The notes under the pieces were generated by a model. The model ran no database searches. It worked only from the letters and a program-made list of their open reading frames with translations, and was not told the origin of the DNA. From Nocardia brasiliensis (GTDB lineage Bacteria; Actinomycetota; Actinomycetes; Mycobacteriales; Mycobacteriaceae), in NCBI RefSeq assembly GCF_011801125.1, contig NZ_CP046171.1, positions 2,232,001 through 2,296,000 on the forward strand: a stretch of 64,000 bases of DNA, read 5' to 3'. Made by a program: the position numbers and the translations under genes. Every line of letters starts with the position of its first letter. The first letter of the stretch is position 1. This document shows, one piece after another, positions 1 through 64,000 of the stretch.

Positions 1-221
1 CCGCCGAACGCACCTTGACCCGGCTGTTCCGCACCGAACTCGCGATGACCTACCCGCAGTGGCGCACACAGTTACGGCTGCATCACGCGGTGCAGCTGCT
101 GGCCGAGCGGGTTCCGGTGACCGTCGTCGCGCATCGCTGCGGTTGGTCGTCGGCGAGCGCGTTCATCGAGGTGTATCGGCGTTCGCTCGGCCACACGCCG
201 GGCGCGTACCGCTCGGATTGA
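1..221 (+). CDS. AraC-family transcriptional regulator, C-terminal part only
   Basis: This is the 3' end of a gene whose start lies before the window. The visible residues form the second half of an AraC-type DNA-binding domain: a recognition stretch around LTRLFRTELAMTYPQWRTQ, then a second helix-turn-helix ending with SSASAFIEVYRRSLGHTPGAY, the usual AraC signature (family S-x-F-x-R-x-F-x-x-x-x-G-x-x-P-x-x-Y; here V and S replace some positions). The protein should be a DNA-binding activator, but its ligand domain and target are not visible. It ends six bases before the convergent crotonase gene. Confidence 0.85.
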   Translation, partial: AERTLTRLFRTELAMTYPQWRTQLRLHHAVQLLAERVPVTVVAHRCGWSSASAFIEVYRRSLGHTPGAYRSD

Positions 222-227
222 GCGCGT

Positions 228-1295
228 CTACTTCTCGAACTGCGTCCGCTTCCAATCGCCGTACGGTTCGTCGCGCTCGCGGACTGCTTCGCGGAAACCC
301 GCTGTGGCCGACCGTAATTGGAAGGCATAGCCCTCGCGGGTGTGCCGGGAGATGCCGTCGAAGACCGTGCTGATCATGCCGGAGTTGGCCACGCCCTGGG
401 CCAGCAGCGCGCTGTTGAGTGCCAGCTTCGCCATGACCAGCTGGTTGATCGGCATCCGCGCGATCCGCTCGAGCAGCGCCTCGGTGCGCGCGTCGAGTTC
501 GTCGGCCGGCGGCGCCTCGACCGCGAGACCCCACTCCTCGGCCTGCTTGCCGGACAGGCAGTCGCCGGTGAACAACAGCCGCTTCGCGCGCTGGTCGCCG
601 AGGCGGTGGGCCCACATGCCCGCGGCCGGGATGCCCCAGACCCGGGTGGGTGGGTAGCCGATCTTGGTGTCATCGGCACAGATGATCTGGTCGGCATAGA
701 GCGCGATGTCGGTGCCGCCCGCGACCGCGAAGCCGTGCAGCTTCGCGACGGTCGGCTTGTTGGCGTACAGCAGGCTGGCGAAGCCGCGGTTGAACCGGCT
801 CATCATCGCGTAGTCGACCATGGGATCCCATGTGCCCCAAGGGTTATGGTTTCTGGCCTGCACCACGGGATCGAGCACGGTGCCGGTCGGCGAGTCCGCC
901 GCCTCGGCCGGGCCGAAGGAGTTCTCGGCGAAGATCGACAGGTCGTACCCGCCGCAGAACCCTTTGCCGCGTCCGGACACCACCATCACGTGCACCCGGG
1001 GATCGAGGTCGGCGCGTTCGACCGCGTGCGCCAGCTCGACGGGGGTGTCGGAGGTGATCGCGTTGCCGTGTTCGGGGCGGTTGAACGTGATCCGGGCGAT
1101 CCGGCCGGTGACCTCGTAGGTCAGCGTGCGGTAGGTGGCCTCGGTGGGCGGGAGCGCACGGTCCGACCAGGGGGAGTCGGGAGCCTCGGTCAGGCCCTCG
1201 TACCAGGCGGCCGGGCGGGTACCGGAGTGATCGTCGAAGTCGGGCAACGGATTTCCTGACTGTTTCGGGGTAGATGGCGCGAGCGTACCGCTCAC
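228..1295 (-). CDS. Enoyl-CoA hydratase/isomerase (crotonase) family protein
   Basis: A 355-residue crotonase-fold protein, longer than the usual 260 because of an N-terminal extension of about 55 residues and an insert near residue 145-170. The fold's signatures are present: ITFNRPEHGNAI near residue 70, an oxyanion-hole segment GRGKGFCGGYDL near 110, and a second stretch HGFAVAGGTDIALYAD. It is expected to hydrate or isomerise a CoA-bound acyl chain in the cytoplasm. It is divergent from the AidB-like acyl-CoA dehydrogenase across 76 bases that contain two palindromes, so joint control is likely. The substrate cannot be deduced from sequence. Confidence 0.88.
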   Translation of the reverse strand: MSGTLAPSTPKQSGNPLPDFDDHSGTRPAAWYEGLTEAPDSPWSDRALPPTEATYRTLTYEVTGRIARITFNRPEHGNAITSDTPVELAHAVERADLDPRVHVMVVSGRGKGFCGGYDLSIFAENSFGPAEAADSPTGTVLDPVVQARNHNPWGTWDPMVDYAMMSRFNRGFASLLYANKPTVAKLHGFAVAGGTDIALYADQIICADDTKIGYPPTRVWGIPAAGMWAHRLGDQRAKRLLFTGDCLSGKQAEEWGLAVEAPPADELDARTEALLERIARMPINQLVMAKLALNSALLAQGVANSGMISTVFDGISRHTREGYAFQLRSATAGFREAVRERDEPYGDWKRTQFEK

Positions 1296-1306
1296 TCATG
1301 TTACAT

Positions 1307-1348
1307 AGTTGTCTCAACTGGCGATAGACTGTAATACTGACGAGTATT
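1307..1348. promoter_or_regulatory. Two palindromes between divergent crotonase and acyl-CoA dehydrogenase genes
   Basis: The shared intergenic region holds AGTTG-tct-CAACT (1307-1319) and AATACT-gacg-AGTATT (1333-1348), both perfect inverted repeats. They are placed where a repressor could block both promoters. Neither matches the KstR or KstR2 pattern. The PaaX-type regulator encoded just downstream is one candidate binder, but that is inference. Confidence 0.5.
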
Positions 1349-1371
1349 CGGAGCCTGCGAAAGGACCTCCC

Positions 1372-3006
1372 ATGCCAACCCACCTGGTGACCAACCAAGT
1401 ACCCCCACTCGTCGATTACGACGCCGCCGAACAGCCGGTGCTGCTCGAGGCGCTGCGCCGGGCCGGAGCCGACCACGCGCTGGACGAACTGCACGTGATC
1501 GGACGGCTCGCGGGCAGCGCCGAGGCCATCGAACTCGGCGACCTCGCCGAAGCGCACCCGCCCACGTTGCGGACCCACGACCGCTACGGCAATCGCGTAG
1601 ACGAGGTCGTCTACGACCCGAGCTACCACAGGCTGATGGCCCATGCGATCGAATTCGGCCTGCACGGTGCGGTATGGGCCGACTCGCGGCCGCATCCGCA
1701 TCTGACCCGCGCGGCGAAGTTGAGCGTGTGGGGGCCGGTCGATGCCGGGCACGGCTGCCCCATCTCGATGACCTACGCGGTGGTGCCCGCGCTGCGAGCG
1801 GCTCCCGATCTCGCCGCACAGTACGAACCACTGCTGTGCGCAAAGGAATACGACCCCGGTCTGCGTGCCCCGCTGACCAAACGCGGCCTGATCGCGGGCA
1901 TGTCGATGACCGAGAAGCAGGGCGGTTCCGATGTGCGGGCCAACACGAGCGCCGCCACCCCGATGCCCGACGGCACCTACCGGATCACCGGACACAAGTG
2001 GTTCACCTCCGCACCGATGTCGGATGTGTTCCTCGTCCTCGCCCAGGCGCCGGCCGGTCTCTCCTGTTTCCTGGTGCCAAGGGTGCTGCCCGACGGCACC
2101 CGCAATCCCTTTGCGCTGCAACGCCTCAAGGACAAACTGGGCAACCGCTCGAACGCGAGCAGCGAGGTCGAATACGACGACACGGTCGGCTGGCTGGTCG
2201 GCGACGAGGGACGCGGCGTGCGCACGATCATCGAGATGGTCAATCTGACCCGGCTCGACTGCACCCTGGGCACCGCGACCATGATGCGTAGCGGCGTCGC
2301 CGCCGCGGCGCATCACGCGGCCTACCGCAGCGCGTTCGGCGCGACATTGGCCGATCAGCCGTTGATGCGCAACGTGCTCGCCGATCTCGCGATCGAGGCG
2401 GAGGCGGCGACCACGGTCGCGCTGTGGCTCGCCGAGCTCACCGACCAGGCGACGGCCGGGGTGGACGGCGCCGACGTGCTGCGCCGCATCTCGCTCGCGG
2501 TGAGCAAGTACTACGTGTGCAAGCGCGGCCCGATCCACGCCGCCGAGGCGCTGGAATGCCTGGGCGGCAACGGGTATGTCGAGGAATCGCGGATGCCGCG
2601 GCTCTACCGGGAGGCGCCGCTGCTGTCGATCTGGGAGGGATCGGGCAATGTCGCGGCGCTCGACACGTTGCGTGCCATGGCGAAACAACCGGAAACGCTC
2701 GGCGCATTCTTCGCCGAAGTCGAACGTGCCGCGGGCGCGGATCGCCACCTCGATGCGGCGATCGCCCGGCTGAAAACACAATTCGCGGACTTCGACACGA
2801 TTCAGCACCGGGCCCGCCGGATCGTCGGTGAGATGGCGCAGGTTCTGCAGGCATCGCTACTGGTCCGCTACGGCCATCCCGCGGTCGCGGACGCTTTCAC
2901 GGTCAGCAGGCTCGGCGGCGAACACGGCGATGTGTTCGGCACACTACCGACCGGTATCGATAGCGCCGCGATCATTCAGCGCGTCACCCCGAAGGCGGCG
3001 CACTGA
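1372..3006 (+). CDS. aidB: AidB-like acyl-CoA dehydrogenase
   Basis: A 544-residue flavoprotein of the AidB branch of acyl-CoA dehydrogenases. Matching segments include GMSMTEKQGGSDVRANT, GHKWFTSAPMSD, RLKDKLGNRSNAS, ALECLGGNGYVEESRMPRLY and SIWEGSGN, all very close to E. coli AidB, which binds FAD and DNA during the alkylation response. The ATG was chosen because AAAGGA lies just upstream; an earlier in-frame TTG at 1309 falls inside the palindromic promoter region. Next to a crotonase and a PaaX regulator it may instead serve an acyl-CoA degradation route. The family is sure; the physiological role is open. Confidence 0.9.
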   Translation: MPTHLVTNQVPPLVDYDAAEQPVLLEALRRAGADHALDELHVIGRLAGSAEAIELGDLAEAHPPTLRTHDRYGNRVDEVVYDPSYHRLMAHAIEFGLHGAVWADSRPHPHLTRAAKLSVWGPVDAGHGCPISMTYAVVPALRAAPDLAAQYEPLLCAKEYDPGLRAPLTKRGLIAGMSMTEKQGGSDVRANTSAATPMPDGTYRITGHKWFTSAPMSDVFLVLAQAPAGLSCFLVPRVLPDGTRNPFALQRLKDKLGNRSNASSEVEYDDTVGWLVGDEGRGVRTIIEMVNLTRLDCTLGTATMMRSGVAAAAHHAAYRSAFGATLADQPLMRNVLADLAIEAEAATTVALWLAELTDQATAGVDGADVLRRISLAVSKYYVCKRGPIHAAEALECLGGNGYVEESRMPRLYREAPLLSIWEGSGNVAALDTLRAMAKQPETLGAFFAEVERAAGADRHLDAAIARLKTQFADFDTIQHRARRIVGEMAQVLQASLLVRYGHPAVADAFTVSRLGGEHGDVFGTLPTGIDSAAIIQRVTPKAAH

Positions 3007-3021
3007 CGCGGCGGATCGGAC

Positions 3022-3753
3022 TCACGCATCGGACGGGACGAGCAGCTGTTCGGCGAATGTCATGAATTCCGTACGGAACGCGGCATATTCGGCGCGCAGC
3101 TGCGTACCCGGCCAGTCGGCGGGCAGCAGCGGTTCCGGCAGCAAAGGATCGTCGAGAATATGCCGCACCGCCGCCGCGGCCACCTCGAACCGCTCCCGCA
3201 GCGACGTCGAATCCGCGAACGCGCGCAGCAGCCGCCGCGCGTCGCGCGCCCAGAGCTGTGGTGCGAAAAGCGTTTCCGCGAGCTCTATCGGTGCATCGTC
3301 CGGCGCCGCGGTGAACACGCGAACACGCCTGCTCGCGTCCGGCCCGAGCGCGATCTCGAGATTCGCGGGCCGTGTCCAGACGCCTTCACGCAATTCGGCG
3401 AGTTTGCGCGCGCGCATCGTGTCGCGGAACGCGGTGCGGGCCGACGCGTCGTCGCCGACGGCGGTCACCACGGCCAAATACCATTCCCCGTCCCAGTCTT
3501 TCAGTATCGGACTCACCGCGGCGTCCTGCCTGCGCTGGCGTTCGATCAGCCGGTCGGAGAGCCGGTAGACACCCTGGGCGCGTTCCAGGTCGCCCATGGC
3601 GACCATCCTGGTCAGCGCGACGCGCACGGCCGACTGTTGCAGCCCGAGCTCCTCGGCGACCGAAACGATCCAACTGACCGGCGCCTGCGCCGGATGGGTG
3701 CCGAGCAACGCGCTCAGAATCGCCGACCGCGCGGTCAGCTTCCGCATGCGCAT
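3022..3753 (-). CDS. PaaX-family transcriptional regulator
   Basis: About 243 residues from the chosen ATG, with an N-terminal winged helix (LTARSAILSALLGTHPAQ, then a recognition region near SAVRVALTRMVAMGDLERA) and the PaaX-type central and C-terminal domains (DWDGEWYLAVV; LFAPQLWARDARRLLRAFAD). PaaX proteins repress aromatic acid degradation genes and respond to an aryl-CoA. The reading frame stays open upstream to 3840, so the start is uncertain; the chosen ATG directly precedes the conserved HTH. It is convergent with the AidB-like gene at 15 bases, which makes the fatty/aryl-CoA genes next door plausible targets. Confidence 0.85.
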   Translation of the reverse strand: MRMRKLTARSAILSALLGTHPAQAPVSWIVSVAEELGLQQSAVRVALTRMVAMGDLERAQGVYRLSDRLIERQRRQDAAVSPILKDWDGEWYLAVVTAVGDDASARTAFRDTMRARKLAELREGVWTRPANLEIALGPDASRRVRVFTAAPDDAPIELAETLFAPQLWARDARRLLRAFADSTSLRERFEVAAAAVRHILDDPLLPEPLLPADWPGTQLRAEYAAFRTEFMTFAEQLLVPSDA

Positions 3754-3902
3754 CGCCACACCCCATCCCACCGAGTTACCGTCGGCCGATTCGGCCATCC
3801 GAAACCGGAATACTACCGACGAGTCCGTCGCGTCCAGCATGCGACAGCACCCGCGCGGAGTCCATGCGGCGCGGTCGCGACGCAGGTCGAGCGGATGGGA
3901 CG

Positions 3903-4235
3903 CTAGTTCGCGTTGTTATATGCCGCGACAATGTCGGCGGGGATCCGGCCACGGGTGGATACGTTGTGGCCGTTCTTCCTGGCCCATTCCCGGATCGCGG
4001 CGGTTTGCTCACGATCGGTCGCGGAAGTGGTTTTCCCGGCACCTTTGCGCTTGGTCCGGCCGATCTTACGCGCCTTTTCCGCCCAGGGCTCCAGGGTCAC
4101 CCGCAGCTTACCCGCGTTCTTGGTCGACAGATCGATCTCGTAGGCCACCCCATCTATCGAAAACTGAACTGTTTCATTCGCTTTCGACTTGCCGTCGTAG
4201 TCGTCGACGAGGGTGACGGTGACTTTCTTGGCCAT
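3903..4235 (-). CDS. lsr2: Lsr2 nucleoid-associated xenogeneic silencer
   Basis: A 110-residue protein with the full Lsr2 architecture: an N-terminal dimerisation domain ([19 protein letters not shown] through the [15 protein letters not shown] strand), a basic linker rich in Lys and Arg (about 58-70) and a C-terminal DNA-binding domain ending [19 protein letters not shown]. The RGR AT-hook-like motif that inserts in the minor groove is intact. Lsr2 bridges and silences AT-rich DNA in actinobacteria. AAAGGA sits upstream of the ATG. The upstream region is visibly AT-richer than the neighbourhood, as expected for autoregulation. Confidence 0.97.
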
Positions 4236-4346
4236 CGGGTGCGTCCTTTGCGTAGTCGCGGGTATCGCTACGAAATACTAATACCGTATCGCATGGAACT
4301 CGTTATGAGAAATAGTGCTGCATTCAGCGGGTATCGAGCACGGCAT

Positions 4347-5231
4347 TCAGCGCAGTGAATCGGCCGCTGCCGCCGCAATCGCCGCGGCTACCGCACTCAA
4401 TGCCGGCGAGTCCAGCCGCCATTGCTGCCAGTACAGCGGCACATCGATGAATGACTCGCCGTCGATCGGAACGAGTTCGGAACGCCCGAAATTCCGGGAT
4501 TGCAGATCGGGCAACATGCCCCAGCCCAGTCCCAGTCGGACGGCTTCGGCGAAACCGGAGGAGGACGGGACGTAATGGCGCGGCGGGTCGAGCGGCCTGC
4601 GCGCGCGCCTGCGCAACTGCCGGTCTTGCAGATCGTCTTTGCGGTCGAACAGCACCACCGGCGCCGCCGCATAGGCTTTCGCGGTGGCGCCGTCGGGAAA
4701 CCACGTGCGGGCGAAGCGGGGTTGCGCCATCGGCCGGTAACGCATCGCGCCGAGCCGCTCCACCCGGCAGCCCTGCACCGGCGTTGCCGTGGAGGTGATG
4801 GCGGCCATGACGGTGCCGTCGCGCAACAGCCTGGTCGTGTGTTCCTCGTCCTCCCGATGGATTTCGAAGCAGACGCCAGGCGGCGCGGCGGTCAGCGCGG
4901 GCAGCACCCAGGTCTCGAGCGAGTCCGCGTTGACCGCGATCGGCAGCCGCAGCGGCCGATCGGTGCGCTGGTGTGCGTCACCGAGTTCGCGCGCGGTGTC
5001 GCGGGCCAGCAGCTCGATCTGGCGGGCCAGTCGCAGCACAGCGATCCCGGATTCGGTGGGGCGCACCGGTTTTGTGCGTTGCAGCAGGACTCGGCCCGCG
5101 GCGTCCTCCAGCGCTTTGATGCGTTGGCTGATCGCCGACGGGGTGATCCGCAGGCTTTTCGCGGCGGCGTCGAAGGTGCCCTCGGTGACCGCCGCGTGCA
5201 ACGCGCGGAGCTGATCGAGCTGCAGGTCCAT
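4347..5231 (-). CDS. LysR-family regulator of the ArgP/LysG type
   Basis: A 294-residue LysR regulator: N-terminal winged HTH (DQLRALHAAVTEGTFDAAAK, then SAISQRIKALEDAAGRVLLQR) and a C-terminal effector domain. The HTH wording is typical of ArgP/LysG, which sense basic amino acids and activate a divergent exporter gene. That partner is present: a LysE-type exporter starts 72 bases away on the other strand. The ATG was chosen because the protein begins MDLQLDQLRAL as in the family, although the frame is open upstream. The effector is probably lysine or arginine, by family analogy. Confidence 0.9.
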   Translation of the reverse strand: MDLQLDQLRALHAAVTEGTFDAAAKSLRITPSAISQRIKALEDAAGRVLLQRTKPVRPTESGIAVLRLARQIELLARDTARELGDAHQRTDRPLRLPIAVNADSLETWVLPALTAAPPGVCFEIHREDEEHTTRLLRDGTVMAAITSTATPVQGCRVERLGAMRYRPMAQPRFARTWFPDGATAKAYAAAPVVLFDRKDDLQDRQLRRRARRPLDPPRHYVPSSSGFAEAVRLGLGWGMLPDLQSRNFGRSELVPIDGESFIDVPLYWQQWRLDSPALSAVAAAIAAAAADSLR

Positions 5232-5303
5232 ATTAAGGAATCGTAATGGTAGTGCAGAAACTTTAGTTTGCCAGCGGATAATGTCGTGCTTAGCGTCGTT
5301 GGC

Positions 5304-5927
5304 GTGACAATTTCCTCGGCGGCGCTCGCGGCCCTTTCCGGTCTCGGTTTCGGACTTTCGTTGATCGTGGCGATCGGTGCGCAGAACGCGTTCGTCCTGC
5401 GCCAGGGCGTGCGTGGGCAGCACACCTTCGCGGTGGTCGCGGTGTGCGCGCTGTCGGACATCGTATTGATCGCCGCCGGCATCGGTGGTTTCGGTGTGGC
5501 GGTCGAATCGGCGCCCGCCGTGGTCACCGTGGTGCGGTACGCGGGCGCGGCCTTTCTGCTCGGTTACGCCTTCCTCGCGGCCCGCCGGGCCTTCGCTTCG
5601 GCGGCGCTGACACCCGACACCGCGGGCGCGACCGTGGCGCTCGGCGCCACCATCCTCACCTGCCTGGCGCTGACCTGGCTCAACCCGCATGTGTATCTCG
5701 ACACCGTGGTGTTGCTCGGTTCGTTCGCCAATACCTATGCCACGCCGGATCGTTGGTTCCTGGGTGCGGGCGCGATGCTCGGCAGCGTGGTCTGGTTCGT
5801 CGCGCTCGGCTATGGCGCGCGCCTGCTCGGGCCGCTCTTCGCGCGGCCGCTCGCCTGGCGGGTTCTCGACTCCGGTATCGCGGTGATGATGACCCTGCTC
5901 GCCGTTGGACTGGTGTTCTCCGGGTAA
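5304..5927 (+). CDS. LysE/ArgO-family amino-acid exporter
   Basis: About 207 residues and five to six hydrophobic segments. The N-terminal helix carries the family signature LSLIVAIGAQNAFVLRQG, and a second conserved element LTWLNPHVYLDTVVLLGS follows near residue 125. LysE proteins export lysine or arginine and protect against intracellular excess. Start choice is uncertain: GTG codons at 5286 and 5304 are both possible, and GATAAT at 5277-5282 looks like the -10 box, which favours the later GTG. Divergent from its likely LysR activator, the classical lysG-lysE arrangement. Confidence 0.9.
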   Translation: MTISSAALAALSGLGFGLSLIVAIGAQNAFVLRQGVRGQHTFAVVAVCALSDIVLIAAGIGGFGVAVESAPAVVTVVRYAGAAFLLGYAFLAARRAFASAALTPDTAGATVALGATILTCLALTWLNPHVYLDTVVLLGSFANTYATPDRWFLGAGAMLGSVVWFVALGYGARLLGPLFARPLAWRVLDSGIAVMMTLLAVGLVFSG

Positions 5928-5977
5928 GGGGACGACGCGGGGTGACGGGAGACACAGCCGTCGAGCCGTACCGTGCC

Positions 5978-6002
5978 GATTGGGCCCCGAAGTGCCGGGT
6001 AT
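5978..6002 (+). promoter_or_regulatory. SigF-type promoter for csbD
   Basis: GATT, a 15-base spacer and GGGTAT lie 40 bases before the CsbD start. SigB/SigF-class promoters in actinobacteria read roughly GnnT-n14-17-GGGTAT. The same pattern, even sharing GATTGGG, lies upstream of the anti-sigma/sigma genes at 39.35 kb. Confidence 0.6.
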
Positions 6003-6041
6003 GCGGCGAATGACAGCCCATACCTACCTGGAGGAGTTGCC

Positions 6042-6302
6042 ATGACCAAGCACGACAGTGGACCGCGCGAAGCCGTCGAGGGCCTCGTCGAGGACGTCAA
6101 GGGCAAGGCCAAGGAAGCCGCGGGCATCGTCACCGGAGACGAAAGCCTGAAGAGCGAGGGCCGCGCTCAGCAGGACAAGGCCGAATCGGAGCGCGAAGCC
6201 GCGAAGAAGGAAGCCGAAGCCGAAAAGGCCCGAGCCGAGGCGACACTCGACGAGGCTCGCCAGAGCGCGTACCAGAGTGGTAAGGAAGCCGAGGACTCCT
6301 GA
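6042..6302 (+). CDS. CsbD-family stress protein
   Basis: An 86-residue, very charged, probably disordered protein. The N-terminal half has the CsbD pattern (AVEGLVEDVKGKAKEAAGIV followed by DESLKSEGRAQQDKAE) and the C-terminal half is a Glu/Lys/Ala-rich helix. CsbD proteins accumulate under general stress under SigB/SigF control, and a SigF-type promoter sits just upstream. The ATG follows GGAGG at a normal distance. Molecular function is unknown for the family. A shorter paralog is at 42.5 kb. Confidence 0.88.
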   Translation: MTKHDSGPREAVEGLVEDVKGKAKEAAGIVTGDESLKSEGRAQQDKAESEREAAKKEAEAEKARAEATLDEARQSAYQSGKEAEDS

Positions 6303-6314
6303 TCGCGTAGTCGT

Positions 6315-6349
6315 GGCGGCGCGGGGACGAGTTCTGTTCCCGCGCCGCC
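6315..6349. terminator. Bidirectional hairpin terminator
   Basis: A stem of GGCGGCGCGGG paired with CCCGCGCCGCC, extended by G-T and A-T pairs, with a nine-base loop. It lies exactly between the convergent csbD and FAD-monooxygenase genes. There is no U-tract, as is common in actinobacteria. Confidence 0.6.
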
Positions 6350-6350
6350 G

Positions 6351-7379
6351 CTACGTTGCGGTGCGCGATATCTGGGCGACGCGCTCGCGTTCACCGAGAA
6401 TCCGGCGCCGCCGTTCGGTCATCGCCGCGGCCGGTGTGCCGTCGGAAACGATCGCGGCGTACAGCGCGGCCGCGTCCTCGATGGCATCGCGAGCGCCGAC
6501 GCCCGCGGCCGGGGTGATGGCGTGATCGGCGTCGCCGCAGAGGATCACCGGGTCTCGTGGGGCACGCGCACCGGCGAGTGGCACCGTGCGCGCGTTCGAG
6601 ACATGCACGGAATCGGTGTTCGCGAGCAATGGTTCGATGGTGTCGCGCACTGCGGGTGAGCCCGCCAGTACGGCCTCGGTCCACTGGCCCATCGGCTGAG
6701 CACCCTTGTGCTGCCGGTCCAATGGCGGCCGGGTCAACCGGGTGAACCATACCGCGACCGTGTCGTTCCACAGGTGCCCGAAGGTGCTCACCGCCCTGCC
6801 ATCGGCACCGAGGGTGCGGTCGAAGTGCAGTACCGACGGGTCGGTGCCGGGCCGGGTGGGCTGCCGGGTGATGCCGTAAACGACGATCTGCCCGGCATAT
6901 TCGGCCGCCCGCCCCGGTTCCATCGCCCGGCGCGCGACCGAGTCGATGCCGTCCGCGGCGATGATCAGGTCGTCGGCAGGCACCGGGCGCGCGCCGCTGA
7001 CGAGTGTTCCGGCGGCGCAGTCGACTTCGGTGATGGGGGTGCCGAACCGCATGTCCGCGGGACTGTCCGTGGCGAATTCGGTGAGCACCCGCATCAGTTC
7101 GGCGCGCAGGTACAGCCGCCGTTCCGGGGCCGGGTTGCCGCGGGCCGGCCCCGGAACCCCGTCCGCGCGTAGCGCTTCCACCGGGTGTGACGCCTCGTGC
7201 AACCGGTCTGCCGAGACACCGAGGCGCACCAGGGCCTCGTGCGCCCTTCGGTCGAGCACCAGGAACGCACCGGCGCCACCGGTGGGCTGACTCTCGTACA
7301 CCGTGACGGGTCGTCGCGCACGGCCGAGCGCCCCGGCGAGCACCGCTCCGGCTATGCCACCACCGATGATCGTGACCAT
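6351..7379 (-). CDS. FAD-dependent monooxygenase (PHBH-fold)
   Basis: A 342-residue group A flavoprotein. It opens with the Rossmann FAD motif IIGGGIAGAVLAGAL, has the DG-type segment AADGIDSVARR near residue 145, and the second FAD/ribityl motif CGDADHAITPAAGVGARDAI near 285. Such enzymes hydroxylate small aromatic or polyketide-like substrates with NAD(P)H. No dedicated pathway neighbours are seen; it lies downstream of a secreted lipase on the same strand with a 58-base gap. The substrate is unknown. Confidence 0.85.
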   Translation of the reverse strand: MVTIIGGGIAGAVLAGALGRARRPVTVYESQPTGGAGAFLVLDRRAHEALVRLGVSADRLHEASHPVEALRADGVPGPARGNPAPERRLYLRAELMRVLTEFATDSPADMRFGTPITEVDCAAGTLVSGARPVPADDLIIAADGIDSVARRAMEPGRAAEYAGQIVVYGITRQPTRPGTDPSVLHFDRTLGADGRAVSTFGHLWNDTVAVWFTRLTRPPLDRQHKGAQPMGQWTEAVLAGSPAVRDTIEPLLANTDSVHVSNARTVPLAGARAPRDPVILCGDADHAITPAAGVGARDAIEDAAALYAAIVSDGTPAAAMTERRRRILGERERVAQISRTAT

Positions 7380-7437
7380 GAATCCACCCTACGGGCCGCC
7401 GATTCCACCGCGACGGGAATTCGGCGGCGGCGCTGGG

Positions 7438-8652
7438 TCAGCAGTTGCGTGGTGCGGTTTCGCCGCGGAAGCGGGCGTCGATCCAGCCCATCGCCTCCGG
7501 CGCGCCGAGCACTGCGGTGCTGAGGTGATCGGGGCTCGGGAACAGCCTCGATTGAACGCGCACCCCCGCCGCGCAGTAGCGCCGCATCGTATTGTCGATC
7601 GCGGCAACGGGTATCAGCGCGTCATCGTGGGAACGCCACTGGTAGATAGGCATTTTCGGCACGCCTTCGAAGAGCTCGAGGCTGTTTTCCTCCAGGACGC
7701 CACGCGCGGTGGGGTCCTCGGCCAGCGCGGTGGAGGAGGCGACGTCCAGGACGCTGTGCCCCGCTCCGGCGGCCAGGATCTCGTTGGTGCAGCCGTTGGC
7801 CATCCGGTCGCGGATGGCCAGACCGGTCGCGTTCAGGCTGTCGCTGATCGGCAGCCGGGTGGGGTATTCGCGTTCGAGACCGATGGCCGCCGCCATGGCC
7901 AAGCCGAATGCAGGATGCCGGTTGTAGCCCAGGCCCTCGGTCATCTTGACCAGATTCATCGGAACCCCGCCCTCGGCCGCGCCCACGATGTCGAGTTCCG
8001 GCGCGTAGGTCGAGGCCAGCGCGGCCGCCCAGCCGGTCGCCATGCCGCCGCCGGAGTATCCGAACATCGCGACCGGGCTCGTGCCCAATCCCAGCCGGGC
8101 GACCTTGCGGGCCGCCCTGATCCCGTCCAGGGTGATCATGCCGCCGAGCTTGGCCGCCCCGTAGGCGCTGGTCGGGCCGAGATGGTCGGGCAGTGCCACC
8201 GACCACCCCCGGATCAGCACCGCGTTGAGCGCGGGCGCCTCGCGCACCGCCAGATTCGGGTCACCGGTGTAGAGCACGCGGGAGACGGCGCACTTGGTGC
8301 CGAGTCCGTTGATGATGTGCTGATAGGACAGCAGCGGGCCGCCTGGCACGTGATTGGCCGGGGTCAGCACGGTGGTCGTCGCCGCGATCGGTGCGCCCGC
8401 CGAATTGGTGGAGCGGAACTTGATCATCGTCACCTTCGTGCCGGGGAAGGCGAGCAATCCGGGCATCGTGCGGGTGTCGAGCACGTCGCCCGGCTCGGTC
8501 CGATCCAGGTCCGCGGGCGCCGCGTAGAACGGGTCGGGGTCCGGGATGGGGTAGAGCGGTTGTGCCGCAGCGGTTCCCGGTGTCGCGGCCAGTTGGGTGG
8601 CCACGATCAGCAGGGCGACCGCGGTGAGCGCGGTATTGATTCGGCAGAACAT
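7438..8652 (-). CDS. Secreted lipase (LIP / Candida lipase A-like family)
   Basis: A 404-residue protein with a Sec signal peptide (hydrophobic run at residues 8-25, probable cleavage after GTAAA at about residue 30). The nucleophile elbow GYSGGG puts the catalytic serine at about residue 200, and a late HDD plus PSPDH segment is consistent with the acid and histidine. The family hydrolyses triacylglycerols outside the cell and is numerous in Nocardia and mycobacteria. A GGGAG ribosome site precedes the ATG. It is divergent from the YdcF-like gene over 220 bases. Confidence 0.88.
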   Translation of the reverse strand: MFCRINTALTAVALLIVATQLAATPGTAAAQPLYPIPDPDPFYAAPADLDRTEPGDVLDTRTMPGLLAFPGTKVTMIKFRSTNSAGAPIAATTTVLTPANHVPGGPLLSYQHIINGLGTKCAVSRVLYTGDPNLAVREAPALNAVLIRGWSVALPDHLGPTSAYGAAKLGGMITLDGIRAARKVARLGLGTSPVAMFGYSGGGMATGWAAALASTYAPELDIVGAAEGGVPMNLVKMTEGLGYNRHPAFGLAMAAAIGLEREYPTRLPISDSLNATGLAIRDRMANGCTNEILAAGAGHSVLDVASSTALAEDPTARGVLEENSLELFEGVPKMPIYQWRSHDDALIPVAAIDNTMRRYCAAGVRVQSRLFPSPDHLSTAVLGAPEAMGWIDARFRGETAPRNC

Positions 8653-8873
8653 GGCGAAGATCGGCTCCCATTCATCACGACATCGTCAGGGACGTTGGGC
8701 ACGCTGAAAGTCGAATATTCCGAAACTGACCGGCACAAGTGGTTGGTTAATATTCCGACTTACGCAAGATTAGGGGAGAAACGGAAAAGCCCGAAGGTGC
8801 CGCGCCGAGCGAGGGCGCCGATCGGTTGCCGGGGCGCCGCCCGCGGCGCCCGCGGGCCCGTTACGGTGGGCGG

Positions 8874-9896
8874 ATGATCATGCTCGTGATCGGCCTCGTC
8901 CTGCTCGCGGTCTTTCTTGTGCGTTTCCGGCAGGACCGGCGACGGCTCGGCAACGGGGTGTTTCTGCTGCTAGGACTGATTTTCGTCGGCGTATGGACGC
9001 TCGGGTCCGGCGTCGAGGGCGACCTGCCGATGATCTTGGCGGGCCTGCTCGTGCTGCTGTCGCCGCTGCTGATTCTGGTGCTCGCCGCGCTGCTGATCGT
9101 CAACGGCAGGCAGGTGGTCCGCCGCGAGGGACTGCGTATGGCGAACCTGCTGCCGCTCGGACTCGGCCTGGGATTGCTCGTCCCGTATGTGTTGCTGGCG
9201 CTGGCCGTATTCACCGGTGATATCTGGATCGTGGTGATTTTGGCGTCGTTGACCATGGCGGTGAGCTACATCGGATTTCTGTTCGCCAGTTTCCTGCTTT
9301 ATTCGCTGTTGTACGGGGCATTGCCGTATCGGCCCGCGATGGACGCGATCGTCGTGCACGGCGCCGGGCTGAAAGGGGACCGGGTACCGCCGCTGCTCGC
9401 GGGCAGGCTGGACCGGGCGATCGAGATCTACCGCGCGGAGCGCGCGGCAGGGCGCGCTCCGTTGCTGATCGCCAGTGGCGGCAAAGGGTCCGACGAGCTG
9501 CGCTCGGAGGCCGATGCCATGGCCGACTATCTCGTCGAGCGGGATGTCCCCGCCGAAAGCGTGCTGCGGGAGGACCGTTCGGCGACCACGTGGGAGAACC
9601 TGCTGTTCACCAAGCGATTACTGGGCGAGCGGGGCGAATCGACCCGAATGGTCTTGGTGACGAGCGATTTCCACACCCTGCGCACCGCGATGCTGGCCCG
9701 GCGCCTCGGCCTGGATGCCGAGGTCACCGGGGCGCGCACCGCGTTCTACTACCTGCCGGCGGCGACCTTGCGCGAGTTCGCCGCGGTCGTGGTGGCCTAC
9801 AAGTGGATCAACCTGATCGCCTGTGTCGCCCTGGTTTCGCTGCCGATACTGGCGTTGCTGCTCACCCGCGACATGCCCCACCACTACGGGAACTGA
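8874..9896 (+). CDS. YdcF-family (DUF218/ElyC-like) membrane protein
   Basis: A 340-residue protein with about five transmembrane segments in the first 160 residues followed by a soluble DUF218 domain. The domain shows DAIVVHGAGLKGD, LDRAIEIYRA, LLIASGGKGSDE, EADAMADYLVERDVP and EDRSATTWENLLFTKRLL, the characteristic YdcF/SanA pattern. ElyC-type relatives act in cell envelope carbon-lipid metabolism, though the biochemical reaction is unsettled. A last hydrophobic helix near residue 320 anchors the C-terminus. A second ATG six bases downstream is equally possible as start. Confidence 0.85.
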   Translation: MIMLVIGLVLLAVFLVRFRQDRRRLGNGVFLLLGLIFVGVWTLGSGVEGDLPMILAGLLVLLSPLLILVLAALLIVNGRQVVRREGLRMANLLPLGLGLGLLVPYVLLALAVFTGDIWIVVILASLTMAVSYIGFLFASFLLYSLLYGALPYRPAMDAIVVHGAGLKGDRVPPLLAGRLDRAIEIYRAERAAGRAPLLIASGGKGSDELRSEADAMADYLVERDVPAESVLREDRSATTWENLLFTKRLLGERGESTRMVLVTSDFHTLRTAMLARRLGLDAEVTGARTAFYYLPAATLREFAAVVVAYKWINLIACVALVSLPILALLLTRDMPHHYGN

Positions 9897-9897
9897 C

Positions 9898-10644
9898 TCA
9901 GCTGTCGAACGTCTTGTGCGGGACGCCGACGGTGAGCCCGCCGTCGATGACGAACTCCGCACCGGTCGAGTACGAGGACTCGTCACTGGCCAAGAAGGTG
10001 ATCAAGGCGGCGACCTCGCTCGCCTCGGCGGCCCGGCCCAGCGGGATCTGCAGGAACTCGGCCGGAATGCCCTCGGTCATCGGCGTGGTGATGAGCCCGG
10101 GGTGCACCGAGTTGACCCGAATCTTGTACTGCGCCAGCTCGAGTGCGGTCGATTTGGTCAGGCCGCGCACCGCGAACTTGGATGCCACGTAGCCGTGCAG
10201 CCCCGGGCTGCCGCGCATGCCTTCCACCGACGAGATGTTGATGATCGAGCCACCACCCGCCTCGATCATGGCGGGGGTGGCGGCACGCATGCCGAGGAAG
10301 GTGCCGGTGAGGTTGATGTCGATGATTCGCTGCCATTCCGCGAGATCGAAGTCGACCAGGAGGTTCCCGTTGGCGATACCGGCGTTGTTCACCAGCACGT
10401 TCAGCGCGCCGTAGCGCTGCACCGCCTCGGCGACCGCGCTCTGCCACTCGTCCGGTTCGCGCACGTCGAGGTGCACGTAGGTCGCGGCGTCGCCGAGCTC
10501 CTTGGCGACCGCGGTGCCTTCCTCGTCGAGCACGTCGCCGAGTACAACGCGCGCGTCCTCGGCCACCAGCGCCCTGGCGTGCGCGGCACCCATCCCGCGG
10601 GCACCGCCGCTGATCAATGCCACCTTGCCGCTCAACCGCCCCAT
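9898..10644 (-). CDS. SDR-family hydroxysteroid-type dehydrogenase
   Basis: A 248-residue classical short-chain dehydrogenase. The cofactor motif SGGARGMGAAHA is near residue 12, NNAG near 87, the catalytic serine in ISSVEG near 138 and YVASK near 151. The N-terminus and active-site surroundings resemble the mycobacterial 3-alpha/20-beta-hydroxysteroid dehydrogenase group. A perfect KstR-like box 36 bases upstream fits a role in sterol or lipid degradation. The gene is convergent with ydcF, leaving one base between stops. Confidence 0.88.
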   Translation of the reverse strand: MGRLSGKVALISGGARGMGAAHARALVAEDARVVLGDVLDEEGTAVAKELGDAATYVHLDVREPDEWQSAVAEAVQRYGALNVLVNNAGIANGNLLVDFDLAEWQRIIDINLTGTFLGMRAATPAMIEAGGGSIINISSVEGMRGSPGLHGYVASKFAVRGLTKSTALELAQYKIRVNSVHPGLITTPMTEGIPAEFLQIPLGRAAEASEVAALITFLASDESSYSTGAEFVIDGGLTVGVPHKTFDS

Positions 10645-10679
10645 CGCGGCACCTCCGTTTTCGATCGCGTGAGCTTACC

Positions 10680-10693
10680 TGGAACACGTTACA
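10680..10693. promoter_or_regulatory. KstR-like operator
   Basis: TggAACacGTTacA fits TnnAACnnGTTnnA completely. It lies between the divergent SDR and MaoC genes and can control both. KstR is the TetR repressor of the cholesterol regulon in mycobacteria and rhodococci. Confidence 0.65.
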
Positions 10694-10767
10694 GAATCAC
10701 GCGCTTCCGGTGGGGCGGTCGCAAGCGAGTTCCGCGGGGGATGGCCGACCGCTCTAGGGTTCGTCGC

Positions 10768-11226
10768 ATGAGTGAACCAACCACCTTCACGATGGCGACA
10801 TTGCGGGATGCCGCAGGAACCGAACTCGGTGTGAGCGACTGGATTGTCGTCGACCAGGACCGGATCACCGCCTTCGCCGAGGCCACCGAGGATCGGCAGT
10901 GGATCCACGTCGACCGGGCTCGGGCGGCGAAGGGGCCGTTCGGCGCCACCATCGCGCACGGTTTCCTGACGCTGTCGTTGCTGCCGTGGATCAACGGGCA
11001 GCTCTTCCGGCTCGACGGCGCTCGGATGCGTATCAACTACGGCCTCAACAAGGTTCGGTTCCCGGCTCCGGTGCCCGCCGGCTCGCGCGTGCGCGGCCGG
11101 ACTCGCATCGTCGGAGTCGATGCGGTGCCGGGCGGCCTGCAGGTGGTGCTCGCGACGACGGTCGAGTGTGAGGGTGTCGACAAGCCGGTCTGTGTCGCCG
11201 AATCCATCCTCCGCGCGCTGGAATGA
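10768..11226 (+). CDS. MaoC-type (R)-specific enoyl-CoA hydratase, HtdZ/Rv0130-like
   Basis: A 152-residue single hot-dog domain. The hydratase-2 catalytic motif is visible in FAEATEDRQWIHVDRARA (Asp and His five residues apart), followed by FGATIAHGFLTLSLLP. The enzyme hydrates a trans-2-enoyl-CoA to the (R)-3-hydroxy product in the cytoplasm. Length and wording are close to the M. tuberculosis HtdZ group. It is divergent from an SDR with a KstR-like box between them, so both may act in beta-oxidation of sterol or lipid side chains. Confidence 0.9.
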   Translation: MSEPTTFTMATLRDAAGTELGVSDWIVVDQDRITAFAEATEDRQWIHVDRARAAKGPFGATIAHGFLTLSLLPWINGQLFRLDGARMRINYGLNKVRFPAPVPAGSRVRGRTRIVGVDAVPGGLQVVLATTVECEGVDKPVCVAESILRALE

Positions 11227-11262
11227 CCTGCCCTGGCTGAACAGCGGTGTGGCATGATCTAG

Positions 11263-11276
11263 TGGAACTCGTTCTA
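11263..11276. promoter_or_regulatory. KstR-like operator
   Basis: TggAACtcGTTctA matches TnnAACnnGTTnnA fully and sits 30 bases before the hydrolase start, overlapping the expected promoter. Confidence 0.6.
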
Positions 11277-11305
11277 GTTATTGCCGCCGGCGCGGGAGGC
11301 TCACG

Positions 11306-12202
11306 ATGACGAACCCACGGTCGGCCGCGGTGCTGCGACGGTTCGCCAGGCGGGTACCGGACATCGCCGAGGTGCCGGGCGGACGGCTGCAAGAGCTGCC
11401 AGGACGGGGCCGGACCTACGTGGTCGACATCGCCGGACCGGCGGGCGCTCCCACGCTGGTGCTGTTGCACGGCACGGCCTGCACCGCCTATCTCGGCTGG
11501 TTCCCGTCGCTGGCCGCGCTCTCGGCGCACTACCGGGTGATCCTGTTCGACCAGCGCTGGCATGGTCGCGGGATTCGCTCGGAGCACTTCGCGGTGGACG
11601 ACTGTGCCGACGACGTGATCGCGGTGCTCGACGCGCTCGGCGTGGCGGGCGCGGTGTGCGTGGGATTCTCGTTGGGTGGAGTGGTGAGTCTCGCGGCCGC
11701 GCACCGGCATCCGGAGCGGGTGCGCGGGCTGGTGTTGTGCGCGACGCCGTATCGGTTCCAGGAAAAGTGGCGCGAGCGGGCCTTTCATCGTGGCTTCGGC
11801 GCGTTCGCCGCTGCCGTGCGGCCGTTCGCGTCCCGGCGGGTCGAGGAGTTCGCGGGCAAGCTGCCCGAGCTTCCGGAAATCGCCTGGGCGGCAGGAGGAA
11901 TGGAGCGCTGGGCGTTCGGTGAATTCCGCAGCACCAGTGCGTGGGCGGTGGCTCAGGTGGTCGCGGAGGTGGCCCGGTTCGATGCGAGCGCCTGGCTGCC
12001 GGAGCTGACCATGCCGACCGCGGTCGTCATCACGACCCAGGATCGGGCCATTCCGGTCTATCGGCAGTTGGAGCTGGCGACCATGATTCCGCGGGCGAGC
12101 GTTCACCTGGTGAAAGCCGGGCATGCGGCCTGCGTGCTGCATGCGGATCGGTTCGTTCCGGTGCTGCTCGACGCTTGCGCGGCGGTCGCCGCGAGAATGT
12201 AG
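11306..12202 (+). CDS. Alpha/beta hydrolase
   Basis: A 298-residue alpha/beta hydrolase. The oxyanion segment LLHGTACTAYLGW is near residue 55, a strand-turn FDQRWHGRG near 85, the nucleophile elbow GFSLGG near 120 (serine in G-F-S-L-G), and a late catalytic histidine in VKAGHAACVLH. There is no signal peptide, so it acts in the cytoplasm. The KstR-like box just upstream suggests lipid or steroid ester substrates. A reading frame starting at GTG or ATG 11306 follows GGGAGG. Confidence 0.86.
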   Translation: MTNPRSAAVLRRFARRVPDIAEVPGGRLQELPGRGRTYVVDIAGPAGAPTLVLLHGTACTAYLGWFPSLAALSAHYRVILFDQRWHGRGIRSEHFAVDDCADDVIAVLDALGVAGAVCVGFSLGGVVSLAAAHRHPERVRGLVLCATPYRFQEKWRERAFHRGFGAFAAAVRPFASRRVEEFAGKLPELPEIAWAAGGMERWAFGEFRSTSAWAVAQVVAEVARFDASAWLPELTMPTAVVITTQDRAIPVYRQLELATMIPRASVHLVKAGHAACVLHADRFVPVLLDACAAVAARM

Positions 12203-12212
12203 GCGGGGCTAC

Positions 12213-12238
12213 CCTGTTCGGCGTCGATGGCGAACAGG
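12213..12238. terminator. Hairpin between convergent genes
   Basis: CCTGTTCG and CGAACAGG form an eight-base stem with a ten-base loop, located between the convergent hydrolase and WS/DGAT genes. No U-run follows. Confidence 0.45.
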
Positions 12239-12251
12239 TGCTATTCGGGAA

Positions 12252-13643
12252 TCAGCCCAGTGCCCGTGCCGCGGTGAGCAATTCGTCGACGACCTCGGGC
12301 ACCGCGTCGGCGAGCTCGGCGACATCGGGTACCAGTTCCTTGCAGGCGATGAAGCCGAAGTCCAGGTCATCGTTGTTCGACAGGACGGTCACTGTCAGTC
12401 CGGCGCCGTGAAAGACCGGCCCGAACGGGTACATACCGTGCACGCGCACACCGAGGAAGTACAGCGGCATCGGCGGGCCCGGCACATTCGACACCACCAG
12501 GTTGTGCACCACCGGGTGCCGCTCGGCCAGCTTCAGCGACGAGTACACCCGAGCCGCGAGCTGAAAGGTGTTCGGCGGCGCGTACTTCGACCAGTCCTGC
12601 AGGAAGTCGGCGCCGATGAGATCGTGCTCTGCCTTGGCGCCGCGGTTCTCCTCGGCGACCTGCAGCAGGCGTTGCACCGGGTCCGCGATATCGGTGCCCA
12701 GCCGCGCGAACAGTGTTGACACCTTGTTGATTCCCGCGGTGTGGCGCGAGGATTCGTGCACCGAGACCGGTACCGAGGCGACCAGCGAGCGGTCCGGTAG
12801 TTCGTCGTGCTTGTCCAGGTACGTGCGCAACACGCCCGCGACGATCGTCAGCACCACATCGTTGATCTTCACGCCGAACGCGGACTTGATCTCTTTGACC
12901 GCGCCGAGTTCGGCCTCGGTGAACGCGACCGCGCGGTGCGGGGTGATGGCGAGGTTGAACGGCGTGCGCGGCGCCGAGAACGGTAAGGCCATGCCCGCCT
13001 TGTCATTTCGTCGTCGCTGCGCGAAACCGGCCACCATGCCGACGGTTTTCGGCACCATGCCGACGATGCCCGCCTTGGTCGGGAACTTGACCACCGCCTT
13101 GGCCAGCAGTTGCCAGTCGCTGGGGCTCGGCTCCGGCTGCCACGGTTCGGCGGGCGGCGTCTTGGCCGCGTTCGGCTCCAGATCGCACAGGTGCATCATC
13201 ATGTTGGTACCGGTGATGCCGTCCACGGCGGCGTGGTGGTATTTGCAGATCACCGCGACCTTGCCGTCGTCGAGGCCCTCGACCACCGACATCTCCCACA
13301 GCGGCCGGTCTCGATCCATCGGGCGGCTGGCGATGTCGCCGATCAGTTCGGCCAATTCGCGGCGACCCGCCGGCGCGGCGATGCCGATGCGCCGGATGTG
13401 GTAGTCCAGATCGAAGTTCTGATCCTCGACCCACACCGGATGGTCCAGGTTGAACGGCACCTCGTACACGCGTCGGCGCATCTGCGGGATCAGTGGTAGT
13501 CGCCTGCCGAGTTCGGCCTTGAATCTGTCGAAGGAATAGTCCCCTGACGTGGGGTCGAGGAGGATCAGCGCACAGACGTGCAGGTGCTGCGTCCCGGTTT
13601 CCAAATAGAGAAAACTGGCATCCAATCCGGTGAGTCGTTCCAT
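12252..13643 (-). CDS. Wax ester synthase/diacylglycerol acyltransferase (WS/DGAT)
   Basis: A 463-residue bifunctional acyltransferase. The catalytic HHAAVDG is at residues 136-142, and the conserved N-terminal MERLTGLDASFLYLET and C-terminal NLVVSNVPGPPMPLYF blocks are intact. It transfers an acyl-CoA to diacylglycerol or a fatty alcohol, making the triacylglycerol and wax stores typical of nocardiae. A perfect KstR-like box lies 14 bases upstream of the start. Mycolata carry many paralogs, so no specific symbol is given. Confidence 0.94.
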   Translation of the reverse strand: MERLTGLDASFLYLETGTQHLHVCALILLDPTSGDYSFDRFKAELGRRLPLIPQMRRRVYEVPFNLDHPVWVEDQNFDLDYHIRRIGIAAPAGRRELAELIGDIASRPMDRDRPLWEMSVVEGLDDGKVAVICKYHHAAVDGITGTNMMMHLCDLEPNAAKTPPAEPWQPEPSPSDWQLLAKAVVKFPTKAGIVGMVPKTVGMVAGFAQRRRNDKAGMALPFSAPRTPFNLAITPHRAVAFTEAELGAVKEIKSAFGVKINDVVLTIVAGVLRTYLDKHDELPDRSLVASVPVSVHESSRHTAGINKVSTLFARLGTDIADPVQRLLQVAEENRGAKAEHDLIGADFLQDWSKYAPPNTFQLAARVYSSLKLAERHPVVHNLVVSNVPGPPMPLYFLGVRVHGMYPFGPVFHGAGLTVTVLSNNDDLDFGFIACKELVPDVAELADAVPEVVDELLTAARALG

Positions 13644-13656
13644 AGCCGAAGCCTAC

Positions 13657-13670
13657 TAGAACGCGTTCTA
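13657..13670. promoter_or_regulatory. KstR-like operator
   Basis: TagAACgcGTTctA is a perfect palindromic match to TnnAACnnGTTnnA. It abuts the WS/DGAT start and lies 143 bases before the divergent diiron-protein/EphD operon, so it could influence both. Confidence 0.65.
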
Positions 13671-13812
13671 ATATTGCCTCGTACGAAAGAGTGCTTCTAT
13701 ATGTAACCCGAAGTTCTACTTATGTGTATGATGATTGCTACGGCCATGCAGGAAGGTGTGCGGCGAAGCGGCCGGGCCTCGCCGCTGGAAGCGTGAGTGA
13801 CGAGGAGTATCG

Positions 13813-14715
13813 ATGAAGCTACTTCGCAGGGGAGAGCGGCGCCCGGACATCGATCCGGGTGAGGTCGCGCTCCAGGCGCGCAATGTGCAATTCGACTGGG
13901 CTGACACCCCACTGCACTGGATGCCTGGCGAGCCGATCGCCTCGCACCTGATCAACTCGCTGAACCTGCTCCTGCCCGAGGGGGAGCGCATGTTCTGCGC
14001 CGCCTACGGCGAGGCGCTGCCGTTCGTGAAGGACGAGAAGCTGCGCGAGGCCATGCTCGGCTTCATCGGCCAGGAATCCATGCACGCCGAAACGCACGAC
14101 AAGGTGCTGCACGAGGTGCTCACCGCGCACGGCGTCGATCCGCAGCCCTATGTGCGGCAAGCCGAATACCTCTTCCGTAAGACGTTGGGGCCCAGGGGCA
14201 ACGAGGGAATCGCGGCCCGTCAGACGCTGGTCGAGCGGCTCACGGTGATCGCCTGCCTCGAGCACTTCTTCGCCTACCTCGGCGACTGGGTGCTCAATGC
14301 CGATCTGGAGAAGTTCGACGCCGAGCCGCGCATCGCGGACCTGTTCCGCTGGCACGGGGCCGAGGAAGTCGAACACCGGCACGTCGCCCACGATGTCGCC
14401 GTCTACTTCGGCGCGGGCTATCTGCGGCGCGCGGCGATCATGATGTTCATCTTCCCCACCTTCATCGCCCTGGTGGCGCGCGGTACGAAATACATGGTGC
14501 ATCAGGATCCGGCGCTGCCCGACCTCGGCTACCCGCGGTTGCTCAAACGAGTGCTCGGCGCGATGTGGCGCGGCGCGCTGCCCGGGGTGCCCTCACTGCT
14601 GTGGAGCGCGGTGACCACCTTCAAGCCGGGTTATAACCCTGGCTCGGTCGGGTCTACCGCGCAGGCTGTCGCCTACCTGGCGAAATCGCCAGCCGCGCAA
14701 GCGATCGCGTCATGA
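13813..14715 (+). CDS. PF10118-type 'metal-dependent hydrolase'; likely ferritin-like diiron protein
   Basis: A 300-residue protein of the family usually labelled metal-dependent hydrolase. The metal-binding residues follow a ferritin-like diiron pattern: Glu near 58 (PEGERMF), ExxH at 88-91 (QESMHAETH), Glu150 (ACLEHF) and ExxH at 185-188 (EEVEHRHVAHD). This is the E, ExxH, E, ExxH arrangement of diiron oxygenases and desaturases rather than of hydrolases. One hydrophobic helix (about 205-225) may attach it to the membrane. ATGA overlap couples it to a reductase with an Fe2S2 domain, and EphD follows. A lipid oxygenase role is inferred. Confidence 0.82.
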   Translation: MKLLRRGERRPDIDPGEVALQARNVQFDWADTPLHWMPGEPIASHLINSLNLLLPEGERMFCAAYGEALPFVKDEKLREAMLGFIGQESMHAETHDKVLHEVLTAHGVDPQPYVRQAEYLFRKTLGPRGNEGIAARQTLVERLTVIACLEHFFAYLGDWVLNADLEKFDAEPRIADLFRWHGAEEVEHRHVAHDVAVYFGAGYLRRAAIMMFIFPTFIALVARGTKYMVHQDPALPDLGYPRLLKRVLGAMWRGALPGVPSLLWSAVTTFKPGYNPGSVGSTAQAVAYLAKSPAAQAIAS

Positions 14716-15833
14716 CGGGTGCGGTGGTGAGCCATCGGCCCATCCCCGGGCAGTTGCCCGCCGATCTGTTCGGCAAGCCCGTTCAGGATCGTGCGGTGCG
14801 GGTGCTCGACGCGGTCGCCTCGGCGCGACTGCGCTGGACCACGCTGATCAACCGGCGCGATCTCACGCCCCGGGTGGATGATCGGCGCATGTCGCTGGTG
14901 GTCACCGAACGCCGGATCGAGGCGCACGACCAGGATGTGGTGAGCCTGCGCCTGGCGGCGCCGGATCAGCGTGAGCTGCCGCCGTGGCGGCCGGGCGCGC
15001 ATCTGGATCTCGAGCTGCCCTCCGGCCGGCTGCGCCAGTATTCGCTGTGCGGCGATCCGGCCGACACCCGCGCGTATCGCGTTGCGGTGCGGCGGATTCC
15101 GGACGGTCTCGGCGGCTCGATGGAGGTGCACGACGCGCTGCCGGTCGGCGCGCGGATCACCGTGCGTGGCCCGCGCAATGCCTTTCCGTTCGCCGTGCCC
15201 GGCTACGGATCGCCCGCCGGGCGTTTGCATTTCGTCGCGGGCGGCATCGGCATCACGCCGATCCTGCCGATGGCGCGGCTGGCGCATCGGCTCGGTATCG
15301 ACTGGTCGATGGTGTACACCGGCCGCAGCCGCGACACCATTCCGTTCCTCGACGAGATCGCCGGATTCGGTGACCGTGTCACCGTGCGCACCGACGACGA
15401 GCACGGCCTGCCCGACGCGGCCGCGCTGCTGCCCGGCGTCGGCCCGGAGACCGCGGTCTACTGCTGCGGTCCCGTTCCGATGACCACCGCGGTGGCCGCC
15501 GCGGCGCGCGAAATGCCCGGCGTGGAACTGCATTCCGAACGCTTCTCGCCGCCGCCGATCATCGACGGCGTGCCCTTCGAGATCGAGCTCGCCTCGACCG
15601 GCGAGGTGGTCGAGGTGGCCGCGGATCGCTCGGCCCTGGACACCATCCTGGCAGCCAGGCCGGACCGGCCGTATTCGTGTCGCCAGGGCTTCTGCCGCAC
15701 CTGCAAGGTGCGGGTACTCGCAGGCACACCGGAGCATCGCGAAACCGTCCTCACCGCGGCCGAACACGAGGCGGGCGAGATGCTCGTCTGTGTATCCCGT
15801 TCCGCCGGTGGGCGACTGGTGCTCGATCTGTAA
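14712..15833 (+). CDS. PDR/VanB-type oxidoreductase (FAD/NAD, Fe2S2)
   Basis: A 373-residue electron-transfer protein. In order it has an FAD-binding barrel (RQYSLCGDP near residue 110), a nucleotide-binding domain (GGIGITPILPMARL near 180) and a C-terminal plant-type Fe2S2 domain with cysteines at about 323, 328, 331 and a last one in MLVCVS. Such reductases pass electrons from NAD(P)H to an oxygenase. The start overlaps the stop of the preceding gene (ATGA), which implies translational coupling and makes the upstream diiron-site protein its probable partner. Confidence 0.9.
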   Translation: MTGAVVSHRPIPGQLPADLFGKPVQDRAVRVLDAVASARLRWTTLINRRDLTPRVDDRRMSLVVTERRIEAHDQDVVSLRLAAPDQRELPPWRPGAHLDLELPSGRLRQYSLCGDPADTRAYRVAVRRIPDGLGGSMEVHDALPVGARITVRGPRNAFPFAVPGYGSPAGRLHFVAGGIGITPILPMARLAHRLGIDWSMVYTGRSRDTIPFLDEIAGFGDRVTVRTDDEHGLPDAAALLPGVGPETAVYCCGPVPMTTAVAAAAREMPGVELHSERFSPPPIIDGVPFEIELASTGEVVEVAADRSALDTILAARPDRPYSCRQGFCRTCKVRVLAGTPEHRETVLTAAEHEAGEMLVCVSRSAGGRLVLDL

Positions 15834-15865
15834 CCACGACCTCTGGTCACCAAGGAGAAACCCCG

Positions 15866-17644
15866 ATGACGACCATCGATCAGCCGGAGCTGGTAGCCGC
15901 CGAGCGCACCGTGCGCAGCGGTGAATTCGAGCTCGCTGTCTACGAATACGGCGACCCGGCCGCCGACACCGTGCTCCTCGTACACGGTTGGCCCGACACC
16001 AATCACCTGTGGGACGCGGTGGTGCCGCTGCTCGCGCGTCGCTTCCACGTCGTCACCTACGACACCAGGGGCCACGGCCGCTCCACCCGCACCAGGCGCA
16101 CCCAGGACTTCCGGCTCGACCACCTCGCCGCCGACTTCTACGCGGTCGCCGACGCGGTCAGCCCGGACCGGCCGGTGCATGTGCTCGCCCACGACTGGGG
16201 TTCGGTGCAGGTGTGGGAGGCGGTGTGCGAACCGCAGGCCAGCGTGCGCGTGGCCTCGTTCACCTCGGTGTCGGGGCCGAATCTCGACCATATCGGGCAC
16301 TGGATGCGCGACCGGCTGTCCAAGCCGACACCGCGCAACATCTGGCAGCCGTTCACCCAGCTGCTGTCCTCGGCCTACACCTTCTTCTTTATGACGCCGG
16401 GCCTGCCGCGGGCGGTGTTCGGTCTGCTCGGCACCGAACAGCGCTGGCAGCGGGTGGTCGCGATCATGAACGAGACCGCGCCGTCGAAGGTGAAGCTGGG
16501 GCCGACGTTCCGGCAGGACTCCGTCGACGGCCTGCTGATCTACCGCGCGAACATCGTGCAGCGCATGCTTTCTCCCCGCGAGCGGCGCACCGAGGTGCCG
16601 GTGCAGCTGATCGTCGCGGGTCGCGACGTGGCGGTCCGGCCCGCGGGCTTCGACGACGAGAACAAGTGGGTGCGCAAGCTGTGGCGGCGTGACGTGCCCG
16701 CCGGGCACTGGATGCCGTTCTCACACCCGGAATTGCTGGCCACCGCGGCGACCGAGCTGATCGACACGGTCAACGGCGCCACTGCGCCGCGCGGGCTCCG
16801 GCGGGCCGAAGTCGGCCGCAGCGCAATGCCGTTCGAGGATCAACTGGTGGTCATCACCGGCGGCGGCAGCGGCATCGGACGCGAGACCGCGCTCGCGCTC
16901 GCCCGGCGTGGTGCCGAGATCGTGCTTTCGGACATCAATCTCGTCGCCGCCAAGGAGACCGCGGCGCTGATCGCCGCGGAAAACGGTGTGGCGCATGCCT
17001 ATCAGCTCGACGTCTCCGATCAGGACGCCGTGCAGGAGCACGCCACGGCCGTGCTGGAAACCCATGGCGTGCCGGACATCCTGATCAACAATGCCGGAGT
17101 CGGCCAGGCGGGCGGGTTCTTCGACACCTCGGCGGCGGAGTTCGATCGCGTCATGCGGATCAACCTCGGCGGTGTGGTGAACGGGTGCCGCGCCTTCGGT
17201 TCCGCGATGGCCGAACGCGGTCTCGGCGGGCACATCGTCAACCTGTCCAGCATGGCGGCCTACAGCCCGCAGCAGAACTTCAGTGCCTACTCCACCAGCA
17301 AGTCGGCCGTCTTCATGTTCTCCGACTGCCTGCGTGCGGAGCTGGCCGGCCGCGGCATCTCCGTGCACACCATCTGCCCGGGCATCGTGCACACCAATAT
17401 CGTTGCCAACACCAGGTTTTCGGGTCTCAGTGTGGAAGAGGAGCGGCGCAAGCAGGAGAAGTACGACAACCTCTACCGCAGGCGCAGTTACGGACCGGAG
17501 AAGGTGGCCGAGCAGATCGTGCGCGCCGTCGAGAAGGACCGCAGCATCGTCCCGGTCACGCCGGAGGCGCGGTTGCAGTACCACTTCAGCAGGCTCGCGC
17601 CCGCTGTCGGCCGGTTCGTCGCGGCGCGGGTGAAGCTCACCTGA
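15866..17644 (+). CDS. ephD: EphD: epoxide hydrolase fused to short-chain dehydrogenase
   Basis: A 592-residue two-domain protein, the same length as mycobacterial EphD. Residues 1-310 are an alpha/beta hydrolase of epoxide hydrolase type: HGWPDT at 40-45 and nucleophile Asp110 in HDWGS. From about residue 321 a complete SDR follows with TGGGSGIG, NNAG near 409 and YSTSK (Tyr about 475, Lys 479). EphD acts on epoxidised mycolic acids or other lipids in mycobacteria. AAGGAG precedes the ATG. As third gene of the operon it would process epoxides made by the diiron protein and its reductase. Confidence 0.93.
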   Translation: MTTIDQPELVAAERTVRSGEFELAVYEYGDPAADTVLLVHGWPDTNHLWDAVVPLLARRFHVVTYDTRGHGRSTRTRRTQDFRLDHLAADFYAVADAVSPDRPVHVLAHDWGSVQVWEAVCEPQASVRVASFTSVSGPNLDHIGHWMRDRLSKPTPRNIWQPFTQLLSSAYTFFFMTPGLPRAVFGLLGTEQRWQRVVAIMNETAPSKVKLGPTFRQDSVDGLLIYRANIVQRMLSPRERRTEVPVQLIVAGRDVAVRPAGFDDENKWVRKLWRRDVPAGHWMPFSHPELLATAATELIDTVNGATAPRGLRRAEVGRSAMPFEDQLVVITGGGSGIGRETALALARRGAEIVLSDINLVAAKETAALIAAENGVAHAYQLDVSDQDAVQEHATAVLETHGVPDILINNAGVGQAGGFFDTSAAEFDRVMRINLGGVVNGCRAFGSAMAERGLGGHIVNLSSMAAYSPQQNFSAYSTSKSAVFMFSDCLRAELAGRGISVHTICPGIVHTNIVANTRFSGLSVEEERRKQEKYDNLYRRRSYGPEKVAEQIVRAVEKDRSIVPVTPEARLQYHFSRLAPAVGRFVAARVKLT

Positions 17645-17654
17645 CCCGCCGCAC

Positions 17655-18164
17655 TCAGGGCAGGGTGCGCAGCTGCGCCTCGATGGCCGCGACGCGCTCG
17701 GCGTCGACACCCCACGGGTGCTCGACGCCGACCCTGCGGTCCAGGTCCCACAGCACGCACTCCTCGCCGGGCGCGGCCACCAGTGCCCAGGCCACCACGG
17801 TGCGGCCGAGCTGCTGACCCATCGTGCCGTGTGCGGGGTTCGGCGGCCCGGCGCCCTCCGGGAAATGGTGCAGGAAACGGCCGTAGGCGGCCGCGCAGAA
17901 CGCGGCATAGCGTTCGGTGCAGAGAATGAGTCCGTGCCACGCCTCGTCCACCGCGTGTGAGGACATACCGATCACCTGTCCGTCCCGCATCGCCGCTCCA
18001 CAGCAGCGCAGCCACTGCCGCAATCCGGTCGCCACCAATTCGCGTGGCTGCCACGGACAGGTCTTGAAAACGGCATCGGGCAATTCCAGCGCGGCGACCG
18101 CGGCATCGACCTCGGTCAGGTCGACTTTTCGCGGTCGCGCTCCGCGCAAACCGAAAGACAGCAC
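17655..18164 (-). CDS. Conserved protein of the glycine-rich-domain-protein (GRDP) like family
   Basis: A 169-residue cytoplasmic protein starting with GTG. Its central motif HAVDEAWHGLILCTERYAAF followed by YGRFLHHFPE is the hallmark of the GRDP-like family (WH-x2-I/L-x5-Y-x2-F). Function is unknown. It is divergent, with 42 bases in between, from a membrane protein with a Gly-Ser-Cys-rich tail; such a tail often goes with this motif in bacteria, so the two may work together. No signal peptide or membrane segment is seen. Confidence 0.65.
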   Translation of the reverse strand: MLSFGLRGARPRKVDLTEVDAAVAALELPDAVFKTCPWQPRELVATGLRQWLRCCGAAMRDGQVIGMSSHAVDEAWHGLILCTERYAAFCAAAYGRFLHHFPEGAGPPNPAHGTMGQQLGRTVVAWALVAAPGEECVLWDLDRRVGVEHPWGVDAERVAAIEAQLRTLP

Positions 18165-18206
18165 AGTTCACTGTACGCAGCAGGCCGGGAACGCTACCGT
18201 TCATGA

Positions 18207-18611
18207 ATGAGTGTGCTTGTCGGCCTGATTCTCCTCATGGCGATCCTCATGCTGGTGGCGATCATTGTGGTGCCGCTGGTCATCCTCGGCGTGGTTCGCA
18301 ATTCGACGCGCAATGCGCGCATTCCGCCGTTCGGGGTGCAGCCAGGTGGCCATCCCCGTAGGCACAGCGGGGGATACGAGAATTCGGATCCGTACTGGGC
18401 CGCCGGCGCTGCCGGATTCGGCAGCGATTCCGGCCCGGACAGCAGTTGCGCCGGCGGGTGGGATTCCGGGCCCGGCGGCCATCATCACGGCGGGCATCAC
18501 GACAGCGGCAACGGGGGCAGTGGCAGTAGCTGCGGTGGTGGCAGTAGCTGTGGCGGGGGCAGTGGTAGTAGCTGTGGCGGGGGCAGTAGTTGTGGTGGGG
18601 GTAGCTCCTGA
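18207..18611 (+). CDS. Small membrane protein with Gly/Ser/Cys-rich tail
   Basis: A 134-residue protein: one strong N-terminal transmembrane helix (residues 2-28, almost only Val, Leu, Ile, Met), a polar linker, a His/Gly patch (GGHHHGGHHDSGNGG) and a C-terminal run with four copies of SSCGGG. The tail resembles those of TIGR04222-type membrane proteins and could bind metal or be cross-linked through cysteines. It shares a short intergenic region with the divergent WH-motif protein. The DNA of the tail (about 18524-18608) is itself repetitive. Confidence 0.7.
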   Translation: MSVLVGLILLMAILMLVAIIVVPLVILGVVRNSTRNARIPPFGVQPGGHPRRHSGGYENSDPYWAAGAAGFGSDSGPDSSCAGGWDSGPGGHHHGGHHDSGNGGSGSSCGGGSSCGGGSGSSCGGGSSCGGGSS

Positions 18612-18645
18612 CGGTTACGCGCTGAGCGGAATCGCGACCGACGGC

Positions 18646-18676
18646 TTGACCTCAACAAAACTAGAGGTTCCATGCT
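18646..18676 (+). promoter_or_regulatory. MerR/SoxR-type promoter with overlong spacer
   Basis: TTGACC (-35) and CATGCT (-10) are 19 bases apart, and the spacer carries an inverted repeat with arms ACCTC and GAGGT centred at 18658. That geometry is diagnostic of MerR-class activated promoters. It drives the quinone oxidoreductase and rules out the ATG at 18672 as its start. Confidence 0.55.
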
Positions 18677-18716
18677 GGCTTTGTCGAAGCTCGGCAGATC
18701 AGCGATGGAGGATGTC

Positions 18717-19724
18717 ATGCGGGCCGTACACGCAGTGGAATTCGGTGGGCCGGAAGTACTCACGGTGCGTGAGGTGCCCGAGCCTGTCGCCGGGCCGGGA
18801 CAGGTGGTCGTCACGGTGGCTGCCGCCGATGTGATGTTCCTCGACACCAGGCTGCGCGGCGGCTGGGGTGGCGACTTCTTCCGGCTGGAGCCGCCGTATG
18901 TGCCGGGTGGCGCGGTGTCGGGTGTCGTCACCGAGGTCGGCGCCGACGTCGACTCGTCGTGGCTCGGGCGGCGGGTCGCCACCTCGACCGCGGCCAGCCG
19001 GGTCGGCGGCGGCCGGCCGATCGGTGGGTATGCCGAGAAGGCGCTGGCCGGCGTCGAGACGCTCACCGCGGTACCCGAGGGGCTCAGTGCCGCCCAAGCC
19101 GTCGCGCTCGTCCATGACGGCACCACCGCGCTCGCGGTATTCGACCGCGCCGCCATCCGCCCCGGCGAATGGGTGTTGATCACCGCGGCCGGTGGCGGAC
19201 TCGGCACCTTGCTGATCCAGCTGGCGCGGGCCGCGGGCGCGCACGTGATCGCCGCCGCGCGCGGCGGCGCCAAACTCGAACTGGCCCAACGACTCGGTGC
19301 CGAGATTGTGCTCGACTACACCGAATCCGGCTGGGCGGCCACGGCGCGCGCGGCCACCGGTGGCGGCGGCGTGCAGGTTGTTCTGGACGGTGCCGGTGGT
19401 GCGCTGGGCGAGGCGGCTCTCGACGCCGTCGCGGACCACGGCCGGTTCCTCGGATACGGCGTTTCGGCAGGCGAATTCGCCGAGCCCGACGCCGATGTTG
19501 TGGCGGCGCACGACATCACCGTCTACGGCTTGTTCGATCTCACGAACGGCGACACCGACTGGCAGGGGCTAGCCCAGCGTTCGCTCGCCGAGGCAGCCGC
19601 CGGACGTCTGGAAGTCGTGGTAGGACAGACGTTTTCGCTTGAGGAGGCCGCGCACGCACACGCTGCCATCGAATCGCGGACCGCGCTCGGACGCACCTTG
19701 CTGACCGTCGAATCCGCTGTCTGA
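18717..19724 (+). CDS. Zinc-type alcohol dehydrogenase superfamily, quinone oxidoreductase
   Basis: A 335-residue MDR protein of the quinone oxidoreductase group: N-terminal GroES-like barrel starting MRAVHAVEFGGPEVLTV, a loop PGGAVSGVVTEVG, and the NADPH Rossmann motif TAAGGGLGTLLIQLAR near residue 165. The catalytic-zinc ligands of true alcohol dehydrogenases are absent, as in QOR. GGAGG precedes the ATG. A MerR-type promoter upstream implies induction by oxidants, quinones or drugs. It probably reduces quinones or enones in the cytoplasm. Confidence 0.9.
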   Translation: MRAVHAVEFGGPEVLTVREVPEPVAGPGQVVVTVAAADVMFLDTRLRGGWGGDFFRLEPPYVPGGAVSGVVTEVGADVDSSWLGRRVATSTAASRVGGGRPIGGYAEKALAGVETLTAVPEGLSAAQAVALVHDGTTALAVFDRAAIRPGEWVLITAAGGGLGTLLIQLARAAGAHVIAAARGGAKLELAQRLGAEIVLDYTESGWAATARAATGGGGVQVVLDGAGGALGEAALDAVADHGRFLGYGVSAGEFAEPDADVVAAHDITVYGLFDLTNGDTDWQGLAQRSLAEAAAGRLEVVVGQTFSLEEAAHAHAAIESRTALGRTLLTVESAV

Positions 19725-19748
19725 GACCGATCGGTTCGACGGTCTGGC

Positions 19749-19777
19749 GGGCACCCTGGCTCGGCGCTAGGGTGCCC
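19749..19777. terminator. Perfect hairpin between quinone oxidoreductase and small membrane protein genes
   Basis: GGGCACCCT and AGGGTGCCC form a nine-base perfect stem with an eleven-base loop. It can terminate the upstream gene. Its end is only three bases before the GTG at 19781, so it may also restrict translation of the small protein. Confidence 0.45.
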
Positions 19778-19780
19778 TGC

Positions 19781-19978
19781 GTGGAGACTCTGATCGTTGT
19801 GGGTGTAGTCGTTCTTGTGCTCGTTGTCGTCGTCGCTGTCGTGCAAATCGCCAGCAGACCCCCGTCCGACGGGAACCGTTGGGAGCGGGAGGATCCCGAC
19901 GACTACGACGAAGAATGGGACGACCGGCGCGACGGCTACGGCGAGGACGACGACTACGACGAATACCGCCGCGACTGA
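19781..19978 (+). CDS. Small membrane protein with acidic tail
   Basis: About 65 residues (68 if the GTG nine bases upstream is used). One transmembrane helix made almost entirely of Val, Leu and Ile (residues 5-24) is followed by a short basic stretch and a tail rich in Asp, Glu, Tyr and Arg (DDYDEEWDDRRDGYGEDDDY). No family is recognised. The simple composition and single anchor suggest a membrane-linked adaptor. The later GTG is preferred because the earlier one lies inside the hairpin. Confidence 0.5.
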   Translation: METLIVVGVVVLVLVVVVAVVQIASRPPSDGNRWEREDPDDYDEEWDDRRDGYGEDDDYDEYRRD

Positions 19979-19984
19979 GCTTGC

Positions 19985-20416
19985 TCAGCCGACCGGCGTC
20001 AGCACCACCACAGCAATGGGCCGCTTCGTCTGCTTCTGGTATTCCGTGTAGCGACCCTGGTTCACCTTGTCGACCAAGGCGAACCGGCGGGCATACTCCG
20101 AATCCTCGGGATACGTGGCCCGCGCGGTCACCCGCGTCGTGCGTCGCCCCACCTGGATCTCGCACTCCGGACGCGCCTTCAGATTCGCCAGCCACCCCGG
20201 CGGGCGCGGCGAACCGCCGTTGGACGCCGTGACCAGATAGTCCGCCCCATCGCGCGCATAGGTCAGCGCCGACGTCCGCGCCTGCCCCGTCTTGCGCCCC
20301 ACCGTCCGCAGCAGCAACGTCGGATTCCCGAACAGGATTCGATGGCCGACCAGCCCGCCACTGTTCTCGTACACCCACTGATGCACCTTCAGCACATTCG
20401 CGAACACACTGGCCAT
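19985..20416 (-). CDS. Deazaflavin (F420)-dependent nitroreductase family protein (Ddn-like)
   Basis: A 143-residue split-barrel protein. Family motifs are LLLRTVGRKTGQARTSAL near residue 35, YLVTASNGGSPRPPGWLANL near 60 and RATYPEDSEYARRFALVDK near 100, as in Ddn and related F420H2-dependent reductases of mycobacteria and nocardiae. These enzymes reduce quinones and nitro-compounds with F420. GGAGG precedes the ATG. It is convergent with the small acidic membrane protein gene; the two stops are six bases apart. Confidence 0.9.
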   Translation of the reverse strand: MASVFANVLKVHQWVYENSGGLVGHRILFGNPTLLLRTVGRKTGQARTSALTYARDGADYLVTASNGGSPRPPGWLANLKARPECEIQVGRRTTRVTARATYPEDSEYARRFALVDKVNQGRYTEYQKQTKRPIAVVVLTPVG

Positions 20417-20558
20417 GGTCCAAACCCTCCATACGGTTGCGGGACACCTCACCCTAACCGCCACCCCCAGCACCTCCACCCGCCCCGCGGGTCCAAGTGG
20501 TGTCCGCCCCACCCGAGCCGGTACCATCCCCGAAGCTGCGGAACCTCCCCGCAGCCCC

Positions 20559-20632
20559 GGGGCGGTAGCTCAGTCGGTTAGAGCCGTGGACTCATAATCC
20601 ATTGGTCGTGGGTTCGAGCCCCACCCGCCCCA
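20559..20632 (+). tRNA. tRNA with CAU anticodon (Met elongator or Ile2)
   Basis: A complete 74-nt cloverleaf: acceptor GGGGCGG/CCGCCCC, D stem GCUC/GAGC, anticodon stem GUGGA/UCCAU with loop CUCAUAA, T stem GUGGG/CCCAC with loop UUCGAGC and discriminator A. CCA is not encoded. CAU reads Met, or Ile (AUA) if C34 is converted to lysidine. The UUGGUCG around the variable loop resembles bacterial Ile2, but this is not decisive. It is followed by an accessory, IS-scarred stretch. Confidence 0.93.
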
Positions 20633-20700
20633 CAAACCCCCTCTGAACTCCTGGAGTACGGGTCACTCGCCACCCAGGCCTGCGAGAGCACCCCACGCGG

Positions 20701-20850
20701 TCATGGTTTCGGCTCGTTCTGGTCGCGTATCTGGAAACCGCCCGGGCCAGGGGTGCTGAGGAGGAATCGGGTGCGCATACGGTCGAAGAGTTCGGGGTAA
20801 TCCGGTCCGAATGTGAATGCGGCACAGCGCTCGGCTTCGTAGGCTTCGGG
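20701..20850 (-). pseudogene. C-terminal remnant of a paralog of the 21.1-22.2 kb gene
   Basis: Directly after the TAG of the next gene, the same frame continues for 49 codons to a TGA. It reads EAERCAAFTFGPDYPELFDR and RMRTRFLLS, clearly homologous to DAVRFTAETYGPDYRQLFDR at the C-terminus of the protein encoded at 21126-22244. So a second copy of that gene existed and only its tail is left, fused in frame behind the small secreted protein and separated by one stop codon. Confidence 0.65.
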
Positions 20851-21129
20851 CTACTCGTTGGTTCTTTCGGCGGTCGAGTCCGTGCCGGTCGTGGCAGGAC
20901 CGAGATCTGTGGGAGGGCCGTTGTGCGAACTGCCCTTGCGGGAGTCGTCGATGAAGTCGTGCCAGGTCGACGGTGTGCCGTCCTCGATGACGGGTTCCTC
21001 GGTCGGTGGTTGCTGGTCGGGTGTGCTGGGGGTCTGGTCTGGGGGTTTGGACCCGGCGCTGGATTGCGCGAGAACACCGGCTCCGATAGCCGCCAGCACG
21101 ATGCCGAGCAAAACGGGCTTGCGTTTCAT
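20851..21129 (-). CDS. Small secreted Pro/Thr-rich protein, unknown
   Basis: A 92-residue protein with a signal peptide (MKRKPVLLGIVLAAIGAGVL, probable cleavage near AQS-SAG) and then a low-complexity region rich in Pro, Thr, Asp and Glu. No domain is recognised. Its ATG overlaps the TGA of the upstream 373-residue gene (ATGA), so the two are translationally coupled. The TAG stop is followed in frame by a degenerate paralog tail; the original gene product may have been longer. Confidence 0.6.
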   Translation of the reverse strand: MKRKPVLLGIVLAAIGAGVLAQSSAGSKPPDQTPSTPDQQPPTEEPVIEDGTPSTWHDFIDDSRKGSSHNGPPTDLGPATTGTDSTAERTNE

Positions 21130-22244
21130 GATTCCCGCTGGACATCGTCCGGACCGAAGTTGCTTAGGAATTCGGTTCGGATGCGGTCGAAGAGTTGCCG
21201 ATAGTCGGGTCCGTAGGTTTCGGCAGTAAACCGGACGGCGTCGAAGGCGGCTTTGACGGGGTCGGGTTGATCAACGGCGACGATGTAGGAGCCGGTCGCG
21301 GTGTGCTGGGGGATTCTTTCGCTGTTGCCGGCGAAGCCTGGCACGACGGTCAGGGTGATGGCGGGGTCGGTGTCGATGCGGTGGCGCAGTAATGAGGCGT
21401 TGGCGAAGTCCGGTGGCGGAGTGATGTCGTGGTCCATTGCGTCGAGGGCAGCCCGGAAGTCGGCGTGGGCGGTGAGTCCGGCGCGTTCGAACGCGCGGTG
21501 TGCACACCAGCGGGCCAGGTCGTGCTGGCGGCGCGGGGGGATCGCGTCGATGTCGTCGACGAGGTCGCGGTCCCAGTCGGCAACCACCGACGCTGAGTAG
21601 TAGCGGATGTGGTCGGCGGTCACGTCCGGGCTGGGTGGACGTCCGCTCCAGGTACCCCGTTGGGCATAGACGGCGTGGGCCTGGGGACTGTCGTGGTGGA
21701 CCTTGACTTGCTGGTTGTCGGGGCCGGTGATGTAGACGTGGTCGTAGTCGAGCACGGGAATGGTTTTGGCCGGTGGCCTGCCGGGGCCGCTGGCGGTGTG
21801 CAGGCTGGTGATCACGCCCATCCCGCCGTCATCGCGGGCAGGTATGAGCTGAATCTGGATCAGGTAGGTCTCGCTGGGTTCGGTGACGTCGATGTCGTAG
21901 TTGAGGTCGCGTCCGCGGGCATGCACGCGGACTCGGTAGCGTCCGGGCGGGACGGGGGCGAATTGTTCGGCGACGTGTCCATCGAGGCTGATCACCAGCA
22001 GTTCCTCGGCGGACTCGATCACTGTTTCCTCGACGATGTCCCAGTCGGTGAGCTCGACGCCGCTTTCGGCGGTGGTGTCGAGGGTGAGAGTGACTGGGCC
22101 GTAGGCGATCCCGGCCTGGACGGCGACGAATCCGGGGCCGGTCCAGATCAGGTCGGATTCGGCGGTGATATCGGTGGGGTCGGTCGCGGCGGCGGTGAGC
22201 AGGAACTGGTGGTGATCGACACTCACCGCACCGGTTGGGGCCAT
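21126..22244 (-). CDS. Conserved hypothetical protein, unknown
   Basis: A 372-residue protein not recognised by me. The first 130 residues look beta-rich (LTLDTTAESGVELTDWDIVEE; PPGRYRVRVHARGRDLNYDIDV), the middle is a mixed segment, and residues 230-290 contain a helical block (DDIDAIPPRRQHDLARWCAH). The C-terminus ends GPDYRQLFDRIRTEFLSNFG, which is duplicated as a remnant downstream. There is no signal peptide. The ATG at 22244 is preferred to a TTG six bases upstream because AGAGG precedes it. It lies in the scarred zone behind the tRNA. Confidence 0.6.
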   Translation of the reverse strand: MAPTGAVSVDHHQFLLTAAATDPTDITAESDLIWTGPGFVAVQAGIAYGPVTLTLDTTAESGVELTDWDIVEETVIESAEELLVISLDGHVAEQFAPVPPGRYRVRVHARGRDLNYDIDVTEPSETYLIQIQLIPARDDGGMGVITSLHTASGPGRPPAKTIPVLDYDHVYITGPDNQQVKVHHDSPQAHAVYAQRGTWSGRPPSPDVTADHIRYYSASVVADWDRDLVDDIDAIPPRRQHDLARWCAHRAFERAGLTAHADFRAALDAMDHDITPPPDFANASLLRHRIDTDPAITLTVVPGFAGNSERIPQHTATGSYIVAVDQPDPVKAAFDAVRFTAETYGPDYRQLFDRIRTEFLSNFGPDDVQRES

Positions 22245-22275
22245 GGTCAACGGAACCTCTTTCTGGCTGGTGTGG

Positions 22276-22359
22276 TCAGGAGTCCGTGGCGTAGAAACGG
22301 TCGCCGTCGAGGACCCGGTTCTTGGCGTAGAACCAGGCTAGATCCCGCCACCCCGCCTG
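22276..22359 (-). pseudogene. 3' remnant of an unknown gene cut by the IS element
   Basis: Twenty-seven codons ending in TGA, reading DLAWFYAKNRVLDGDRFYAT, 32 bases upstream of the 372-residue gene and on the same strand. In-frame TAA codons precede it immediately where the IS3 debris starts. It looks like the tail of an upstream operon member lost on IS insertion. The family is unknown. Confidence 0.4.
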
Positions 22360-22421
22360 TTATCGTTACTGGACATCAAACACATACTGATTGAGGTTCC
22401 CCCGCTGATCCGGAGAGCGGA

Positions 22422-22715
22422 TTAGCTGGTTCCGGCCAGAACTCGTTGATGGTAGCTGGCTTCGTGCTCGTCGGGTGATCGCCAATCCAGCTTCTTCTGG
22501 ATGCGTTGGGTGTTGTACCAGCCGTAATAGGAGAACAAGGCGTTCTCTGCGTCTTGCCTTGTGCGCCAAGAGTTCCGGTAGACCAGCTCGGTCTTCAGTG
22601 TGGAGAAGAAGTTCTCCATGAGCGCATTGTCGTAGCTGTCCCCGACCGAACCCATCGACTGAGCGATCCTGTTGTCGGACAACCTGTTCGCGAACCGAAT
22701 CGCCGTGTAGGTCGA
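22422..22715 (-). pseudogene. IS3-family transposase (orfB), C-terminal part
   Basis: About 98 codons of the DDE integrase catalytic domain: YTAIRFANRLSDNRIAQSMG, GDSYDNALMENFFSTLKTEL with the catalytic Glu region, YGWYNTQRIQKKLDWRSPDE. The homology starts abruptly where a full protein would read HSDxGSQYT, so the N-terminal two thirds, including the first catalytic aspartates, are missing. Confidence 0.85.
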
Positions 22716-22740
22716 GCCGGCGGGCGGCCGTGGCGCACCT

Positions 22741-22840
22741 GATGCGCGTGCTCGAAGTGAGCGAGTGGTTCGCCTGCCGGGTGACCGGGCAACACCGAAG
22801 TCGGTACGGAAAGCCGTGCCGACTGCCGGCCACCGATGCC
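22741..22840 (+). pseudogene. IS3-type orfB N-terminal fragment
   Basis: The plus strand reads LMRVLEVSEWFACRVTGQHR, which resembles the start of IS3-type transposases (VSERRACRVLGQxRSTQR). The similarity fades after about 25 codons. It faces the minus-strand orfB fragment, so at least two insertion or rearrangement events took place here. Confidence 0.45.
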
Positions 22841-22843
22841 ACC

Positions 22844-23115
22844 GGCCCTGGGCCGCATCGCCGATCAGACCGCGAACGTGCAGATCAATGAGAAAACCGT
22901 CGCGCGCACGAGCGCCGGTACCGTGCGATACTCGGTGCTCGAAGCGATCGCGCACGGGCCTCGAGGACGAGTCCCGGCGTGCTGATCGCGACCGGGTACT
23001 TCCCGGTGGCAGTGGCATGGAATTGGCACAGTGGCTGCAACCGGGCGACCGGCTGCGCCTGGAGATCGATGAGGTCGGCATGAGCGAACATCACATCGGA
23101 GAGGCGAACCACTGA
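22844..23115 (+). pseudogene. Fumarylacetoacetate hydrolase-family remnant, frameshifted
   Basis: Three short frame segments together read as the end of an FAH-family protein: NVQINEKTVARTSAGTVRYS, then PGVLIATG, then GGSGMELAQWLQPGDRLRLE and IDEVGMSEHHIG. The order fits the family (beta strand, PGDVLxTGTP, WLxPGDxVxxEIxGIG). A deletion and at least one frameshift break it, and the 5' part was lost at the IS junction. The tail ends one base before the next gene, suggesting a former operon. Confidence 0.6.
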
Positions 23116-23116
23116 C

Positions 23117-23827
23117 ATGCGCATCACCCAGGTAGCCGACTCCGTGTATGTCGTGGCGGGCACGAACGTCAATTGGTCGCTGGTCACCGACGGGTCCGGT
23201 GTCACCCTGGTCGACGCCGGTTATCCGAGGGACACCGAGGCGGTGCTCGATTCCATCCGGCAGATCGGCCACGAACTCGATGATCTGGCAGCGGTATTGG
23301 TGACGCACGCGCACCTCGACCACATCGGCGCCATCCCAACCCTGGTGCGCCGCACCGGAGTTCCGGTTTATACCGGTGCCGAAGAGGCGGCGCACGCTCG
23401 TCGCGAATATCTGCAGCAGGTCACTCCGGTCGAGATGGTCGGGTTGTTGCGCACGCCGGGCGGGCCGCGCTGGGTCGCCCAGACGGTGCGTGCGGTGGTG
23501 GGACACATCAAGATGAAAGTGCCCAGCGCTACCACCTACGACGATGACGCCCTTCGCGCGTTGCCGGGCGGGTTCACCGCGATACCGGCGCCGGGGCACA
23601 CCTCGGGGCACACCGCCTACTTTCTGCCGGATCAGCAGATCCTGTTCAGCGGCGACGCGCTCGTCACCGGTCATCCGCTGCTGGCCACCTGCGGCCCGCA
23701 GCTGCTGCCGACGGTGTTCAATCACGACGAAGACCTCACCCGCCGCACCGCGGACGCCCTGCTCGGTTCCGCGCCACGCTTGATCGTCCCGGGGCATGGG
23801 GAGCCCGAGAAGCCAAGCGCCGCTTAG
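23117..23827 (+). CDS. MBL-fold metallo-hydrolase
   Basis: A 236-residue metallo-beta-lactamase fold protein. The metal motif THAHLDHIGAI is near residue 72, a later histidine in PAPGHTSGH near 158, the bridging aspartate in LFSGDALVTGH near 178 and the last histidine in VPGHGEP near 230. It is a cytoplasmic hydrolase of thioester, lactone or similar bonds. The start follows directly on an FAH-family remnant, so it may once have served a ring-cleavage pathway. Its last bases overlap the stop of the convergent neighbour. Confidence 0.88.
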   Translation: MRITQVADSVYVVAGTNVNWSLVTDGSGVTLVDAGYPRDTEAVLDSIRQIGHELDDLAAVLVTHAHLDHIGAIPTLVRRTGVPVYTGAEEAAHARREYLQQVTPVEMVGLLRTPGGPRWVAQTVRAVVGHIKMKVPSATTYDDDALRALPGGFTAIPAPGHTSGHTAYFLPDQQILFSGDALVTGHPLLATCGPQLLPTVFNHDEDLTRRTADALLGSAPRLIVPGHGEPEKPSAA

Positions 23828-24912
23828 GTAATCGCGGAAGACCGCGTGCGGTCGACGGCTGCGGCGTCGACGTATTCCAGGTAGCCGCGCGAGGTGAAGC
23901 CGCGGCCTTGGAAGGTGCCGTGGCAGTGGTAGCCGATGATGTAGCCGCGTCCGACGCCGAAGCGCGGTGGTGAGTCGACGACGCCGTGCAGGATCAGGTC
24001 GGTGCCTGCCGTCCAGGTGAAACGGACGGGGAGGCGCATCGGTTTGCCGTAAGGGTCCACGGTGTCCTCCGCGGCGTACTCGGTGACCTCGAACCGGACC
24101 CGGTCGTGCGTGACCCAGGTGGGACCGCCCACCGAGCGGTGATAGGCCAGTGTCGCCAGCGGTTCACCCATGGCGTGGACATCGCACAGCAGTAGCTGCG
24201 TGCGGGCGTCGATGCCGACGACGTGGTAGGTGAAGAAATCGACCGGAACCTTTGCGGCCGGGCCGAACCGGCGGTCGAGCAGTCCGTGCGGGCCCAGGCA
24301 CGCGGCGTATTCGAAGGTGCCGACGCCCGACACCGCGGTGGTGTCGCCCGCGGCGGTGATCTGGCCGTCGTATTCGACGAGCAGACTCACGTGGTCATAG
24401 AGCGGGGTGCGGGCGAACCACGCGACCTGCCCGGTCGCGCGTAGTCGCAGTTCCGCGGTGAGGTGCTCGGTGCGGACCGAAACCCGGAAGTCCGGGTAGG
24501 CGCCGCTGATGCTGAGTTCGGTACCGAAATCCAAGCGGGACCCATCGGGCTCGAGCCGGCACTGCTCGGTCATCGAATAGGCGCGATAGAACGCGGCATC
24601 GGGCGCCGCGGTCGAAGTCGATACTGTCACGGTGTCGCGCGGGGTGGTCGTGACGGACTCGTCGTTGTCGAACGCGGTCGCGCCGAGCAGTCCCGCGAGC
24701 ACCATCGTGCTGAAGTAGCGGTGCGGTTCGGGCAGGTCGGGGAGCATCACGCCGTAGTGCGTCCATCCGTAGCGGTGCCCGCCGACGTGCGGTCGCAGCA
24801 TCTCCGGCCGGGTGAACGGCCGGCCGGTGGCGCGAATCGCCGACTTCGACAGGTACGGCATCGCGTGGAAGATCGCCGGTTTCACCGTCCGCCAGAAAAG
24901 GTTCGGTCGCAT
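23824..24912 (-). CDS. Conserved hypothetical protein of actinobacteria (lipocalin/AttH-like, possibly DUF6670)
   Basis: A 362-residue protein without signal peptide. It starts MRPNLFWRTVKPAIFHAMPY and is dominated by beta-strand-like segments (VSLLVEYDGQITA, VRFEVTEYAAEDTV, GYIIGYHCHGTFQGRGFTSRGYLEYVD). The pattern suggests a two-barrel lipocalin-like fold related to AttH/CrtC-type hydratases, but I cannot confirm the family. A 19-bp palindrome lies 45 bases upstream, similar to the one next to the HxlR gene, suggesting HxlR control. Confidence 0.6.
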   Translation of the reverse strand: MRPNLFWRTVKPAIFHAMPYLSKSAIRATGRPFTRPEMLRPHVGGHRYGWTHYGVMLPDLPEPHRYFSTMVLAGLLGATAFDNDESVTTTPRDTVTVSTSTAAPDAAFYRAYSMTEQCRLEPDGSRLDFGTELSISGAYPDFRVSVRTEHLTAELRLRATGQVAWFARTPLYDHVSLLVEYDGQITAAGDTTAVSGVGTFEYAACLGPHGLLDRRFGPAAKVPVDFFTYHVVGIDARTQLLLCDVHAMGEPLATLAYHRSVGGPTWVTHDRVRFEVTEYAAEDTVDPYGKPMRLPVRFTWTAGTDLILHGVVDSPPRFGVGRGYIIGYHCHGTFQGRGFTSRGYLEYVDAAAVDRTRSSAIT

Positions 24913-24956
24913 GGGTCGAACCCTACCCAGTCGACGGGGCGTTGCCTAGCGAAAAT

Positions 24957-24975
24957 CGGTTCGAATTTCGAACCG
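24957..24975. promoter_or_regulatory. 19-bp palindrome, candidate HxlR operator
   Basis: CGGTTCGAA-T-TTCGAACCG is a perfect 9-1-9 palindrome upstream of the 24912 start. It shares CGGTT...AACCG ends with the palindrome in front of the HxlR gene. Confidence 0.5.
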
Positions 24976-25037
24976 CTTGGTAGGGGTGGCCGACCTCCGC
25001 TGTGCGGTATTGGTTCAACGGGTGACGGAGTTCGGTG

Positions 25038-25409
25038 CTACGAGGACTGCTTGTCGGGGATGGCTTGCCGCGTCTCGAGGTGGTTCGCCCAACTGGCGGA
25101 CCAGAGCTTCAACGGTGCAAGTGCCAGTAGCAGGTCCGCGCCGAGCGGCGTGAGTGTGTATCGCCCGTCTTCGTCGGTCGCCGCCACGTCTACCTCGACG
25201 AACTCGCGCAATCGCGTGCTGAGCACGCTCGTGGAGATTCCCTCCAGTGCCCGGCGGAGATCGCGAAACCCGATCGCGTCACCGCGCAGTTCCCACAGAA
25301 CTCGGATCGCCCACCGCCGCCCCAGTAGATCGAACGCCGCCATCAACGGTTGCCCCGTGGTCGACCCACGGACCGCCGCGCCCGGCCTGGGAACTCGCGC
25401 CTCACCCAT
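25038..25409 (-). CDS. HxlR-family transcriptional regulator
   Basis: A 123-residue winged-helix protein. FDLLGRRWAIRVLWELRGDA opens the domain, FRDLRRALEGISTSVLSTRL is the recognition helix region, and the wing reads DGRYTLTPLGADLL. The usual HxlR cysteine near the N-terminus is absent. Members respond to aldehydes, quinones or other electrophiles. Palindromes with CGGTT/AACCG arms flank the gene on both sides, so autoregulation plus control of the 362-residue neighbour is likely. Confidence 0.88.
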   Translation of the reverse strand: MGEARVPRPGAAVRGSTTGQPLMAAFDLLGRRWAIRVLWELRGDAIGFRDLRRALEGISTSVLSTRLREFVEVDVAATDEDGRYTLTPLGADLLLALAPLKLWSASWANHLETRQAIPDKQSS

Positions 25410-25437
25410 CCGCCCAGCCTACTGGCTCCATAGTGGT

Positions 25438-25453
25438 TCGGTTTTCAAACCGA
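25438..25453. promoter_or_regulatory. Palindrome, candidate HxlR operator
   Basis: TCGGTTT-TC-AAACCGA is a perfect 7-2-7 palindrome 28 bases upstream of the HxlR start and also upstream of a divergent remnant. It shares half-site CGGTT with the palindrome at 24957. Confidence 0.5.
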
Positions 25454-25454
25454 T

Positions 25455-25620
25455 GAGCCGATACTCAGCACTGCGGCGGGGGTGGGGCCGACCCTTCGGC
25501 GAGCTGGCGATGACGGCGGCCGCCGGGGACCGTGCGAGGTGCACGATCTATGACGAGCGGGTCTCTTATGCGCAGGCGCACGCGAAGTTTTAGGTCGCGC
25601 TGCAGGGCGTCGGACACCGT
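25455..25620 (+). pseudogene. Possible N-terminal remnant of an AMP-dependent acyl-CoA synthetase
   Basis: The frame reads [20 protein letters not shown] and [12 protein letters not shown], then TAG, then VALQGVGHR. This follows the start of many fatty-acid CoA ligases (GxLxxxxAxxxGxRxAxxxxxxxxTYAEL). It stops after about 45 codons and the remainder is lost. Divergent from HxlR and beside its palindrome, it may have been the original target. The similarity is short. Confidence 0.35.
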
Positions 25621-25709
25621 TGATCCCTGAACCGGGCTGGCGGGATGCGTTTGTGCTGGTGAGGGTGGTGGGCGGTAGTCTGGCCGTTCATCGGAGCAGA
25701 GGAGCGTGG

Positions 25710-25991
25710 GTGTTCAAGGTCAACGAGTACTTCGACGGGACGGTCAAGTCGCTGGCGTTCGAGACGGCGGACGGACCGGCGACCGTCGGGGTGATGGCGC
25801 CGGGGACGTACCAGTTCGGGACCTCGCAGCTGGAGATCATGCAGGTGGTTTCGGGCGCGCTGACCGTCAAACTGCCCGGCTCCGACGAGTTCGTGACCTA
25901 CTCGGCCGGCGAGAAGTTCGAGGTGCCCGCGGACAGCAAGTTCGACGTCGAGGTGGCCGTCGCCACGGCGTACCTGTGCGAGTACCGCTGA
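25710..25991 (+). CDS. ppnP: Pyrimidine/purine nucleoside phosphorylase PpnP
   Basis: A 93-residue single-cupin protein, matching the 94 residues of E. coli PpnP (YaiE). Diagnostic pieces are [45 protein letters not shown] and a C-terminal [14 protein letters not shown]...YLCEYR. PpnP phosphorolyses several nucleosides to base and ribose-1-phosphate. The GTG start follows GAGGAG at a good distance, and the protein begins MFKVNEYF as in the family. Confidence 0.93.
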
Positions 25992-26216
25992 GGTAGTTGT
26001 TCGATCAGGTCAGTGGGGACGCCGGTTGCCTTGCGGTGCAGGGGAGTCGGGTCGATTGATGTCGCTGACCTGAATCGGATCCGGGGCGTCCTGGTTGAAC
26101 TGGTGTGTCGTGCGCCCGTTGTGTTTACGCCCCGTGTACTACGGTGACCCATTCGAGGGGATGGATCTCGCCGGGAGGTTCAGCGGTGCGTTGGGCAGAT
26201 GCGGTGCCGACGTTGC

Positions 26217-26612
26217 CTATTCGTCCAGGAGCCCCTGTTCGCGAAGGTGGCTGAAAATCAATCGATCAACGGGCGACACGTGTTCGCGGTCGGAATCGAC
26301 CGACCACACGACCTCGGCAATCTCACTTGCGGCTTGGATATCTCCGGTGAACTCCGCTGTGTAGCAAGTCATTCGAACGGTAACGCCTTCGGGATGGCCA
26401 TGGGCTCGAGCTTCGAATGTGCCGACGTGGCGCGCGGTTGCGGGATCGATGCGAACGGTCAACTCCTCCCGCACCTCGCGTGCCAGCGTTTCGGTGTCGG
26501 ATTCGCCGGGCTCCCGCTTCCCACCGGGCAGGTAGTAGACATCTTTGCCGTGGGATCGGGTGCTCAGCACTTTGCCGTTGACCAGATGTATCCAGGCCAC
26601 CTTGTCGATCAT
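26217..26612 (-). CDS. Nudix hydrolase
   Basis: A 131-residue pyrophosphohydrolase. The Nudix box spans about residues 33-55: GGKREPGESDTETLAREVRE continuing with EL, which fits G-x5-E-x7-R-E-U-x-E-E. It starts with MIDKVAWIHLVNGKVLSTRS, a typical first strand. The substrate (oxidised nucleotide, NDP-sugar or similar) cannot be told. The ATG follows AGGAGGAA. Confidence 0.92.
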   Translation of the reverse strand: MIDKVAWIHLVNGKVLSTRSHGKDVYYLPGGKREPGESDTETLAREVREELTVRIDPATARHVGTFEARAHGHPEGVTVRMTCYTAEFTGDIQAASEIAEVVWSVDSDREHVSPVDRLIFSHLREQGLLDE

Positions 26613-27147
26613 GTCGCTGTTCCTCCTGGAGGGTGCGGTGCTGTCGGCAACGCTACTGCCGATTGCTGTCGACAATTGAGCGAGGCGACCAGATTCGTGG
26701 CTCCGTGACGAACATTGTCGTGGGTGCGTTTCTCGGTGTCACCGAAGTCGGCCGGCGGCAGCGGCTGAGTGCGGGCTAAGCCTCGAGCGGCGTGAGTGCC
26801 TGGCTCGGACCATGCGCCAGCATGTCGCACACGCGCTGCACCCACCGCGCCGTGGGCTGCCGCGCGCGTTCCGATCACTGTTGGCCGCGTTCCCGTTCAC
26901 CCGTCGGTCGCGCTTTTCTCTCTGGCGAGCCCGGGGCAATCATCCCCTGACCAGCCCGTTCAGGAACCGTTCAGCGGCTGGTGAGCCCGCTCGCACATCA
27001 TCGTTCGTGGGTGCCGGAAGCCCTGCGTCACAAACGCGTAAGGGGTCGTCGTGCCGAAACCCGCACTGGCCGCGACGGAGTCGCAGGCCCTGATGCCTCG
27101 ACCCCGGCGCCCACTCATCGGATTCACCAGAAAGGCCCTGCTCGACC
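26613..27147. other. Gene-free stretch between Nudix and alpha/beta hydrolase genes
   Basis: No credible gene, RNA or repeat is visible in these 535 bases. Short open frames on both strands have no start signal and an Arg/Pro/Ala-biased composition typical of spurious frames. Promoters for both neighbours must lie here, but no clear box stands out. Confidence 0.5.
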
Positions 27148-27987
27148 ATGAATACCTCCCGCAAGCGGCTCGGTTTCGGACGCACCGTGCTGATCACCTC
27201 GACAGTCGTGTTGGGGCTGGCGGCTACGGCATGCTCGGCCAATGCCGACGACAAGACCCCGGTGGCGGCACCGGCGGTCAAGCCTGCGGTGCTGCTCGTG
27301 CACGGCGCGTTCGCCGATGCCTCGAGTTGGAGCAAGGTGGCTGATCGGCTGCAGCGTGACGGCTATCTGGTGCGTTCGGCCGCGGTTCCGTTGCGCGGAC
27401 TCACCTACGACGCGGCTTATGTCCGCGGCATTTTGGATGGGATGCCCGATAAGACCCTCGTGGTCGGGCACTCCTACGGCGGTGCCGTGATCACCAATGC
27501 CGCAACGGGTTCGCCGAAGGCGGCCGGTCTGGTCTACATCGCCGCGTTCGCCCCGGACCAGGGCGAGAGTCTCGGTGAACTCGACGGCCGGTTCGGCGGG
27601 CCCGCCACCAAAATCACTGTGCCGCACGAGTACCCGCTGACGGACGGGCAGGGCAGCGCGCCCGAGCTGAGCATCGCCGCGGACAAGTTCGGCGAGTTCT
27701 TCGCGCAGGATCTGCCCGCGGGGGAGTCGGCGGTGCTTGCCGCCGGGCAGCGCCCGATCGCGGTCGCGTCGTTCACCGACAAGACCGCTGAGCCCGCCTG
27801 GAAATCGCTGCCGAGCTGGACCCTGGTCGCCGCGGACGATCGGATGATTCCACCCGCGGGACAGCGTGAGATGGCGGCCAGGATCAAGGCGACCGTCGTC
27901 GAAAGCCCCGGCAGCCACGCGATCGCGTTGTCCCAGCCGCAGGCCGTCGTCGACCTCATCGAAACCGCCGCCGCAGCGGTCGGCTGA
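27148..27987 (+). CDS. Secreted or lipid-anchored alpha/beta hydrolase
   Basis: A 279-residue protein with a signal peptide (basic MNTSRKRLGFGRT, hydrophobic 14-28) and a cysteine at about 29 in LAATAC that could be a poor lipobox. The hydrolase core has LLVHGAFADASSW near residue 50, the nucleophile elbow GHSYGG near 110 and a late histidine in SPGSHAIALSQP. The pattern is that of the EstC-type esterases. It should act on esters outside the cytoplasm. The upstream 500 bases are empty, so it is probably monocistronic. Confidence 0.85.
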   Translation: MNTSRKRLGFGRTVLITSTVVLGLAATACSANADDKTPVAAPAVKPAVLLVHGAFADASSWSKVADRLQRDGYLVRSAAVPLRGLTYDAAYVRGILDGMPDKTLVVGHSYGGAVITNAATGSPKAAGLVYIAAFAPDQGESLGELDGRFGGPATKITVPHEYPLTDGQGSAPELSIAADKFGEFFAQDLPAGESAVLAAGQRPIAVASFTDKTAEPAWKSLPSWTLVAADDRMIPPAGQREMAARIKATVVESPGSHAIALSQPQAVVDLIETAAAAVG

Positions 27988-28174
27988 GCTCAGCCGGTGA
28001 CCGTGCCGCGCGCCGGACCAGCGGCGGGCGGCACGGCGCGACGTGCGCAATCGGCTGACGGACAAGGCAATTGACCCCTCCGCTGGTCCGGTCGACGGTT
28101 CGGTACGGTGGTTGTGATGGGGCAGCCGGGCGCCTCATGGCTCGACCGGGCGGTTCGCGGAGTGGGGAGACAGC

Positions 28175-29398
28175 ATGGCCGATATCGAGGCGCAGGATCG
28201 GATCGAGGACATCGGCGCGGACTTCTACACCGATCCGCACACTTACTACCGGCGCTGGCGGGAGCACGGCCCGGTGGTCAGGGTGCGCTTCCCGACCGGA
28301 ATGCCGGTGTGGTTGATCGTCAGGTATGCCGAGGCGCGGGCCGCGCTGGCCGACGCGCGGTTGCACAAGAGCCTGGCGGGAGTCGTGGAGGTGCAACGCC
28401 GCAAGACACCCGACCTGACGCTGAACGGCGATCTGCTGATGCTGGCTTCGCACATGCTGAACTCCGATCCGCCCGACCACACGCGGCTGCGCAAGATGGT
28501 GAACAAGACCTTCACCACGCGCCGGGTGGCGGCGATGCGGCCCCGGCTCGAGCAGATCACCGCCGCGCTGCTGGACGACATGGCGGGCCACGACGAGGTC
28601 GACCTGCTGGAGGTGTTCGCGACGCCGCTGCCGGTCACGGTGATCTGCGAGCTGCTCGGCGTGCCGTTCGCGGACCGCGACACCTTCCAATACTGGACGA
28701 AAGTGCTGGTCGGGGCGGTTGGCGGGGTGGAGGAACGGCGTCGTTGCGGTGCCGAGATCGCGCCGTACCTGCGTGCGCTGGCGCAGGCCAAGCGGGTCGA
28801 ACCGGGCGAGGACCTGCTCTCCGGTCTGGTGCAGACCAGGGCCGATGGCGACCAGCTGTCCGACGAGGAGGTGGTCTCCATGGTCTTCCTGCTGCTGATC
28901 GCAGGCCATGAGACCACCGTCAACCTCATCAGCAATGGCACCTATTCGTTGCTGCGCAACGAATCCCAGTTCCAAGCCCTGCGCACGGACCCGGCGGCGA
29001 TCCCGGCGGCGATCGAGGAGTTCCTGCGTTTCGAGGGCCCGGTCGATTGGGCGACCGTGCGCTACACCGCCGAGCCGATGGTGGTCGGCGAAACCGAGAT
29101 CCCCGCAGGCGAATTCGTGTATGTCTCGCTCAATGCCGCGAACCGGGATCCGGCCAGGTGGGCCGATCCCGAAAAGGTCGACGTGACCGGCGAGACGGCC
29201 GGGCACCTGGCGTTCGGTCACGGCATCCACTTCTGCGTCGGCGCGCCGCTGGCCCGGCTCGAAGCCGAGATCGCGTTCACCGCTCTGCTGCAACGATTCC
29301 CGGACATGCGACTGGCCGTCGACGAGTCCGAGCTGCGCTGGCAGCCGAGCTTGCTCATTCGCGGCCTCGAAGCCCTCCCGGTCCGACTACATGGCTAG
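28175..29398 (+). CDS. Cytochrome P450
   Basis: A 407-residue soluble bacterial P450. The I-helix reads LLLIAGHETTVN near residue 245, the K-helix ExxR is EEFLR near 285 and the heme-binding loop FGHGIHFCVGAPLARLE places the cysteine ligand at about 354. The layout is close to CYP107-type hydroxylases, but no subfamily is assigned. No ferredoxin gene is next to it. Its 3' end overlaps the convergent NAD(P)H dehydrogenase by 12 bases. Confidence 0.93.
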   Translation: MADIEAQDRIEDIGADFYTDPHTYYRRWREHGPVVRVRFPTGMPVWLIVRYAEARAALADARLHKSLAGVVEVQRRKTPDLTLNGDLLMLASHMLNSDPPDHTRLRKMVNKTFTTRRVAAMRPRLEQITAALLDDMAGHDEVDLLEVFATPLPVTVICELLGVPFADRDTFQYWTKVLVGAVGGVEERRRCGAEIAPYLRALAQAKRVEPGEDLLSGLVQTRADGDQLSDEEVVSMVFLLLIAGHETTVNLISNGTYSLLRNESQFQALRTDPAAIPAAIEEFLRFEGPVDWATVRYTAEPMVVGETEIPAGEFVYVSLNAANRDPARWADPEKVDVTGETAGHLAFGHGIHFCVGAPLARLEAEIAFTALLQRFPDMRLAVDESELRWQPSLLIRGLEALPVRLHG

Positions 29399-30037
29399 TG
29401 CCCTGAGCTTCCGGTCGGCCGCGCGCTGCGCGCGGTGGGCGAGGTCGGCCCCCCGTTCGAAGCCCTGCGCGGCGAGTTCCTGATGGGTCTGCGGGTCGTC
29501 GGTTTCACTGCCGTAGAGGAATCGCAGTGTGGACGTGGCGATCTGCGAGTATCCCGCGATGCCGTGGCGCAGTTGCAGCTCCATCGCCTCCCGGTAGCCA
29601 CGGCGCTCATAGGTGCCCTCGCCGACGCCGGCGATCGCGATGAAGTGCAATTCGTCGACGGCACTGCCGCTTTCGGTCGCGGGATTCTCATAAGCCCAGC
29701 GGCGGCTGAACACCCGATCGATCCAGCCCTTCGCGAGGGCGGGCACGGACCACCAATACACCGGGAACAGCAGCGCGACGACGTCGGCGGATTCGATCAG
29801 CTCCTGTTCGCGGCGCACGTCGTCCGGGACCTCGCCGCGGAGCCGGTGCACCGCGAGGTCGGCCGCCGTGAAGACCGGGTCGAAGCCGGTCGCGGTCAAG
29901 TCATGCGTGCGAGCGTCGGTGGTGCCGCTCGACTGGATACCCTGCTCGACCGCGCGGGTGATGGTCCAGGTGGCCGAATCGTGGTCGGGGTGCGCGACCA
30001 CGAGCAGGACGTTCGGTCGGCTCGATTCGTTCGTCAT
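29387..30037 (-). CDS. NAD(P)H:quinone oxidoreductase, flavodoxin-like fold
   Basis: A 216-residue NQO/MdaB/KefF-type protein. It begins NVLLVVAHPDHDSATWTITR, then VALLFPVYWWSVPALAKGWIDRVFSRRWAY near residue 88, and has HFIAIAGVGEGTYERRG near 130. It reduces quinones by two electrons with FMN or FAD. It is divergent from a MerR regulator with a TGACAT/ATGTCA palindrome between, a common arrangement for oxidant-induced reductases. Confidence 0.9.
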   Translation of the reverse strand: MTNESSRPNVLLVVAHPDHDSATWTITRAVEQGIQSSGTTDARTHDLTATGFDPVFTAADLAVHRLRGEVPDDVRREQELIESADVVALLFPVYWWSVPALAKGWIDRVFSRRWAYENPATESGSAVDELHFIAIAGVGEGTYERRGYREAMELQLRHGIAGYSQIATSTLRFLYGSETDDPQTHQELAAQGFERGADLAHRAQRAADRKLRALAM

Positions 30038-30054
30038 ACGGCGAAGGTAAAGTA

Positions 30055-30074
30055 TGACATCAACGTCAATGTCA
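30055..30074. promoter_or_regulatory. Palindrome between NQO and MerR genes
   Basis: TGACAT, eight bases and ATGTCA form a perfect inverted repeat in the 50-base divergent region. On the minus strand it overlaps a TTGACA -35 box. It is the likely binding site of the adjacent MerR regulator. Confidence 0.5.
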
Positions 30075-30087
30075 AGGAGCGAGTCGG

Positions 30088-30450
30088 GTGCGGATCAGTG
30101 ATCTGGCCGAAGCCACCGGTGCGAGTCCGCGCATGTTGCGGCACTACGAGAACGCGGGCGTGCTGACGCCCGAGCGCGATCCGAACGGCTATCGGCACTA
30201 TCGGCCCGAGGACATCAAGACGGTGCACGATATCCGCTGTCTACTCGGCTCGGGGTTGTCGTTGGCCGAGGCCGCCGAGCTGATCCACATCGCCTGCACC
30301 GCGCCGCAGACCGCGACCGACGCCGATCGTGCGGCGGTGCTGGCCCAGCTCGACGAACGCCGCAAGCAGCTGGACATGGGCATCGAGCGGCTCCTCGTCG
30401 AACGCGCCAGCCTCGGCCAGCTCCGTGCGGATATCGCGGCCGGCCGGTAA
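30088..30450 (+). CDS. MerR-family transcriptional regulator
   Basis: A 120-residue MerR protein: N-terminal HTH VRISDLAEATGASPRMLRHY and ENAGVLTPERDPNGYRHY, then the dimerisation coiled coil and a short C-terminus with one Cys (IHIACTAP). There is no metal-binding cysteine set, so it is of the redox or drug type rather than mercury. GTG start preceded by AAGGAG. It is divergent from the quinone reductase gene, the expected target. Confidence 0.92.
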   Translation: MRISDLAEATGASPRMLRHYENAGVLTPERDPNGYRHYRPEDIKTVHDIRCLLGSGLSLAEAAELIHIACTAPQTATDADRAAVLAQLDERRKQLDMGIERLLVERASLGQLRADIAAGR

Positions 30451-30473
30451 CCCACACGCCCTACACTGACGGC

Positions 30474-30815
30474 GTGTCTGTACGACAGCTGATCGCTGTG
30501 TCAATGTTCGCTCTGCTCGCTCCGTTCGGCGCGACCGGCTGCACCGCGGAGGGCCAGGGCGCCAAGACCGAATGCAACTTCGGCGGCTGCACCGTGACCT
30601 TCGCGCGCGGCGTGGACGCCAAGGCCAGCATCCTCGGTGTCGACGCGGAACTGGTTGCCGTCAACGGGAATACGGTCAGCCTGCGGGTCGCGGGTCAGGA
30701 GGTGAGCGTGCCGCTCGGTGAGACCCAGCCCGCCGACGGCGTCAACGCCACGGTGCAGGAGGTCACCAATGACAAAGTCGTGGTGAAGTTCTCGACCGGG
30801 ATCACCACGGGCTGA
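30474..30815 (+). CDS. Exported small protein, probable lipoprotein
   Basis: A 113-residue protein with an N-terminal signal (MSVRQLIAVSMFALLAPFGA) ending in ATGC, where Cys23 may be lipidated. The mature part has two more cysteines (ECNFGGCTV) and then mainly predicted beta structure (SILGVDAELVAVNGNTVSLRV; EVTNDKVVVKFST). No family is recognised, but it resembles small surface proteins of actinomycetes. The GTG start is 23 bases after the MerR stop and a strong terminator follows. Confidence 0.65.
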   Translation: MSVRQLIAVSMFALLAPFGATGCTAEGQGAKTECNFGGCTVTFARGVDAKASILGVDAELVAVNGNTVSLRVAGQEVSVPLGETQPADGVNATVQEVTNDKVVVKFSTGITTG

Positions 30816-30826
30816 CGAGCACAGTG

Positions 30827-30867
30827 GGCAGGCCAGAGCGGGAAACTCCCACTCTGGCCTGCCTTTT
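30827..30867 (+). terminator. Rho-independent terminator
   Basis: GGCAGGCCAGAG pairs with CTCTGGCCTGCC over 12 bases around an inner GGG/CCC stem, followed directly by TTTT. It ends the merR-lipoprotein unit and faces the convergent M1 peptidase gene. Confidence 0.85.
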
Positions 30868-30902
30868 CGGGGTTGGCGTGACCGCCGGCGGTTAGGGCGG
30901 TG

Positions 30903-32459
30903 TCACCTCCGGTCCCCGAGTCCGAAGGGCCAATCCCCGGCAGGATCGGGCACTTCGGGGCTCTGTTGCAGACCTTGGCTGCCGAGGCTGCCCGGGTAGA
31001 GATACTTGGAGGCGGGCCGCCGCCTACCGTTCAGCCAGGCGTCGAAGAACCCGGTCAGGTCCTCCTTGGTCCGGGACTGGACGAACTGGCGCAACTCCGG
31101 GATCGAGGCGTTGCCGTGCCGATGGCTCTGCGCGAAATCGCGGACGGCGGTGAAGAAGACGTCATCACCGATGGCGCGGCGCAGCGCGTGCAGGAACAGC
31201 GGACCGCGGGAGTACACGGTGGTGAACTCCCTGCCCTTGCCCGGGTCGTACAGCGGTGTCGCCCAAACATTTTGCTGGTCGGCGCGGGCAAGGGCGCTGC
31301 GATAGATCTGGTCTGCGTTGCGGTGGTCGATCCGTTCCGGCCACAGGATGTCGGCGGTGTAGCTGGCGAAGCACTCGTTGAGGCAGACGTCGCGCCAATC
31401 CTTGATCGACACCGAGTCACCCCACCACTGATGGGCGTTCTCGTGGATGACCGTGTTCAGGTCGGTCCACGGCGCGTAGATCGGCCGGGTCTGGGTCTCC
31501 AGCGAGAACTGCAGGTTGGTGTCCACGTAGATGCCGCCGCCGGATTCGAACGGGTACGGCCCGTAGAGCTGTTCGGCGAGGCCTAGCACGGCGGGCAGCT
31601 TCTTCTCCAGCTCCTGCTTGTTCCTCGCCGACGGCGCGAAGAAGCTCTCCAAAGGCGTTTTGCCCGAGAGGTTCTGGTTGAGGCGGGTGAATTTGTCGAT
31701 GGCGACCGTGGTCAGGTAGCCGACGATCGGGTCCTTCGCCTGCCAGGTGACGGTGTGCTTGCCCGAACCCGCGGGCGTGTCGGAGGTGCGCACTCCGTTC
31801 GACGCGACGTCCCAGCCGGTCGGCACGGTGGCGCGCACGGTTATGGTGGACTTGTCCAGCGGTGTGTCGTTCAGCGGGAACCACGTGGTGGCCGAATGCG
31901 GTTCGCCCGCGGCGAAGGCGCCGCCGCTCGGCGAGTAGGTCCAGCCGTTGCCCTTGGTGTCCGGTGCGGTGCCCGCGTAGTCGACGACGACCTTGAACGG
32001 CTGCCCGGTCGGCAGCGCGGCACTCGGGGTCACCACCAGTTCGTGCTCGCCTTCGCGGGTGAAGCGGGCGGTTTGACCGTTGACGGTGACGGAGCCGACC
32101 GCGGGACCGGCGAAATCGAGATTGAACCTGGAAAGGTCCTGTGTCGCTTTCGCGGTGATCGTGGTCTTGCCCGTCAACCGGTGGCTCGACGGGTTGTAGT
32201 CGATGGCGACGTCGTAGTCGAGCGCGTCGTACCCGCCGTTGCCGTCCTTCGGGTAGTACGGATCACCCAGGCCGTCGGATCCCGGAGTTCCTGCGGCGGA
32301 GACCGATTCGCCGGGCGCCCGCGGCGCGGGGTCGGCCAGTACCGGCGCGCCCGTCGCCACGAGGGTGGCCGCGACGGCCGCAACGGAGATGACCGCGGGT
32401 CGGGACCGCAGTAACGCGGGGATCGGCAGGTACCTGCCCGATGGTTTTCTGATTCGCAT
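30903..32459 (-). CDS. Secreted M1-family metallopeptidase
   Basis: A 518-residue aminopeptidase-like protein. A signal peptide covers roughly residues 1-42 (SVAAVAATLVATGAPVLA). The zinc site is H339-ENA-H343 with the third ligand Glu 19 residues further (HExxH-x18-E), and a catalytic Tyr lies in YSRGPLFLHAL. The usual GAMEN is replaced by SLETQTRP, as in other secreted actinobacterial M1 enzymes. The N-terminal 230 residues form the saddle-like beta domain. A TTG nine bases upstream is less likely as start. It follows a propeptide-like gene at 46 bases. Confidence 0.92.
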   Translation of the reverse strand: MRIRKPSGRYLPIPALLRSRPAVISVAAVAATLVATGAPVLADPAPRAPGESVSAAGTPGSDGLGDPYYPKDGNGGYDALDYDVAIDYNPSSHRLTGKTTITAKATQDLSRFNLDFAGPAVGSVTVNGQTARFTREGEHELVVTPSAALPTGQPFKVVVDYAGTAPDTKGNGWTYSPSGGAFAAGEPHSATTWFPLNDTPLDKSTITVRATVPTGWDVASNGVRTSDTPAGSGKHTVTWQAKDPIVGYLTTVAIDKFTRLNQNLSGKTPLESFFAPSARNKQELEKKLPAVLGLAEQLYGPYPFESGGGIYVDTNLQFSLETQTRPIYAPWTDLNTVIHENAHQWWGDSVSIKDWRDVCLNECFASYTADILWPERIDHRNADQIYRSALARADQQNVWATPLYDPGKGREFTTVYSRGPLFLHALRRAIGDDVFFTAVRDFAQSHRHGNASIPELRQFVQSRTKEDLTGFFDAWLNGRRRPASKYLYPGSLGSQGLQQSPEVPDPAGDWPFGLGDRR

Positions 32460-32505
32460 GGGACACAACCATTTCGGTAGAGGGCGTAGTGCTGGACGCG
32501 ACGGT

Positions 32506-33171
32506 TCAGCGGTGGTCGAGGTGCTTGGTCTCGTTCCAGCTGTCGAGCACCCGGTCGGTGTCGCCCGCGTCGACGAATACCGACCACAGCTCGGGCTGCC
32601 TGCCGTGCCCGTCGCCGGTCACCTCGACCAGGTAGGCGGGAACGGCCACGCTCTGCGCATCGTCACGGGCGGCCAGCTTCGGGTCGTACCAGACGGGAAG
32701 CGCGGTGGCGGCGTGGAATTCGTCGATCGGCGCGTGCGTGCGGCTCGCCATCGCCCGGCGTGCCGTGATCGCTGCCGCGGGTGGTGCGGCGGTGCCGGGC
32801 GCGAACGCGCCGCGCGAGTGCTGCGCCAATGCGCCGGTGACCGAGAGCAGCGCACCGGCGGGATCGAGCGCCGCGGCGACCGACGCGCCGTAGACCCGAA
32901 TCGAGTCGATCTCCTGCCGCATTCGGACCGTGGCGCCCTCGCCGATCGCGAACACCGCGTCGACCACGAGTGCCCCTACCGACCCGGCACCGAAGAGCTG
33001 CCGGATGCCCTCCGCCCACGCGGCCGCGACGGCGGTGGCTTCAGCGGGTACCCCGGAGGGCGGCGGAACCGGGGTATCCGGCACCACCTGCGTGACGATG
33101 CCCTGGTGGTCGGTCAGCACCGTCATGGGCACGGTGGTGAGCTCGCCGCCTTCGGGATGCCGGGAATTCAT
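32506..33171 (-). CDS. FTP/peptidase-propeptide-like protein
   Basis: A 221-residue protein without a clear signal peptide. The C-terminal part AYLVEVTGDGHG...ELWSVFVDAGDTDRVLDSWN resembles the FTP/PepSY propeptide of M4 metallopeptidases (YLVEV...W.VFVDA.TG.VL). The N-terminal segment is predicted mixed alpha/beta and unassigned. It lies upstream of the M1 peptidase on the same strand, so it could be a chaperone or inhibitor for a secreted protease. The family assignment is tentative. Confidence 0.5.
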   Translation of the reverse strand: MNSRHPEGGELTTVPMTVLTDHQGIVTQVVPDTPVPPPSGVPAEATAVAAAWAEGIRQLFGAGSVGALVVDAVFAIGEGATVRMRQEIDSIRVYGASVAAALDPAGALLSVTGALAQHSRGAFAPGTAAPPAAAITARRAMASRTHAPIDEFHAATALPVWYDPKLAARDDAQSVAVPAYLVEVTGDGHGRQPELWSVFVDAGDTDRVLDSWNETKHLDHR

Positions 33172-33486
33172 ACTCAAGTAGAACCACATTCGAGGTGGTC
33201 ATTCGAGTGGGGAAGGACTGGGGAAGCCATTCGACAAATCGCTCGGCCGAGAATTCCGGGAATTGTGAAAAGAAATGGTGGCGCAGGAGTACGCCGGCTG
33301 GTTGCGGTGCGCCGGACTCCGGTGCCGCAATCCCATCTGCCGAAGCGTGTGGCATTCGCTTGCGCGACAACGCCACTCGCCTCGGCAACGACGAGATCAC
33401 GGTACCGAAGCGCCGACACCGCGAGACCGCGGGATGCAAGGTTCGATTCGCATGTCCCACCCGGGATTACGTGATCGAGTCGCGCT
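33172..33486. other. Gene-free stretch
   Basis: These 315 bases between the propeptide-like gene and the ParB/StrR-like gene hold only overlapping spurious frames. They should include the promoter of the propeptide-like gene on the minus strand; no recognisable box or repeat was found. Confidence 0.4.
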
Positions 33487-34341
33487 TCACTTGCACTGCA
33501 ACCGATCGTTGATCCGGGTCGCGAAATCCTGCCAATTCGCGGCATTCTGCCTGGCCATGTCGTGGATGAGATTCAGGCAGTGCTCCGGGATCCGGTCGGC
33601 CAGATCGACGGACTGGGTCGGCGTGCGCGGGCTGGCGTCGAGCCAGCGCAGCAGGGTTCGCCCGGTCTCGGTGAGCCGCAACGACGGGTCGCGGCGCAAG
33701 CTCTGCAACACCGAGGCGGGGCACACCCGCGGCGCGGCGGCCGGCTCGGCGGGCCGGTGCGTCCCGGCGGGGCTGTCACAGGGTTCGGTGCGGCGCTGGC
33801 GATTTCCGTCGGCTCGGCGCACCCGGCGCATCCGGCCGTCGCGGCCTAGTCGCTGGCCGGTCTGGGGAACATCCCCAGATGATTGTCTGCGCACCGCGCC
33901 GACCGTCTTGTGGTCGAGGCCGGCCACCTCGGCGACTTTGCGATCCGACCACAGCGGATACATCCGCATGATCCGCAGCGAGGCGGCTTTGCGGTCGATC
34001 ACCGACAGCGGCAGGCCGTGCGCGATGTTGGCCTGCACCGCGAGCACGAAGGCCTCCTCCTCCGTGCCGTCGAAGAAGCGCACCCGGATGACCCTGGCCC
34101 CCTTCAGTTTTGCCGCCTGCAGACGATGTGCGCCGTCGATGAGCCGCATCGTGCCGCGATGCACCAGAATCGGCGGCAGCTCGGTCTCCGTTGCCGCGAG
34201 CACCTGCGTATGCGCGGAGTCTTCGGCACGTACCCGGAGCGCGCCGCCGATGTCTATGGACTCGATGGGGATCTCGACGACTACGTCGGTGACCCCCACT
34301 CTCGTATCGTCGTTGTCCACGTTCAACCTGTGTTCACTCAC
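33487..34341 (-). CDS. ParB/StrR-like DNA-binding regulator
   Basis: A 284-residue protein. Residues 20-125 form a ParB N-terminal (sulfiredoxin-like) domain: IPIESIDIGGALRVRAED, PPILVHRGTMRLIDGAHRLQ with the conserved DGxHR, and ANIAHGLPLSVIDRKAASLR. A HTH follows (DRKVAEVAGLDHKTVGAVRR), then an Arg-rich linker and a C-terminal helical domain. This is the architecture of StrR-type pathway activators of antibiotic clusters, not of chromosomal ParB. No biosynthetic cluster is visible nearby. GTG start, overlapping a possible small upstream gene by eight bases. Confidence 0.82.
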   Translation of the reverse strand: MSEHRLNVDNDDTRVGVTDVVVEIPIESIDIGGALRVRAEDSAHTQVLAATETELPPILVHRGTMRLIDGAHRLQAAKLKGARVIRVRFFDGTEEEAFVLAVQANIAHGLPLSVIDRKAASLRIMRMYPLWSDRKVAEVAGLDHKTVGAVRRQSSGDVPQTGQRLGRDGRMRRVRRADGNRQRRTEPCDSPAGTHRPAEPAAAPRVCPASVLQSLRRDPSLRLTETGRTLLRWLDASPRTPTQSVDLADRIPEHCLNLIHDMARQNAANWQDFATRINDRLQCK

Positions 34342-34540
34342 GGCGGTACTCCTGCGTCGAAGCCGAGATCACATTCCGTAGCAATTCCGCACCGCCACTG
34401 TCGATCCGAAGCGCTGATGGCGGGACGAATCGGTGCAGGAGCCACGGCGCGGTGCCGGGGCAGACGGTGACTTTGTAGCGCGGACAGCAATATTTCACAT
34501 TCGCAGCAAGACGGCAACGATACGGTGTCCAAACGTTCAT
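34334..34540 (-). CDS. Possible small Cys-containing protein upstream of the StrR-like gene
   Basis: A 68-residue frame starting MNVWTPYRCRLAANVKYCCP and ending eight bases inside the regulator gene, which would couple translation. It has four cysteines. The second half has the GC-rich third positions of real genes, while the first third is AT-rich. No ribosome site is obvious. No family is recognised, and it may be spurious. Confidence 0.3.
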   Translation of the reverse strand: MNVWTPYRCRLAANVKYCCPRYKVTVCPGTAPWLLHRFVPPSALRIDSGGAELLRNVISASTQEYRRE

Positions 34541-35245
34541 ACAATCGCGATGTTCGGGCGCGTCACGGAATGGCGCACTTGCGCTATTCAGTGAATGGTG
34601 TTCATCCGGCCGACAAGGGCCCTGATCGCCGGAAACCGCCAGTTCCGACCGTCCGTCCCCGCTGGGCGGACACGCCGCCGGACCATAGGTCCATCTATCG
34701 AAAGTGTCATGTCCGGGCGATTCCGATGTGCTTGTCTGCCAGTTGATCTGCGGTGGCGCGGCAGATCGCCTATCATCGGATGACCTACTCATCCGTGTGA
34801 CGGACGGAGGGCTCTTTGGCCGCATTTTCCGACGATTGCCCTCATCAGCAACGATTTCCGTGAGGCGGCTCGTTGCGGTGTCCCCGTATAAGCGGTAGCG
34901 CGGCAAACCTCCAGCGCTACAACCACACTACTGCTCGACCGTCGGCCAAAGCTTCGCATGTCCTCCGGCGCGAATCAACCGCGCGGAATCGTGGCCCACG
35001 GTAAAATGTGCGGTGCGTCGGGTCCGCGTGGTCGGATCGGATTCCGTCACTCGGACAATTCTTCCACAATATGTCGGCAACCAACTCGGGTGTCGGCGAC
35101 TACATTCTTTCCTCCGCTCATTCGCTGCGTGTAACGGTGCGTTCACGAGCCATTCTTTCGTGGCTGACACCGTTCCGATCGGCTCAACAGCAGGCGAACT
35201 TCCTTTGTCTGTGCACCGGTCCCGCGTTTGATCGAGAGGAATGTT
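34541..35245. other. AT-richer gene-free region
   Basis: About 700 bases before the phospholipase C gene, visibly less GC-rich than the surroundings. No convincing gene or RNA is seen; short frames on both strands lack start signals. It is the kind of region that Lsr2 would bind. Confidence 0.45.
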
Positions 35246-37297
35246 GTGTCACAGTCGGATTCAGGTTTTGCCAGACGCCGTTTCCTCGGCGCGACGCTGG
35301 GTGCCGCCGCGTTGGCCGGCGGTTTGCAGGCATTTCCGCCCGACATGATGGAAGCGCTCGCCGCGCCCAATCGGAAGGGCACGATCGGTGACGTCGAGCA
35401 CGTCGTGATCCTGATGCAGGAGAACCGCTCCTTCGATCATTATTTCGGCACGATGCGCGGGGTGCGCGGACTCGGTGACGCCTCGGTGGTGGCGAGACCG
35501 GACGGTCGCGACGTCTATCACCAGCCCGCCGACGGGCGCGCCGACGGGGGCTATCTGCTGCCGTTCCATGTGGACACCAAGGTGGTCGACGGCCAAGATC
35601 TCGGCGATCTGCCGCACGGCTGGGACGATCAGCATCGCGCGGTCCACGGTGGCTGGAGCGACGGCTGGACCGCGGCGAAGGGGGAGATGGCGATGGGCTA
35701 CTTCACCGCCGCGGACATCCCGTTCCACCGCGCGCTCGCCGACGCGTACACGGTCTGCGACCACTACCACTGCTCGGTGCTCGGGCCTACCACACCCAAC
35801 CGGCTCTATCACTGGACCGGAACCATCGATCCGGACGGGCAGCACGGCGGGCCCGCGATCAGCAATCCGTCCGACTACCGGCCCGTCTATCGGTGGACAA
35901 CCTATCCGGAACGGCTGCTGGACAAGGGGATCAGCTGGAAGGTCTACGCCAACGACGAGGTGGGCGACGATTCCGGGCACCCGTTCGTCGGCGACTACGG
36001 GGACAACCCGCTGTGGCTCTTCGACGCCTACCATGACTCGAACAACTCCGAACTCGCCGCGCGGGCAAAGGTATTCGGCGCGCACAACTGGAAGCCGGAC
36101 TCCGGGCGCGGCAAGGATGTCGAGCACGTGCTCGCCGAGTTCCTCGGCGACTGTAAGGCGAACAGGCTTCCGCAGGTGTCCTGGATCGTCGCGCCCTACG
36201 GCTATTCCGAGCATCCCGCGGCGCGTCCGGTCGACGGCGCGGCCTACACCTCCGCGGTGTTGAAAGCCCTGTGGGCCAACCAGAATCTGTGGAACTCGAC
36301 CGCCGTGCTGATCAACTTCGATGAGAACGACGGCTTTTTCGACCATGTGCCGCCGCCGATGGCGCCGCCCGGCACCCCGGGCGAGTACGTCGACGGCAGG
36401 CCCATCGGCCTCGGCCCCCGGGTGCCGATGCTGGTCATCTCGCCGTGGAGCCGCGGCGGCTGGGTGAATTCGCAGGTGTACGACCACACTTCGGTGATTC
36501 GCTTCCTGGAGAAATGGACGGGGGTTAACGAGCCGAACATCTCCGCGTGGCGGCGCTCGATCTGCGGCGACCTCACCGGCTGCTTCGATTTCGGCAAGAC
36601 CGACACGACCGTTCCAATGCTGCCCGACGCCAACGCGCTGCGGGCACAGGCCGACGCCACCCAGCGCACGTTGCCCGCACCCGCACCGCCGCCTACCGGT
36701 GCGCAACGCCCGCCGGTGCAGGAATCCGGCACCCGCCCGGCCCGCCCGCTGCCTTACGCGCCGGCGGTCAACGCGACCTTGACCCCGGAGGGCTTGCTCG
36801 TCACCGCGTTCCGCAACACCGGTACCGCCGATCTGCAACTGGCCGCCTACCGGGCCGACGGACATACCGACGGGCCATGGCACTACGATGTGATAGCGGG
36901 GACGACGGTCACCGACACCTGGAATATCCCGACCTACCCCGGCAAGAAGTACGGCATCGCGGTGCACGGCCCCAACCGGTTCCTCTGGCGGCTGGCAGGC
37001 ACCTCGACGGGTCCGCTCGAGGTCACCGCCGCCTACACCCCCGACTACAAGCTGCAGCTGTCGATGACGAACAAGGGCTCCACCGAAGCGACCGTCACCG
37101 TCAAAGCGAACAGCTACCGCACCGACGGCCCGTGGACCTACCGCCTCGCGCCCGGAAAGACCACGGTCGACACCTGGAACGCCCTGAGCCACGGCAAGGG
37201 CTGGTACGACCTGTCCCTAACCGTCGACATCGACCCGACCTACGAACGCCACTTCCGTGGCCACATCGAGAACGGTCAGCCAAGCGTGACCGGCTGA
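35246..37297 (+). CDS. Phosphocholine-specific phospholipase C (Tat-exported)
   Basis: A 683-residue enzyme with a Tat signal (ARRRFLGATLGAAALAGG). The phosphoesterase domain begins VEHVVILMQENRSFDHYFGT, and further conserved parts are YHWTGTIDP, NFDENDGFFDHVPPP and GLGPRVPMLVISPWSRGG. Two copies of the bacterial phospholipase C C-terminal domain follow (about 500-590 and 600-683). It cleaves phosphatidylcholine or sphingomyelin outside the cell and is a virulence factor in mycobacteria. The GTG after AGAGGA was chosen as start. Confidence 0.93.
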   Translation: MSQSDSGFARRRFLGATLGAAALAGGLQAFPPDMMEALAAPNRKGTIGDVEHVVILMQENRSFDHYFGTMRGVRGLGDASVVARPDGRDVYHQPADGRADGGYLLPFHVDTKVVDGQDLGDLPHGWDDQHRAVHGGWSDGWTAAKGEMAMGYFTAADIPFHRALADAYTVCDHYHCSVLGPTTPNRLYHWTGTIDPDGQHGGPAISNPSDYRPVYRWTTYPERLLDKGISWKVYANDEVGDDSGHPFVGDYGDNPLWLFDAYHDSNNSELAARAKVFGAHNWKPDSGRGKDVEHVLAEFLGDCKANRLPQVSWIVAPYGYSEHPAARPVDGAAYTSAVLKALWANQNLWNSTAVLINFDENDGFFDHVPPPMAPPGTPGEYVDGRPIGLGPRVPMLVISPWSRGGWVNSQVYDHTSVIRFLEKWTGVNEPNISAWRRSICGDLTGCFDFGKTDTTVPMLPDANALRAQADATQRTLPAPAPPPTGAQRPPVQESGTRPARPLPYAPAVNATLTPEGLLVTAFRNTGTADLQLAAYRADGHTDGPWHYDVIAGTTVTDTWNIPTYPGKKYGIAVHGPNRFLWRLAGTSTGPLEVTAAYTPDYKLQLSMTNKGSTEATVTVKANSYRTDGPWTYRLAPGKTTVDTWNALSHGKGWYDLSLTVDIDPTYERHFRGHIENGQPSVTG

Positions 37298-37531
37298 CCG
37301 GGCCCGGACACCTCGTAGCGCGCCCCGCTCACCGTCGTTCGGGCCGCGCCGGTTATGGCTTGTCCAGGTCGGGGATGTCCGCTGGTCGGGTGGCTGGACT
37401 GGTCGGGGAGGTGAGTGGGCTGACCTGGGGGCGGGGGTCTCGTAGGGTGGGTCTTGGATTGCCCACTTGCCGTGGTTCGGGCTGTGCTGGTTGTGGCATG
37501 GTTCGGGGCGGCCGATGCGAGCGTGAGGACC

Positions 37532-38038
37532 ATGTCGGAGAACGCCAGTGCTGATCGGAGCGCTTTCGATGCGGTGATCGCGGCCGCGGACTACCCGGTG
37601 TTCGTCGTGACCACGCATGCGGGCGGGCGTAATGCCGGGTGTCTGGTCGGGTTCACCTCGCAGGTGAGCATCGATCCGCGGCGGTTTCTGGTCGGGATCT
37701 CCAAGACGAACTTCACCTACGGGGTCGCGATGGCGGCCGAGCGCCTCGCCGTGCATCTGCTGAGCCGTGAACAGTCTTCGCTGGCCGCGCTTTTCGGGGC
37801 GGAGACCGGCGACGACATCAACAAGTTCGGACACTGCAAGTGGCATCCCGGCCCGGGCGATGTGCCGATCCTGGATGCTGCCGCGGGGTGGTTCACCGGC
37901 CGCATCCTGGCCCGCCACGACCTGGGCGATCATGTCGGCCTGGTGGTCGAGCCGACTTCGGCCGCCGGGCCGCCGACCGGGCAGGAAGCGTTACGCTACC
38001 GCGCCGTCGCCGACCTGAAACCCGGCCACGTCGCCTGA
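37532..38038 (+). CDS. Flavin reductase-like (FMN-binding split barrel) protein
   Basis: A 168-residue flavin reductase domain: DYPVFVVTTHAGGRNAGCLV, GFTSQVSIDPRRFLVGISKT, AVHLLSREQSSLAALFG and a C-terminal DHVGLVVEP. Such proteins reduce FMN or use it as bound cofactor for a partner oxygenase. GAGGACC lies directly before the ATG. No monooxygenase partner is adjacent. Convergent with the sigma factor gene, five bases apart. Confidence 0.85.
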   Translation: MSENASADRSAFDAVIAAADYPVFVVTTHAGGRNAGCLVGFTSQVSIDPRRFLVGISKTNFTYGVAMAAERLAVHLLSREQSSLAALFGAETGDDINKFGHCKWHPGPGDVPILDAAAGWFTGRILARHDLGDHVGLVVEPTSAAGPPTGQEALRYRAVADLKPGHVA

Positions 38039-38043
38039 GCGAG

Positions 38044-38883
38044 TCAGGCCACCGCCATCGCCTGTTCCGGCTCCAGCGCCTGTTCACGCAGGGTATCCAG
38101 GGTTTTGGCGAGGATGCGGGACACCTGCATCTGCGAGACGCCGAGCCGTTCGGCGATCTGAGCCTGAGTCATCGACTCGAAGAAGCGCATGATCAGCACC
38201 CGGCGTTCCCGCTCGGGCAGCGCGGCGATCAGCGGCCGTACCGTCATAGATTCCTCCAGCAGCCGGTAGCACGGTTCGTCCGCGCCGAGCCCGGCGGCGA
38301 CGGGCAGCGGTGTGTTCTCGCTGTCCTCGCGCATGACGGTGTCCAGGGACCTGGTCTGATAGCCGTTGCTCGCGATCAACGCCTGCGTCACCGTGCCGAC
38401 GTCGACCGACAGTTCGGCGGCGAGCTCGTGTGCGGTCGGCACCCGCCCGAGCCGGTTCGACAGCAGCTCGGTCGCCGGGCCGATCAGCTGCTGAATCTCC
38501 TTGAGCCGCCGAGGTACTCGCACCGCCCAGGTGTTGTCCCGGAAGTGCCTGCGCACCTCGCCCATGATCGTCGGGACGGCGAAGGACAGGAACGAACTGC
38601 CGCGCGCGACATCGAACCGGTCCACCGAGAGCACCAGCCCGACCCGGGCGATCTGGTGCAGATCATCGAATGTCTCACCGCGCCCGGCGAATCGGCGCGC
38701 GATGTGTTCGGCCAGCGGCAGGCAGCGCCGCATGATCTCTTCGCGCAGTTCGCCGCGGTGCGGGTCGTCGGCCTCTAGCGCGGTCATCTTCTCGAACCAG
38801 GGCTCGATGTTGTCGTAGCTGTCGCCGCGGGAGTGCGTGCGTGCCGCGGCGTCGGCGTCGTCCTTCGTGAACTTACGTTCCAT
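38044..38883 (-). CDS. sigF: RNA polymerase sigma factor of the SigB/SigF family
   Basis: A 279-residue group 3 sigma factor. Region 2 reads GETFDDLHQIARVGLVLSVD and FDVARGSSFLSFAVPTIMGE, region 3 follows, and region 4 is LPERERRVLIMRFFESMTQA then IAERLGVSQMQVSRILAKTL. It directs general stress transcription. The ATG overlaps the end of the anti-sigma gene by 11 bases and GAGGAA precedes it. A SigF-type promoter before the anti-sigma gene indicates autoactivation. Confidence 0.93.
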   Translation of the reverse strand: MERKFTKDDADAAARTHSRGDSYDNIEPWFEKMTALEADDPHRGELREEIMRRCLPLAEHIARRFAGRGETFDDLHQIARVGLVLSVDRFDVARGSSFLSFAVPTIMGEVRRHFRDNTWAVRVPRRLKEIQQLIGPATELLSNRLGRVPTAHELAAELSVDVGTVTQALIASNGYQTRSLDTVMREDSENTPLPVAAGLGADEPCYRLLEESMTVRPLIAALPERERRVLIMRFFESMTQAQIAERLGVSQMQVSRILAKTLDTLREQALEPEQAMAVA

Positions 38884-39319
38884 CGGATGTTCCTCGCTCC
38901 CAACTGAATTCGATGACGGTCGGATACCCACCGGCGACCGGATCAAAAGGGCCACGGCTGGATTCGGCCGAATCGGTGAGCAACTGGACCAACTGCCAGC
39001 TCAAGGGATCTCGCCGATCCTCGGCGTCACGCGTCGCCGTCGCGGCGATCCGCGCGGTGAATCTACGTCTGGTGTAATCGAACTCACAGCGCAGTGTGGT
39101 GCCGGGAACCGCATCCAGCATCATCGCGGTCGCCGCCTCGCTGACGACCAAGCGGATGTCGGGAATGGCATCGAGGGTGATGTCGGCCATCATGCACACC
39201 GTGTCGGTGAGCGCACGCAACATCCCCAATTCGTGCAGATCAGCAGCCAATTCGAGCGACACCCGGTGCGTGAGCACCGCGGTGTGCCATGGTGTCGCCT
39301 GCTCGGAAGCCACCTTCAT
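38873..39319 (-). CDS. Anti-sigma factor, UsfX/RsbW-like
   Basis: About 148 residues with an HATPase-type fold: RALTDTVCMMADITLDAIPD, LVVSEAATAMMLDAVPGTTL, a central strand pair and GPFDPVAGGYPTVIEFSW. This is the organisation of mycobacterial UsfX, which binds and inhibits SigF; the ATP-binding asparagine of RsbW is not evident. The ATG at 39319 follows GGAGG; an ATG at 39337 is also possible, whereas one at 39355 lies in the promoter. It overlaps sigF. Confidence 0.82.
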   Translation of the reverse strand: MKVASEQATPWHTAVLTHRVSLELAADLHELGMLRALTDTVCMMADITLDAIPDIRLVVSEAATAMMLDAVPGTTLRCEFDYTRRRFTARIAATATRDAEDRRDPLSWQLVQLLTDSAESSRGPFDPVAGGYPTVIEFSWERGTSDGT

Positions 39320-39353
39320 CTGTTCACCGCCTCCCATCGCGTCACTGATGGCC

Positions 39354-39378
39354 ATACCCGCGCCACAGCAACCCAATC
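39354..39378 (-). promoter_or_regulatory. SigF-type promoter of the anti-sigma/sigF operon
   Basis: On the minus strand GATT, 15 bases and GGGTAT. It is the same arrangement, with GATTGGG in common, as upstream of csbD at 5.98 kb. It places the transcription start just before the anti-sigma gene and implies that SigF amplifies its own operon. Confidence 0.7.
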
Positions 39379-39392
39379 GACGAGATCGGTGC

Positions 39393-40298
39393 TCAGGACT
39401 CCGGACGTCTACCGGTGTCGCCGGTGCGGCTGACCTCGTAGCCGAGCAGCCGCTCGGCCTCCTCGATCCCACCCTGGAGGTCGCCGACCGCGTTCATCTT
39501 CGACAGGTCCAAACCGATTGTCACCAGCGTCAACGCGATCTCCGAGGACAGACCGGTGATGATCACGTTGGCGCCCATGAGGCCCGAGGCGTCGACGGTT
39601 TGCACCAGGTGGTTGGCCACGGTGGAGTCGATCTGCGGCACACCGGTGATGTCGATCACGACGACCTTGGCGCGGTTGGAGCGAATCGCGCGCAGCAACT
39701 GTTCGGTGAGCTGGCGGGCGCGCTGGCTGTCGAGCACGCCGATGATCGGCAGGATGAGTAGTTGTTCGCGGACCTGCAGCACCGGGGTGGACAGCTCGCG
39801 GATGGCTTCCTGCTGCTGGCGGATGATGCGTTCGCGCTCTTCGACGAAGGAGACGCCGACCGTGTTGGCGATGCGGTTGGCGGCGGGCTCGTAGGCGTCG
39901 AGGACGGCGTTGAGCAGCTGGAAGTCAGTCTGGTACTTCTCGAACAGCGAGCGTGCGAGCACGTCGCGCAGCAGCAGCACGATGCCGAGCACCTCGTCGG
40001 TTTCGACGCCTCTCGGAATGATGCGCTCGGACAGGTCACGGGCATAGTCCTGCAGGGCCTCGACCGAGCCGGTTTCGAGGACGGCGACGTAGTTGTCGTA
40101 GACGGAGGTCGCCTCGGAGAACATCTCGTCGGGCGTCATCGCGGTGAGCAGTTGTGCGTCGGTGATGCGGCGCGCCCATTCCTCGCGCAGCACGGTGCGG
40201 TTCTGGCGCAGGTGTTCGACCAGCTCGGAGAGTAGGCCCTCGCTCACTCCGTTGGAATTGCTGTCCGCCGCCAACATGCCGATCGACACTTCGGACAC
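39393..40298 (-). CDS. RsbR-like STAS-domain regulator
   Basis: A 301-residue stressosome-type protein. Residues 20-165 form an RsbR N-terminal (RsbRD) helical domain (LVEHLRQNRTVLREEWARRI, SLFEKYQTDFQLLNAVLDAY); a linker ERERIIRQQQEAIRELSTPV leads into a C-terminal STAS domain (about 180-290) with the phospho-acceptor region DITGVPQIDSTVANHLV. It would modulate the anti-sigma partner switch. GTG start after GGAGG. A GGGTAT lies about 100 bases upstream on the same strand but its -35 spacing is long. Confidence 0.9.
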   Translation of the reverse strand: MSEVSIGMLAADSNSNGVSEGLLSELVEHLRQNRTVLREEWARRITDAQLLTAMTPDEMFSEATSVYDNYVAVLETGSVEALQDYARDLSERIIPRGVETDEVLGIVLLLRDVLARSLFEKYQTDFQLLNAVLDAYEPAANRIANTVGVSFVEERERIIRQQQEAIRELSTPVLQVREQLLILPIIGVLDSQRARQLTEQLLRAIRSNRAKVVVIDITGVPQIDSTVANHLVQTVDASGLMGANVIITGLSSEIALTLVTIGLDLSKMNAVGDLQGGIEEAERLLGYEVSRTGDTGRRPES

Positions 40299-40506
40299 TG
40301 CCGCCTCCGGTCCGTCCCCACGCGAGTCGACTCACGTGCTCTGAGAAGCGGTGGCCAGCACGTACGTTGGACTGTTCCACCGACCGCAGAATCGTATACC
40401 CATCGGGGGTCTCGGCCAGGAACTTCGGCACGTTTCCGGGCTGCCGCCGTGGACGTGACATTCGCGCCGTGGAGCGGCCGAAATACAGCTAATCGACAGC
40501 GTGTCG

Positions 40507-41247
40507 TTATGTCGTGGTGCCGCGTCCGGCCTCGTGGTTTCGTGGACCCATCCGGGGCGAGGCGGTGTCGCCGCGGAGCAGACCGTCCACCTCGGTATCG
40601 GTGAGCGTGTCGAAACGCTGGTAGGCCTGCCCGATCGTGCGAATCTGCGCTGGCGTTTCCAGGCACACCACCTTGTCGGCGTAGTAGGACAGGGTGCGCG
40701 CGATGCGGTGCGGCGCGACCGGGACGGCGAGCACGACGCGGACCGCGCCGCGCCGATACGCCGCCTGACAGGCGGTGCGCGCGGTAATGCCGGTGCGCAC
40801 GCCGTCGTCGATCACCAGCGCGGTGCGGCCGTGCAGCTCCGCCCGCCTGCCGTGCGGGTGGAACCGCTGGCACCGTCGGCGTAGTCGGTCGCTACCGTGC
40901 CGTTCGGCGGCGGTGATCTCCGCGGCCGTCAACATGGCGCCGCGCACGACCACCTCATCGATCAGCTTGGTGTCGTGCTCGGCGACCGCGCCGAAGGTGA
41001 GATCGGGCCGGTAGGGGACGCGCAGTTTGTTCACCACGACCGTGTCGAGCGGAACGCGCAGCGCCGCCGCTACCTCGTACGCCACCGCCAAGCCGCCGCG
41101 CGGGACGCCGAGCGTGACTACATCGGGGCCACGGAACGCTTGCAATTGGTAGGCGAGTCGACGGCCCGCGTCACGCCGATCGAGAAACAGCGAACGTTGA
41201 TGTGTGCGGCGACCGCTGTGGTCCCCGGATCGTGCTGTGCGGTCCAT
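40507..41247 (-). CDS. Phosphoribosyltransferase-domain protein
   Basis: A 246-residue protein with a type I PRTase domain: DRRDAGRRLAYQLQAFRGPD, VTLGVPRGGLAVAYEVAAAL, then the PRPP loop ALVIDDGVRTGITARTACQA near residue 142. Relatives in actinomycetes sit in dormancy or stress regulons and often carry an extra hydrolase domain, which is missing here. The true substrate is unknown. Situated within the SigF stress block. The N-terminal 18 residues are basic and the start is uncertain. Confidence 0.85.
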   Translation of the reverse strand: MDRTARSGDHSGRRTHQRSLFLDRRDAGRRLAYQLQAFRGPDVVTLGVPRGGLAVAYEVAAALRVPLDTVVVNKLRVPYRPDLTFGAVAEHDTKLIDEVVVRGAMLTAAEITAAERHGSDRLRRRCQRFHPHGRRAELHGRTALVIDDGVRTGITARTACQAAYRRGAVRVVLAVPVAPHRIARTLSYYADKVVCLETPAQIRTIGQAYQRFDTLTDTEVDGLLRGDTASPRMGPRNHEAGRGTTT

Positions 41248-41409
41248 CCTTCCCCCGTGCGTCGAGTGGCTGATCCGGAGCCGCGCTTCAGGACTCGGGT
41301 GGGCGGTCCAATTATACTCGGCGGTAGTGCTTCAGGCGATGGATCGACGCATGCGCTCAGCGACGAAATATGTTGGGACAGTGACGCAATCGGCGACAGT
41401 AGGCTGCTG

Positions 41410-42141
41410 CTACAGCTGCGGTTCGGCGAAGTGCACCGGCCCTGGCGCGCTGCCGCTTACCGCTTCGATGATGTCGGCGGCCAGCTCCGCGATGCGGATG
41501 TTGTGCCGCTGGGACCGGTCGCGCAACGCCGCGAACGCCGAGTCACGGGTGCAGCGTCGTTCGGCCATGACGATGCCGAGCGCTTGGTCGATGGTGGAGC
41601 GTGACGCGAGTGCCGCGCGCAGCTGTTCGGTCAGCGCGGTCTGCCGGGCGGAATCGATGTCCACAGCGAGCAATACGCCGATGTGCTCGGCGATCAACGC
41701 GGCGTCCTGGCACAGCTGCGTGGTGAACGTGTGCGCCTGATTCGAATACAGGGACAGGGCCCCGAGTGCCGCGCCGGCCGCCGAAACAGGCTGGATATGT
41801 ACCGATTTCACGCCGCGGGCCAGCATGCGGCGTTGGTAGGCGCCCCAGCGGTGCTCCTGTGCCACGTCCGGTATCGAAACCTCTTGCGCCGTAGTCATTG
41901 CCTGCGTGGCCGGGTCGTGGCCGTCGCTGAGCCGCGACTCTTCGAGCACCATCGGATGCGCCTCGGCCGAGCCGCCGACGACGCTTCCTTGCACCTGCGT
42001 GAGCGTGACACCGACCAGTAGGGAGCCGGGCAACATTCGGGCGACGATATCCGCGACGGCACAGGGTGATTCGGCGACATCGCCGCGGGACAGCAGCAGT
42101 GTGGTCAATTCCGACAGGCCGATCGCGAGCGGGTCAGCCAT
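41410..42141 (-). CDS. GAF and ANTAR domain protein (RNA-binding antiterminator)
   Basis: A 243-residue protein. Residues 15-160 form a GAF sensor domain (VADIVARMLPGSLLVGVTLT; GVKSVHIQPVSAAGAALGAL) and residues 175-235 an ANTAR domain (LRAALASRSTIDQALGIVMA, ERRCTRDSAFAALRDRSQRH). ANTAR proteins bind paired RNA hairpins to prevent termination. The ATG is supported by the start of the GAF domain, although the frame is open 330 bases upstream. It lies in a stress-regulator block. Confidence 0.9.
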   Translation of the reverse strand: MADPLAIGLSELTTLLLSRGDVAESPCAVADIVARMLPGSLLVGVTLTQVQGSVVGGSAEAHPMVLEESRLSDGHDPATQAMTTAQEVSIPDVAQEHRWGAYQRRMLARGVKSVHIQPVSAAGAALGALSLYSNQAHTFTTQLCQDAALIAEHIGVLLAVDIDSARQTALTEQLRAALASRSTIDQALGIVMAERRCTRDSAFAALRDRSQRHNIRIAELAADIIEAVSGSAPGPVHFAEPQL

Positions 42142-42439
42142 GCCGGCCCCCGGCGTCCGGTCTGACCGATACTCGTCCGGTCGAGGTGGTCGTGTGGTCC
42201 GCGGGTGTCCGCTCTGTCTGATGCGCCCGCCGCACCCGGGCGGATTCGCGAGAGGTCGTCGAATGAGACCGCACGGGACCAGCCTACGTGGCTGCGTCGA
42301 TCGTGGCGTCAATGGTGGCTGACATGCCCGGTGATGGACCCCGGCCGTGCTGAGCCGACGTCGCGGGCGGGTTCGGCGAGCGCAGCCCCGCTCATCGCGG
42401 TGAACCTCGGGCGTGCGGCAGATCACTGCCAAGAGTGGT

Positions 42440-42464
42440 GTTTGTGTCGGCGCGCAACGGTTAT
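42440..42464 (+). promoter_or_regulatory. SigF-type promoter for the second csbD gene
   Basis: GTTT, 15 bases and GGTTAT, one mismatch from GTTT-n15-GGGTAT, 60 bases before the small CsbD gene. Confidence 0.5.
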
Positions 42465-42523
42465 CCGCCAACCGTCCGGCCGAAAACAGCGGGCCGGTCG
42501 AACCCGACGAAAGGGGTTAGACA

Positions 42524-42697
42524 GTGAGTGCAGCTGACAAGGCCAAGAACAAGGCTGAGGATCTCGCCGGTCAGGCGAAGGAGAAGTTCGGTCAGGCCAC
42601 CGATGACCGCGACCTGGAGAACGAGGGCAAGGGCGATCAGATCAAGTCCAACCTCAAGGACGCGGGCGAGAAGGTCAAGGACGCCTTCCGCAACTAA
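42524..42697 (+). CDS. Small CsbD-family stress protein
   Basis: A 57-residue protein starting with GTG after AAGGGG. It reads MSAADKAKNKAEDLAGQAKE, KFGQATDDRDLENEGKGDQI, KSNLKDAGEKVKDAFRN, the canonical short CsbD form. It is highly charged and without cysteines. A SigF-type promoter lies upstream and the SigF cluster is on the same side, so it should be part of the general stress regulon. It is shorter than many gene-length cut-offs and easily overlooked. Confidence 0.9.
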   Translation: MSAADKAKNKAEDLAGQAKEKFGQATDDRDLENEGKGDQIKSNLKDAGEKVKDAFRN

Positions 42698-42833
42698 CCG
42701 TGCATCGCGTCGAGCGGGCGTGCGCCGTACCGGGCGCCGCCCGTTCGACGTGTTCCTGTGCGCGAACCGATCTCGGCCGCTCTCGTCATCGACGACCGAG
42801 AATGGTGGTGCGCCTAGGGCTTCCCCGCGCGGG

Positions 42834-43253
42834 TCAGTGCTCGATCTTGCGCAGGATCTCGTGCAGGGTGCGCAGGTCGTCCTCGTCCAGCGCGGCGACC
42901 GCGCTCGGCGCGGGGTCGGGGGTGGCGAGTGCCTCGGCCAGGATCGCGCGCCCTGCCGCGGTGAGCGAGACCAGTTTCCGGCGCCGATGGGTGGGGTCCA
43001 CCTCGCGGACCACGAGGCCCCGCTCTTCGAGGTCGTTGACCGCCACCGTGGCGGCGGGGGCGTCGATCGCCGCGGCGTGCGCCAGCTCCTTCACCGTCAG
43101 CGGCGCCGCCTGTAGTCGGCGCAGGACCCGGATTCGACTGAACGGCAAGCCGGTTCGCGCGACGGCCGCGCGCCGCCACGGGTCGCGGCCGTAGAGCACG
43201 AGCCGGGTGAGTTGGGCCCACACCTGGTCGGCGGTGGGGTTGTCATCCGACAT
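42834..43253 (-). CDS. MarR-family transcriptional regulator
   Basis: A 139-residue winged-helix dimer protein: FSRIRVLRRLQAAPLTVKEL, AHAAAIDAPAATVAVNDLEE, RGLVVREVDPTHRRRKLVSL form HTH and wing. The ATG overlaps the end of the MFS gene by 11 bases, so efflux pump and repressor are one unit. It most likely binds the 35-bp palindromic array at the pump's start and releases it on binding a drug or phenolic ligand. Confidence 0.92.
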   Translation of the reverse strand: MSDDNPTADQVWAQLTRLVLYGRDPWRRAAVARTGLPFSRIRVLRRLQAAPLTVKELAHAAAIDAPAATVAVNDLEERGLVVREVDPTHRRRKLVSLTAAGRAILAEALATPDPAPSAVAALDEDDLRTLHEILRKIEH

Positions 43254-44619
43254 GTGCGGGCACTTTCTGCTCGAGCAACGGGGCGACGCGATCGCTGGAC
43301 CGCTTGGCCCACGGCGTATTCGCGACCACGCCGAGTATGGCGACCGCGGCGGTCAGCACCGCGATCACCCACCACAGACCCGCTCCCGTCAGCGCACCGC
43401 AGAGGGCGACGCCGATGCTCACGCCCACTTGGCGGCTCGTCGATGCCACCGAGGCCGCGGCACCGGCCCGGTCCAGCGGCATCCCGCTGACCGCGGTGTT
43501 CGTGATCGGCGCGTTCACCATGCCGAACCCGACACCGAAGATCGCGAACATCCCCACGAGCGCCCAGACCGGAGTGTCCGGGGTGAGCGTGCTGAGCAGG
43601 ACGGCGGCGGCGGTCATCATCACTCCGGCCACGAGCAGAGAGGGCCGGGTGCCGTGCTTGCCGACCAGCCGGCCCGACAGCGGCGAGAAGATCACCATCG
43701 CGATCGCCATGGCCAGGTACAGCAGCCCGGTGTCCACGGCCGAATAGTGCCGGACCGTCTGCAGATACAGCGAACAGGTGAACAGGAACGCGCCGAGGGT
43801 GGCGAAGCTGCAGATGGCGATGATCGTCGCCGCCGAGAACGGCACGCTGCGGAAGAAGCGCAGGTCGATGAACGGGTCGGCGCGCCGCGACTCGTAATAG
43901 ACAAACGCCGCCAGCGCACCGACCGCGATCACGAAGATCCACGGCTGCCGTTCGATCAGGCCGAACACCGTGGCGAAGAGGAATACGACGGCGAGCAGCT
44001 GGCCGATCGGGTCGATCCCGCGCACCGTCGCCGACTTGGACTCCGGCACGAACACAGTGGTGAGCACAAGGGCGAGCGCGCAAACCGGCAGGTTGATCCA
44101 GAACACCGACTGCCAGCCGAGGGAATCGATCAGCACGCCACCGACGGTGGGCCCCAACGCCATCGAGATGCCGACGACCGCGCCCCACACGCCGATCGCC
44201 CGCGCCCGTTCCACCCGCCCGGTGAACACCGTGGTGATGATCGACATCGCCACCGGGTTGAGCATCGAACCGCCGAGCGCTTGCAGGAAGCGCGCCCCGA
44301 TCAACACCTCGATGGTCGGCGCGAGGCTGCACAGCAGCGAGCCGAGGGCGAAGGTGGTCAGGCCGATGCGGAACACCCTGCGGCGGCCGAACCGGTCGGC
44401 CGCGGCGCCCGCGAGCATCAGGAAGCTGGCGAGGGTGAGGGTGTAGGCGTCGACGATCCATTGCAGCCGCGACAGCGGCGCGTGCAGATCGACCTGGATG
44501 GTCGGGATCGCGACGTTCACGATGGTCGCGTCCATCGACACGATGAGCAGGCTCAGGCAGCAGGTCGCCAGCACGATTGCTTTGCGGCGGGCGGAGAGCC
44601 TCTCGACAGTTGTAGGCAC
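43243..44619 (-). CDS. MFS efflux transporter, DHA2 (14-TM) type
   Basis: A 458-residue multidrug exporter with about 14 hydrophobic helices. Family motifs: LDATIVNVAIP-like SMDATIVNVAIPTIQ in TM1, GRRRVFRIGLTTFALGSLLC after TM2, and motif C-like GPTVGGVLIDSLGWQSVF in TM5. It probably exports drugs or toxic metabolites by proton antiport. The GTG start lies inside a large palindrome, suggesting a leaderless or nearly leaderless mRNA. It is followed by its MarR regulator. Confidence 0.92.
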   Translation of the reverse strand: MPTTVERLSARRKAIVLATCCLSLLIVSMDATIVNVAIPTIQVDLHAPLSRLQWIVDAYTLTLASFLMLAGAAADRFGRRRVFRIGLTTFALGSLLCSLAPTIEVLIGARFLQALGGSMLNPVAMSIITTVFTGRVERARAIGVWGAVVGISMALGPTVGGVLIDSLGWQSVFWINLPVCALALVLTTVFVPESKSATVRGIDPIGQLLAVVFLFATVFGLIERQPWIFVIAVGALAAFVYYESRRADPFIDLRFFRSVPFSAATIIAICSFATLGAFLFTCSLYLQTVRHYSAVDTGLLYLAMAIAMVIFSPLSGRLVGKHGTRPSLLVAGVMMTAAAVLLSTLTPDTPVWALVGMFAIFGVGFGMVNAPITNTAVSGMPLDRAGAAASVASTSRQVGVSIGVALCGALTGAGLWWVIAVLTAAVAILGVVANTPWAKRSSDRVAPLLEQKVPAHVG

Positions 44620-44642
44620 ACAATTATTGTGTTCTTACAACT
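44608..44642. promoter_or_regulatory. Two-tier 35-bp palindrome, MarR operator
   Basis: An inner palindrome ACACAAT-T-ATTGTGT (44618-44632) and an outer pair AGTTGTA (44608-44614) and TACAACT (44636-44642) share the same centre at 44625. All arms are perfect. It covers the start codon of the MFS gene, so a bound MarR dimer pair would block the promoter. Confidence 0.75.
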
Positions 44643-44715
44643 ATTCCATTTGCAAGAGCTGTGATCCGGGTCGCACCGGGTCGGTCTGTCGCCGCCGGGT
44701 TGGCATCCTGTATGG

Positions 44716-45258
44716 GTGATCGACCAATCGGAAGCGCTGTTCCTCGGCGGCCGCTCAGGCGTCGGTAAGAGCCGGGTCGGGCTCGCGGTGCACGCGGCGC
44801 TGGCCGCGGCGCAGGTGCGGCACGCGCTGATCGAAGGGGACACCCTCGATCTGGCATATCCACCCACCTGGGAGCACGGCCTCGCCGAGCAGAACCTGGC
44901 GGCGATGTGGGGCAACTACCGCGCCCTCGGCTACCGGCGGTTGATCTACACCAACACCGCGAGCGTGTTTCCCGAGGTCATCGCGGAGCTCACCGCGGCG
45001 ATGGGGGATACGCCGACGGTCACGGCGGTGCTGCTGACCTGTGACGACCAGACCGCCTCGGCGCGGCTCGCGTTGCGCGAGAACGGTATCGGTCTGCGAC
45101 GACATATCGAGCGCAGCATCGCGACCGCGCGGGAACTGGACGACGCGGTGCCGAGTTGGGTGCGGGTGGTCGACACCACCGACCGCGGCCCGGAGGCGAT
45201 CGCCGCGGAGGTGCTCGCGCTCACCGGCTGGCAGACCGATCCCTCCGTACTCGCCTGA
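44716..45258 (+). CDS. P-loop ATPase/kinase-like protein
   Basis: A 180-residue P-loop NTPase: Walker A GGRSGVGKS at residues 11-19, a kinase-like ALIEGDTLDLAY near 37, and RRLIYTNTASVFPEVIAELT near 73. The overall form recalls adenylylsulfate- or shikimate-kinase-like small-molecule kinases. No substrate motif is recognised. It starts with GTG and ends 57 bases before the TerD-vWA gene on the same strand, so joint transcription is possible. Confidence 0.7.
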   Translation: MIDQSEALFLGGRSGVGKSRVGLAVHAALAAAQVRHALIEGDTLDLAYPPTWEHGLAEQNLAAMWGNYRALGYRRLIYTNTASVFPEVIAELTAAMGDTPTVTAVLLTCDDQTASARLALRENGIGLRRHIERSIATARELDDAVPSWVRVVDTTDRGPEAIAAEVLALTGWQTDPSVLA

Positions 45259-45315
45259 GCGGCCCGCGGCGCTGTCATACTCGGGCGACGATTCGGTTCG
45301 TGGTAAGGAGTCTCG

Positions 45316-46560
45316 GTGGGTGTTGCACTTGTCAAGGGGCAGAACGGAGTACTGACCGAGCCTCGGGTGGTGTTGTCGGTGCGTACCGAGGCGGACATCG
45401 ATGTGTCGGCCTTGCTGGTGACCGAGGCCGGTGTCGTGCGCTCCGACGCCGATTTCGTCTTCTTCAACCAGCCGAGCGGTCCCGGTGTGCGGCTGCGCAC
45501 CGAAGCCGGTGCCGAGCTGGAGATTTCGCCCGCCGCGGTGCCCGCCGAGATCGCGCAGGTGCGCGCGGTCCTGACCCTCGCGGACCCGGCCACGACGTTC
45601 GGGCAGTTCGCCGCGCCGGTGGCGACGCTGGCCGACGGTGCGGGAAACCCGTTGTACGAGTATCGGATCGAGGGTTTGGCGAGCGAATCGGTGGTGATCG
45701 CGCTGGAGCTGTACCGGCGCGCGTCGGCGTGGAAGGTACGGGCCGTTGGCCAGGGGTACGCGGGCGGCTTCGCGGCGCTGGTCACCGATCACGGTGTGCG
45801 CGTGGACGATGCGCCTGCCCCGCCGCCGCAACAGGTGCGCACGGTGCCCGGCGAGGCGGCGCTGTCGTTCGAGAAGCGCGAGAAGCTCGATCTGCGCAAG
45901 CGCGCCGTCGCGAAGGTGCTGATCGACAAGGACGCCTTCGGGATTCGCGCCCGGGTGGTGCTGGTGCTCGACAAGACCGGCAGCATGGTCGCGCAATACC
46001 GCGAACACGTGGTGCATCGAGTCGTGCAGCGCATGGTGCCGATCGCGACCCAGCTCGACGACAACGGCAGACTGGAGGCCTATCTGTACGCGCGCTCGTT
46101 CGCCAAGCTGCCCGACATCACCGTCGAGCACAGCGACGAATGGGCGCAGACCTACCTGCACCTGCGCGGAAACCACGGCGACATCGATTACGACCGGATC
46201 GGCGGGCGCAACGACGAACTTCCGATCATGCGCGACATCCTGTCCTCGGTGCGTCCCGGCGACGGGCCCACCCTGGTTCTGTTCTTCACCGATGGCGGCT
46301 TCGCGAACAAGCGTGAGATCAGCGCGCTCATGCGCGAAGCGGCACGGCTGCCCGTGTTCTGGCAGTTCATCGGATTGGGCATGGCGAACTACGGACTGCT
46401 CCGCACGCTCGACGAGCTGACCGGCCGATTGGTCGACAACGCGGGCTTTTTCGCCCTCGACGACATCGATCGCGTCGACGACGGTGAGCTGTACACCCGC
46501 CTGCTCGGCGAATTCCCGGACTGGCTACGCGCCGCCCGCGCCGTCGGCGTGCTGCCCTGA
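45316..46560 (+). CDS. TerD-vWA (TerF-like) protein
   Basis: A 414-residue two-domain protein. Residues 1-165 are a TerD domain (ADIDVSALLVTEAGVVRSDA, DFVFFNQPSGPGVRL; ELYRRASAWKVRAVGQGYAG) with the acidic residues that bind calcium. Residues 210-405 are a von Willebrand A domain whose MIDAS motif is D219-K-T-G-S223, with Thr at the usual second position, and a later FFTDGGF. TerF-type proteins belong to Ter stress/defence systems. GTG start behind AAGGAG. A second TerD protein is at 53.6 kb. Confidence 0.9.
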   Translation: MGVALVKGQNGVLTEPRVVLSVRTEADIDVSALLVTEAGVVRSDADFVFFNQPSGPGVRLRTEAGAELEISPAAVPAEIAQVRAVLTLADPATTFGQFAAPVATLADGAGNPLYEYRIEGLASESVVIALELYRRASAWKVRAVGQGYAGGFAALVTDHGVRVDDAPAPPPQQVRTVPGEAALSFEKREKLDLRKRAVAKVLIDKDAFGIRARVVLVLDKTGSMVAQYREHVVHRVVQRMVPIATQLDDNGRLEAYLYARSFAKLPDITVEHSDEWAQTYLHLRGNHGDIDYDRIGGRNDELPIMRDILSSVRPGDGPTLVLFFTDGGFANKREISALMREAARLPVFWQFIGLGMANYGLLRTLDELTGRLVDNAGFFALDDIDRVDDGELYTRLLGEFPDWLRAARAVGVLP

Positions 46561-46584
46561 GACTTGCGCAGCGCCCGATCGTGC

Positions 46585-46615
46585 TCGGGCGCCGGGGACT
46601 CGCCCCGGCGCCCGA
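46585..46615. terminator. Strong bidirectional hairpin
   Basis: TCGGGCGCCGGGG and CCCCGGCGCCCGA form a perfect 13-bp stem with loop ACTCG, between the convergent terD-vWA and padR genes. No U-tract, which is usual for this GC-rich genome. Confidence 0.65.
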
Positions 46616-46659
46616 CCATTATCAGCGCCTAGGGGACTCGGCCGGCGCCCGAAATCTGC

Positions 46660-47181
46660 TCAGTGCCTGGGGATCTGCGCATCGGCCCAGCGAGCCCACT
46701 CCTCGTTCATCGCATGGAACCGCTTACCCCATTCCAAAGCGATCCGGCCGTAGCGGACGAATTCGTCATCGTCGGCCCAGTTGATCGCTTCCTCCAACGC
46801 GCGCAGCGCCGCGTGCGATTCGGCGGCTCGCGTGGCGATGTCGCTCAGATAGGCGGCGGCCTGGGCCGGTTCGAGCACGCCGAGGAAGAACACGCGCAAC
46901 GTTGTCTCGTTGCGCGCCAGCTGTTTCGGCTTCGTCTCGGTGAGCCAGTGCCGTAGCTCGGTGAGGCCGGGTTCGGTGATCGTGTATTCCTTGCGGCCGC
47001 GCGGGCCCTCGTCCGAGACCGAGATCAGTCCGGCGTCGGCGAGCGTGGCGAGCTCGGTGTAGATCTGGCTCTGGGTTGCCGTCCAGACATTGGCCAGCGA
47101 CGCCTTGAAGCGCTGGATCAGGTCGTATCCGCTGGCTGGGCGGTCGGCGAGCAGCCCGAGCACGGCGAAGCGGAGGCTCAT
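46660..47181 (-). CDS. PadR-family transcriptional regulator
   Basis: A 173-residue PadR protein: LRFAVLGLLADRPASGYDLI opens the winged helix, QSQIYTELATLADAGLISVS is the recognition region, and GRKEYTITEPGLTELRHWL the wing. The C-terminal four-helix region is the vir_act_alpha type. The ATG at MSLRFAVLG was chosen over a longer frame. It is divergent from the carotenoid oxygenase with palindromes between them, hence a probable repressor of that gene and itself. Confidence 0.9.
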   Translation of the reverse strand: MSLRFAVLGLLADRPASGYDLIQRFKASLANVWTATQSQIYTELATLADAGLISVSDEGPRGRKEYTITEPGLTELRHWLTETKPKQLARNETTLRVFFLGVLEPAQAAAYLSDIATRAAESHAALRALEEAINWADDDEFVRYGRIALEWGKRFHAMNEEWARWADAQIPRH

Positions 47182-47203
47182 GCGGCTCACTCTACTTCCA
47201 CTC

Positions 47204-47245
47204 TTGACAGGTCGATTTCTCAAACTCTAGTTTCGACATGTCTAA
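47204..47245. promoter_or_regulatory. Nested palindromes, PadR operator region
   Basis: GACAGGTCGA (47206-47215) and TCGACATGTC (47233-47242) are near-perfect inverted arms around AAACT-ct-AGTTT (47222-47233). They overlap a TTGACA -35 box (47204-47209) between the divergent padR and carotenoid oxygenase genes. Confidence 0.55.
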
Positions 47246-47296
47246 ATAGGAATATCGTGGTGACGTCCTGTCCTTCGCTCAGATCGGTTGTTCCGC

Positions 47297-48601
47297 ATGA
47301 CTACTCCCGCTCCGCATCTCGTCGGCAACTACGCCCCGGTCACCGAGGAGTTGACCGCTCATGACCTTCCGGTGACCGGGCAGATTCCGCCCGAACTCAC
47401 CGGCTGGTACCTGCGCAACGGTCCCAATCCGCACGCCGCCGCCTCCCGGCACTGGTTCGTCGGCGACGGCATGGTGCACGGCATCCGCATCGAAGGCGGA
47501 CGTGCCGTCTCGTACCGCAATCGCTGGGTGCGCACCAAGACGTTCACCGACGGCGCCCGGGTGTTCGACGACGCGGGCAACCGGGATCTGGCCGCGGGTG
47601 TGGCCAATACCCACGTCATCAGGCACGCGGGCCGCACGTTGGCGTTGGTCGAATCGTCCTATCCGTACGAGTTGACCTGCGAGCTGGATACGGTCGGCCC
47701 CTATGATTTCGACGGCGCGCTGCGCACGCCGATGACCGCGCACCCCAAGACCTGCCCCGTCACCGGTGAGCTGCACTTTTTCGGATACGAACTGCTCGAC
47801 GAGCCCTATCTCACCTACCACCGCGCCGATGCCGGCGGCACGCTGCTGCTCAGCAGGCCCATCGAGGTGCCGGCCCCGACCATGCAGCACGACTTCAACC
47901 TCACCGCCCAGCATGTCGTATTCATGGATCTACCTGTGGTTTTCGACCTGCCCACCGCGCTGGCCGGCGAGGGGATGCCGTTCCGCTGGAGCGACAGCTA
48001 TGCGGCTCGTCTCGGCGTGCTGCGCCGCGACGATCCGCACGGCGCGGTGCGCTGGTTCGCCATCGACCCGTGCTATGTGTTCCACACGCTCAACGCGCAC
48101 GACGAGCCGGGGCGGATCGTGCTGTACGTGATGCGCTATCCGCAGCTGTGGCAGCGCGACTCGCACGGCTTCGACAAGTCCACCCTGTGGCGCTGGACCA
48201 TTGATCTGGTCGCGGGCACCGTGGCCGAAGAACAGCTCGACGATCGCAGCGCGGAATTCCCGCGGCTCGACGATCGGCAGCTCGGCCTGGACGCGCGCTT
48301 CGGGCACGTGGCGGCCGCCGGTAACGCGGGTGCGCTGATCCGCTACGACCTGCGCACCGGCAACCAGGCCGCGCACGAGTTCGGGCCGGGTCGGATACCG
48401 GCGGAAGCGGTTTTCGCGCCCGCCGACGAACGCCCCGGCGGCGCCGGTTATCTCATGTCTTTTGTCTATAACGCCACGTCGGATCGCAGCGACCTGGTCA
48501 TTCTCGATGCCGACGACCTCGCTGCGGCCCCGGTGGCCACTGTGCACCTGCCGCAACGTGTTCCGTTCGGTTTCCACGGCAGCTGGCTTCCGGACGCGTA
48601 A
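47297..48601 (+). CDS. Carotenoid cleavage oxygenase family protein
   Basis: A 434-residue RPE65/CCO-fold enzyme. The four iron-binding histidines are expected in segments that are all present: MTAHPKTCPVTGELHFFGYE near residue 150, MQHDFNLTAQHVVFMDLPVV near 200, FHTLNAHDEPGRI near 265 and FHGSWLPD at the C-terminus. It cleaves a double bond of a carotenoid or a stilbene-type phenylpropanoid with O2. PadR regulators often respond to phenolics, so a lignin-like aromatic substrate is also possible. The ATG was preferred to a TTG nine bases upstream. Confidence 0.92.
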   Translation: MTTPAPHLVGNYAPVTEELTAHDLPVTGQIPPELTGWYLRNGPNPHAAASRHWFVGDGMVHGIRIEGGRAVSYRNRWVRTKTFTDGARVFDDAGNRDLAAGVANTHVIRHAGRTLALVESSYPYELTCELDTVGPYDFDGALRTPMTAHPKTCPVTGELHFFGYELLDEPYLTYHRADAGGTLLLSRPIEVPAPTMQHDFNLTAQHVVFMDLPVVFDLPTALAGEGMPFRWSDSYAARLGVLRRDDPHGAVRWFAIDPCYVFHTLNAHDEPGRIVLYVMRYPQLWQRDSHGFDKSTLWRWTIDLVAGTVAEEQLDDRSAEFPRLDDRQLGLDARFGHVAAAGNAGALIRYDLRTGNQAAHEFGPGRIPAEAVFAPADERPGGAGYLMSFVYNATSDRSDLVILDADDLAAAPVATVHLPQRVPFGFHGSWLPDA

Positions 48602-48633
48602 CGGCGCGACGGACCAGGACTCAGGAGCGGCGA

Positions 48634-48912
48634 TCAGCCGATGACGGCGTTCATGATGGTGCCCGCGCTGGTCGCGACGACACCGCCGATCATGGCGCCC
48701 GCCACCATCTTCGGCGATTCCAGGCCGCCGCCGGTCCATTTCTCCCAGGCGAACCGGCCGCCCGCGTAGATGATGGCCACGATGCCGGCCAGTAGCACGA
48801 ACCAGGTGAAGTAGCGAACCAGTTGGAGGATCTTGTCGGAGACCGGCGGAGCTTCGGGGCTGGGATTGCCGATCTGCGCGAGCAGGGTGTCGTAAGCGGC
48901 GGCCAGGATCAT
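48634..48912 (-). CDS. TrbC/VirB2-like small membrane protein (copy 1)
   Basis: A 92-residue protein with two hydrophobic helices (TWFVLLAGIVAIIYAGGRFA; MVAGAMIGGVVATSAGTIMN) joined by a short positively charged loop. This hairpin layout is that of VirB2/TrbC pilins of type IV secretion, although no signal peptide is seen. It is clearly a paralog of the protein encoded at 49337-49633 (shared NPxPEAPPxSDKILQxVRYxTW). No other T4SS genes are visible, so its role is unknown. Confidence 0.72.
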   Translation of the reverse strand: MILAAAYDTLLAQIGNPSPEAPPVSDKILQLVRYFTWFVLLAGIVAIIYAGGRFAWEKWTGGGLESPKMVAGAMIGGVVATSAGTIMNAVIG

Positions 48913-49336
48913 CGTCGTCAGCTCATTCTGGGTTCGGGACAGGGCAGGAAAGTCGCTGCCTGTGATGGTATCGGTTTGTTCGCTGCGATGCGGCTTTCCG
49001 TTCGTGCCGATGCGAGTCGGCGCCGCAAGGAAGTTCGGTGTCCTGCGCACCTTGCCGGGGTTGCCGATGGCCGGGATGATGGAGGGGCGCGGTGACCGGG
49101 TAGCCCGATGACCGCGCGCCGCCGGCGCCGCCGACGGGTTGCTACTACCGCTTGGGGGAGACTGCGCGGAACACGGCGTGCGACTCGGCGCGAGGCGTGT
49201 GCACTGTTGCCTACCGGGTACCCACGGGAGTGTCGATGAGCCCGTATCCTCGTCTGAGATCGAATTCATCGGCGGTTTAACAGCTTTCGTGTGGCGGTTC
49301 GGCGGCGACACGGTTGTAGTGGAGCGTAGGGAGTAG
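48913..49336. other. Divergent intergenic region between the two VirB2-like genes
   Basis: About 420 bases with no supported gene. Both promoters must lie here. No strong palindrome or SigF-type box was found, and open frames on both strands look spurious. Confidence 0.4.
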
Positions 49337-49633
49337 ATGGTGAGCATCATTCTGGCGTCGGTCGGCGATACCCTCACGACACTGGCGCAGGTCGGAAACC
49401 CCACGCCGGAGGCGCCGCCGCTGTCGGACAAGATCCTGCAGATGGTTCGTTACCTGACCTGGTTCGCGCTGCTGTCGGGCATCCTCGCGATCGTCTTCGC
49501 GGGCGGCAAGTTCGCGTGGGAGAAGTGGCAGGGCGGCGCGTTGCAGTCGCCGAAGATGATCGCGGGCGCCATGGTCGGCGGTGTCGTGGCGACAAGCGCG
49601 GGCACCATCATGAACGCGGTGCTCGGCACCTGA
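49337..49633 (+). CDS. TrbC/VirB2-like small membrane protein (copy 2)
   Basis: A 98-residue paralog of the 48634-48912 product, with the same order: Gly/Pro-rich NPTPEAPPLSDKILQMVRYL, first helix TWFALLSGILAIVFAGGKFA, loop EKWQGGALQSPK, second helix MIAGAMVGGVVATSAGTIMN. AGGGAG precedes the ATG. The two copies are divergently transcribed and differ at many conservative positions, pointing to an old duplication with inversion. Confidence 0.74.
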   Translation: MVSIILASVGDTLTTLAQVGNPTPEAPPLSDKILQMVRYLTWFALLSGILAIVFAGGKFAWEKWQGGALQSPKMIAGAMVGGVVATSAGTIMNAVLGT

Positions 49634-49838
49634 GCCGTCTCGGCGATCGGTGGGCAACCGCGCGGATCGCCGTGTCGGCGCGTGTGGTCCGCGATGTGCT
49701 CGTCAGATGCGGTTCGATCGCTGTGTCGGCTGACTCCGGCCCCGGTATCTCCGCTGGTCGGGAGCATGGGCTAACGCTTGGCTATACTTCGTGGCGCGTG
49801 TGTGGCCATGTCCGATCGGATCGGAAGCGGGAGCACCC

Positions 49839-51242
49839 ATGGAGGAACCGGTCGGCGGCCTGTCCCGCCGGAGCATGTTCGGCGTAGCGGCGACCCTGGC
49901 CGCGGCGGCGGTCGCAGTGCCTGCCTGTGGCGAGTCCGAGATCGAACAGCCCGCGGCGCCGACCATGCGACGGCTCAGCAATACCGCGGCGATCGCCAAA
50001 GACGCCTACATCTTCGGCTTCCCGCTCGTGCTCATGGACGTCACTCGAGTCGCGGCGGGCGCGAGCACGCCGGCCAACCGATTCCGGCACGCCAGGGCGT
50101 TGCCGACGCCCGCGCGGCGGGATGTGGTGCGCCTCAATCAGGACACGCTGTACTCGGCCGCGTGGCTGGATCTCCGGGACGGGCCGATCCTGCTGCGGGT
50201 GCCCGCCATCGAGGACGACCGGTACTGGTTGATGCAACTGCTCGACGCGTGGACGAACACCGTGCACAGCCCGAGCAGCGTTCGGCCGCAGACGAACTCC
50301 GCCGCGCCGTACACCTATGCGGTGGTCGGCCCCGGATGGTCGGGCACATTGCCTGACGACGTCATGCCGCTGCCGATGCCGACATCGACCGTATGGCTGC
50401 TCGGCCGGATCCAGGTGAACGGCGCGGCGGATCTGCCCGCCGTGCACGCGATTCAGCAGGAGCTGACCTTGACGCCGCTCGGCGGCGACCCGGTGCCGGA
50501 CGCGGCCGACCCTGCGCCGCAGGCGGATTCGACCCCACCCGCGAAACAGGTCGCCGCCATGGACGCGGGCACCTTCTTCGCTCGTTTGTGTGCGGTCATG
50601 GCGACCACGCCGCCCGCTGCGGCCGACGAACCCGCGATGAAACGTTTTGCCACGCTGGGGATCACGCCCGGCGGCAAGGTGACCGGCATCTCCGACGCCG
50701 AACTCGCCGCTGCGGTCACCACCGCGCGGCAGCAGATTCCGGTCTATCTCGATCCGCAAGCCGTGCACGAGAACGGCTGGACCTTCGACCCGGCCATCGG
50801 TACCTACGGCACCAATTACCTGCAGCGGGCGGCGATCGCGTGGAAGGGGCTCGGTGCGAACCTGGCCCAGGACGCGATCTATCCGACCATGTTCGCCACC
50901 GCGGGGGCGGGCGGCAGCCGCTTCCGGCTGCACTTCCCGCCCGGTCAGACCCCGCCGGTCTCGGCCTTCTGGTCCTTGACCGCCTACGACGCGGACAGCT
51001 ACCTGCTCGACAACCCCGCCGGGATCTACGCGGTCGGCCACCAGCTCCCGGTGGTCCCCAATCCGGACGGGTCGGTGGATCTCGCGCTCCAGCACGATGA
51101 TCCGGGTCCGGATGTCCCGCAGGGCAATTGGCTGCCCATCCCGGAATCGGGACAGTTCTCCCTGACCCTGCGGCTCTACGCGCCCAAAGACGAAGCCATC
51201 CACGGCGGTTGGCAGCCGCCACCGTTGACGCCGGTGTCCTGA
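49839..51242 (+). CDS. DUF1254/DUF1214 exported lipoprotein
   Basis: A 467-residue protein with a Tat-like signal (LSRRSMFGVAATLAAAAVAV) ending in a lipobox VPAC at about residue 28. The DUF1254 part follows (YIFGFPLVLMDVTRVAAGAS; LRVPAIEDDRYWLMQLLDAW), and the C-terminal DUF1214 part reads SAFWSLTAYDADSYLLDNPA and QGNWLPIPESGQFSLTLRLY. The pair is common in actinobacterial and proteobacterial surface proteins of unknown function. GGGAG precedes the ATG. Confidence 0.88.
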   Translation: MEEPVGGLSRRSMFGVAATLAAAAVAVPACGESEIEQPAAPTMRRLSNTAAIAKDAYIFGFPLVLMDVTRVAAGASTPANRFRHARALPTPARRDVVRLNQDTLYSAAWLDLRDGPILLRVPAIEDDRYWLMQLLDAWTNTVHSPSSVRPQTNSAAPYTYAVVGPGWSGTLPDDVMPLPMPTSTVWLLGRIQVNGAADLPAVHAIQQELTLTPLGGDPVPDAADPAPQADSTPPAKQVAAMDAGTFFARLCAVMATTPPAAADEPAMKRFATLGITPGGKVTGISDAELAAAVTTARQQIPVYLDPQAVHENGWTFDPAIGTYGTNYLQRAAIAWKGLGANLAQDAIYPTMFATAGAGGSRFRLHFPPGQTPPVSAFWSLTAYDADSYLLDNPAGIYAVGHQLPVVPNPDGSVDLALQHDDPGPDVPQGNWLPIPESGQFSLTLRLYAPKDEAIHGGWQPPPLTPVS

Positions 51243-51425
51243 CCGGCGTGCGCGTCCGCGCGCACGATGGCACCGTGCGGCGCCGCGCCGAGTGCGATCA
51301 CCGCATCGTGCACTGCATCGAACTCGGCCGTGGCGGGCACTTCCTGGCGACCGATGAGCCGCGGGCGGTGGCCGACGATCTGCGCGCTTTCCGGCAAGCC
51401 GACGCGATCGGGACGGAAAGTAAAA
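51243..51425 (+). pseudogene. C-terminal remnant of an epoxide-hydrolase-like alpha/beta hydrolase
   Basis: The plus strand reads HRIVHCIELGRGGHFLATDE and PRAVADDLRAFRQA, the end of an alpha/beta hydrolase with the catalytic histidine (GGHFxAxExPxxxADDxRAF). No upstream part exists because the DUF1254/1214 gene occupies that DNA. It is a truncated leftover just before the CYP125 promoter. Confidence 0.5.
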
Positions 51426-51439
51426 GTAAACGGGTTTTA
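51426..51439. promoter_or_regulatory. KstR-like box before CYP125
   Basis: GtaAACggGTTttA differs from TnnAACnnGTTnnA at the first position only. It lies about 100 bases before the CYP125 start; cyp125 is a KstR target in mycobacteria and rhodococci. Confidence 0.45.
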
Positions 51440-51540
51440 CTAAACGCTGTTCACAAACCCCTGTCCTGTGCTTCTATCGATGGCGAACGTGTTCCGCACA
51501 GTGTCGTGAGGTCTGCAGCCCAGACCGGTAGGAGTTAGCA

Positions 51541-52776
51541 GTGACCGTGACCACGCCCTCGATTCCCGCAGGATTCGATTTCACCGATCCGGACGTGCTC
51601 GCCGCCCGGCTGCCGGTTCAGGAGTTCGCCGAACTGCGTCGCACCGCCCCGGTCTGGTGGTGCGCGCAGTCGGGCCGGGCGAGCGGCTTCGACGACGGCG
51701 GCTACTGGGTGGTCTCCAAGCTCGACCACATCAAGGAGATCTCGAAGCATCCGGAACTGTTCTCCTCGCACCAGAACGGCTCGATCATCCGGTTCAACGA
51801 GGACGTCACCGCCGAGCAGATCGACATGCTCAGCGACATGCTGCTGATCAACCTGGACCCGCCCAAGCACACCAAGGTGCGCCGCATCATCTCCAAGGGC
51901 TTCACCCCGCGCGCGATCGAGAGCCTGCGCGCCGCGCTCACCGAGCGGGCGGCCCGGATCGTGCACGAGGCCAAGAAGAACGGCAGCGGTGACTTCGTCG
52001 AGCAGGTCGCCTGTGAGCTGCCGTTGCAGGCCATCGCGGAGCTGATCGGCATTCCGCAGGAGGACCGCAAGAAGATCTTCGACTGGTCCAATCAGATGAT
52101 CTCCTACGACGATCCGGAGTTCGAGGGCGATCACCAGGTCGCCACCGCCGAGGTCATGGGCTACGCGTGGAACATGGCCGAGGACCGCCGCAAGTGTCCC
52201 GCCGACGACATCGTGACCCAACTGGTCAACGCCGACATCGACGGGGAGGGCCTGGCCTCCGACGAGTTCGCCTTCTTCGTCATCCTGCTCTCGGTCGCGG
52301 GCAACGAGACCACCCGCAACTCGATCACGCACGGCATGAAGGCGTTCGTGGACAACCCGGAGCAGTGGGAGCTCTACAAAGAGCAGCGCCCGCGCACCGC
52401 GCCCGACGAGATCGTCCGCTGGGCCACCCCGGTGAACGCCTTCCAGCGCACCGCGACCCAGGACCTCGAGCTCGGCGGGCAGCAGATCAAGCAGGGGCAA
52501 CGGGTCGGATTGTTCTACGGCTCGGCCAATTTCGACGAGGAGGCGTTCCGGGATCCGTTCCGCTTCGACGTACTGCGCAACCCGAACCCGCACGTCGGCT
52601 TCGGCGGTACCGGCACGCACTACTGCGTCGGCGCGAACCTGGCCCGGCTGCAGATCGATCTGATGTTCAACGCGATCGCCGACGCGATGCCGAACCTGCG
52701 CCAGGTGTCCGAGCCGGTGCGGCTGCGTTCGGGCTGGCTGAACGGCATCAAGCGGTGGGATGTCGAATACGCGTGA
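51541..52776 (+). CDS. cyp125: Steroid C26-monooxygenase CYP125
   Basis: A 411-residue P450 that follows M. tuberculosis CYP125 closely: PAGFDFTDPDVLAARLPVQE, GDFVEQVACELPLQAIAELI, LSVAGNETTRNSITHGMKAF, RWATPVNAFQRTA, VGFGGTGTHYCVGANLARLQ with Cys ligand about 362, and LRSGWLNGIKRWDVEY. It hydroxylates the cholesterol side chain at C26/C27 and oxidises it to the acid. The N-terminus is 15-20 residues shorter than in M. tuberculosis. A KstR-like box lies upstream, and a TetR regulator follows. Confidence 0.95.
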   Translation: MTVTTPSIPAGFDFTDPDVLAARLPVQEFAELRRTAPVWWCAQSGRASGFDDGGYWVVSKLDHIKEISKHPELFSSHQNGSIIRFNEDVTAEQIDMLSDMLLINLDPPKHTKVRRIISKGFTPRAIESLRAALTERAARIVHEAKKNGSGDFVEQVACELPLQAIAELIGIPQEDRKKIFDWSNQMISYDDPEFEGDHQVATAEVMGYAWNMAEDRRKCPADDIVTQLVNADIDGEGLASDEFAFFVILLSVAGNETTRNSITHGMKAFVDNPEQWELYKEQRPRTAPDEIVRWATPVNAFQRTATQDLELGGQQIKQGQRVGLFYGSANFDEEAFRDPFRFDVLRNPNPHVGFGGTGTHYCVGANLARLQIDLMFNAIADAMPNLRQVSEPVRLRSGWLNGIKRWDVEYA

Positions 52777-52830
52777 GCCATACCGCGGGCGCGACCACGC
52801 GGGGCTTCGATGACGCCTAATCTACACAGC

Positions 52831-53550
52831 ATGAGTAACCCCAGACCCCGGGGCCGCTCACCGCTCGTGACCGATGCCGAGATCCGGCGGGTGGCCAGGA
52901 CGCTGTTGGTCGAGCAAGGGCCCGACGCGGTGAGTTTGCGTGCGATCGCGCGCACCCTCGGTATCACCGCGCCCGCGCTGTATCGGTACCACCGCTCGCT
53001 CGACGAGCTGATGGAACGGCTGCGCCTGGAGTTCTGCGCCGATCTCGCCGCCGAACTGTCGGCCGAGATCGCCACCCTGCCCGACGACGGGGTGGTGCAG
53101 TTCTTCGCCATCTGCAAGGGGTTTCGGCGCTGGGCGCTGGCGCACACCAGGGAGTTCACCCTGGTGTTCGCCTCGCCCGGCGGCGATGAGACCAGGGCGC
53201 TGCGTCGCTTCGACGAGCCGTTCGGCCGGATCTTCCTCGCCGCGGCGGGCAGGCTGCTGGCCAACTACGACATCGTCACCCCGCCGACCGACGTGATCCC
53301 GCCGGAGTTGCACGAGGACCTGGTGCACTTCCAGACCGAGTTGCTCGCCGCGCTCTCGGAGTCCGGTCAGAAGTTCCCGGCCGAGAAGCTCGACCTGGGC
53401 GTGATGTATCTGATGATCCAGATCTGGGCACGGCTCTACGGGCACGTCACGCTGGAGGTGTTCGGCAACTACCCGATTCCGCTGTCGAATCCCGAGGTGC
53501 TCTTCGACGCGATGCTCGCCGATCTGGGGCGCACGGCGGGCCTGACCTAG
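52831..53550 (+). CDS. TetR-family transcriptional regulator (WHG-domain type)
   Basis: A 239-residue TetR protein: HTH LVTDAEIRRVARTLLVEQGP, DAVSLRAIARTLGITAPALY, RYHRSLDELM, then a WHG-type C-terminal ligand domain (FRRWALAHTREFTLVFASPG). TAATCT eight bases before the ATG could be a -10 box of a leaderless transcript, which favours this ATG over the one 21 bases earlier. It lies 54 bases after cyp125, but is not obviously KstR itself. Confidence 0.88.
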   Translation: MSNPRPRGRSPLVTDAEIRRVARTLLVEQGPDAVSLRAIARTLGITAPALYRYHRSLDELMERLRLEFCADLAAELSAEIATLPDDGVVQFFAICKGFRRWALAHTREFTLVFASPGGDETRALRRFDEPFGRIFLAAAGRLLANYDIVTPPTDVIPPELHEDLVHFQTELLAALSESGQKFPAEKLDLGVMYLMIQIWARLYGHVTLEVFGNYPIPLSNPEVLFDAMLADLGRTAGLT

Positions 53551-53582
53551 GCAACGGCAGTCGGCGGAGCAGCTACGACGGC

Positions 53583-55421
53583 TCAGATGCGGGCTCCCTT
53601 GGCGCGGTTGCAGGCGCGGCACAGGATCTGCAGATTGGCCGCGCTGGTGGCGCCGCCGCGGCTGAGCGGGATGATGTGGTCGAACTCGAGGTAGTGGCTG
53701 TCACCGCACTCGACGCACTTGCCGCCGTCGCGTTGCCATACTTCGGCTTTCACCTCCTGCGGGATGCTGCGGGTGTCGCGCTGTCCCGGCGTGAGGATGA
53801 GGCGCTTGGCCACCCGCAGCGCGCCCTCCAGCGCGGCGGCGACGTGGTCGGGGTCGTTCACCGTGAAGCTGGCGCCGCCGCGCGCCGAGGTCGCCGCGAG
53901 CACCACCGTGTTCTGCTCGGTGTGCACCGAAACCACACGCGACCACGGCAATTCGACGCCGGTGCCGTCGCCGACGAAACGCAGCTTCTTGTTGCTGACG
54001 ATCAGTCTGCCCTCGGTCAGCCGTGGCCCGCGGGCCAGCTGACGCACGTGGATCGCGGGCAGGTCGAGATGTACCTTCTCCTCCGGGTCCAGGTGCAGGC
54101 GCGGCGTGCGCACCACCGGCAGCTCGCCGGCGCGCAGCCGGGACAGGCTGCGGCCCCGGTGCATTCGCCTGCGCAGGTCCTCGATCAGCGGGCCGGACAG
54201 CAGCAACTCCTCGACGGCGTGCTCGAAGGCGGCCAGCTCGCCCTGTTCGACCTCGCCGTCGGCGAAGGTGAAGGCGACCAGTCGTTCGACATAGCCGAGT
54301 GCCGCGTCGTGCAACGCCGCGCGGCCGGCGTTCTCGTCGATGCGCTGATACCGCAGTGACGCCCACAGCGCCGCCCATTCCGGCCCGCGCGGTCCGTGCG
54401 TGGTGAGTACCCGCCACGCCTGACTGTGCCAGTGCAGGAGGAACTCCTCGATCTCGGCCGCGCACCGCTCACACGGCGCCGGGCCGCGGAACAGCCTGCG
54501 CCGCCGGGGGTTTGCGCAGCGCGCGCAATGCCGTTCGTCGGGCGGGCGGCGCGGGTGCGTGGCCGAGGTCCACTCGGCGCCGTCCCACCAGCGCAGTCGC
54601 GCGGAGTTCTCCGGGTCCGGATGCCATTCGGCCCGTTCGGGATTCGGTGGTGGGGCAGGCGGGGCGGTCTCGACCGGGCGACGGGCGAGATCGACCGGCC
54701 GACCGTTACGCGCGCGGACGGCGCTGTCCGGCACGGAAGGAAGGGACTCGGTGGTCTCGCGGCCGGCCTGCTCGGGTGCGTCGAGCAGACCGGCGCGCGC
54801 CGGGTCGCGGTCGGTTCGCGCCGAGTCGCGGGGAAGCTGTTCCGGCGCCGGGAAAACGGCGGGTTCGCGCGGCGGGCGACGGCCCGCGGCGGACCCCGTC
54901 CCGCGCGATCCGTCGGCCGGTTCGTCGACGGCGACGCCGAATTCGGTGACCAGGCCGGACAATCCGGTGGACCAGCCTTGCGCGATGGCACGGAAGCGCC
55001 ACTGCTCGTCCCTGCGGTAGAACTCGCCGAACATCAGCGCGGTGACCGGATCGGCGTCCTCGATGGCGAATTCGGTCATCGGACCGCTCGCGTCGTGAAT
55101 GGTCAGCCGCAGCCCGGTGAGGTCGGCGAAAGTGCCCTCGTCGACCGAGCCGCCGATCACGATCCGCTGCACCGCCGCCTCGGTGCGCGGCAGCGAGACA
55201 CTCAGCCGTGCCGTGCCCGGCGCGGGCTCCTGATCGATGGTCACGGCCTGCGAGATGTGCCGCGGCGCGTTGTAGAAGACCAGATCCCGGTCGCTGCGCA
55301 CCGTCCCCGTCGCGTCGAGCAACAGGGCATGCCCGTCCACGGCGTGTGCCGACTGCCACGAAACAACCACGGCAAGAAGGGATGTCGGTACCGGTGCGTT
55401 GGCGCCTTTGCTGAGTTTCAT
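53583..55421 (-). CDS. Multi-module TerD-DUF2510-PH/GRAM-like-HNH protein
   Basis: A 612-residue modular protein. Residues 1-168 are a TerD domain (ATGTVRSDRDLVFYNAP; FGEFYRRDEQWRFRAIAQGW). A Pro/Arg-rich linker leads to a DUF2510 motif (WHPDPENSARLRWWDGAEWT, 266-285) and a Cys4 zinc ribbon (C299-C302-C317-C320). Residues 325-430 are helical and recall TerB (FADGEVEQGELAAFEHAV). Residues 438-535 look like a bacterial PH/GRAM domain (RLIVSNKKLRFVGDG). An HNH nuclease ends it: C569-C572, D581-H582, C601-C604. It probably links Ter-type sensing to DNA cleavage. Single gene, between TetR and PabAB genes. Confidence 0.85.
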   Translation of the reverse strand: MKLSKGANAPVPTSLLAVVVSWQSAHAVDGHALLLDATGTVRSDRDLVFYNAPRHISQAVTIDQEPAPGTARLSVSLPRTEAAVQRIVIGGSVDEGTFADLTGLRLTIHDASGPMTEFAIEDADPVTALMFGEFYRRDEQWRFRAIAQGWSTGLSGLVTEFGVAVDEPADGSRGTGSAAGRRPPREPAVFPAPEQLPRDSARTDRDPARAGLLDAPEQAGRETTESLPSVPDSAVRARNGRPVDLARRPVETAPPAPPPNPERAEWHPDPENSARLRWWDGAEWTSATHPRRPPDERHCARCANPRRRRLFRGPAPCERCAAEIEEFLLHWHSQAWRVLTTHGPRGPEWAALWASLRYQRIDENAGRAALHDAALGYVERLVAFTFADGEVEQGELAAFEHAVEELLLSGPLIEDLRRRMHRGRSLSRLRAGELPVVRTPRLHLDPEEKVHLDLPAIHVRQLARGPRLTEGRLIVSNKKLRFVGDGTGVELPWSRVVSVHTEQNTVVLAATSARGGASFTVNDPDHVAAALEGALRVAKRLILTPGQRDTRSIPQEVKAEVWQRDGGKCVECGDSHYLEFDHIIPLSRGGATSAANLQILCRACNRAKGARI

Positions 55422-55531
55422 CGTCCCCGAACTATGCCACGACCCTCCGACACGCCGAGCTCGCCGGTGGTCCGGTTCGGCGGGGCGGGGCCGCGTACGA
55501 CGCGTTTTTCCAGGCCGCGACGGTAGTCGGT

Positions 55532-57766
<2,235 letters not shown>

Positions 57767-57855
57767 GGTGCTCGAAACCCTACGCCGCGCAGATGACGGC
57801 TAACTGTTGTCATGTGCCTTCAGTTTGCCGGGCCGGGTGGTGCACAATGTGGGGC

Positions 57856-58911
57856 ATGGCTGATGCGCAACCGAGCGGCGTGGATCGCGATCTCGTCGAC
57901 TTCGCCCTCGTCGGCAAGTGGATGGATGAGCAGGGTTTGCCCACAGGCGAATTCGAGGAGGTGACCGCGCTCGGCGGCGGCACGCAGAACGTCATGCTGC
58001 GGTTCGCGCGCGGCGGCCACGCCTACGTGCTGCGGCGTGGCCCGAAACACCTGCGGGCCAAGAGCAACGAGGTGATCCGCCGCGAGGCACGGCTGCTCGG
58101 CGCGTTGAACGACACCGAGGTGCGCGCGCCGCAGGTCATCGCGGCCTGTCCGGACGAGTCGATGATCGGGGCGGTGTTCTACCTGATGGAGCCGATCGAC
58201 GGCTTCAATCCCGCCAACGAGCTGCCCGAGCTGCACGCGGGCGATCCGGCGATCCGCAAGGCGATGGGCCTGTCCGCGGTGGAGGCCATCGCCCGGCTCG
58301 GCGCGCTCGACTATCAGGCGCTCGGTCTGTCCGACTACGGCAAGCCCGACGGATTCCTGGAACGTCAGGTGCCGCGCTGGCTCGGTGAACTGGAGTCCTA
58401 CGCGGCCAACGAGGGGTATCCCGGTCCGCGGATTCCCGGCGTGGAGCGGACCGGCGAATGGCTGGAACGGCACCGGCCCGCGGACTGGACCCCGGGCATC
58501 CTGCACGGCGACTGTCACCTGGCGAACATGATGTTCGCCTACGACGGCCCGCAGGTGGCGGCGATGGTCGACTGGGAGATGTCCACCATCGGCGATCCGC
58601 TGCTCGATCTCGGCTGGCAGATCGCGACCCGTCCGGTGCCCGGCACCACGGGCGCGGCGCTGGTCGGCAAGCTCGGCGCGGCGGGCGGGCTGCCGACGCC
58701 GGAGGAGATGGTCGCGCACTACGGGCGGTTCTCCGATCGCGACCTCAGCGCGGTCAACTGGTACACCGTGCTCGCCTGCTTCAAGCTCGGCATCGTGCTG
58801 GAGGGCACGCATGCGCGCGCGTTCGCGGGTAAGGCGCCCAAGCAGGTCGGCGACTTCCTGCACGCGATCACGCTGGAACTGTTCGAGCGCGCGCAGAGCT
58901 TGATGGAGTAG
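57856..58911 (+). CDS. APH-fold phosphotransferase (ACAD10/FadE36-like)
   Basis: A 351-residue kinase-fold protein of the type found with fatty acyl metabolism in mycolata. ALGGGTQNVMLRFARGGHAY with the Lys-equivalent region near residue 40, the Brenner motif HGDCHLANMMFAYDG with catalytic Asp near 220, and DWEMSTIGDPLLDLGWQ near 240. Its substrate may be a hydroxyacyl-CoA, as for ACAD10-like enzymes; aminoglycosides are unlikely. CACAAT at 57843-57848 may be a -10 box for a leaderless mRNA beginning at this ATG. Confidence 0.88.
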   Translation: MADAQPSGVDRDLVDFALVGKWMDEQGLPTGEFEEVTALGGGTQNVMLRFARGGHAYVLRRGPKHLRAKSNEVIRREARLLGALNDTEVRAPQVIAACPDESMIGAVFYLMEPIDGFNPANELPELHAGDPAIRKAMGLSAVEAIARLGALDYQALGLSDYGKPDGFLERQVPRWLGELESYAANEGYPGPRIPGVERTGEWLERHRPADWTPGILHGDCHLANMMFAYDGPQVAAMVDWEMSTIGDPLLDLGWQIATRPVPGTTGAALVGKLGAAGGLPTPEEMVAHYGRFSDRDLSAVNWYTVLACFKLGIVLEGTHARAFAGKAPKQVGDFLHAITLELFERAQSLME

Positions 58912-58933
58912 TTGTCGGGATGTTGCCGAGGGT

Positions 58934-58967
58934 TGGCGGAATATCTATCGAAGTTGATATTCCGCCA
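58934..58967. promoter_or_regulatory. Large perfect inverted repeat
   Basis: TGGCGGAATATC and GATATTCCGCCA form perfect 12-base arms with a ten-base spacer, just before the DinB-like gene and 22 bases after the stop of the previous gene. No U-run follows, and the AT-rich inner half-sites look more like an operator than a terminator. Confidence 0.55.
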
Positions 58968-58982
58968 GGTTAGGTTGGGCGC

Positions 58983-59513
58983 ATGCCGATCGTTCCCGAT
59001 GTGAAGAATTGGACCTGGGTCGTCGAACGGGCTTGTGCCGATTGCGGTTTCGACCCGAACGGTACCGCGTTCGAGGCCGTGCCCGCACTGACCCGCGATA
59101 CCGCTGTCCGGTTCGCCGAAGTGCTGAAGCGGCCGGACGCACGCGTGCGTCCGGACGACGCCACGTGGTCGGCGCTCGAGTACGGCGCGCACGTGCGCGA
59201 CGTGTGCCGGCTGTTCGATTCCCGGCTGGCCCTGATGCTGGCCGGTGCGCCGGATGGTTCGGTGCCGCGCTTCGCGAACTGGGATCAGGACGAGACCGCG
59301 ATCGCGGATCGCTACGACCAGCAGGACCCGGCGCGGGTGTCGGTGGAACTCGCGGACGCCGCGGAGCGGGTGGCCCGCGCCTTCGAATCCGTCCCGGTCG
59401 CGCAGCGGCGCCTGCGCGGTGAGCGCAGTGACGGGTCGGCCTTCACGGTGGACTCGTTCGCCCGGTACTTCATTCACGATCTCGTGCATCACGTGCATGA
59501 CGTGCGGGGCTGA
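58983..59513 (+). CDS. DinB-like/mycothiol-dependent isomerase-like protein
   Basis: A 176-residue four-helix-bundle protein. It starts TWVVERACADCGFDPNGTAF and has the three histidine positions of DinB/MDMPI metal centres: SALEYGAHVRDVCRLF near residue 62 and IHDLVHHVHDV at the C-terminus. Such proteins bind a divalent metal and often use mycothiol or another thiol cofactor. The reaction is unknown. A large inverted repeat lies directly upstream and a pair of KstR-like boxes directly downstream. Confidence 0.82.
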   Translation: MPIVPDVKNWTWVVERACADCGFDPNGTAFEAVPALTRDTAVRFAEVLKRPDARVRPDDATWSALEYGAHVRDVCRLFDSRLALMLAGAPDGSVPRFANWDQDETAIADRYDQQDPARVSVELADAAERVARAFESVPVAQRRLRGERSDGSAFTVDSFARYFIHDLVHHVHDVRG

Positions 59514-59516
59514 TAC

Positions 59517-59585
59517 TAGAACGTGTTCGTGTAGCACGATCGCCTGTGCCGCTGAATTTTCGAAGCAGTACTAGAACGCGTTCCA
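59517..59585. promoter_or_regulatory. Two KstR-like boxes before the NDMA-dependent alcohol dehydrogenase
   Basis: TagAACgtGTTcgT (59517-59530, last base off) and TagAACgcGTTccA (59572-59585, perfect) lie 130 and 75 bases before the dehydrogenase start. Confidence 0.6.
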
Positions 59586-59646
59586 CTTTTCTCGTAGTGT
59601 GGGTGCAGTCACATATAAGCACGTGCATGCGAGAGGGTCGACAGGA

Positions 59647-60777
59647 ATGAAGACGAAGGGCGCGATCCTGTGGGGGATCGACCAACCGTGGTCGGTAGAA
59701 GAGATCGAGGTCGGCGATCCGGTCTCCGGTGAGGTGCAGATCCGGCTGGAGACCGCGGGCATGTGCCATTCCGACCATCACATCGTGACCGGCGCGACGC
59801 CGATGCCCGCCTTCCCGGTGATGGGCGGCCACGAGGGCGCGGGCGTGATCACCAAGCTCGGGCCGAACTGCCCGGCCGACCTCGCCGTCGGCGATCACGT
59901 GATCCTGTCCTTCATTCCCGCCTGCGGCCGCTGTCCGGCGTGCGTGAGCGGCCACATGGCGCTGTGCGATCTGGGCGCGGGCCTGCTGATGGGTCAGGCG
60001 ATCAGCGACGGCACCTACCGGATCCAGGCGCGCGGCGAGAACGTCATCCCGATGTGCCTGCTCGGCACCTTCTCGCCCTACATGACGGTGCACCACACTT
60101 CAGTGGTGAAGATCGATCCGAGCATTCCGTTCGAGGTGGCCTGCCTGGTCGGTTGTGGGGTGCCCACCGGATTCGGATCGTCCACCCACGTGGCCAAGGT
60201 CGAGCCCGGCGAGACCGTGGTGATCGCGGGCGTCGGCGGTGTCGGCATGAGCGCGTTGCAGGGCGCGGTGCTCTCCGGCGCGTCGAAAGTCGTGGCGATC
60301 GACCCGAATCCGTGGAAGCGGGAGCAGGCGCAGAAGTTCGGCGCCACGCACACCTACGAGAGCATGGCCGCCGCGATCATGCCGCTGATGGACGCCACCG
60401 AGGGGCGGATGGCCGAGAAGGTCATCCTCACCATGGGTGAGATGCACGGCGACTACATCGAGGAGGGCCTGATCCTCACCGCGAAGGCGGGCACCCTGGT
60501 CGTCACCTCGATGGGCCGGATGGACGCCGGCGAGGTGAAGATGAACAGCTTCCTGCTCTCGATGTTGCAGAAGACGGTGAAGGGCTGCATCTTCGGCGGC
60601 GGCAACGCCAGACAGGACGCCCCGAACCTGCTGCGCCTCTACAAGGCGGGCCAGCTCAACCTCGACGACATGGTCACCCGCAGCTACTCCCTCGAGGAGA
60701 TCAACCAGGGCTACCAGGACATGCTCGACGGCAAGAATATCCGCGGCATCATCAAGTACACCGAGGCCGACTGGTAG
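59647..60777 (+). CDS. NDMA-dependent alcohol dehydrogenase
   Basis: A 376-residue zinc MDR enzyme. The catalytic zinc is bound by C-H-S-D region GMCHSDHHIVTG, GHEGAG and a later Cys; the structural zinc loop has C-x2-C-x2-C-x7-C in IPACGRCPACVSGHMALCDL. The NAD site is VVIAGVGGVGMSALQGAVLS near residue 198. The sequence is that of the mycothiol-genus NDMA-type ADHs with tightly bound NAD. It oxidises primary alcohols. Paired KstR-like boxes imply a role in sterol or lipid breakdown. Confidence 0.93.
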   Translation: MKTKGAILWGIDQPWSVEEIEVGDPVSGEVQIRLETAGMCHSDHHIVTGATPMPAFPVMGGHEGAGVITKLGPNCPADLAVGDHVILSFIPACGRCPACVSGHMALCDLGAGLLMGQAISDGTYRIQARGENVIPMCLLGTFSPYMTVHHTSVVKIDPSIPFEVACLVGCGVPTGFGSSTHVAKVEPGETVVIAGVGGVGMSALQGAVLSGASKVVAIDPNPWKREQAQKFGATHTYESMAAAIMPLMDATEGRMAEKVILTMGEMHGDYIEEGLILTAKAGTLVVTSMGRMDAGEVKMNSFLLSMLQKTVKGCIFGGGNARQDAPNLLRLYKAGQLNLDDMVTRSYSLEEINQGYQDMLDGKNIRGIIKYTEADW

Positions 60778-60787
60778 TCCCCGGCGG

Positions 60788-61135
60788 TCAGCGGCGGGCG
60801 GCCAGCTTGGCCGCGATATCGGCGATCAGGTCGTAGGGGATCGGCTTGGTGAGCGGGAACTTCAGGGTTCCCCGACCGGCCCGATACGGCTCGACGGCCC
60901 GCTCGAAGGCTTTGTCGCCCGCCGGGATCGGATAGACGCTGACATGGTTCTTCCAGCCGGCGAAGTGGACGACGCTGTGTCCGTCCACCTTGAAGGTCGG
61001 GATGTCATAACTGATCGCCTCGGTCGCTTCGGGCAGCACGCGTTTGATGCGGTCCCGGATCTCCTCGAGGATGCTGCGCACGTCTTCGGGGAACGACGCG
61101 ATATAGGTGTCGACGGTTGCGGTCTGCTTTGCCAC
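60788..61135 (-). CDS. DUF1801 (YdhG-like) protein
   Basis: A 115-residue protein of the DUF1801/YdhG family: VDTYIASFPEDVRSILEEIR, EATEAISYDIPTFKVDGHSV, HFAGWKNHVSVYPIPAGDKA and GTLKFPLTKPIPYDLIADIA. Members resemble the iron chaperone Fra/frataxin-like proteins; the function is not certain. It is convergent with the alcohol dehydrogenase, ten bases apart, and probably monocistronic. Confidence 0.9.
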   Translation of the reverse strand: MAKQTATVDTYIASFPEDVRSILEEIRDRIKRVLPEATEAISYDIPTFKVDGHSVVHFAGWKNHVSVYPIPAGDKAFERAVEPYRAGRGTLKFPLTKPIPYDLIADIAAKLAARR

Positions 61136-61212
61136 GAGTTCCCTCGATTCCCTGAGCGGCTATCGATTGCGTCGTTGCGAGGGTGGAACACCGTCAGTCT
61201 AAGCAGACTTCG

Positions 61213-61719
61213 CTAGAGCTTCTTGCGATACCAGCACTGCGCGTACTTCTCCTCGTTGTGCGGCGCCGACTCCTGGTAGCCGACTCCTGGTAGCCGAGTC
61301 GCGCGTGGAGCGCCCGCGCCTCCACCAGATCCAGTCGGGTGTCCAGCACGATCTCCTCGGCGCCCAGCCCGCGCGCCGCCTGCTCGGCCGTCGTGACGAG
61401 CAGCGCGGCACCGCCACGGCCGCGCGCCCGCGGGTGGACGAAGACGCGATTCAGTTCCGCGGTCGACGAGTCGAGCAGCTGCACGCCCGCGGTACCGACC
61501 GCCTCGCCGTCGAGCCGCGCCACCAGTACCACGGGGCGGCGCGAATTCGGCCCCGCTGCGCGCCGCGATCTCGCGCTCCAGTTCCACCGGATCGGTCGTG
61601 CGCCCCTCGTGCAGCCGATACCACCGGTCGCTGACCTCGGTGTAGTACGCGCGCCACAGCCGCGCCGCCGCGGGGGAGTCGAACGGTTCCGCCGCGACGG
61701 ACCAGGTGTTCGTCCGCAC
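61213..61719 (-). pseudogene. GNAT acetyltransferase with two compensating frameshifts
   Basis: The gene starts in one frame (GTG; PFDSPAAARLWRAYYTEVSD, ELEREIAARSGAEFAPP), continues in another (VVLVARLDGEAVG, AELNRVFVHPRARGRGGAAL, with the acetyl-CoA motif) and ends in the first frame (GYQESAPHNEEKYAQCWYRK). The first shift is one extra base in the G-run at 61534-61537; the second is the 14-bp tandem copy at 61266-61293. The sum is +15, so both ends keep the same frame. It may be a fresh pseudogene or an assembly error. Confidence 0.72.
61266..61293. repeat. 14-bp tandem duplication in the GNAT gene
   Basis: CCGACTCCTGGTAG occurs twice in direct succession, followed by a partial third copy (CCGA). 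Removing one copy restores the acetyltransferase frame and the expected LGYQESAPHN. Confidence 0.85.
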
Positions 61720-61728
61720 CGAAATGCC

Positions 61729-62922
61729 TCAGCGCGTGCAGCGCAGCAAAGCCCGGCGTAGATTGCGGCTGCGCACGTCGTCGAGGACGGCGAGGCCGAG
61801 CCGGTTCATCGTGTATCCGAAGCCCAGACCCGTTGTGGGGTCGGCGAATCCGAAGGAGCCGCCGAGGCCGGTGGTGCCGTAGGCGCGCTTGTCCGAACCG
61901 AACCGGAACTCGCAGGCGGACTTGCGGAAGCCGAGGTGGTAGCGGGTTTTGAGGTGCAACACCAGATCACCGGGCGGCACGTCCTCGGCGGTGTCCGGGG
62001 CCGCCAATCTGTCGAGCAGCGCGTCCTCGATGGGCAGCGCGCCGGTGCGGCCGGCCGCGGCGCCGTAGATCTTGGCCAGCGCCCTGGCATTGCCGACACC
62101 GTTGGAGCCCGGCATCTCCACCTCGAGGAATTCGCGGCGCGTCGCACGCGCCGGAGCGCCGACACGGGGGTTGCTGAGCGCCGAGTAGGCGAGTCCGCGT
62201 TTGGCGGCCAGTTGCGCCCCGATCCGCAGCGGGATGTCGCGTTCGTAGCGCAGCGCGTCCAGTCCGCGGGTCGCGGCCATGGTGGCGACGCGCTCGAGCC
62301 CGTGCTCGGCGGGCAGGCCGATGAAGAAGTCCAGGCCGAGCGGCTTCGCGAGGTCCTCGGCGAAGATCTGCCCGAGGGTGCGCCCGCGCGGGTCGACCCG
62401 GCGCAGCAACTCGCCCTGATACAACCCGAGCGTGATCGCGTGGTAGCCGTGCCTGGTACCCGGCCGCCACGCCGGCTTCTGCGCGGCCAGGATCGTGGCG
62501 AGCCTGTCGAGATCCGCGAGCTGCGGCAGCCGCACGATCGGATCCAGTCCGGACAGCCCGGCCTGATGATCGATCAGCTGACGGACTGTCACCGCCGCCT
62601 TGCCGTGTGCCGCGAACTCGGGCCAGTACGTCGCCACCGGCTCTTCGTAGTCGAGCAGTCCTTTCGAGACCGCGGTCGCGACCGTGAACGCGGCCAGGCC
62701 CTTGGTCGAGGAAAACACCGGGACGATCGTGTCGCGCTCCCACGGCAGTGTTCGACAGCGGTCTCGGTGGCCCGCCCACAGGTCGACCACGGGACGATCG
62801 CCCGCGTATACCGCGACCGCCGCTCCGATCTCACCGTGCTGGGCGAAGTTGCGGCGGAATGCGTCGGCGACGGGTCCGAAGCCGGACGCCACCTCGCCGT
62901 GGATCGTGGGCGTTTCACTCAT
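61729..62922 (-). CDS. Serine hydrolase of the beta-lactamase/EstB (LipD-like) family
   Basis: A 397-residue class C beta-lactamase-fold esterase. The catalytic SxxK is FSSTKG near residue 71, the Tyr of the YxN-type motif is in HGYHAITLGLYQ near 159, and a late GLGGSFGFADP follows. No signal peptide, so it is cytoplasmic or exported otherwise. Relatives are LipD-like esterases of mycobacteria. The GNAT remnant lies ten bases downstream. Divergent from another serine hydrolase with 42 bases between the start codons. Confidence 0.9.
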   Translation of the reverse strand: MSETPTIHGEVASGFGPVADAFRRNFAQHGEIGAAVAVYAGDRPVVDLWAGHRDRCRTLPWERDTIVPVFSSTKGLAAFTVATAVSKGLLDYEEPVATYWPEFAAHGKAAVTVRQLIDHQAGLSGLDPIVRLPQLADLDRLATILAAQKPAWRPGTRHGYHAITLGLYQGELLRRVDPRGRTLGQIFAEDLAKPLGLDFFIGLPAEHGLERVATMAATRGLDALRYERDIPLRIGAQLAAKRGLAYSALSNPRVGAPARATRREFLEVEMPGSNGVGNARALAKIYGAAAGRTGALPIEDALLDRLAAPDTAEDVPPGDLVLHLKTRYHLGFRKSACEFRFGSDKRAYGTTGLGGSFGFADPTTGLGFGYTMNRLGLAVLDDVRSRNLRRALLRCTR

Positions 62923-62964
62923 AGTCGTTCGATGGTATCGGCGGTCGTCTCGTAGGCTCGCGGG

Positions 62965-63789
62965 GTGCGTGCACTCGAGCAGATCAGGGATTGGCCGGTC
63001 CGGCATGCGGCGGCCGCGGTCGTCGGCGCGGACGGCGCATCGGCGAGCGAGGGCGAGGTCGATCGGGTGTTCCCGCTCGCCTCGGTGACCAAGCCGCTGG
63101 TCGCCTACGCGGTGCTGGTCGCGGTGGAAGAGGGCGCGATCGAGTTGGATCAGCCCGCGGGCCCGGCGGGGTCGACGGTGCGGCACCTGCTTGCGCACAC
63201 CTCCGGCCTCGCCTTCGACACCGATGACATCCAGGCCGCGCCCGGTACCCGCCGGATCTACTCCAGCGCAGGCTTCGAGGTGCTGGCCCGTTTCGTCGCA
63301 GAGCAGACCGGCATCGCCTTCGCGGAGTACCTGCGCGACGCGGTCTTCGCGCCCTTACAGATGAGCGCCTCGGTGCTGACCGGCTCGGCCGGGCACGCGG
63401 CGCGCTCGACTGTCGCCGATCTCACGCGTTTCGCGGCGGAATTGCTGAATCCACAGTTGATCTCCGCGGCTACTCATGCCGAAGCGACATCAGTCCAATT
63501 CCCCGGCCTGAATGGCGTGCTGCCCGGTTATGGTTCGCAGCGTCCGAATGATTGGGGACTCGGCTTCGAGATCCGCGACGGTAAGTCGCCGCACTGGACC
63601 GGAAGCTCGAATTCCTCGGCGACGTTCGGCCATTTCGGGCAGTCCGGCACATTTCTCTGGGTGGACCCCGCGTCGCGGTTGGCGTGTCTGGCATTGGCCG
63701 ACCAGAATTTCGGCGACTGGGCCAGGGCGGCCTGGCCGCCACTCAGCGATGCGGTCATTGCCGAAGCCACACACGCAACACGGGGCTGA
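62965..63789 (+). CDS. Serine hydrolase (beta-lactamase-like)
   Basis: A 274-residue protein of the same fold as its divergent neighbour but short. SxxK is LASVTKPL near residue 40, YSSAGF near 98 provides the Tyr-x-x motif, and HFGQSGTFLWVDP near 228 replaces the KTG box (HxGxSG). The GTG start follows directly on the neighbour's promoter. It is probably an esterase or carboxypeptidase-like enzyme of unknown substrate. Confidence 0.88.
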   Translation: MRALEQIRDWPVRHAAAAVVGADGASASEGEVDRVFPLASVTKPLVAYAVLVAVEEGAIELDQPAGPAGSTVRHLLAHTSGLAFDTDDIQAAPGTRRIYSSAGFEVLARFVAEQTGIAFAEYLRDAVFAPLQMSASVLTGSAGHAARSTVADLTRFAAELLNPQLISAATHAEATSVQFPGLNGVLPGYGSQRPNDWGLGFEIRDGKSPHWTGSSNSSATFGHFGQSGTFLWVDPASRLACLALADQNFGDWARAAWPPLSDAVIAEATHATRG

Positions 63790-63889
63790 AGTAACACATG
63801 TAACATCGGGCACTCCAGTACACTCAGGCAACACCAGCAGGACGGGTCGTTGGGGAAGACGTCCCCCGTCGACGCTGGAGGTGTTAGTG

Positions 63890-64000
63890 GTGCGCGCATC
63901 GAGTCAGTTCGCGGACGTGACGGCGGGTGTGGTGTACATCCACTCGTCGCCCGCCGCGCTGTGCCCGCACGTCGAGTGGGCACTCACCTCGGCCTTGAGT
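63890..64000 (+). CDS. DUF3145-domain protein, N-terminal part
   Basis: The gene runs past the window. The first 37 codons read RASSQFADVTAGVVYIHSSP and AALCPHVEWALTSALS, typical of the DUF3145 proteins that are conserved across actinobacteria. Function unknown. GGAGG is nine bases before the chosen GTG; two further in-frame GTGs lie just upstream. Confidence 0.8.
   Translation, partial: MRASSQFADVTAGVVYIHSSPAALCPHVEWALTSALS

Follow-up and report, generated by a model that had tools for sequence, protein, structure and literature searches.

The fusion of a TerD domain to a nuclease has a precedent in Deinococcus. According to PMC10614293, which cites Makarova et al. 2001, DRA0057 of D. radiodurans joins an endonuclease domain to the TerDEXZ/CABP family, and D. 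rubellus Ant6 is without this protein. Because DRA0057 is already in print, a TerD-endonuclease fusion as such is not new. What we add is the range of the family: the protein from Nocardia described here is a variant of the known TerD-HNH fusion. Its separate parts are also familiar from other systems. The Ter (tellurite, stress, phage) system with TerD, TerF and TerB shares the TerD and TerB-like domains, and the HNH endonucleases (PF01844; IscB/Cas9/McrA-like) share the full HNH motif. Single domains are held in common with anti-phage systems, since TerB occurs in Shango and Bunzi, and HNH in Septu and Zorya II, according to PMC10952713. A literature search at the level of titles and abstracts, with Anantharaman 2012 and Makarova 2001 outside its scope, found no account of the Nocardia form, its PH/GRAM domain, the loss of the calcium loop or the prophage copies.

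The window, by which we mean the whole stretch of 64,000 nucleotides of Nocardia brasiliensis DNA that was analyzed, contains a TerD-HNH gene on the minus strand that we confirmed to be genuine and to encode 612 residues. This gene, its modules and two neighbors are as follows:

53583..55421, minus strand: gene for the TerD-DUF2510-ribbon-TerB-PH/GRAM-HNH protein (P0001, 612 aa); open frame and translation, Pfam matches, start shared by homologs
54927..55421, minus strand: TerD domain, residues 1-165, calcium-loop-less type; PF02342 at residues 2-161, structural model, Foldseek match to TerD 3ibz, loop deletion
54651..54926, minus strand: hypervariable disordered linker, residues 166-257; pLDDT <50 at residues 169-246, identity 0.30, length 30-324
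54537..54626, minus strand: DUF2510, residues 266-295; Pfam PF10708, E 3.1e-7
54462..54527, minus strand: Cys4 zinc ribbon, C299-C320; cysteines retained in 153-154 of 154 proteins
54132..54470, minus strand: TerB-like helical part, residues 318-430; five modelled helices, PF05099 in aligned relatives, D388, G389 and E395 retained
53808..54083, minus strand: PH/GRAM domain, residues 447-538
53586..53774, minus strand: HNH nuclease domain, residues 550-612; PF01844, eight key residues in 154/154 proteins, identity 0.91
55532..57766, minus strand: pabAB-like gene (glutamine amidotransferase and chorismate-binding, Pfam), the conserved upstream neighbor, 110 bp off
45316..46560, plus strand: TerF-like gene (TerD and vWA-TerF; PF10138 E 2.3e-77, PF02342 E 9.3e-25), a possible Ter partner, 7.0 kb from the TerD-HNH gene

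The module order of the original prediction (TerD, DUF2510, Cys4 ribbon, TerB-like part, PH/GRAM, HNH) proved to be real, with a disordered linker following the TerD domain, and homologs keep this order. The length range of the linker was measured in 144 of 154 Nocardia-type proteins. P0001 belongs to the TerD family by both sequence (PF02342, E 6.6e-27) and structure (Foldseek 3ibz, E 2.2e-11), and its PH/GRAM domain is predicted from the model to have the PH fold. The TerB assignment is tentative. P0001 does not match the TerB family PF05099, which exceeds its cut-off only in one relative (L158) and matches weakly in L227, L228, L231 and L155; precomputed annotation also gives this family to 5 of 82 proteins from the search with the D. 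radiophilus protein. Foldseek and VIA matches to the model of residues 317-542 were taken up by PH domains, and so say little about the fold of the TerB-like part.

The HNH domain is the best-conserved module of the Nocardia-type protein. Averaged over 1500 random pairs from 154 such proteins, pairwise identity is 0.91 for HNH, 0.80 for PH, 0.77 for TerD, 0.70 for the TerB-like part, 0.62 for the ribbon, 0.59 for DUF2510 and 0.30 for the linker. The eight HNH residues that we checked are retained in all 154 aligned proteins. The claim of a complete HNH was therefore sound: metal and catalytic residues are intact throughout the close relatives, and a loss of TerD or HNH from all close relatives, which would have spoken against a combined function, is not what we found. 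The motif is also present in 50 of 52 Deinococcus-type proteins and their kin, retrieved with the Deinococcus protein as query. The highest conservation among the modules, together with the invariant key residues, argues for a working nuclease; the pattern is that expected of a functioning HNH enzyme. The best NCBIfam match of this predicted nuclease is the HNH of IscB at residues 555-610 (E 9e-11), which falls far short of the cut-off. We rejected an IscB/Cas9-like identity because this match is limited to the HNH segment. Unlike IscB, the Nocardia protein has no RuvC or other IscB part that we could find, and the rest of it is of Ter type.

The TerD domain had been described as a calcium-binding sensor, and this description is not supported. 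The calcium ligands given for K. pneumoniae TerD in PMC8779313 are residues 40, 41, 42, 78, 79 and 89 for Ca1, and residues 29, 82, 84 and 88 for Ca2. We aligned the family to a canonical TerD from the window genome, the numbering of which was taken as equal to that of K. pneumoniae. Positions 87-89 are deleted and N79 is replaced by proline in 120/120 aligned proteins. D40 has given way to A, T or V in 105 of these 120; only D42 stays, in 119. Positions 79 and 82 are missing in 50/50 Deinococcus-type members. Since loop and ligand positions are lost in both Nocardia-type and Deinococcus-type members, we assign the domain to a calcium-loop-less type of TerD and rejected its reading as a calcium sensor. 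In D. radiophilus, the ter operon encodes three stand-alone TerD proteins, which retain all checked positions except 38. The TerF-like protein of the window is also without the calcium loop, and so are two proteins from provirus or contig sequences (L156, L151). A calcium-less TerD domain is a warning against taking every TerD for a calcium sensor.

How far does this architecture extend? The D. radiodurans protein of DRA0057 type shares TerD, ribbon, TerB-like part, PH-like domain and HNH in the same order, and aligns to P0001 with 34 % identity. In contrast to this protein, the Nocardia protein contains DUF2510 and the long variable linker, and its gene adjoins pabAB. DRA0057 is probably the gene of our D. 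radiodurans locus L227, judging from its domain content and from locus tags near bphP. The protein of this locus has Pfam matches to TerD and HNH, with TerB below its cut-off. The order TerD-ribbon-TerB-PH-HNH is common to D. radiodurans and D. radiophilus, and the search with the D. radiophilus protein returned 82 hits in all, with many Deinococcus proteins that contain TerD and HNH. Plasmid records covering 80 % of the query were 2 of 23 and 2 of 2597 for two queries, both from Deinococcus.

In Actinobacteria, a search at the level of the family (251 genomes, 21 of them Nocardia) detected the core in 8 of 230 non-Nocardia genomes. Three of these (G174, G371, G317) encode TerD-DUF2510-ribbon-TerB-PH-HNH, one (G164) has the Nocardia architecture without DUF2510, and four (G292, G320, G344 and the frame-broken G191) have the core without TerD and DUF2510. 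At the level of the order, 12 of 298 genomes have a match that passes E 1e-15, which four owe to HNH alone. At the level of the class, 27 of 394 genomes gave matches: 18 are in one other family (f32; G728 among these is partial), and four match in HNH only. The full order including TerD is readable in the f32 proteins. The predicted TerB-PH-HNH core is thus found again in other Actinobacteria, in Deinococcus and in prophages, sometimes joined to TerD and sometimes not. TerD is absent from Rhodococcus-type and some proviral relatives that carry this core, and is therefore not obligatory. One TerD-less relative (L069) has its frame broken inside the HNH end, through either decay or a sequencing error.

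Within Nocardia the gene is near-core. Its C-terminal module is matched at E <1e-100 in 142 of 148 genomes. Among the remaining six, one (G122) has the TerD part before the contig ends, and five (G006, G085, G091, G105, G143) have pabAB without the gene in the stretch read. We examined 80 loci in the collection of named genomes, those ranking best of 463. TerD is present in 79 of them, including L130, where it is in frame; it lies off the contig in L122. Eight loci start shortly before the gene and have no located pabAB. In the other 72, pabAB immediately precedes the TerD-HNH gene in the same orientation, with one exception (L145), in which it is inverted and lies on the other side. The same-strand upstream position also holds for nine of nine more divergent Nocardia copies. 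With a neighbor fixed in 71/72 and 9/9 loci, the Nocardia gene does not behave like a mobile gene of a defence island, and we rejected such a setting. Between 46 and 1562 bp separate it from pabAB (median 626, 70 measured loci; 110 bp in the window). Spacing this variable does not imply a common transcript, and we do not regard the two genes as an operon. A scan of positions 53400-55700 found no sigma-70-type promoter and one terminator-like site, no more than in shuffles. Some Nocardia genomes (G072, G104, G110, G121 and others) contain second copies of the C-terminal module elsewhere, 53-57 % identical.

As to co-location with defence or Ter genes, a check proposed with the original prediction, the family does show a link to Ter genes, though not in every member. 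The D. radiophilus relative sits in a ter operon, the D. radiodurans copy is solitary, and 42 of 80 Nocardia loci have a TerF-like gene on the other strand at no more than 10 kb, or 36 of 66 if loci of 20 kb or more are considered. In Nocardia, pabAB marks a conserved housekeeping neighborhood and not a defence island. The D. radiophilus TerD-HNH gene heads a run of TerD, vWA, TerD, TerD and DUF475 genes, and divergent from it are genes for ATP-grasp, phosphoribosyltransferase, HAD, AIM24, StiP-protease and HpcH/HpaI proteins. Compared with the Ter system, P0001 adds PH/GRAM and HNH domains, its TerD is without the calcium loop, and its gene forms no operon with ter genes in Nocardia. In other Actinobacteria, 14 window and 14 ter query proteins revealed no ter operon beside the gene in 20 stretches, as far as the queried genes go; the exceptions were L306 and L308, where a TerD-like match lies close to a second copy. 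The window genome encodes 14 TerD domains, two of them canonical with a calcium loop, near 6.817 and 7.781 Mb. A ter phosphoribosyltransferase match lies 2.7 kb from one of these canonical TerD genes, and the ter region near 7.77-7.78 Mb combines a canonical TerD and such a phosphoribosyltransferase match with genes that we read by eye as TerC-like and HpcH-like. The Nocardia protein may work with Ter partners encoded elsewhere.

Relatives from virus contigs show a second setting. Two of them (L230, L234) encode TerD-TerB-like-PH-HNH, one (L157) the core without TerD, and L154/L229 ribbon-TerB-PH-HNH. The L230 gene lies 0.5 kb from an anti-repressor gene on a contig with tape measure, head and portal genes. 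The L234 gene adjoins an RDF gene at 1.4 kb from an anti-repressor gene, and the L157 gene adjoins a repressor gene at 0.8 kb from an anti-repressor gene; both contigs contain a baseplate gene. The GC contents are 0.41 (L230), 0.40 (L234) and 0.35 (L157). Annotated phage records covering 80 % of the query numbered 0 of 45 and 0 of 28 for two queries, and a megablast search found no E. coli genome with DNA near the L230 gene. The proposed link to phage thus survives for distant relatives, which are carried as prophage cargo, but not for a defence setting of the Nocardia gene. A TerB-PH-HNH relative also occurs in large virus contigs (L232/L233), between GtrB-like glycosyltransferase genes.

We now turn to the question as to what this protein may do. 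The reading that we prefer, and to which we give an even chance, is that of a nuclease effector of the Ter system, which its Ter partners would recruit or set free when the cell is stressed or attacked by phage. It is favored by the conserved cutting core, the swappable N-terminal Ter modules, the D. radiophilus ter operon and the prophage cargo, where two proviruses carry TerD-HNH and a third carries the TerD-less core, near anti-repressor genes among phage structural genes. The recurrence of TerD fusions to other nucleases (DEDDh exonuclease) also supports it, as do the TerD domains, the ter phosphoribosyltransferase match and the TerF-like gene of the window genome. In such an effector, the TerD/TerB end would dock on Ter partners (calcium-binding TerD proteins, TerF, membrane TerC) or bind a Ter signal, and the PH/GRAM domain would set the place of the protein by membrane or protein contact. 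Chemical stress, genome damage or phage attack would then release or activate the tethered HNH, which would cut DNA. Counting against this reading are the lack of an adjacent ter operon in the Nocardia and other actinobacterial loci examined, the solitary D. radiodurans copy with no ter genes beside it, the dispensability of TerD and the 5 of 148 Nocardia genomes without the gene. Since the Nocardia gene is a resident of the chromosome, a part in general stress or innate responses is more probable than one as a mobile defence cassette. A Ter-domain nuclease that is found in the ter operon of one Deinococcus, as cargo of temperate phages and in nearly all Nocardia genomes would provide a direct and testable link between Ter signaling and DNA cutting.

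A broader form of this idea is tentative and, in our judgment, rather doubtful. It posits a pan-bacterial family of Ter nucleases in which a TerB-PH/GRAM-HNH core is combined with changing N-terminal parts (TerD, TerD-DUF2510, ribbon only, extra TerB) in bacteria and prophages, and is triggered by Ter signaling, through a signal read by TerD/TerB, and not by calcium. If true, such a family would be the missing DNA-cutting arm of the Ter system and would explain part of its effect on phage resistance.

Alternatively, the protein could be a self-contained anti-phage device, abortive or direct, in which TerD, TerB or PH would detect infection and the protein would cut DNA unaided. We consider this unlikely. 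Relatives do travel in prophages, in the vicinity of anti-repressor, repressor or RDF genes, which is a usual site of superinfection-exclusion genes. Several relatives have the TerD-less core by itself, and TerB and HNH each occur in known anti-phage systems, according to PMC10952713. Against such a device speak the fixed pabAB neighborhood and near-core presence in Nocardia, and the slow evolution of the folded domains. No defence genes were recognized among the nine genes scanned near the window gene. PADLOC models gave 11 weak matches (best E 1.4e-4), all of which fall within residues 547-612 at the HNH end, and no model covers the rest of the protein. Since TerD is not obligatory and there is no defence setting in Nocardia, the original prediction of a single-gene device is unproven.

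Quite unlikely, too, is a nuclease of chromosome maintenance or DNA repair that processes damaged or stalled DNA under oxidative or radiation stress with no role against phage. Its near-core, vertical retention in Nocardia and its presence in many Deinococcus species would suit this function, and PMC10614293 treats DRA0057 among repair-linked Deinococcus proteins with unusual domains. However, copies travel as prophage cargo, no repair genes stand beside the Nocardia gene in the window neighborhood, and the protein is dispensable, being absent from D. rubellus Ant6 (PMC10614293) and from five of the 148 Nocardia genomes. A modified-DNA restriction enzyme (McrA-like, Type IV) with middle domains that read DNA marks is highly improbable, because the weak match of the HNH end to the PADLOC Type IV model (E 1.4e-4) and the McrA match in the PDB (6ghc, E 0.012) span HNH only, and in the models the middle of the protein folds into TerB-like helices and PH/GRAM, not into a known base-reading fold.

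Two minor observations concern the surroundings of the gene and other fusions of TerD. Between the TerF-like and the TerD-HNH gene, the plus strand encodes a small membrane-like protein of 98 aa (49337-49633) with no Pfam match, which is found in 68 of 80 Nocardia loci; a facing frame within 48634-49431 on the minus strand seems, by eye, to contain a second, similar copy. Such fusions (P0226-P0234, P0217-P0220, P0215) join TerD in Streptomyces to DEDDh exonuclease (PF00929) and to AIM24 (PF01987); a protein from a metagenome has PF13588 as the partner.
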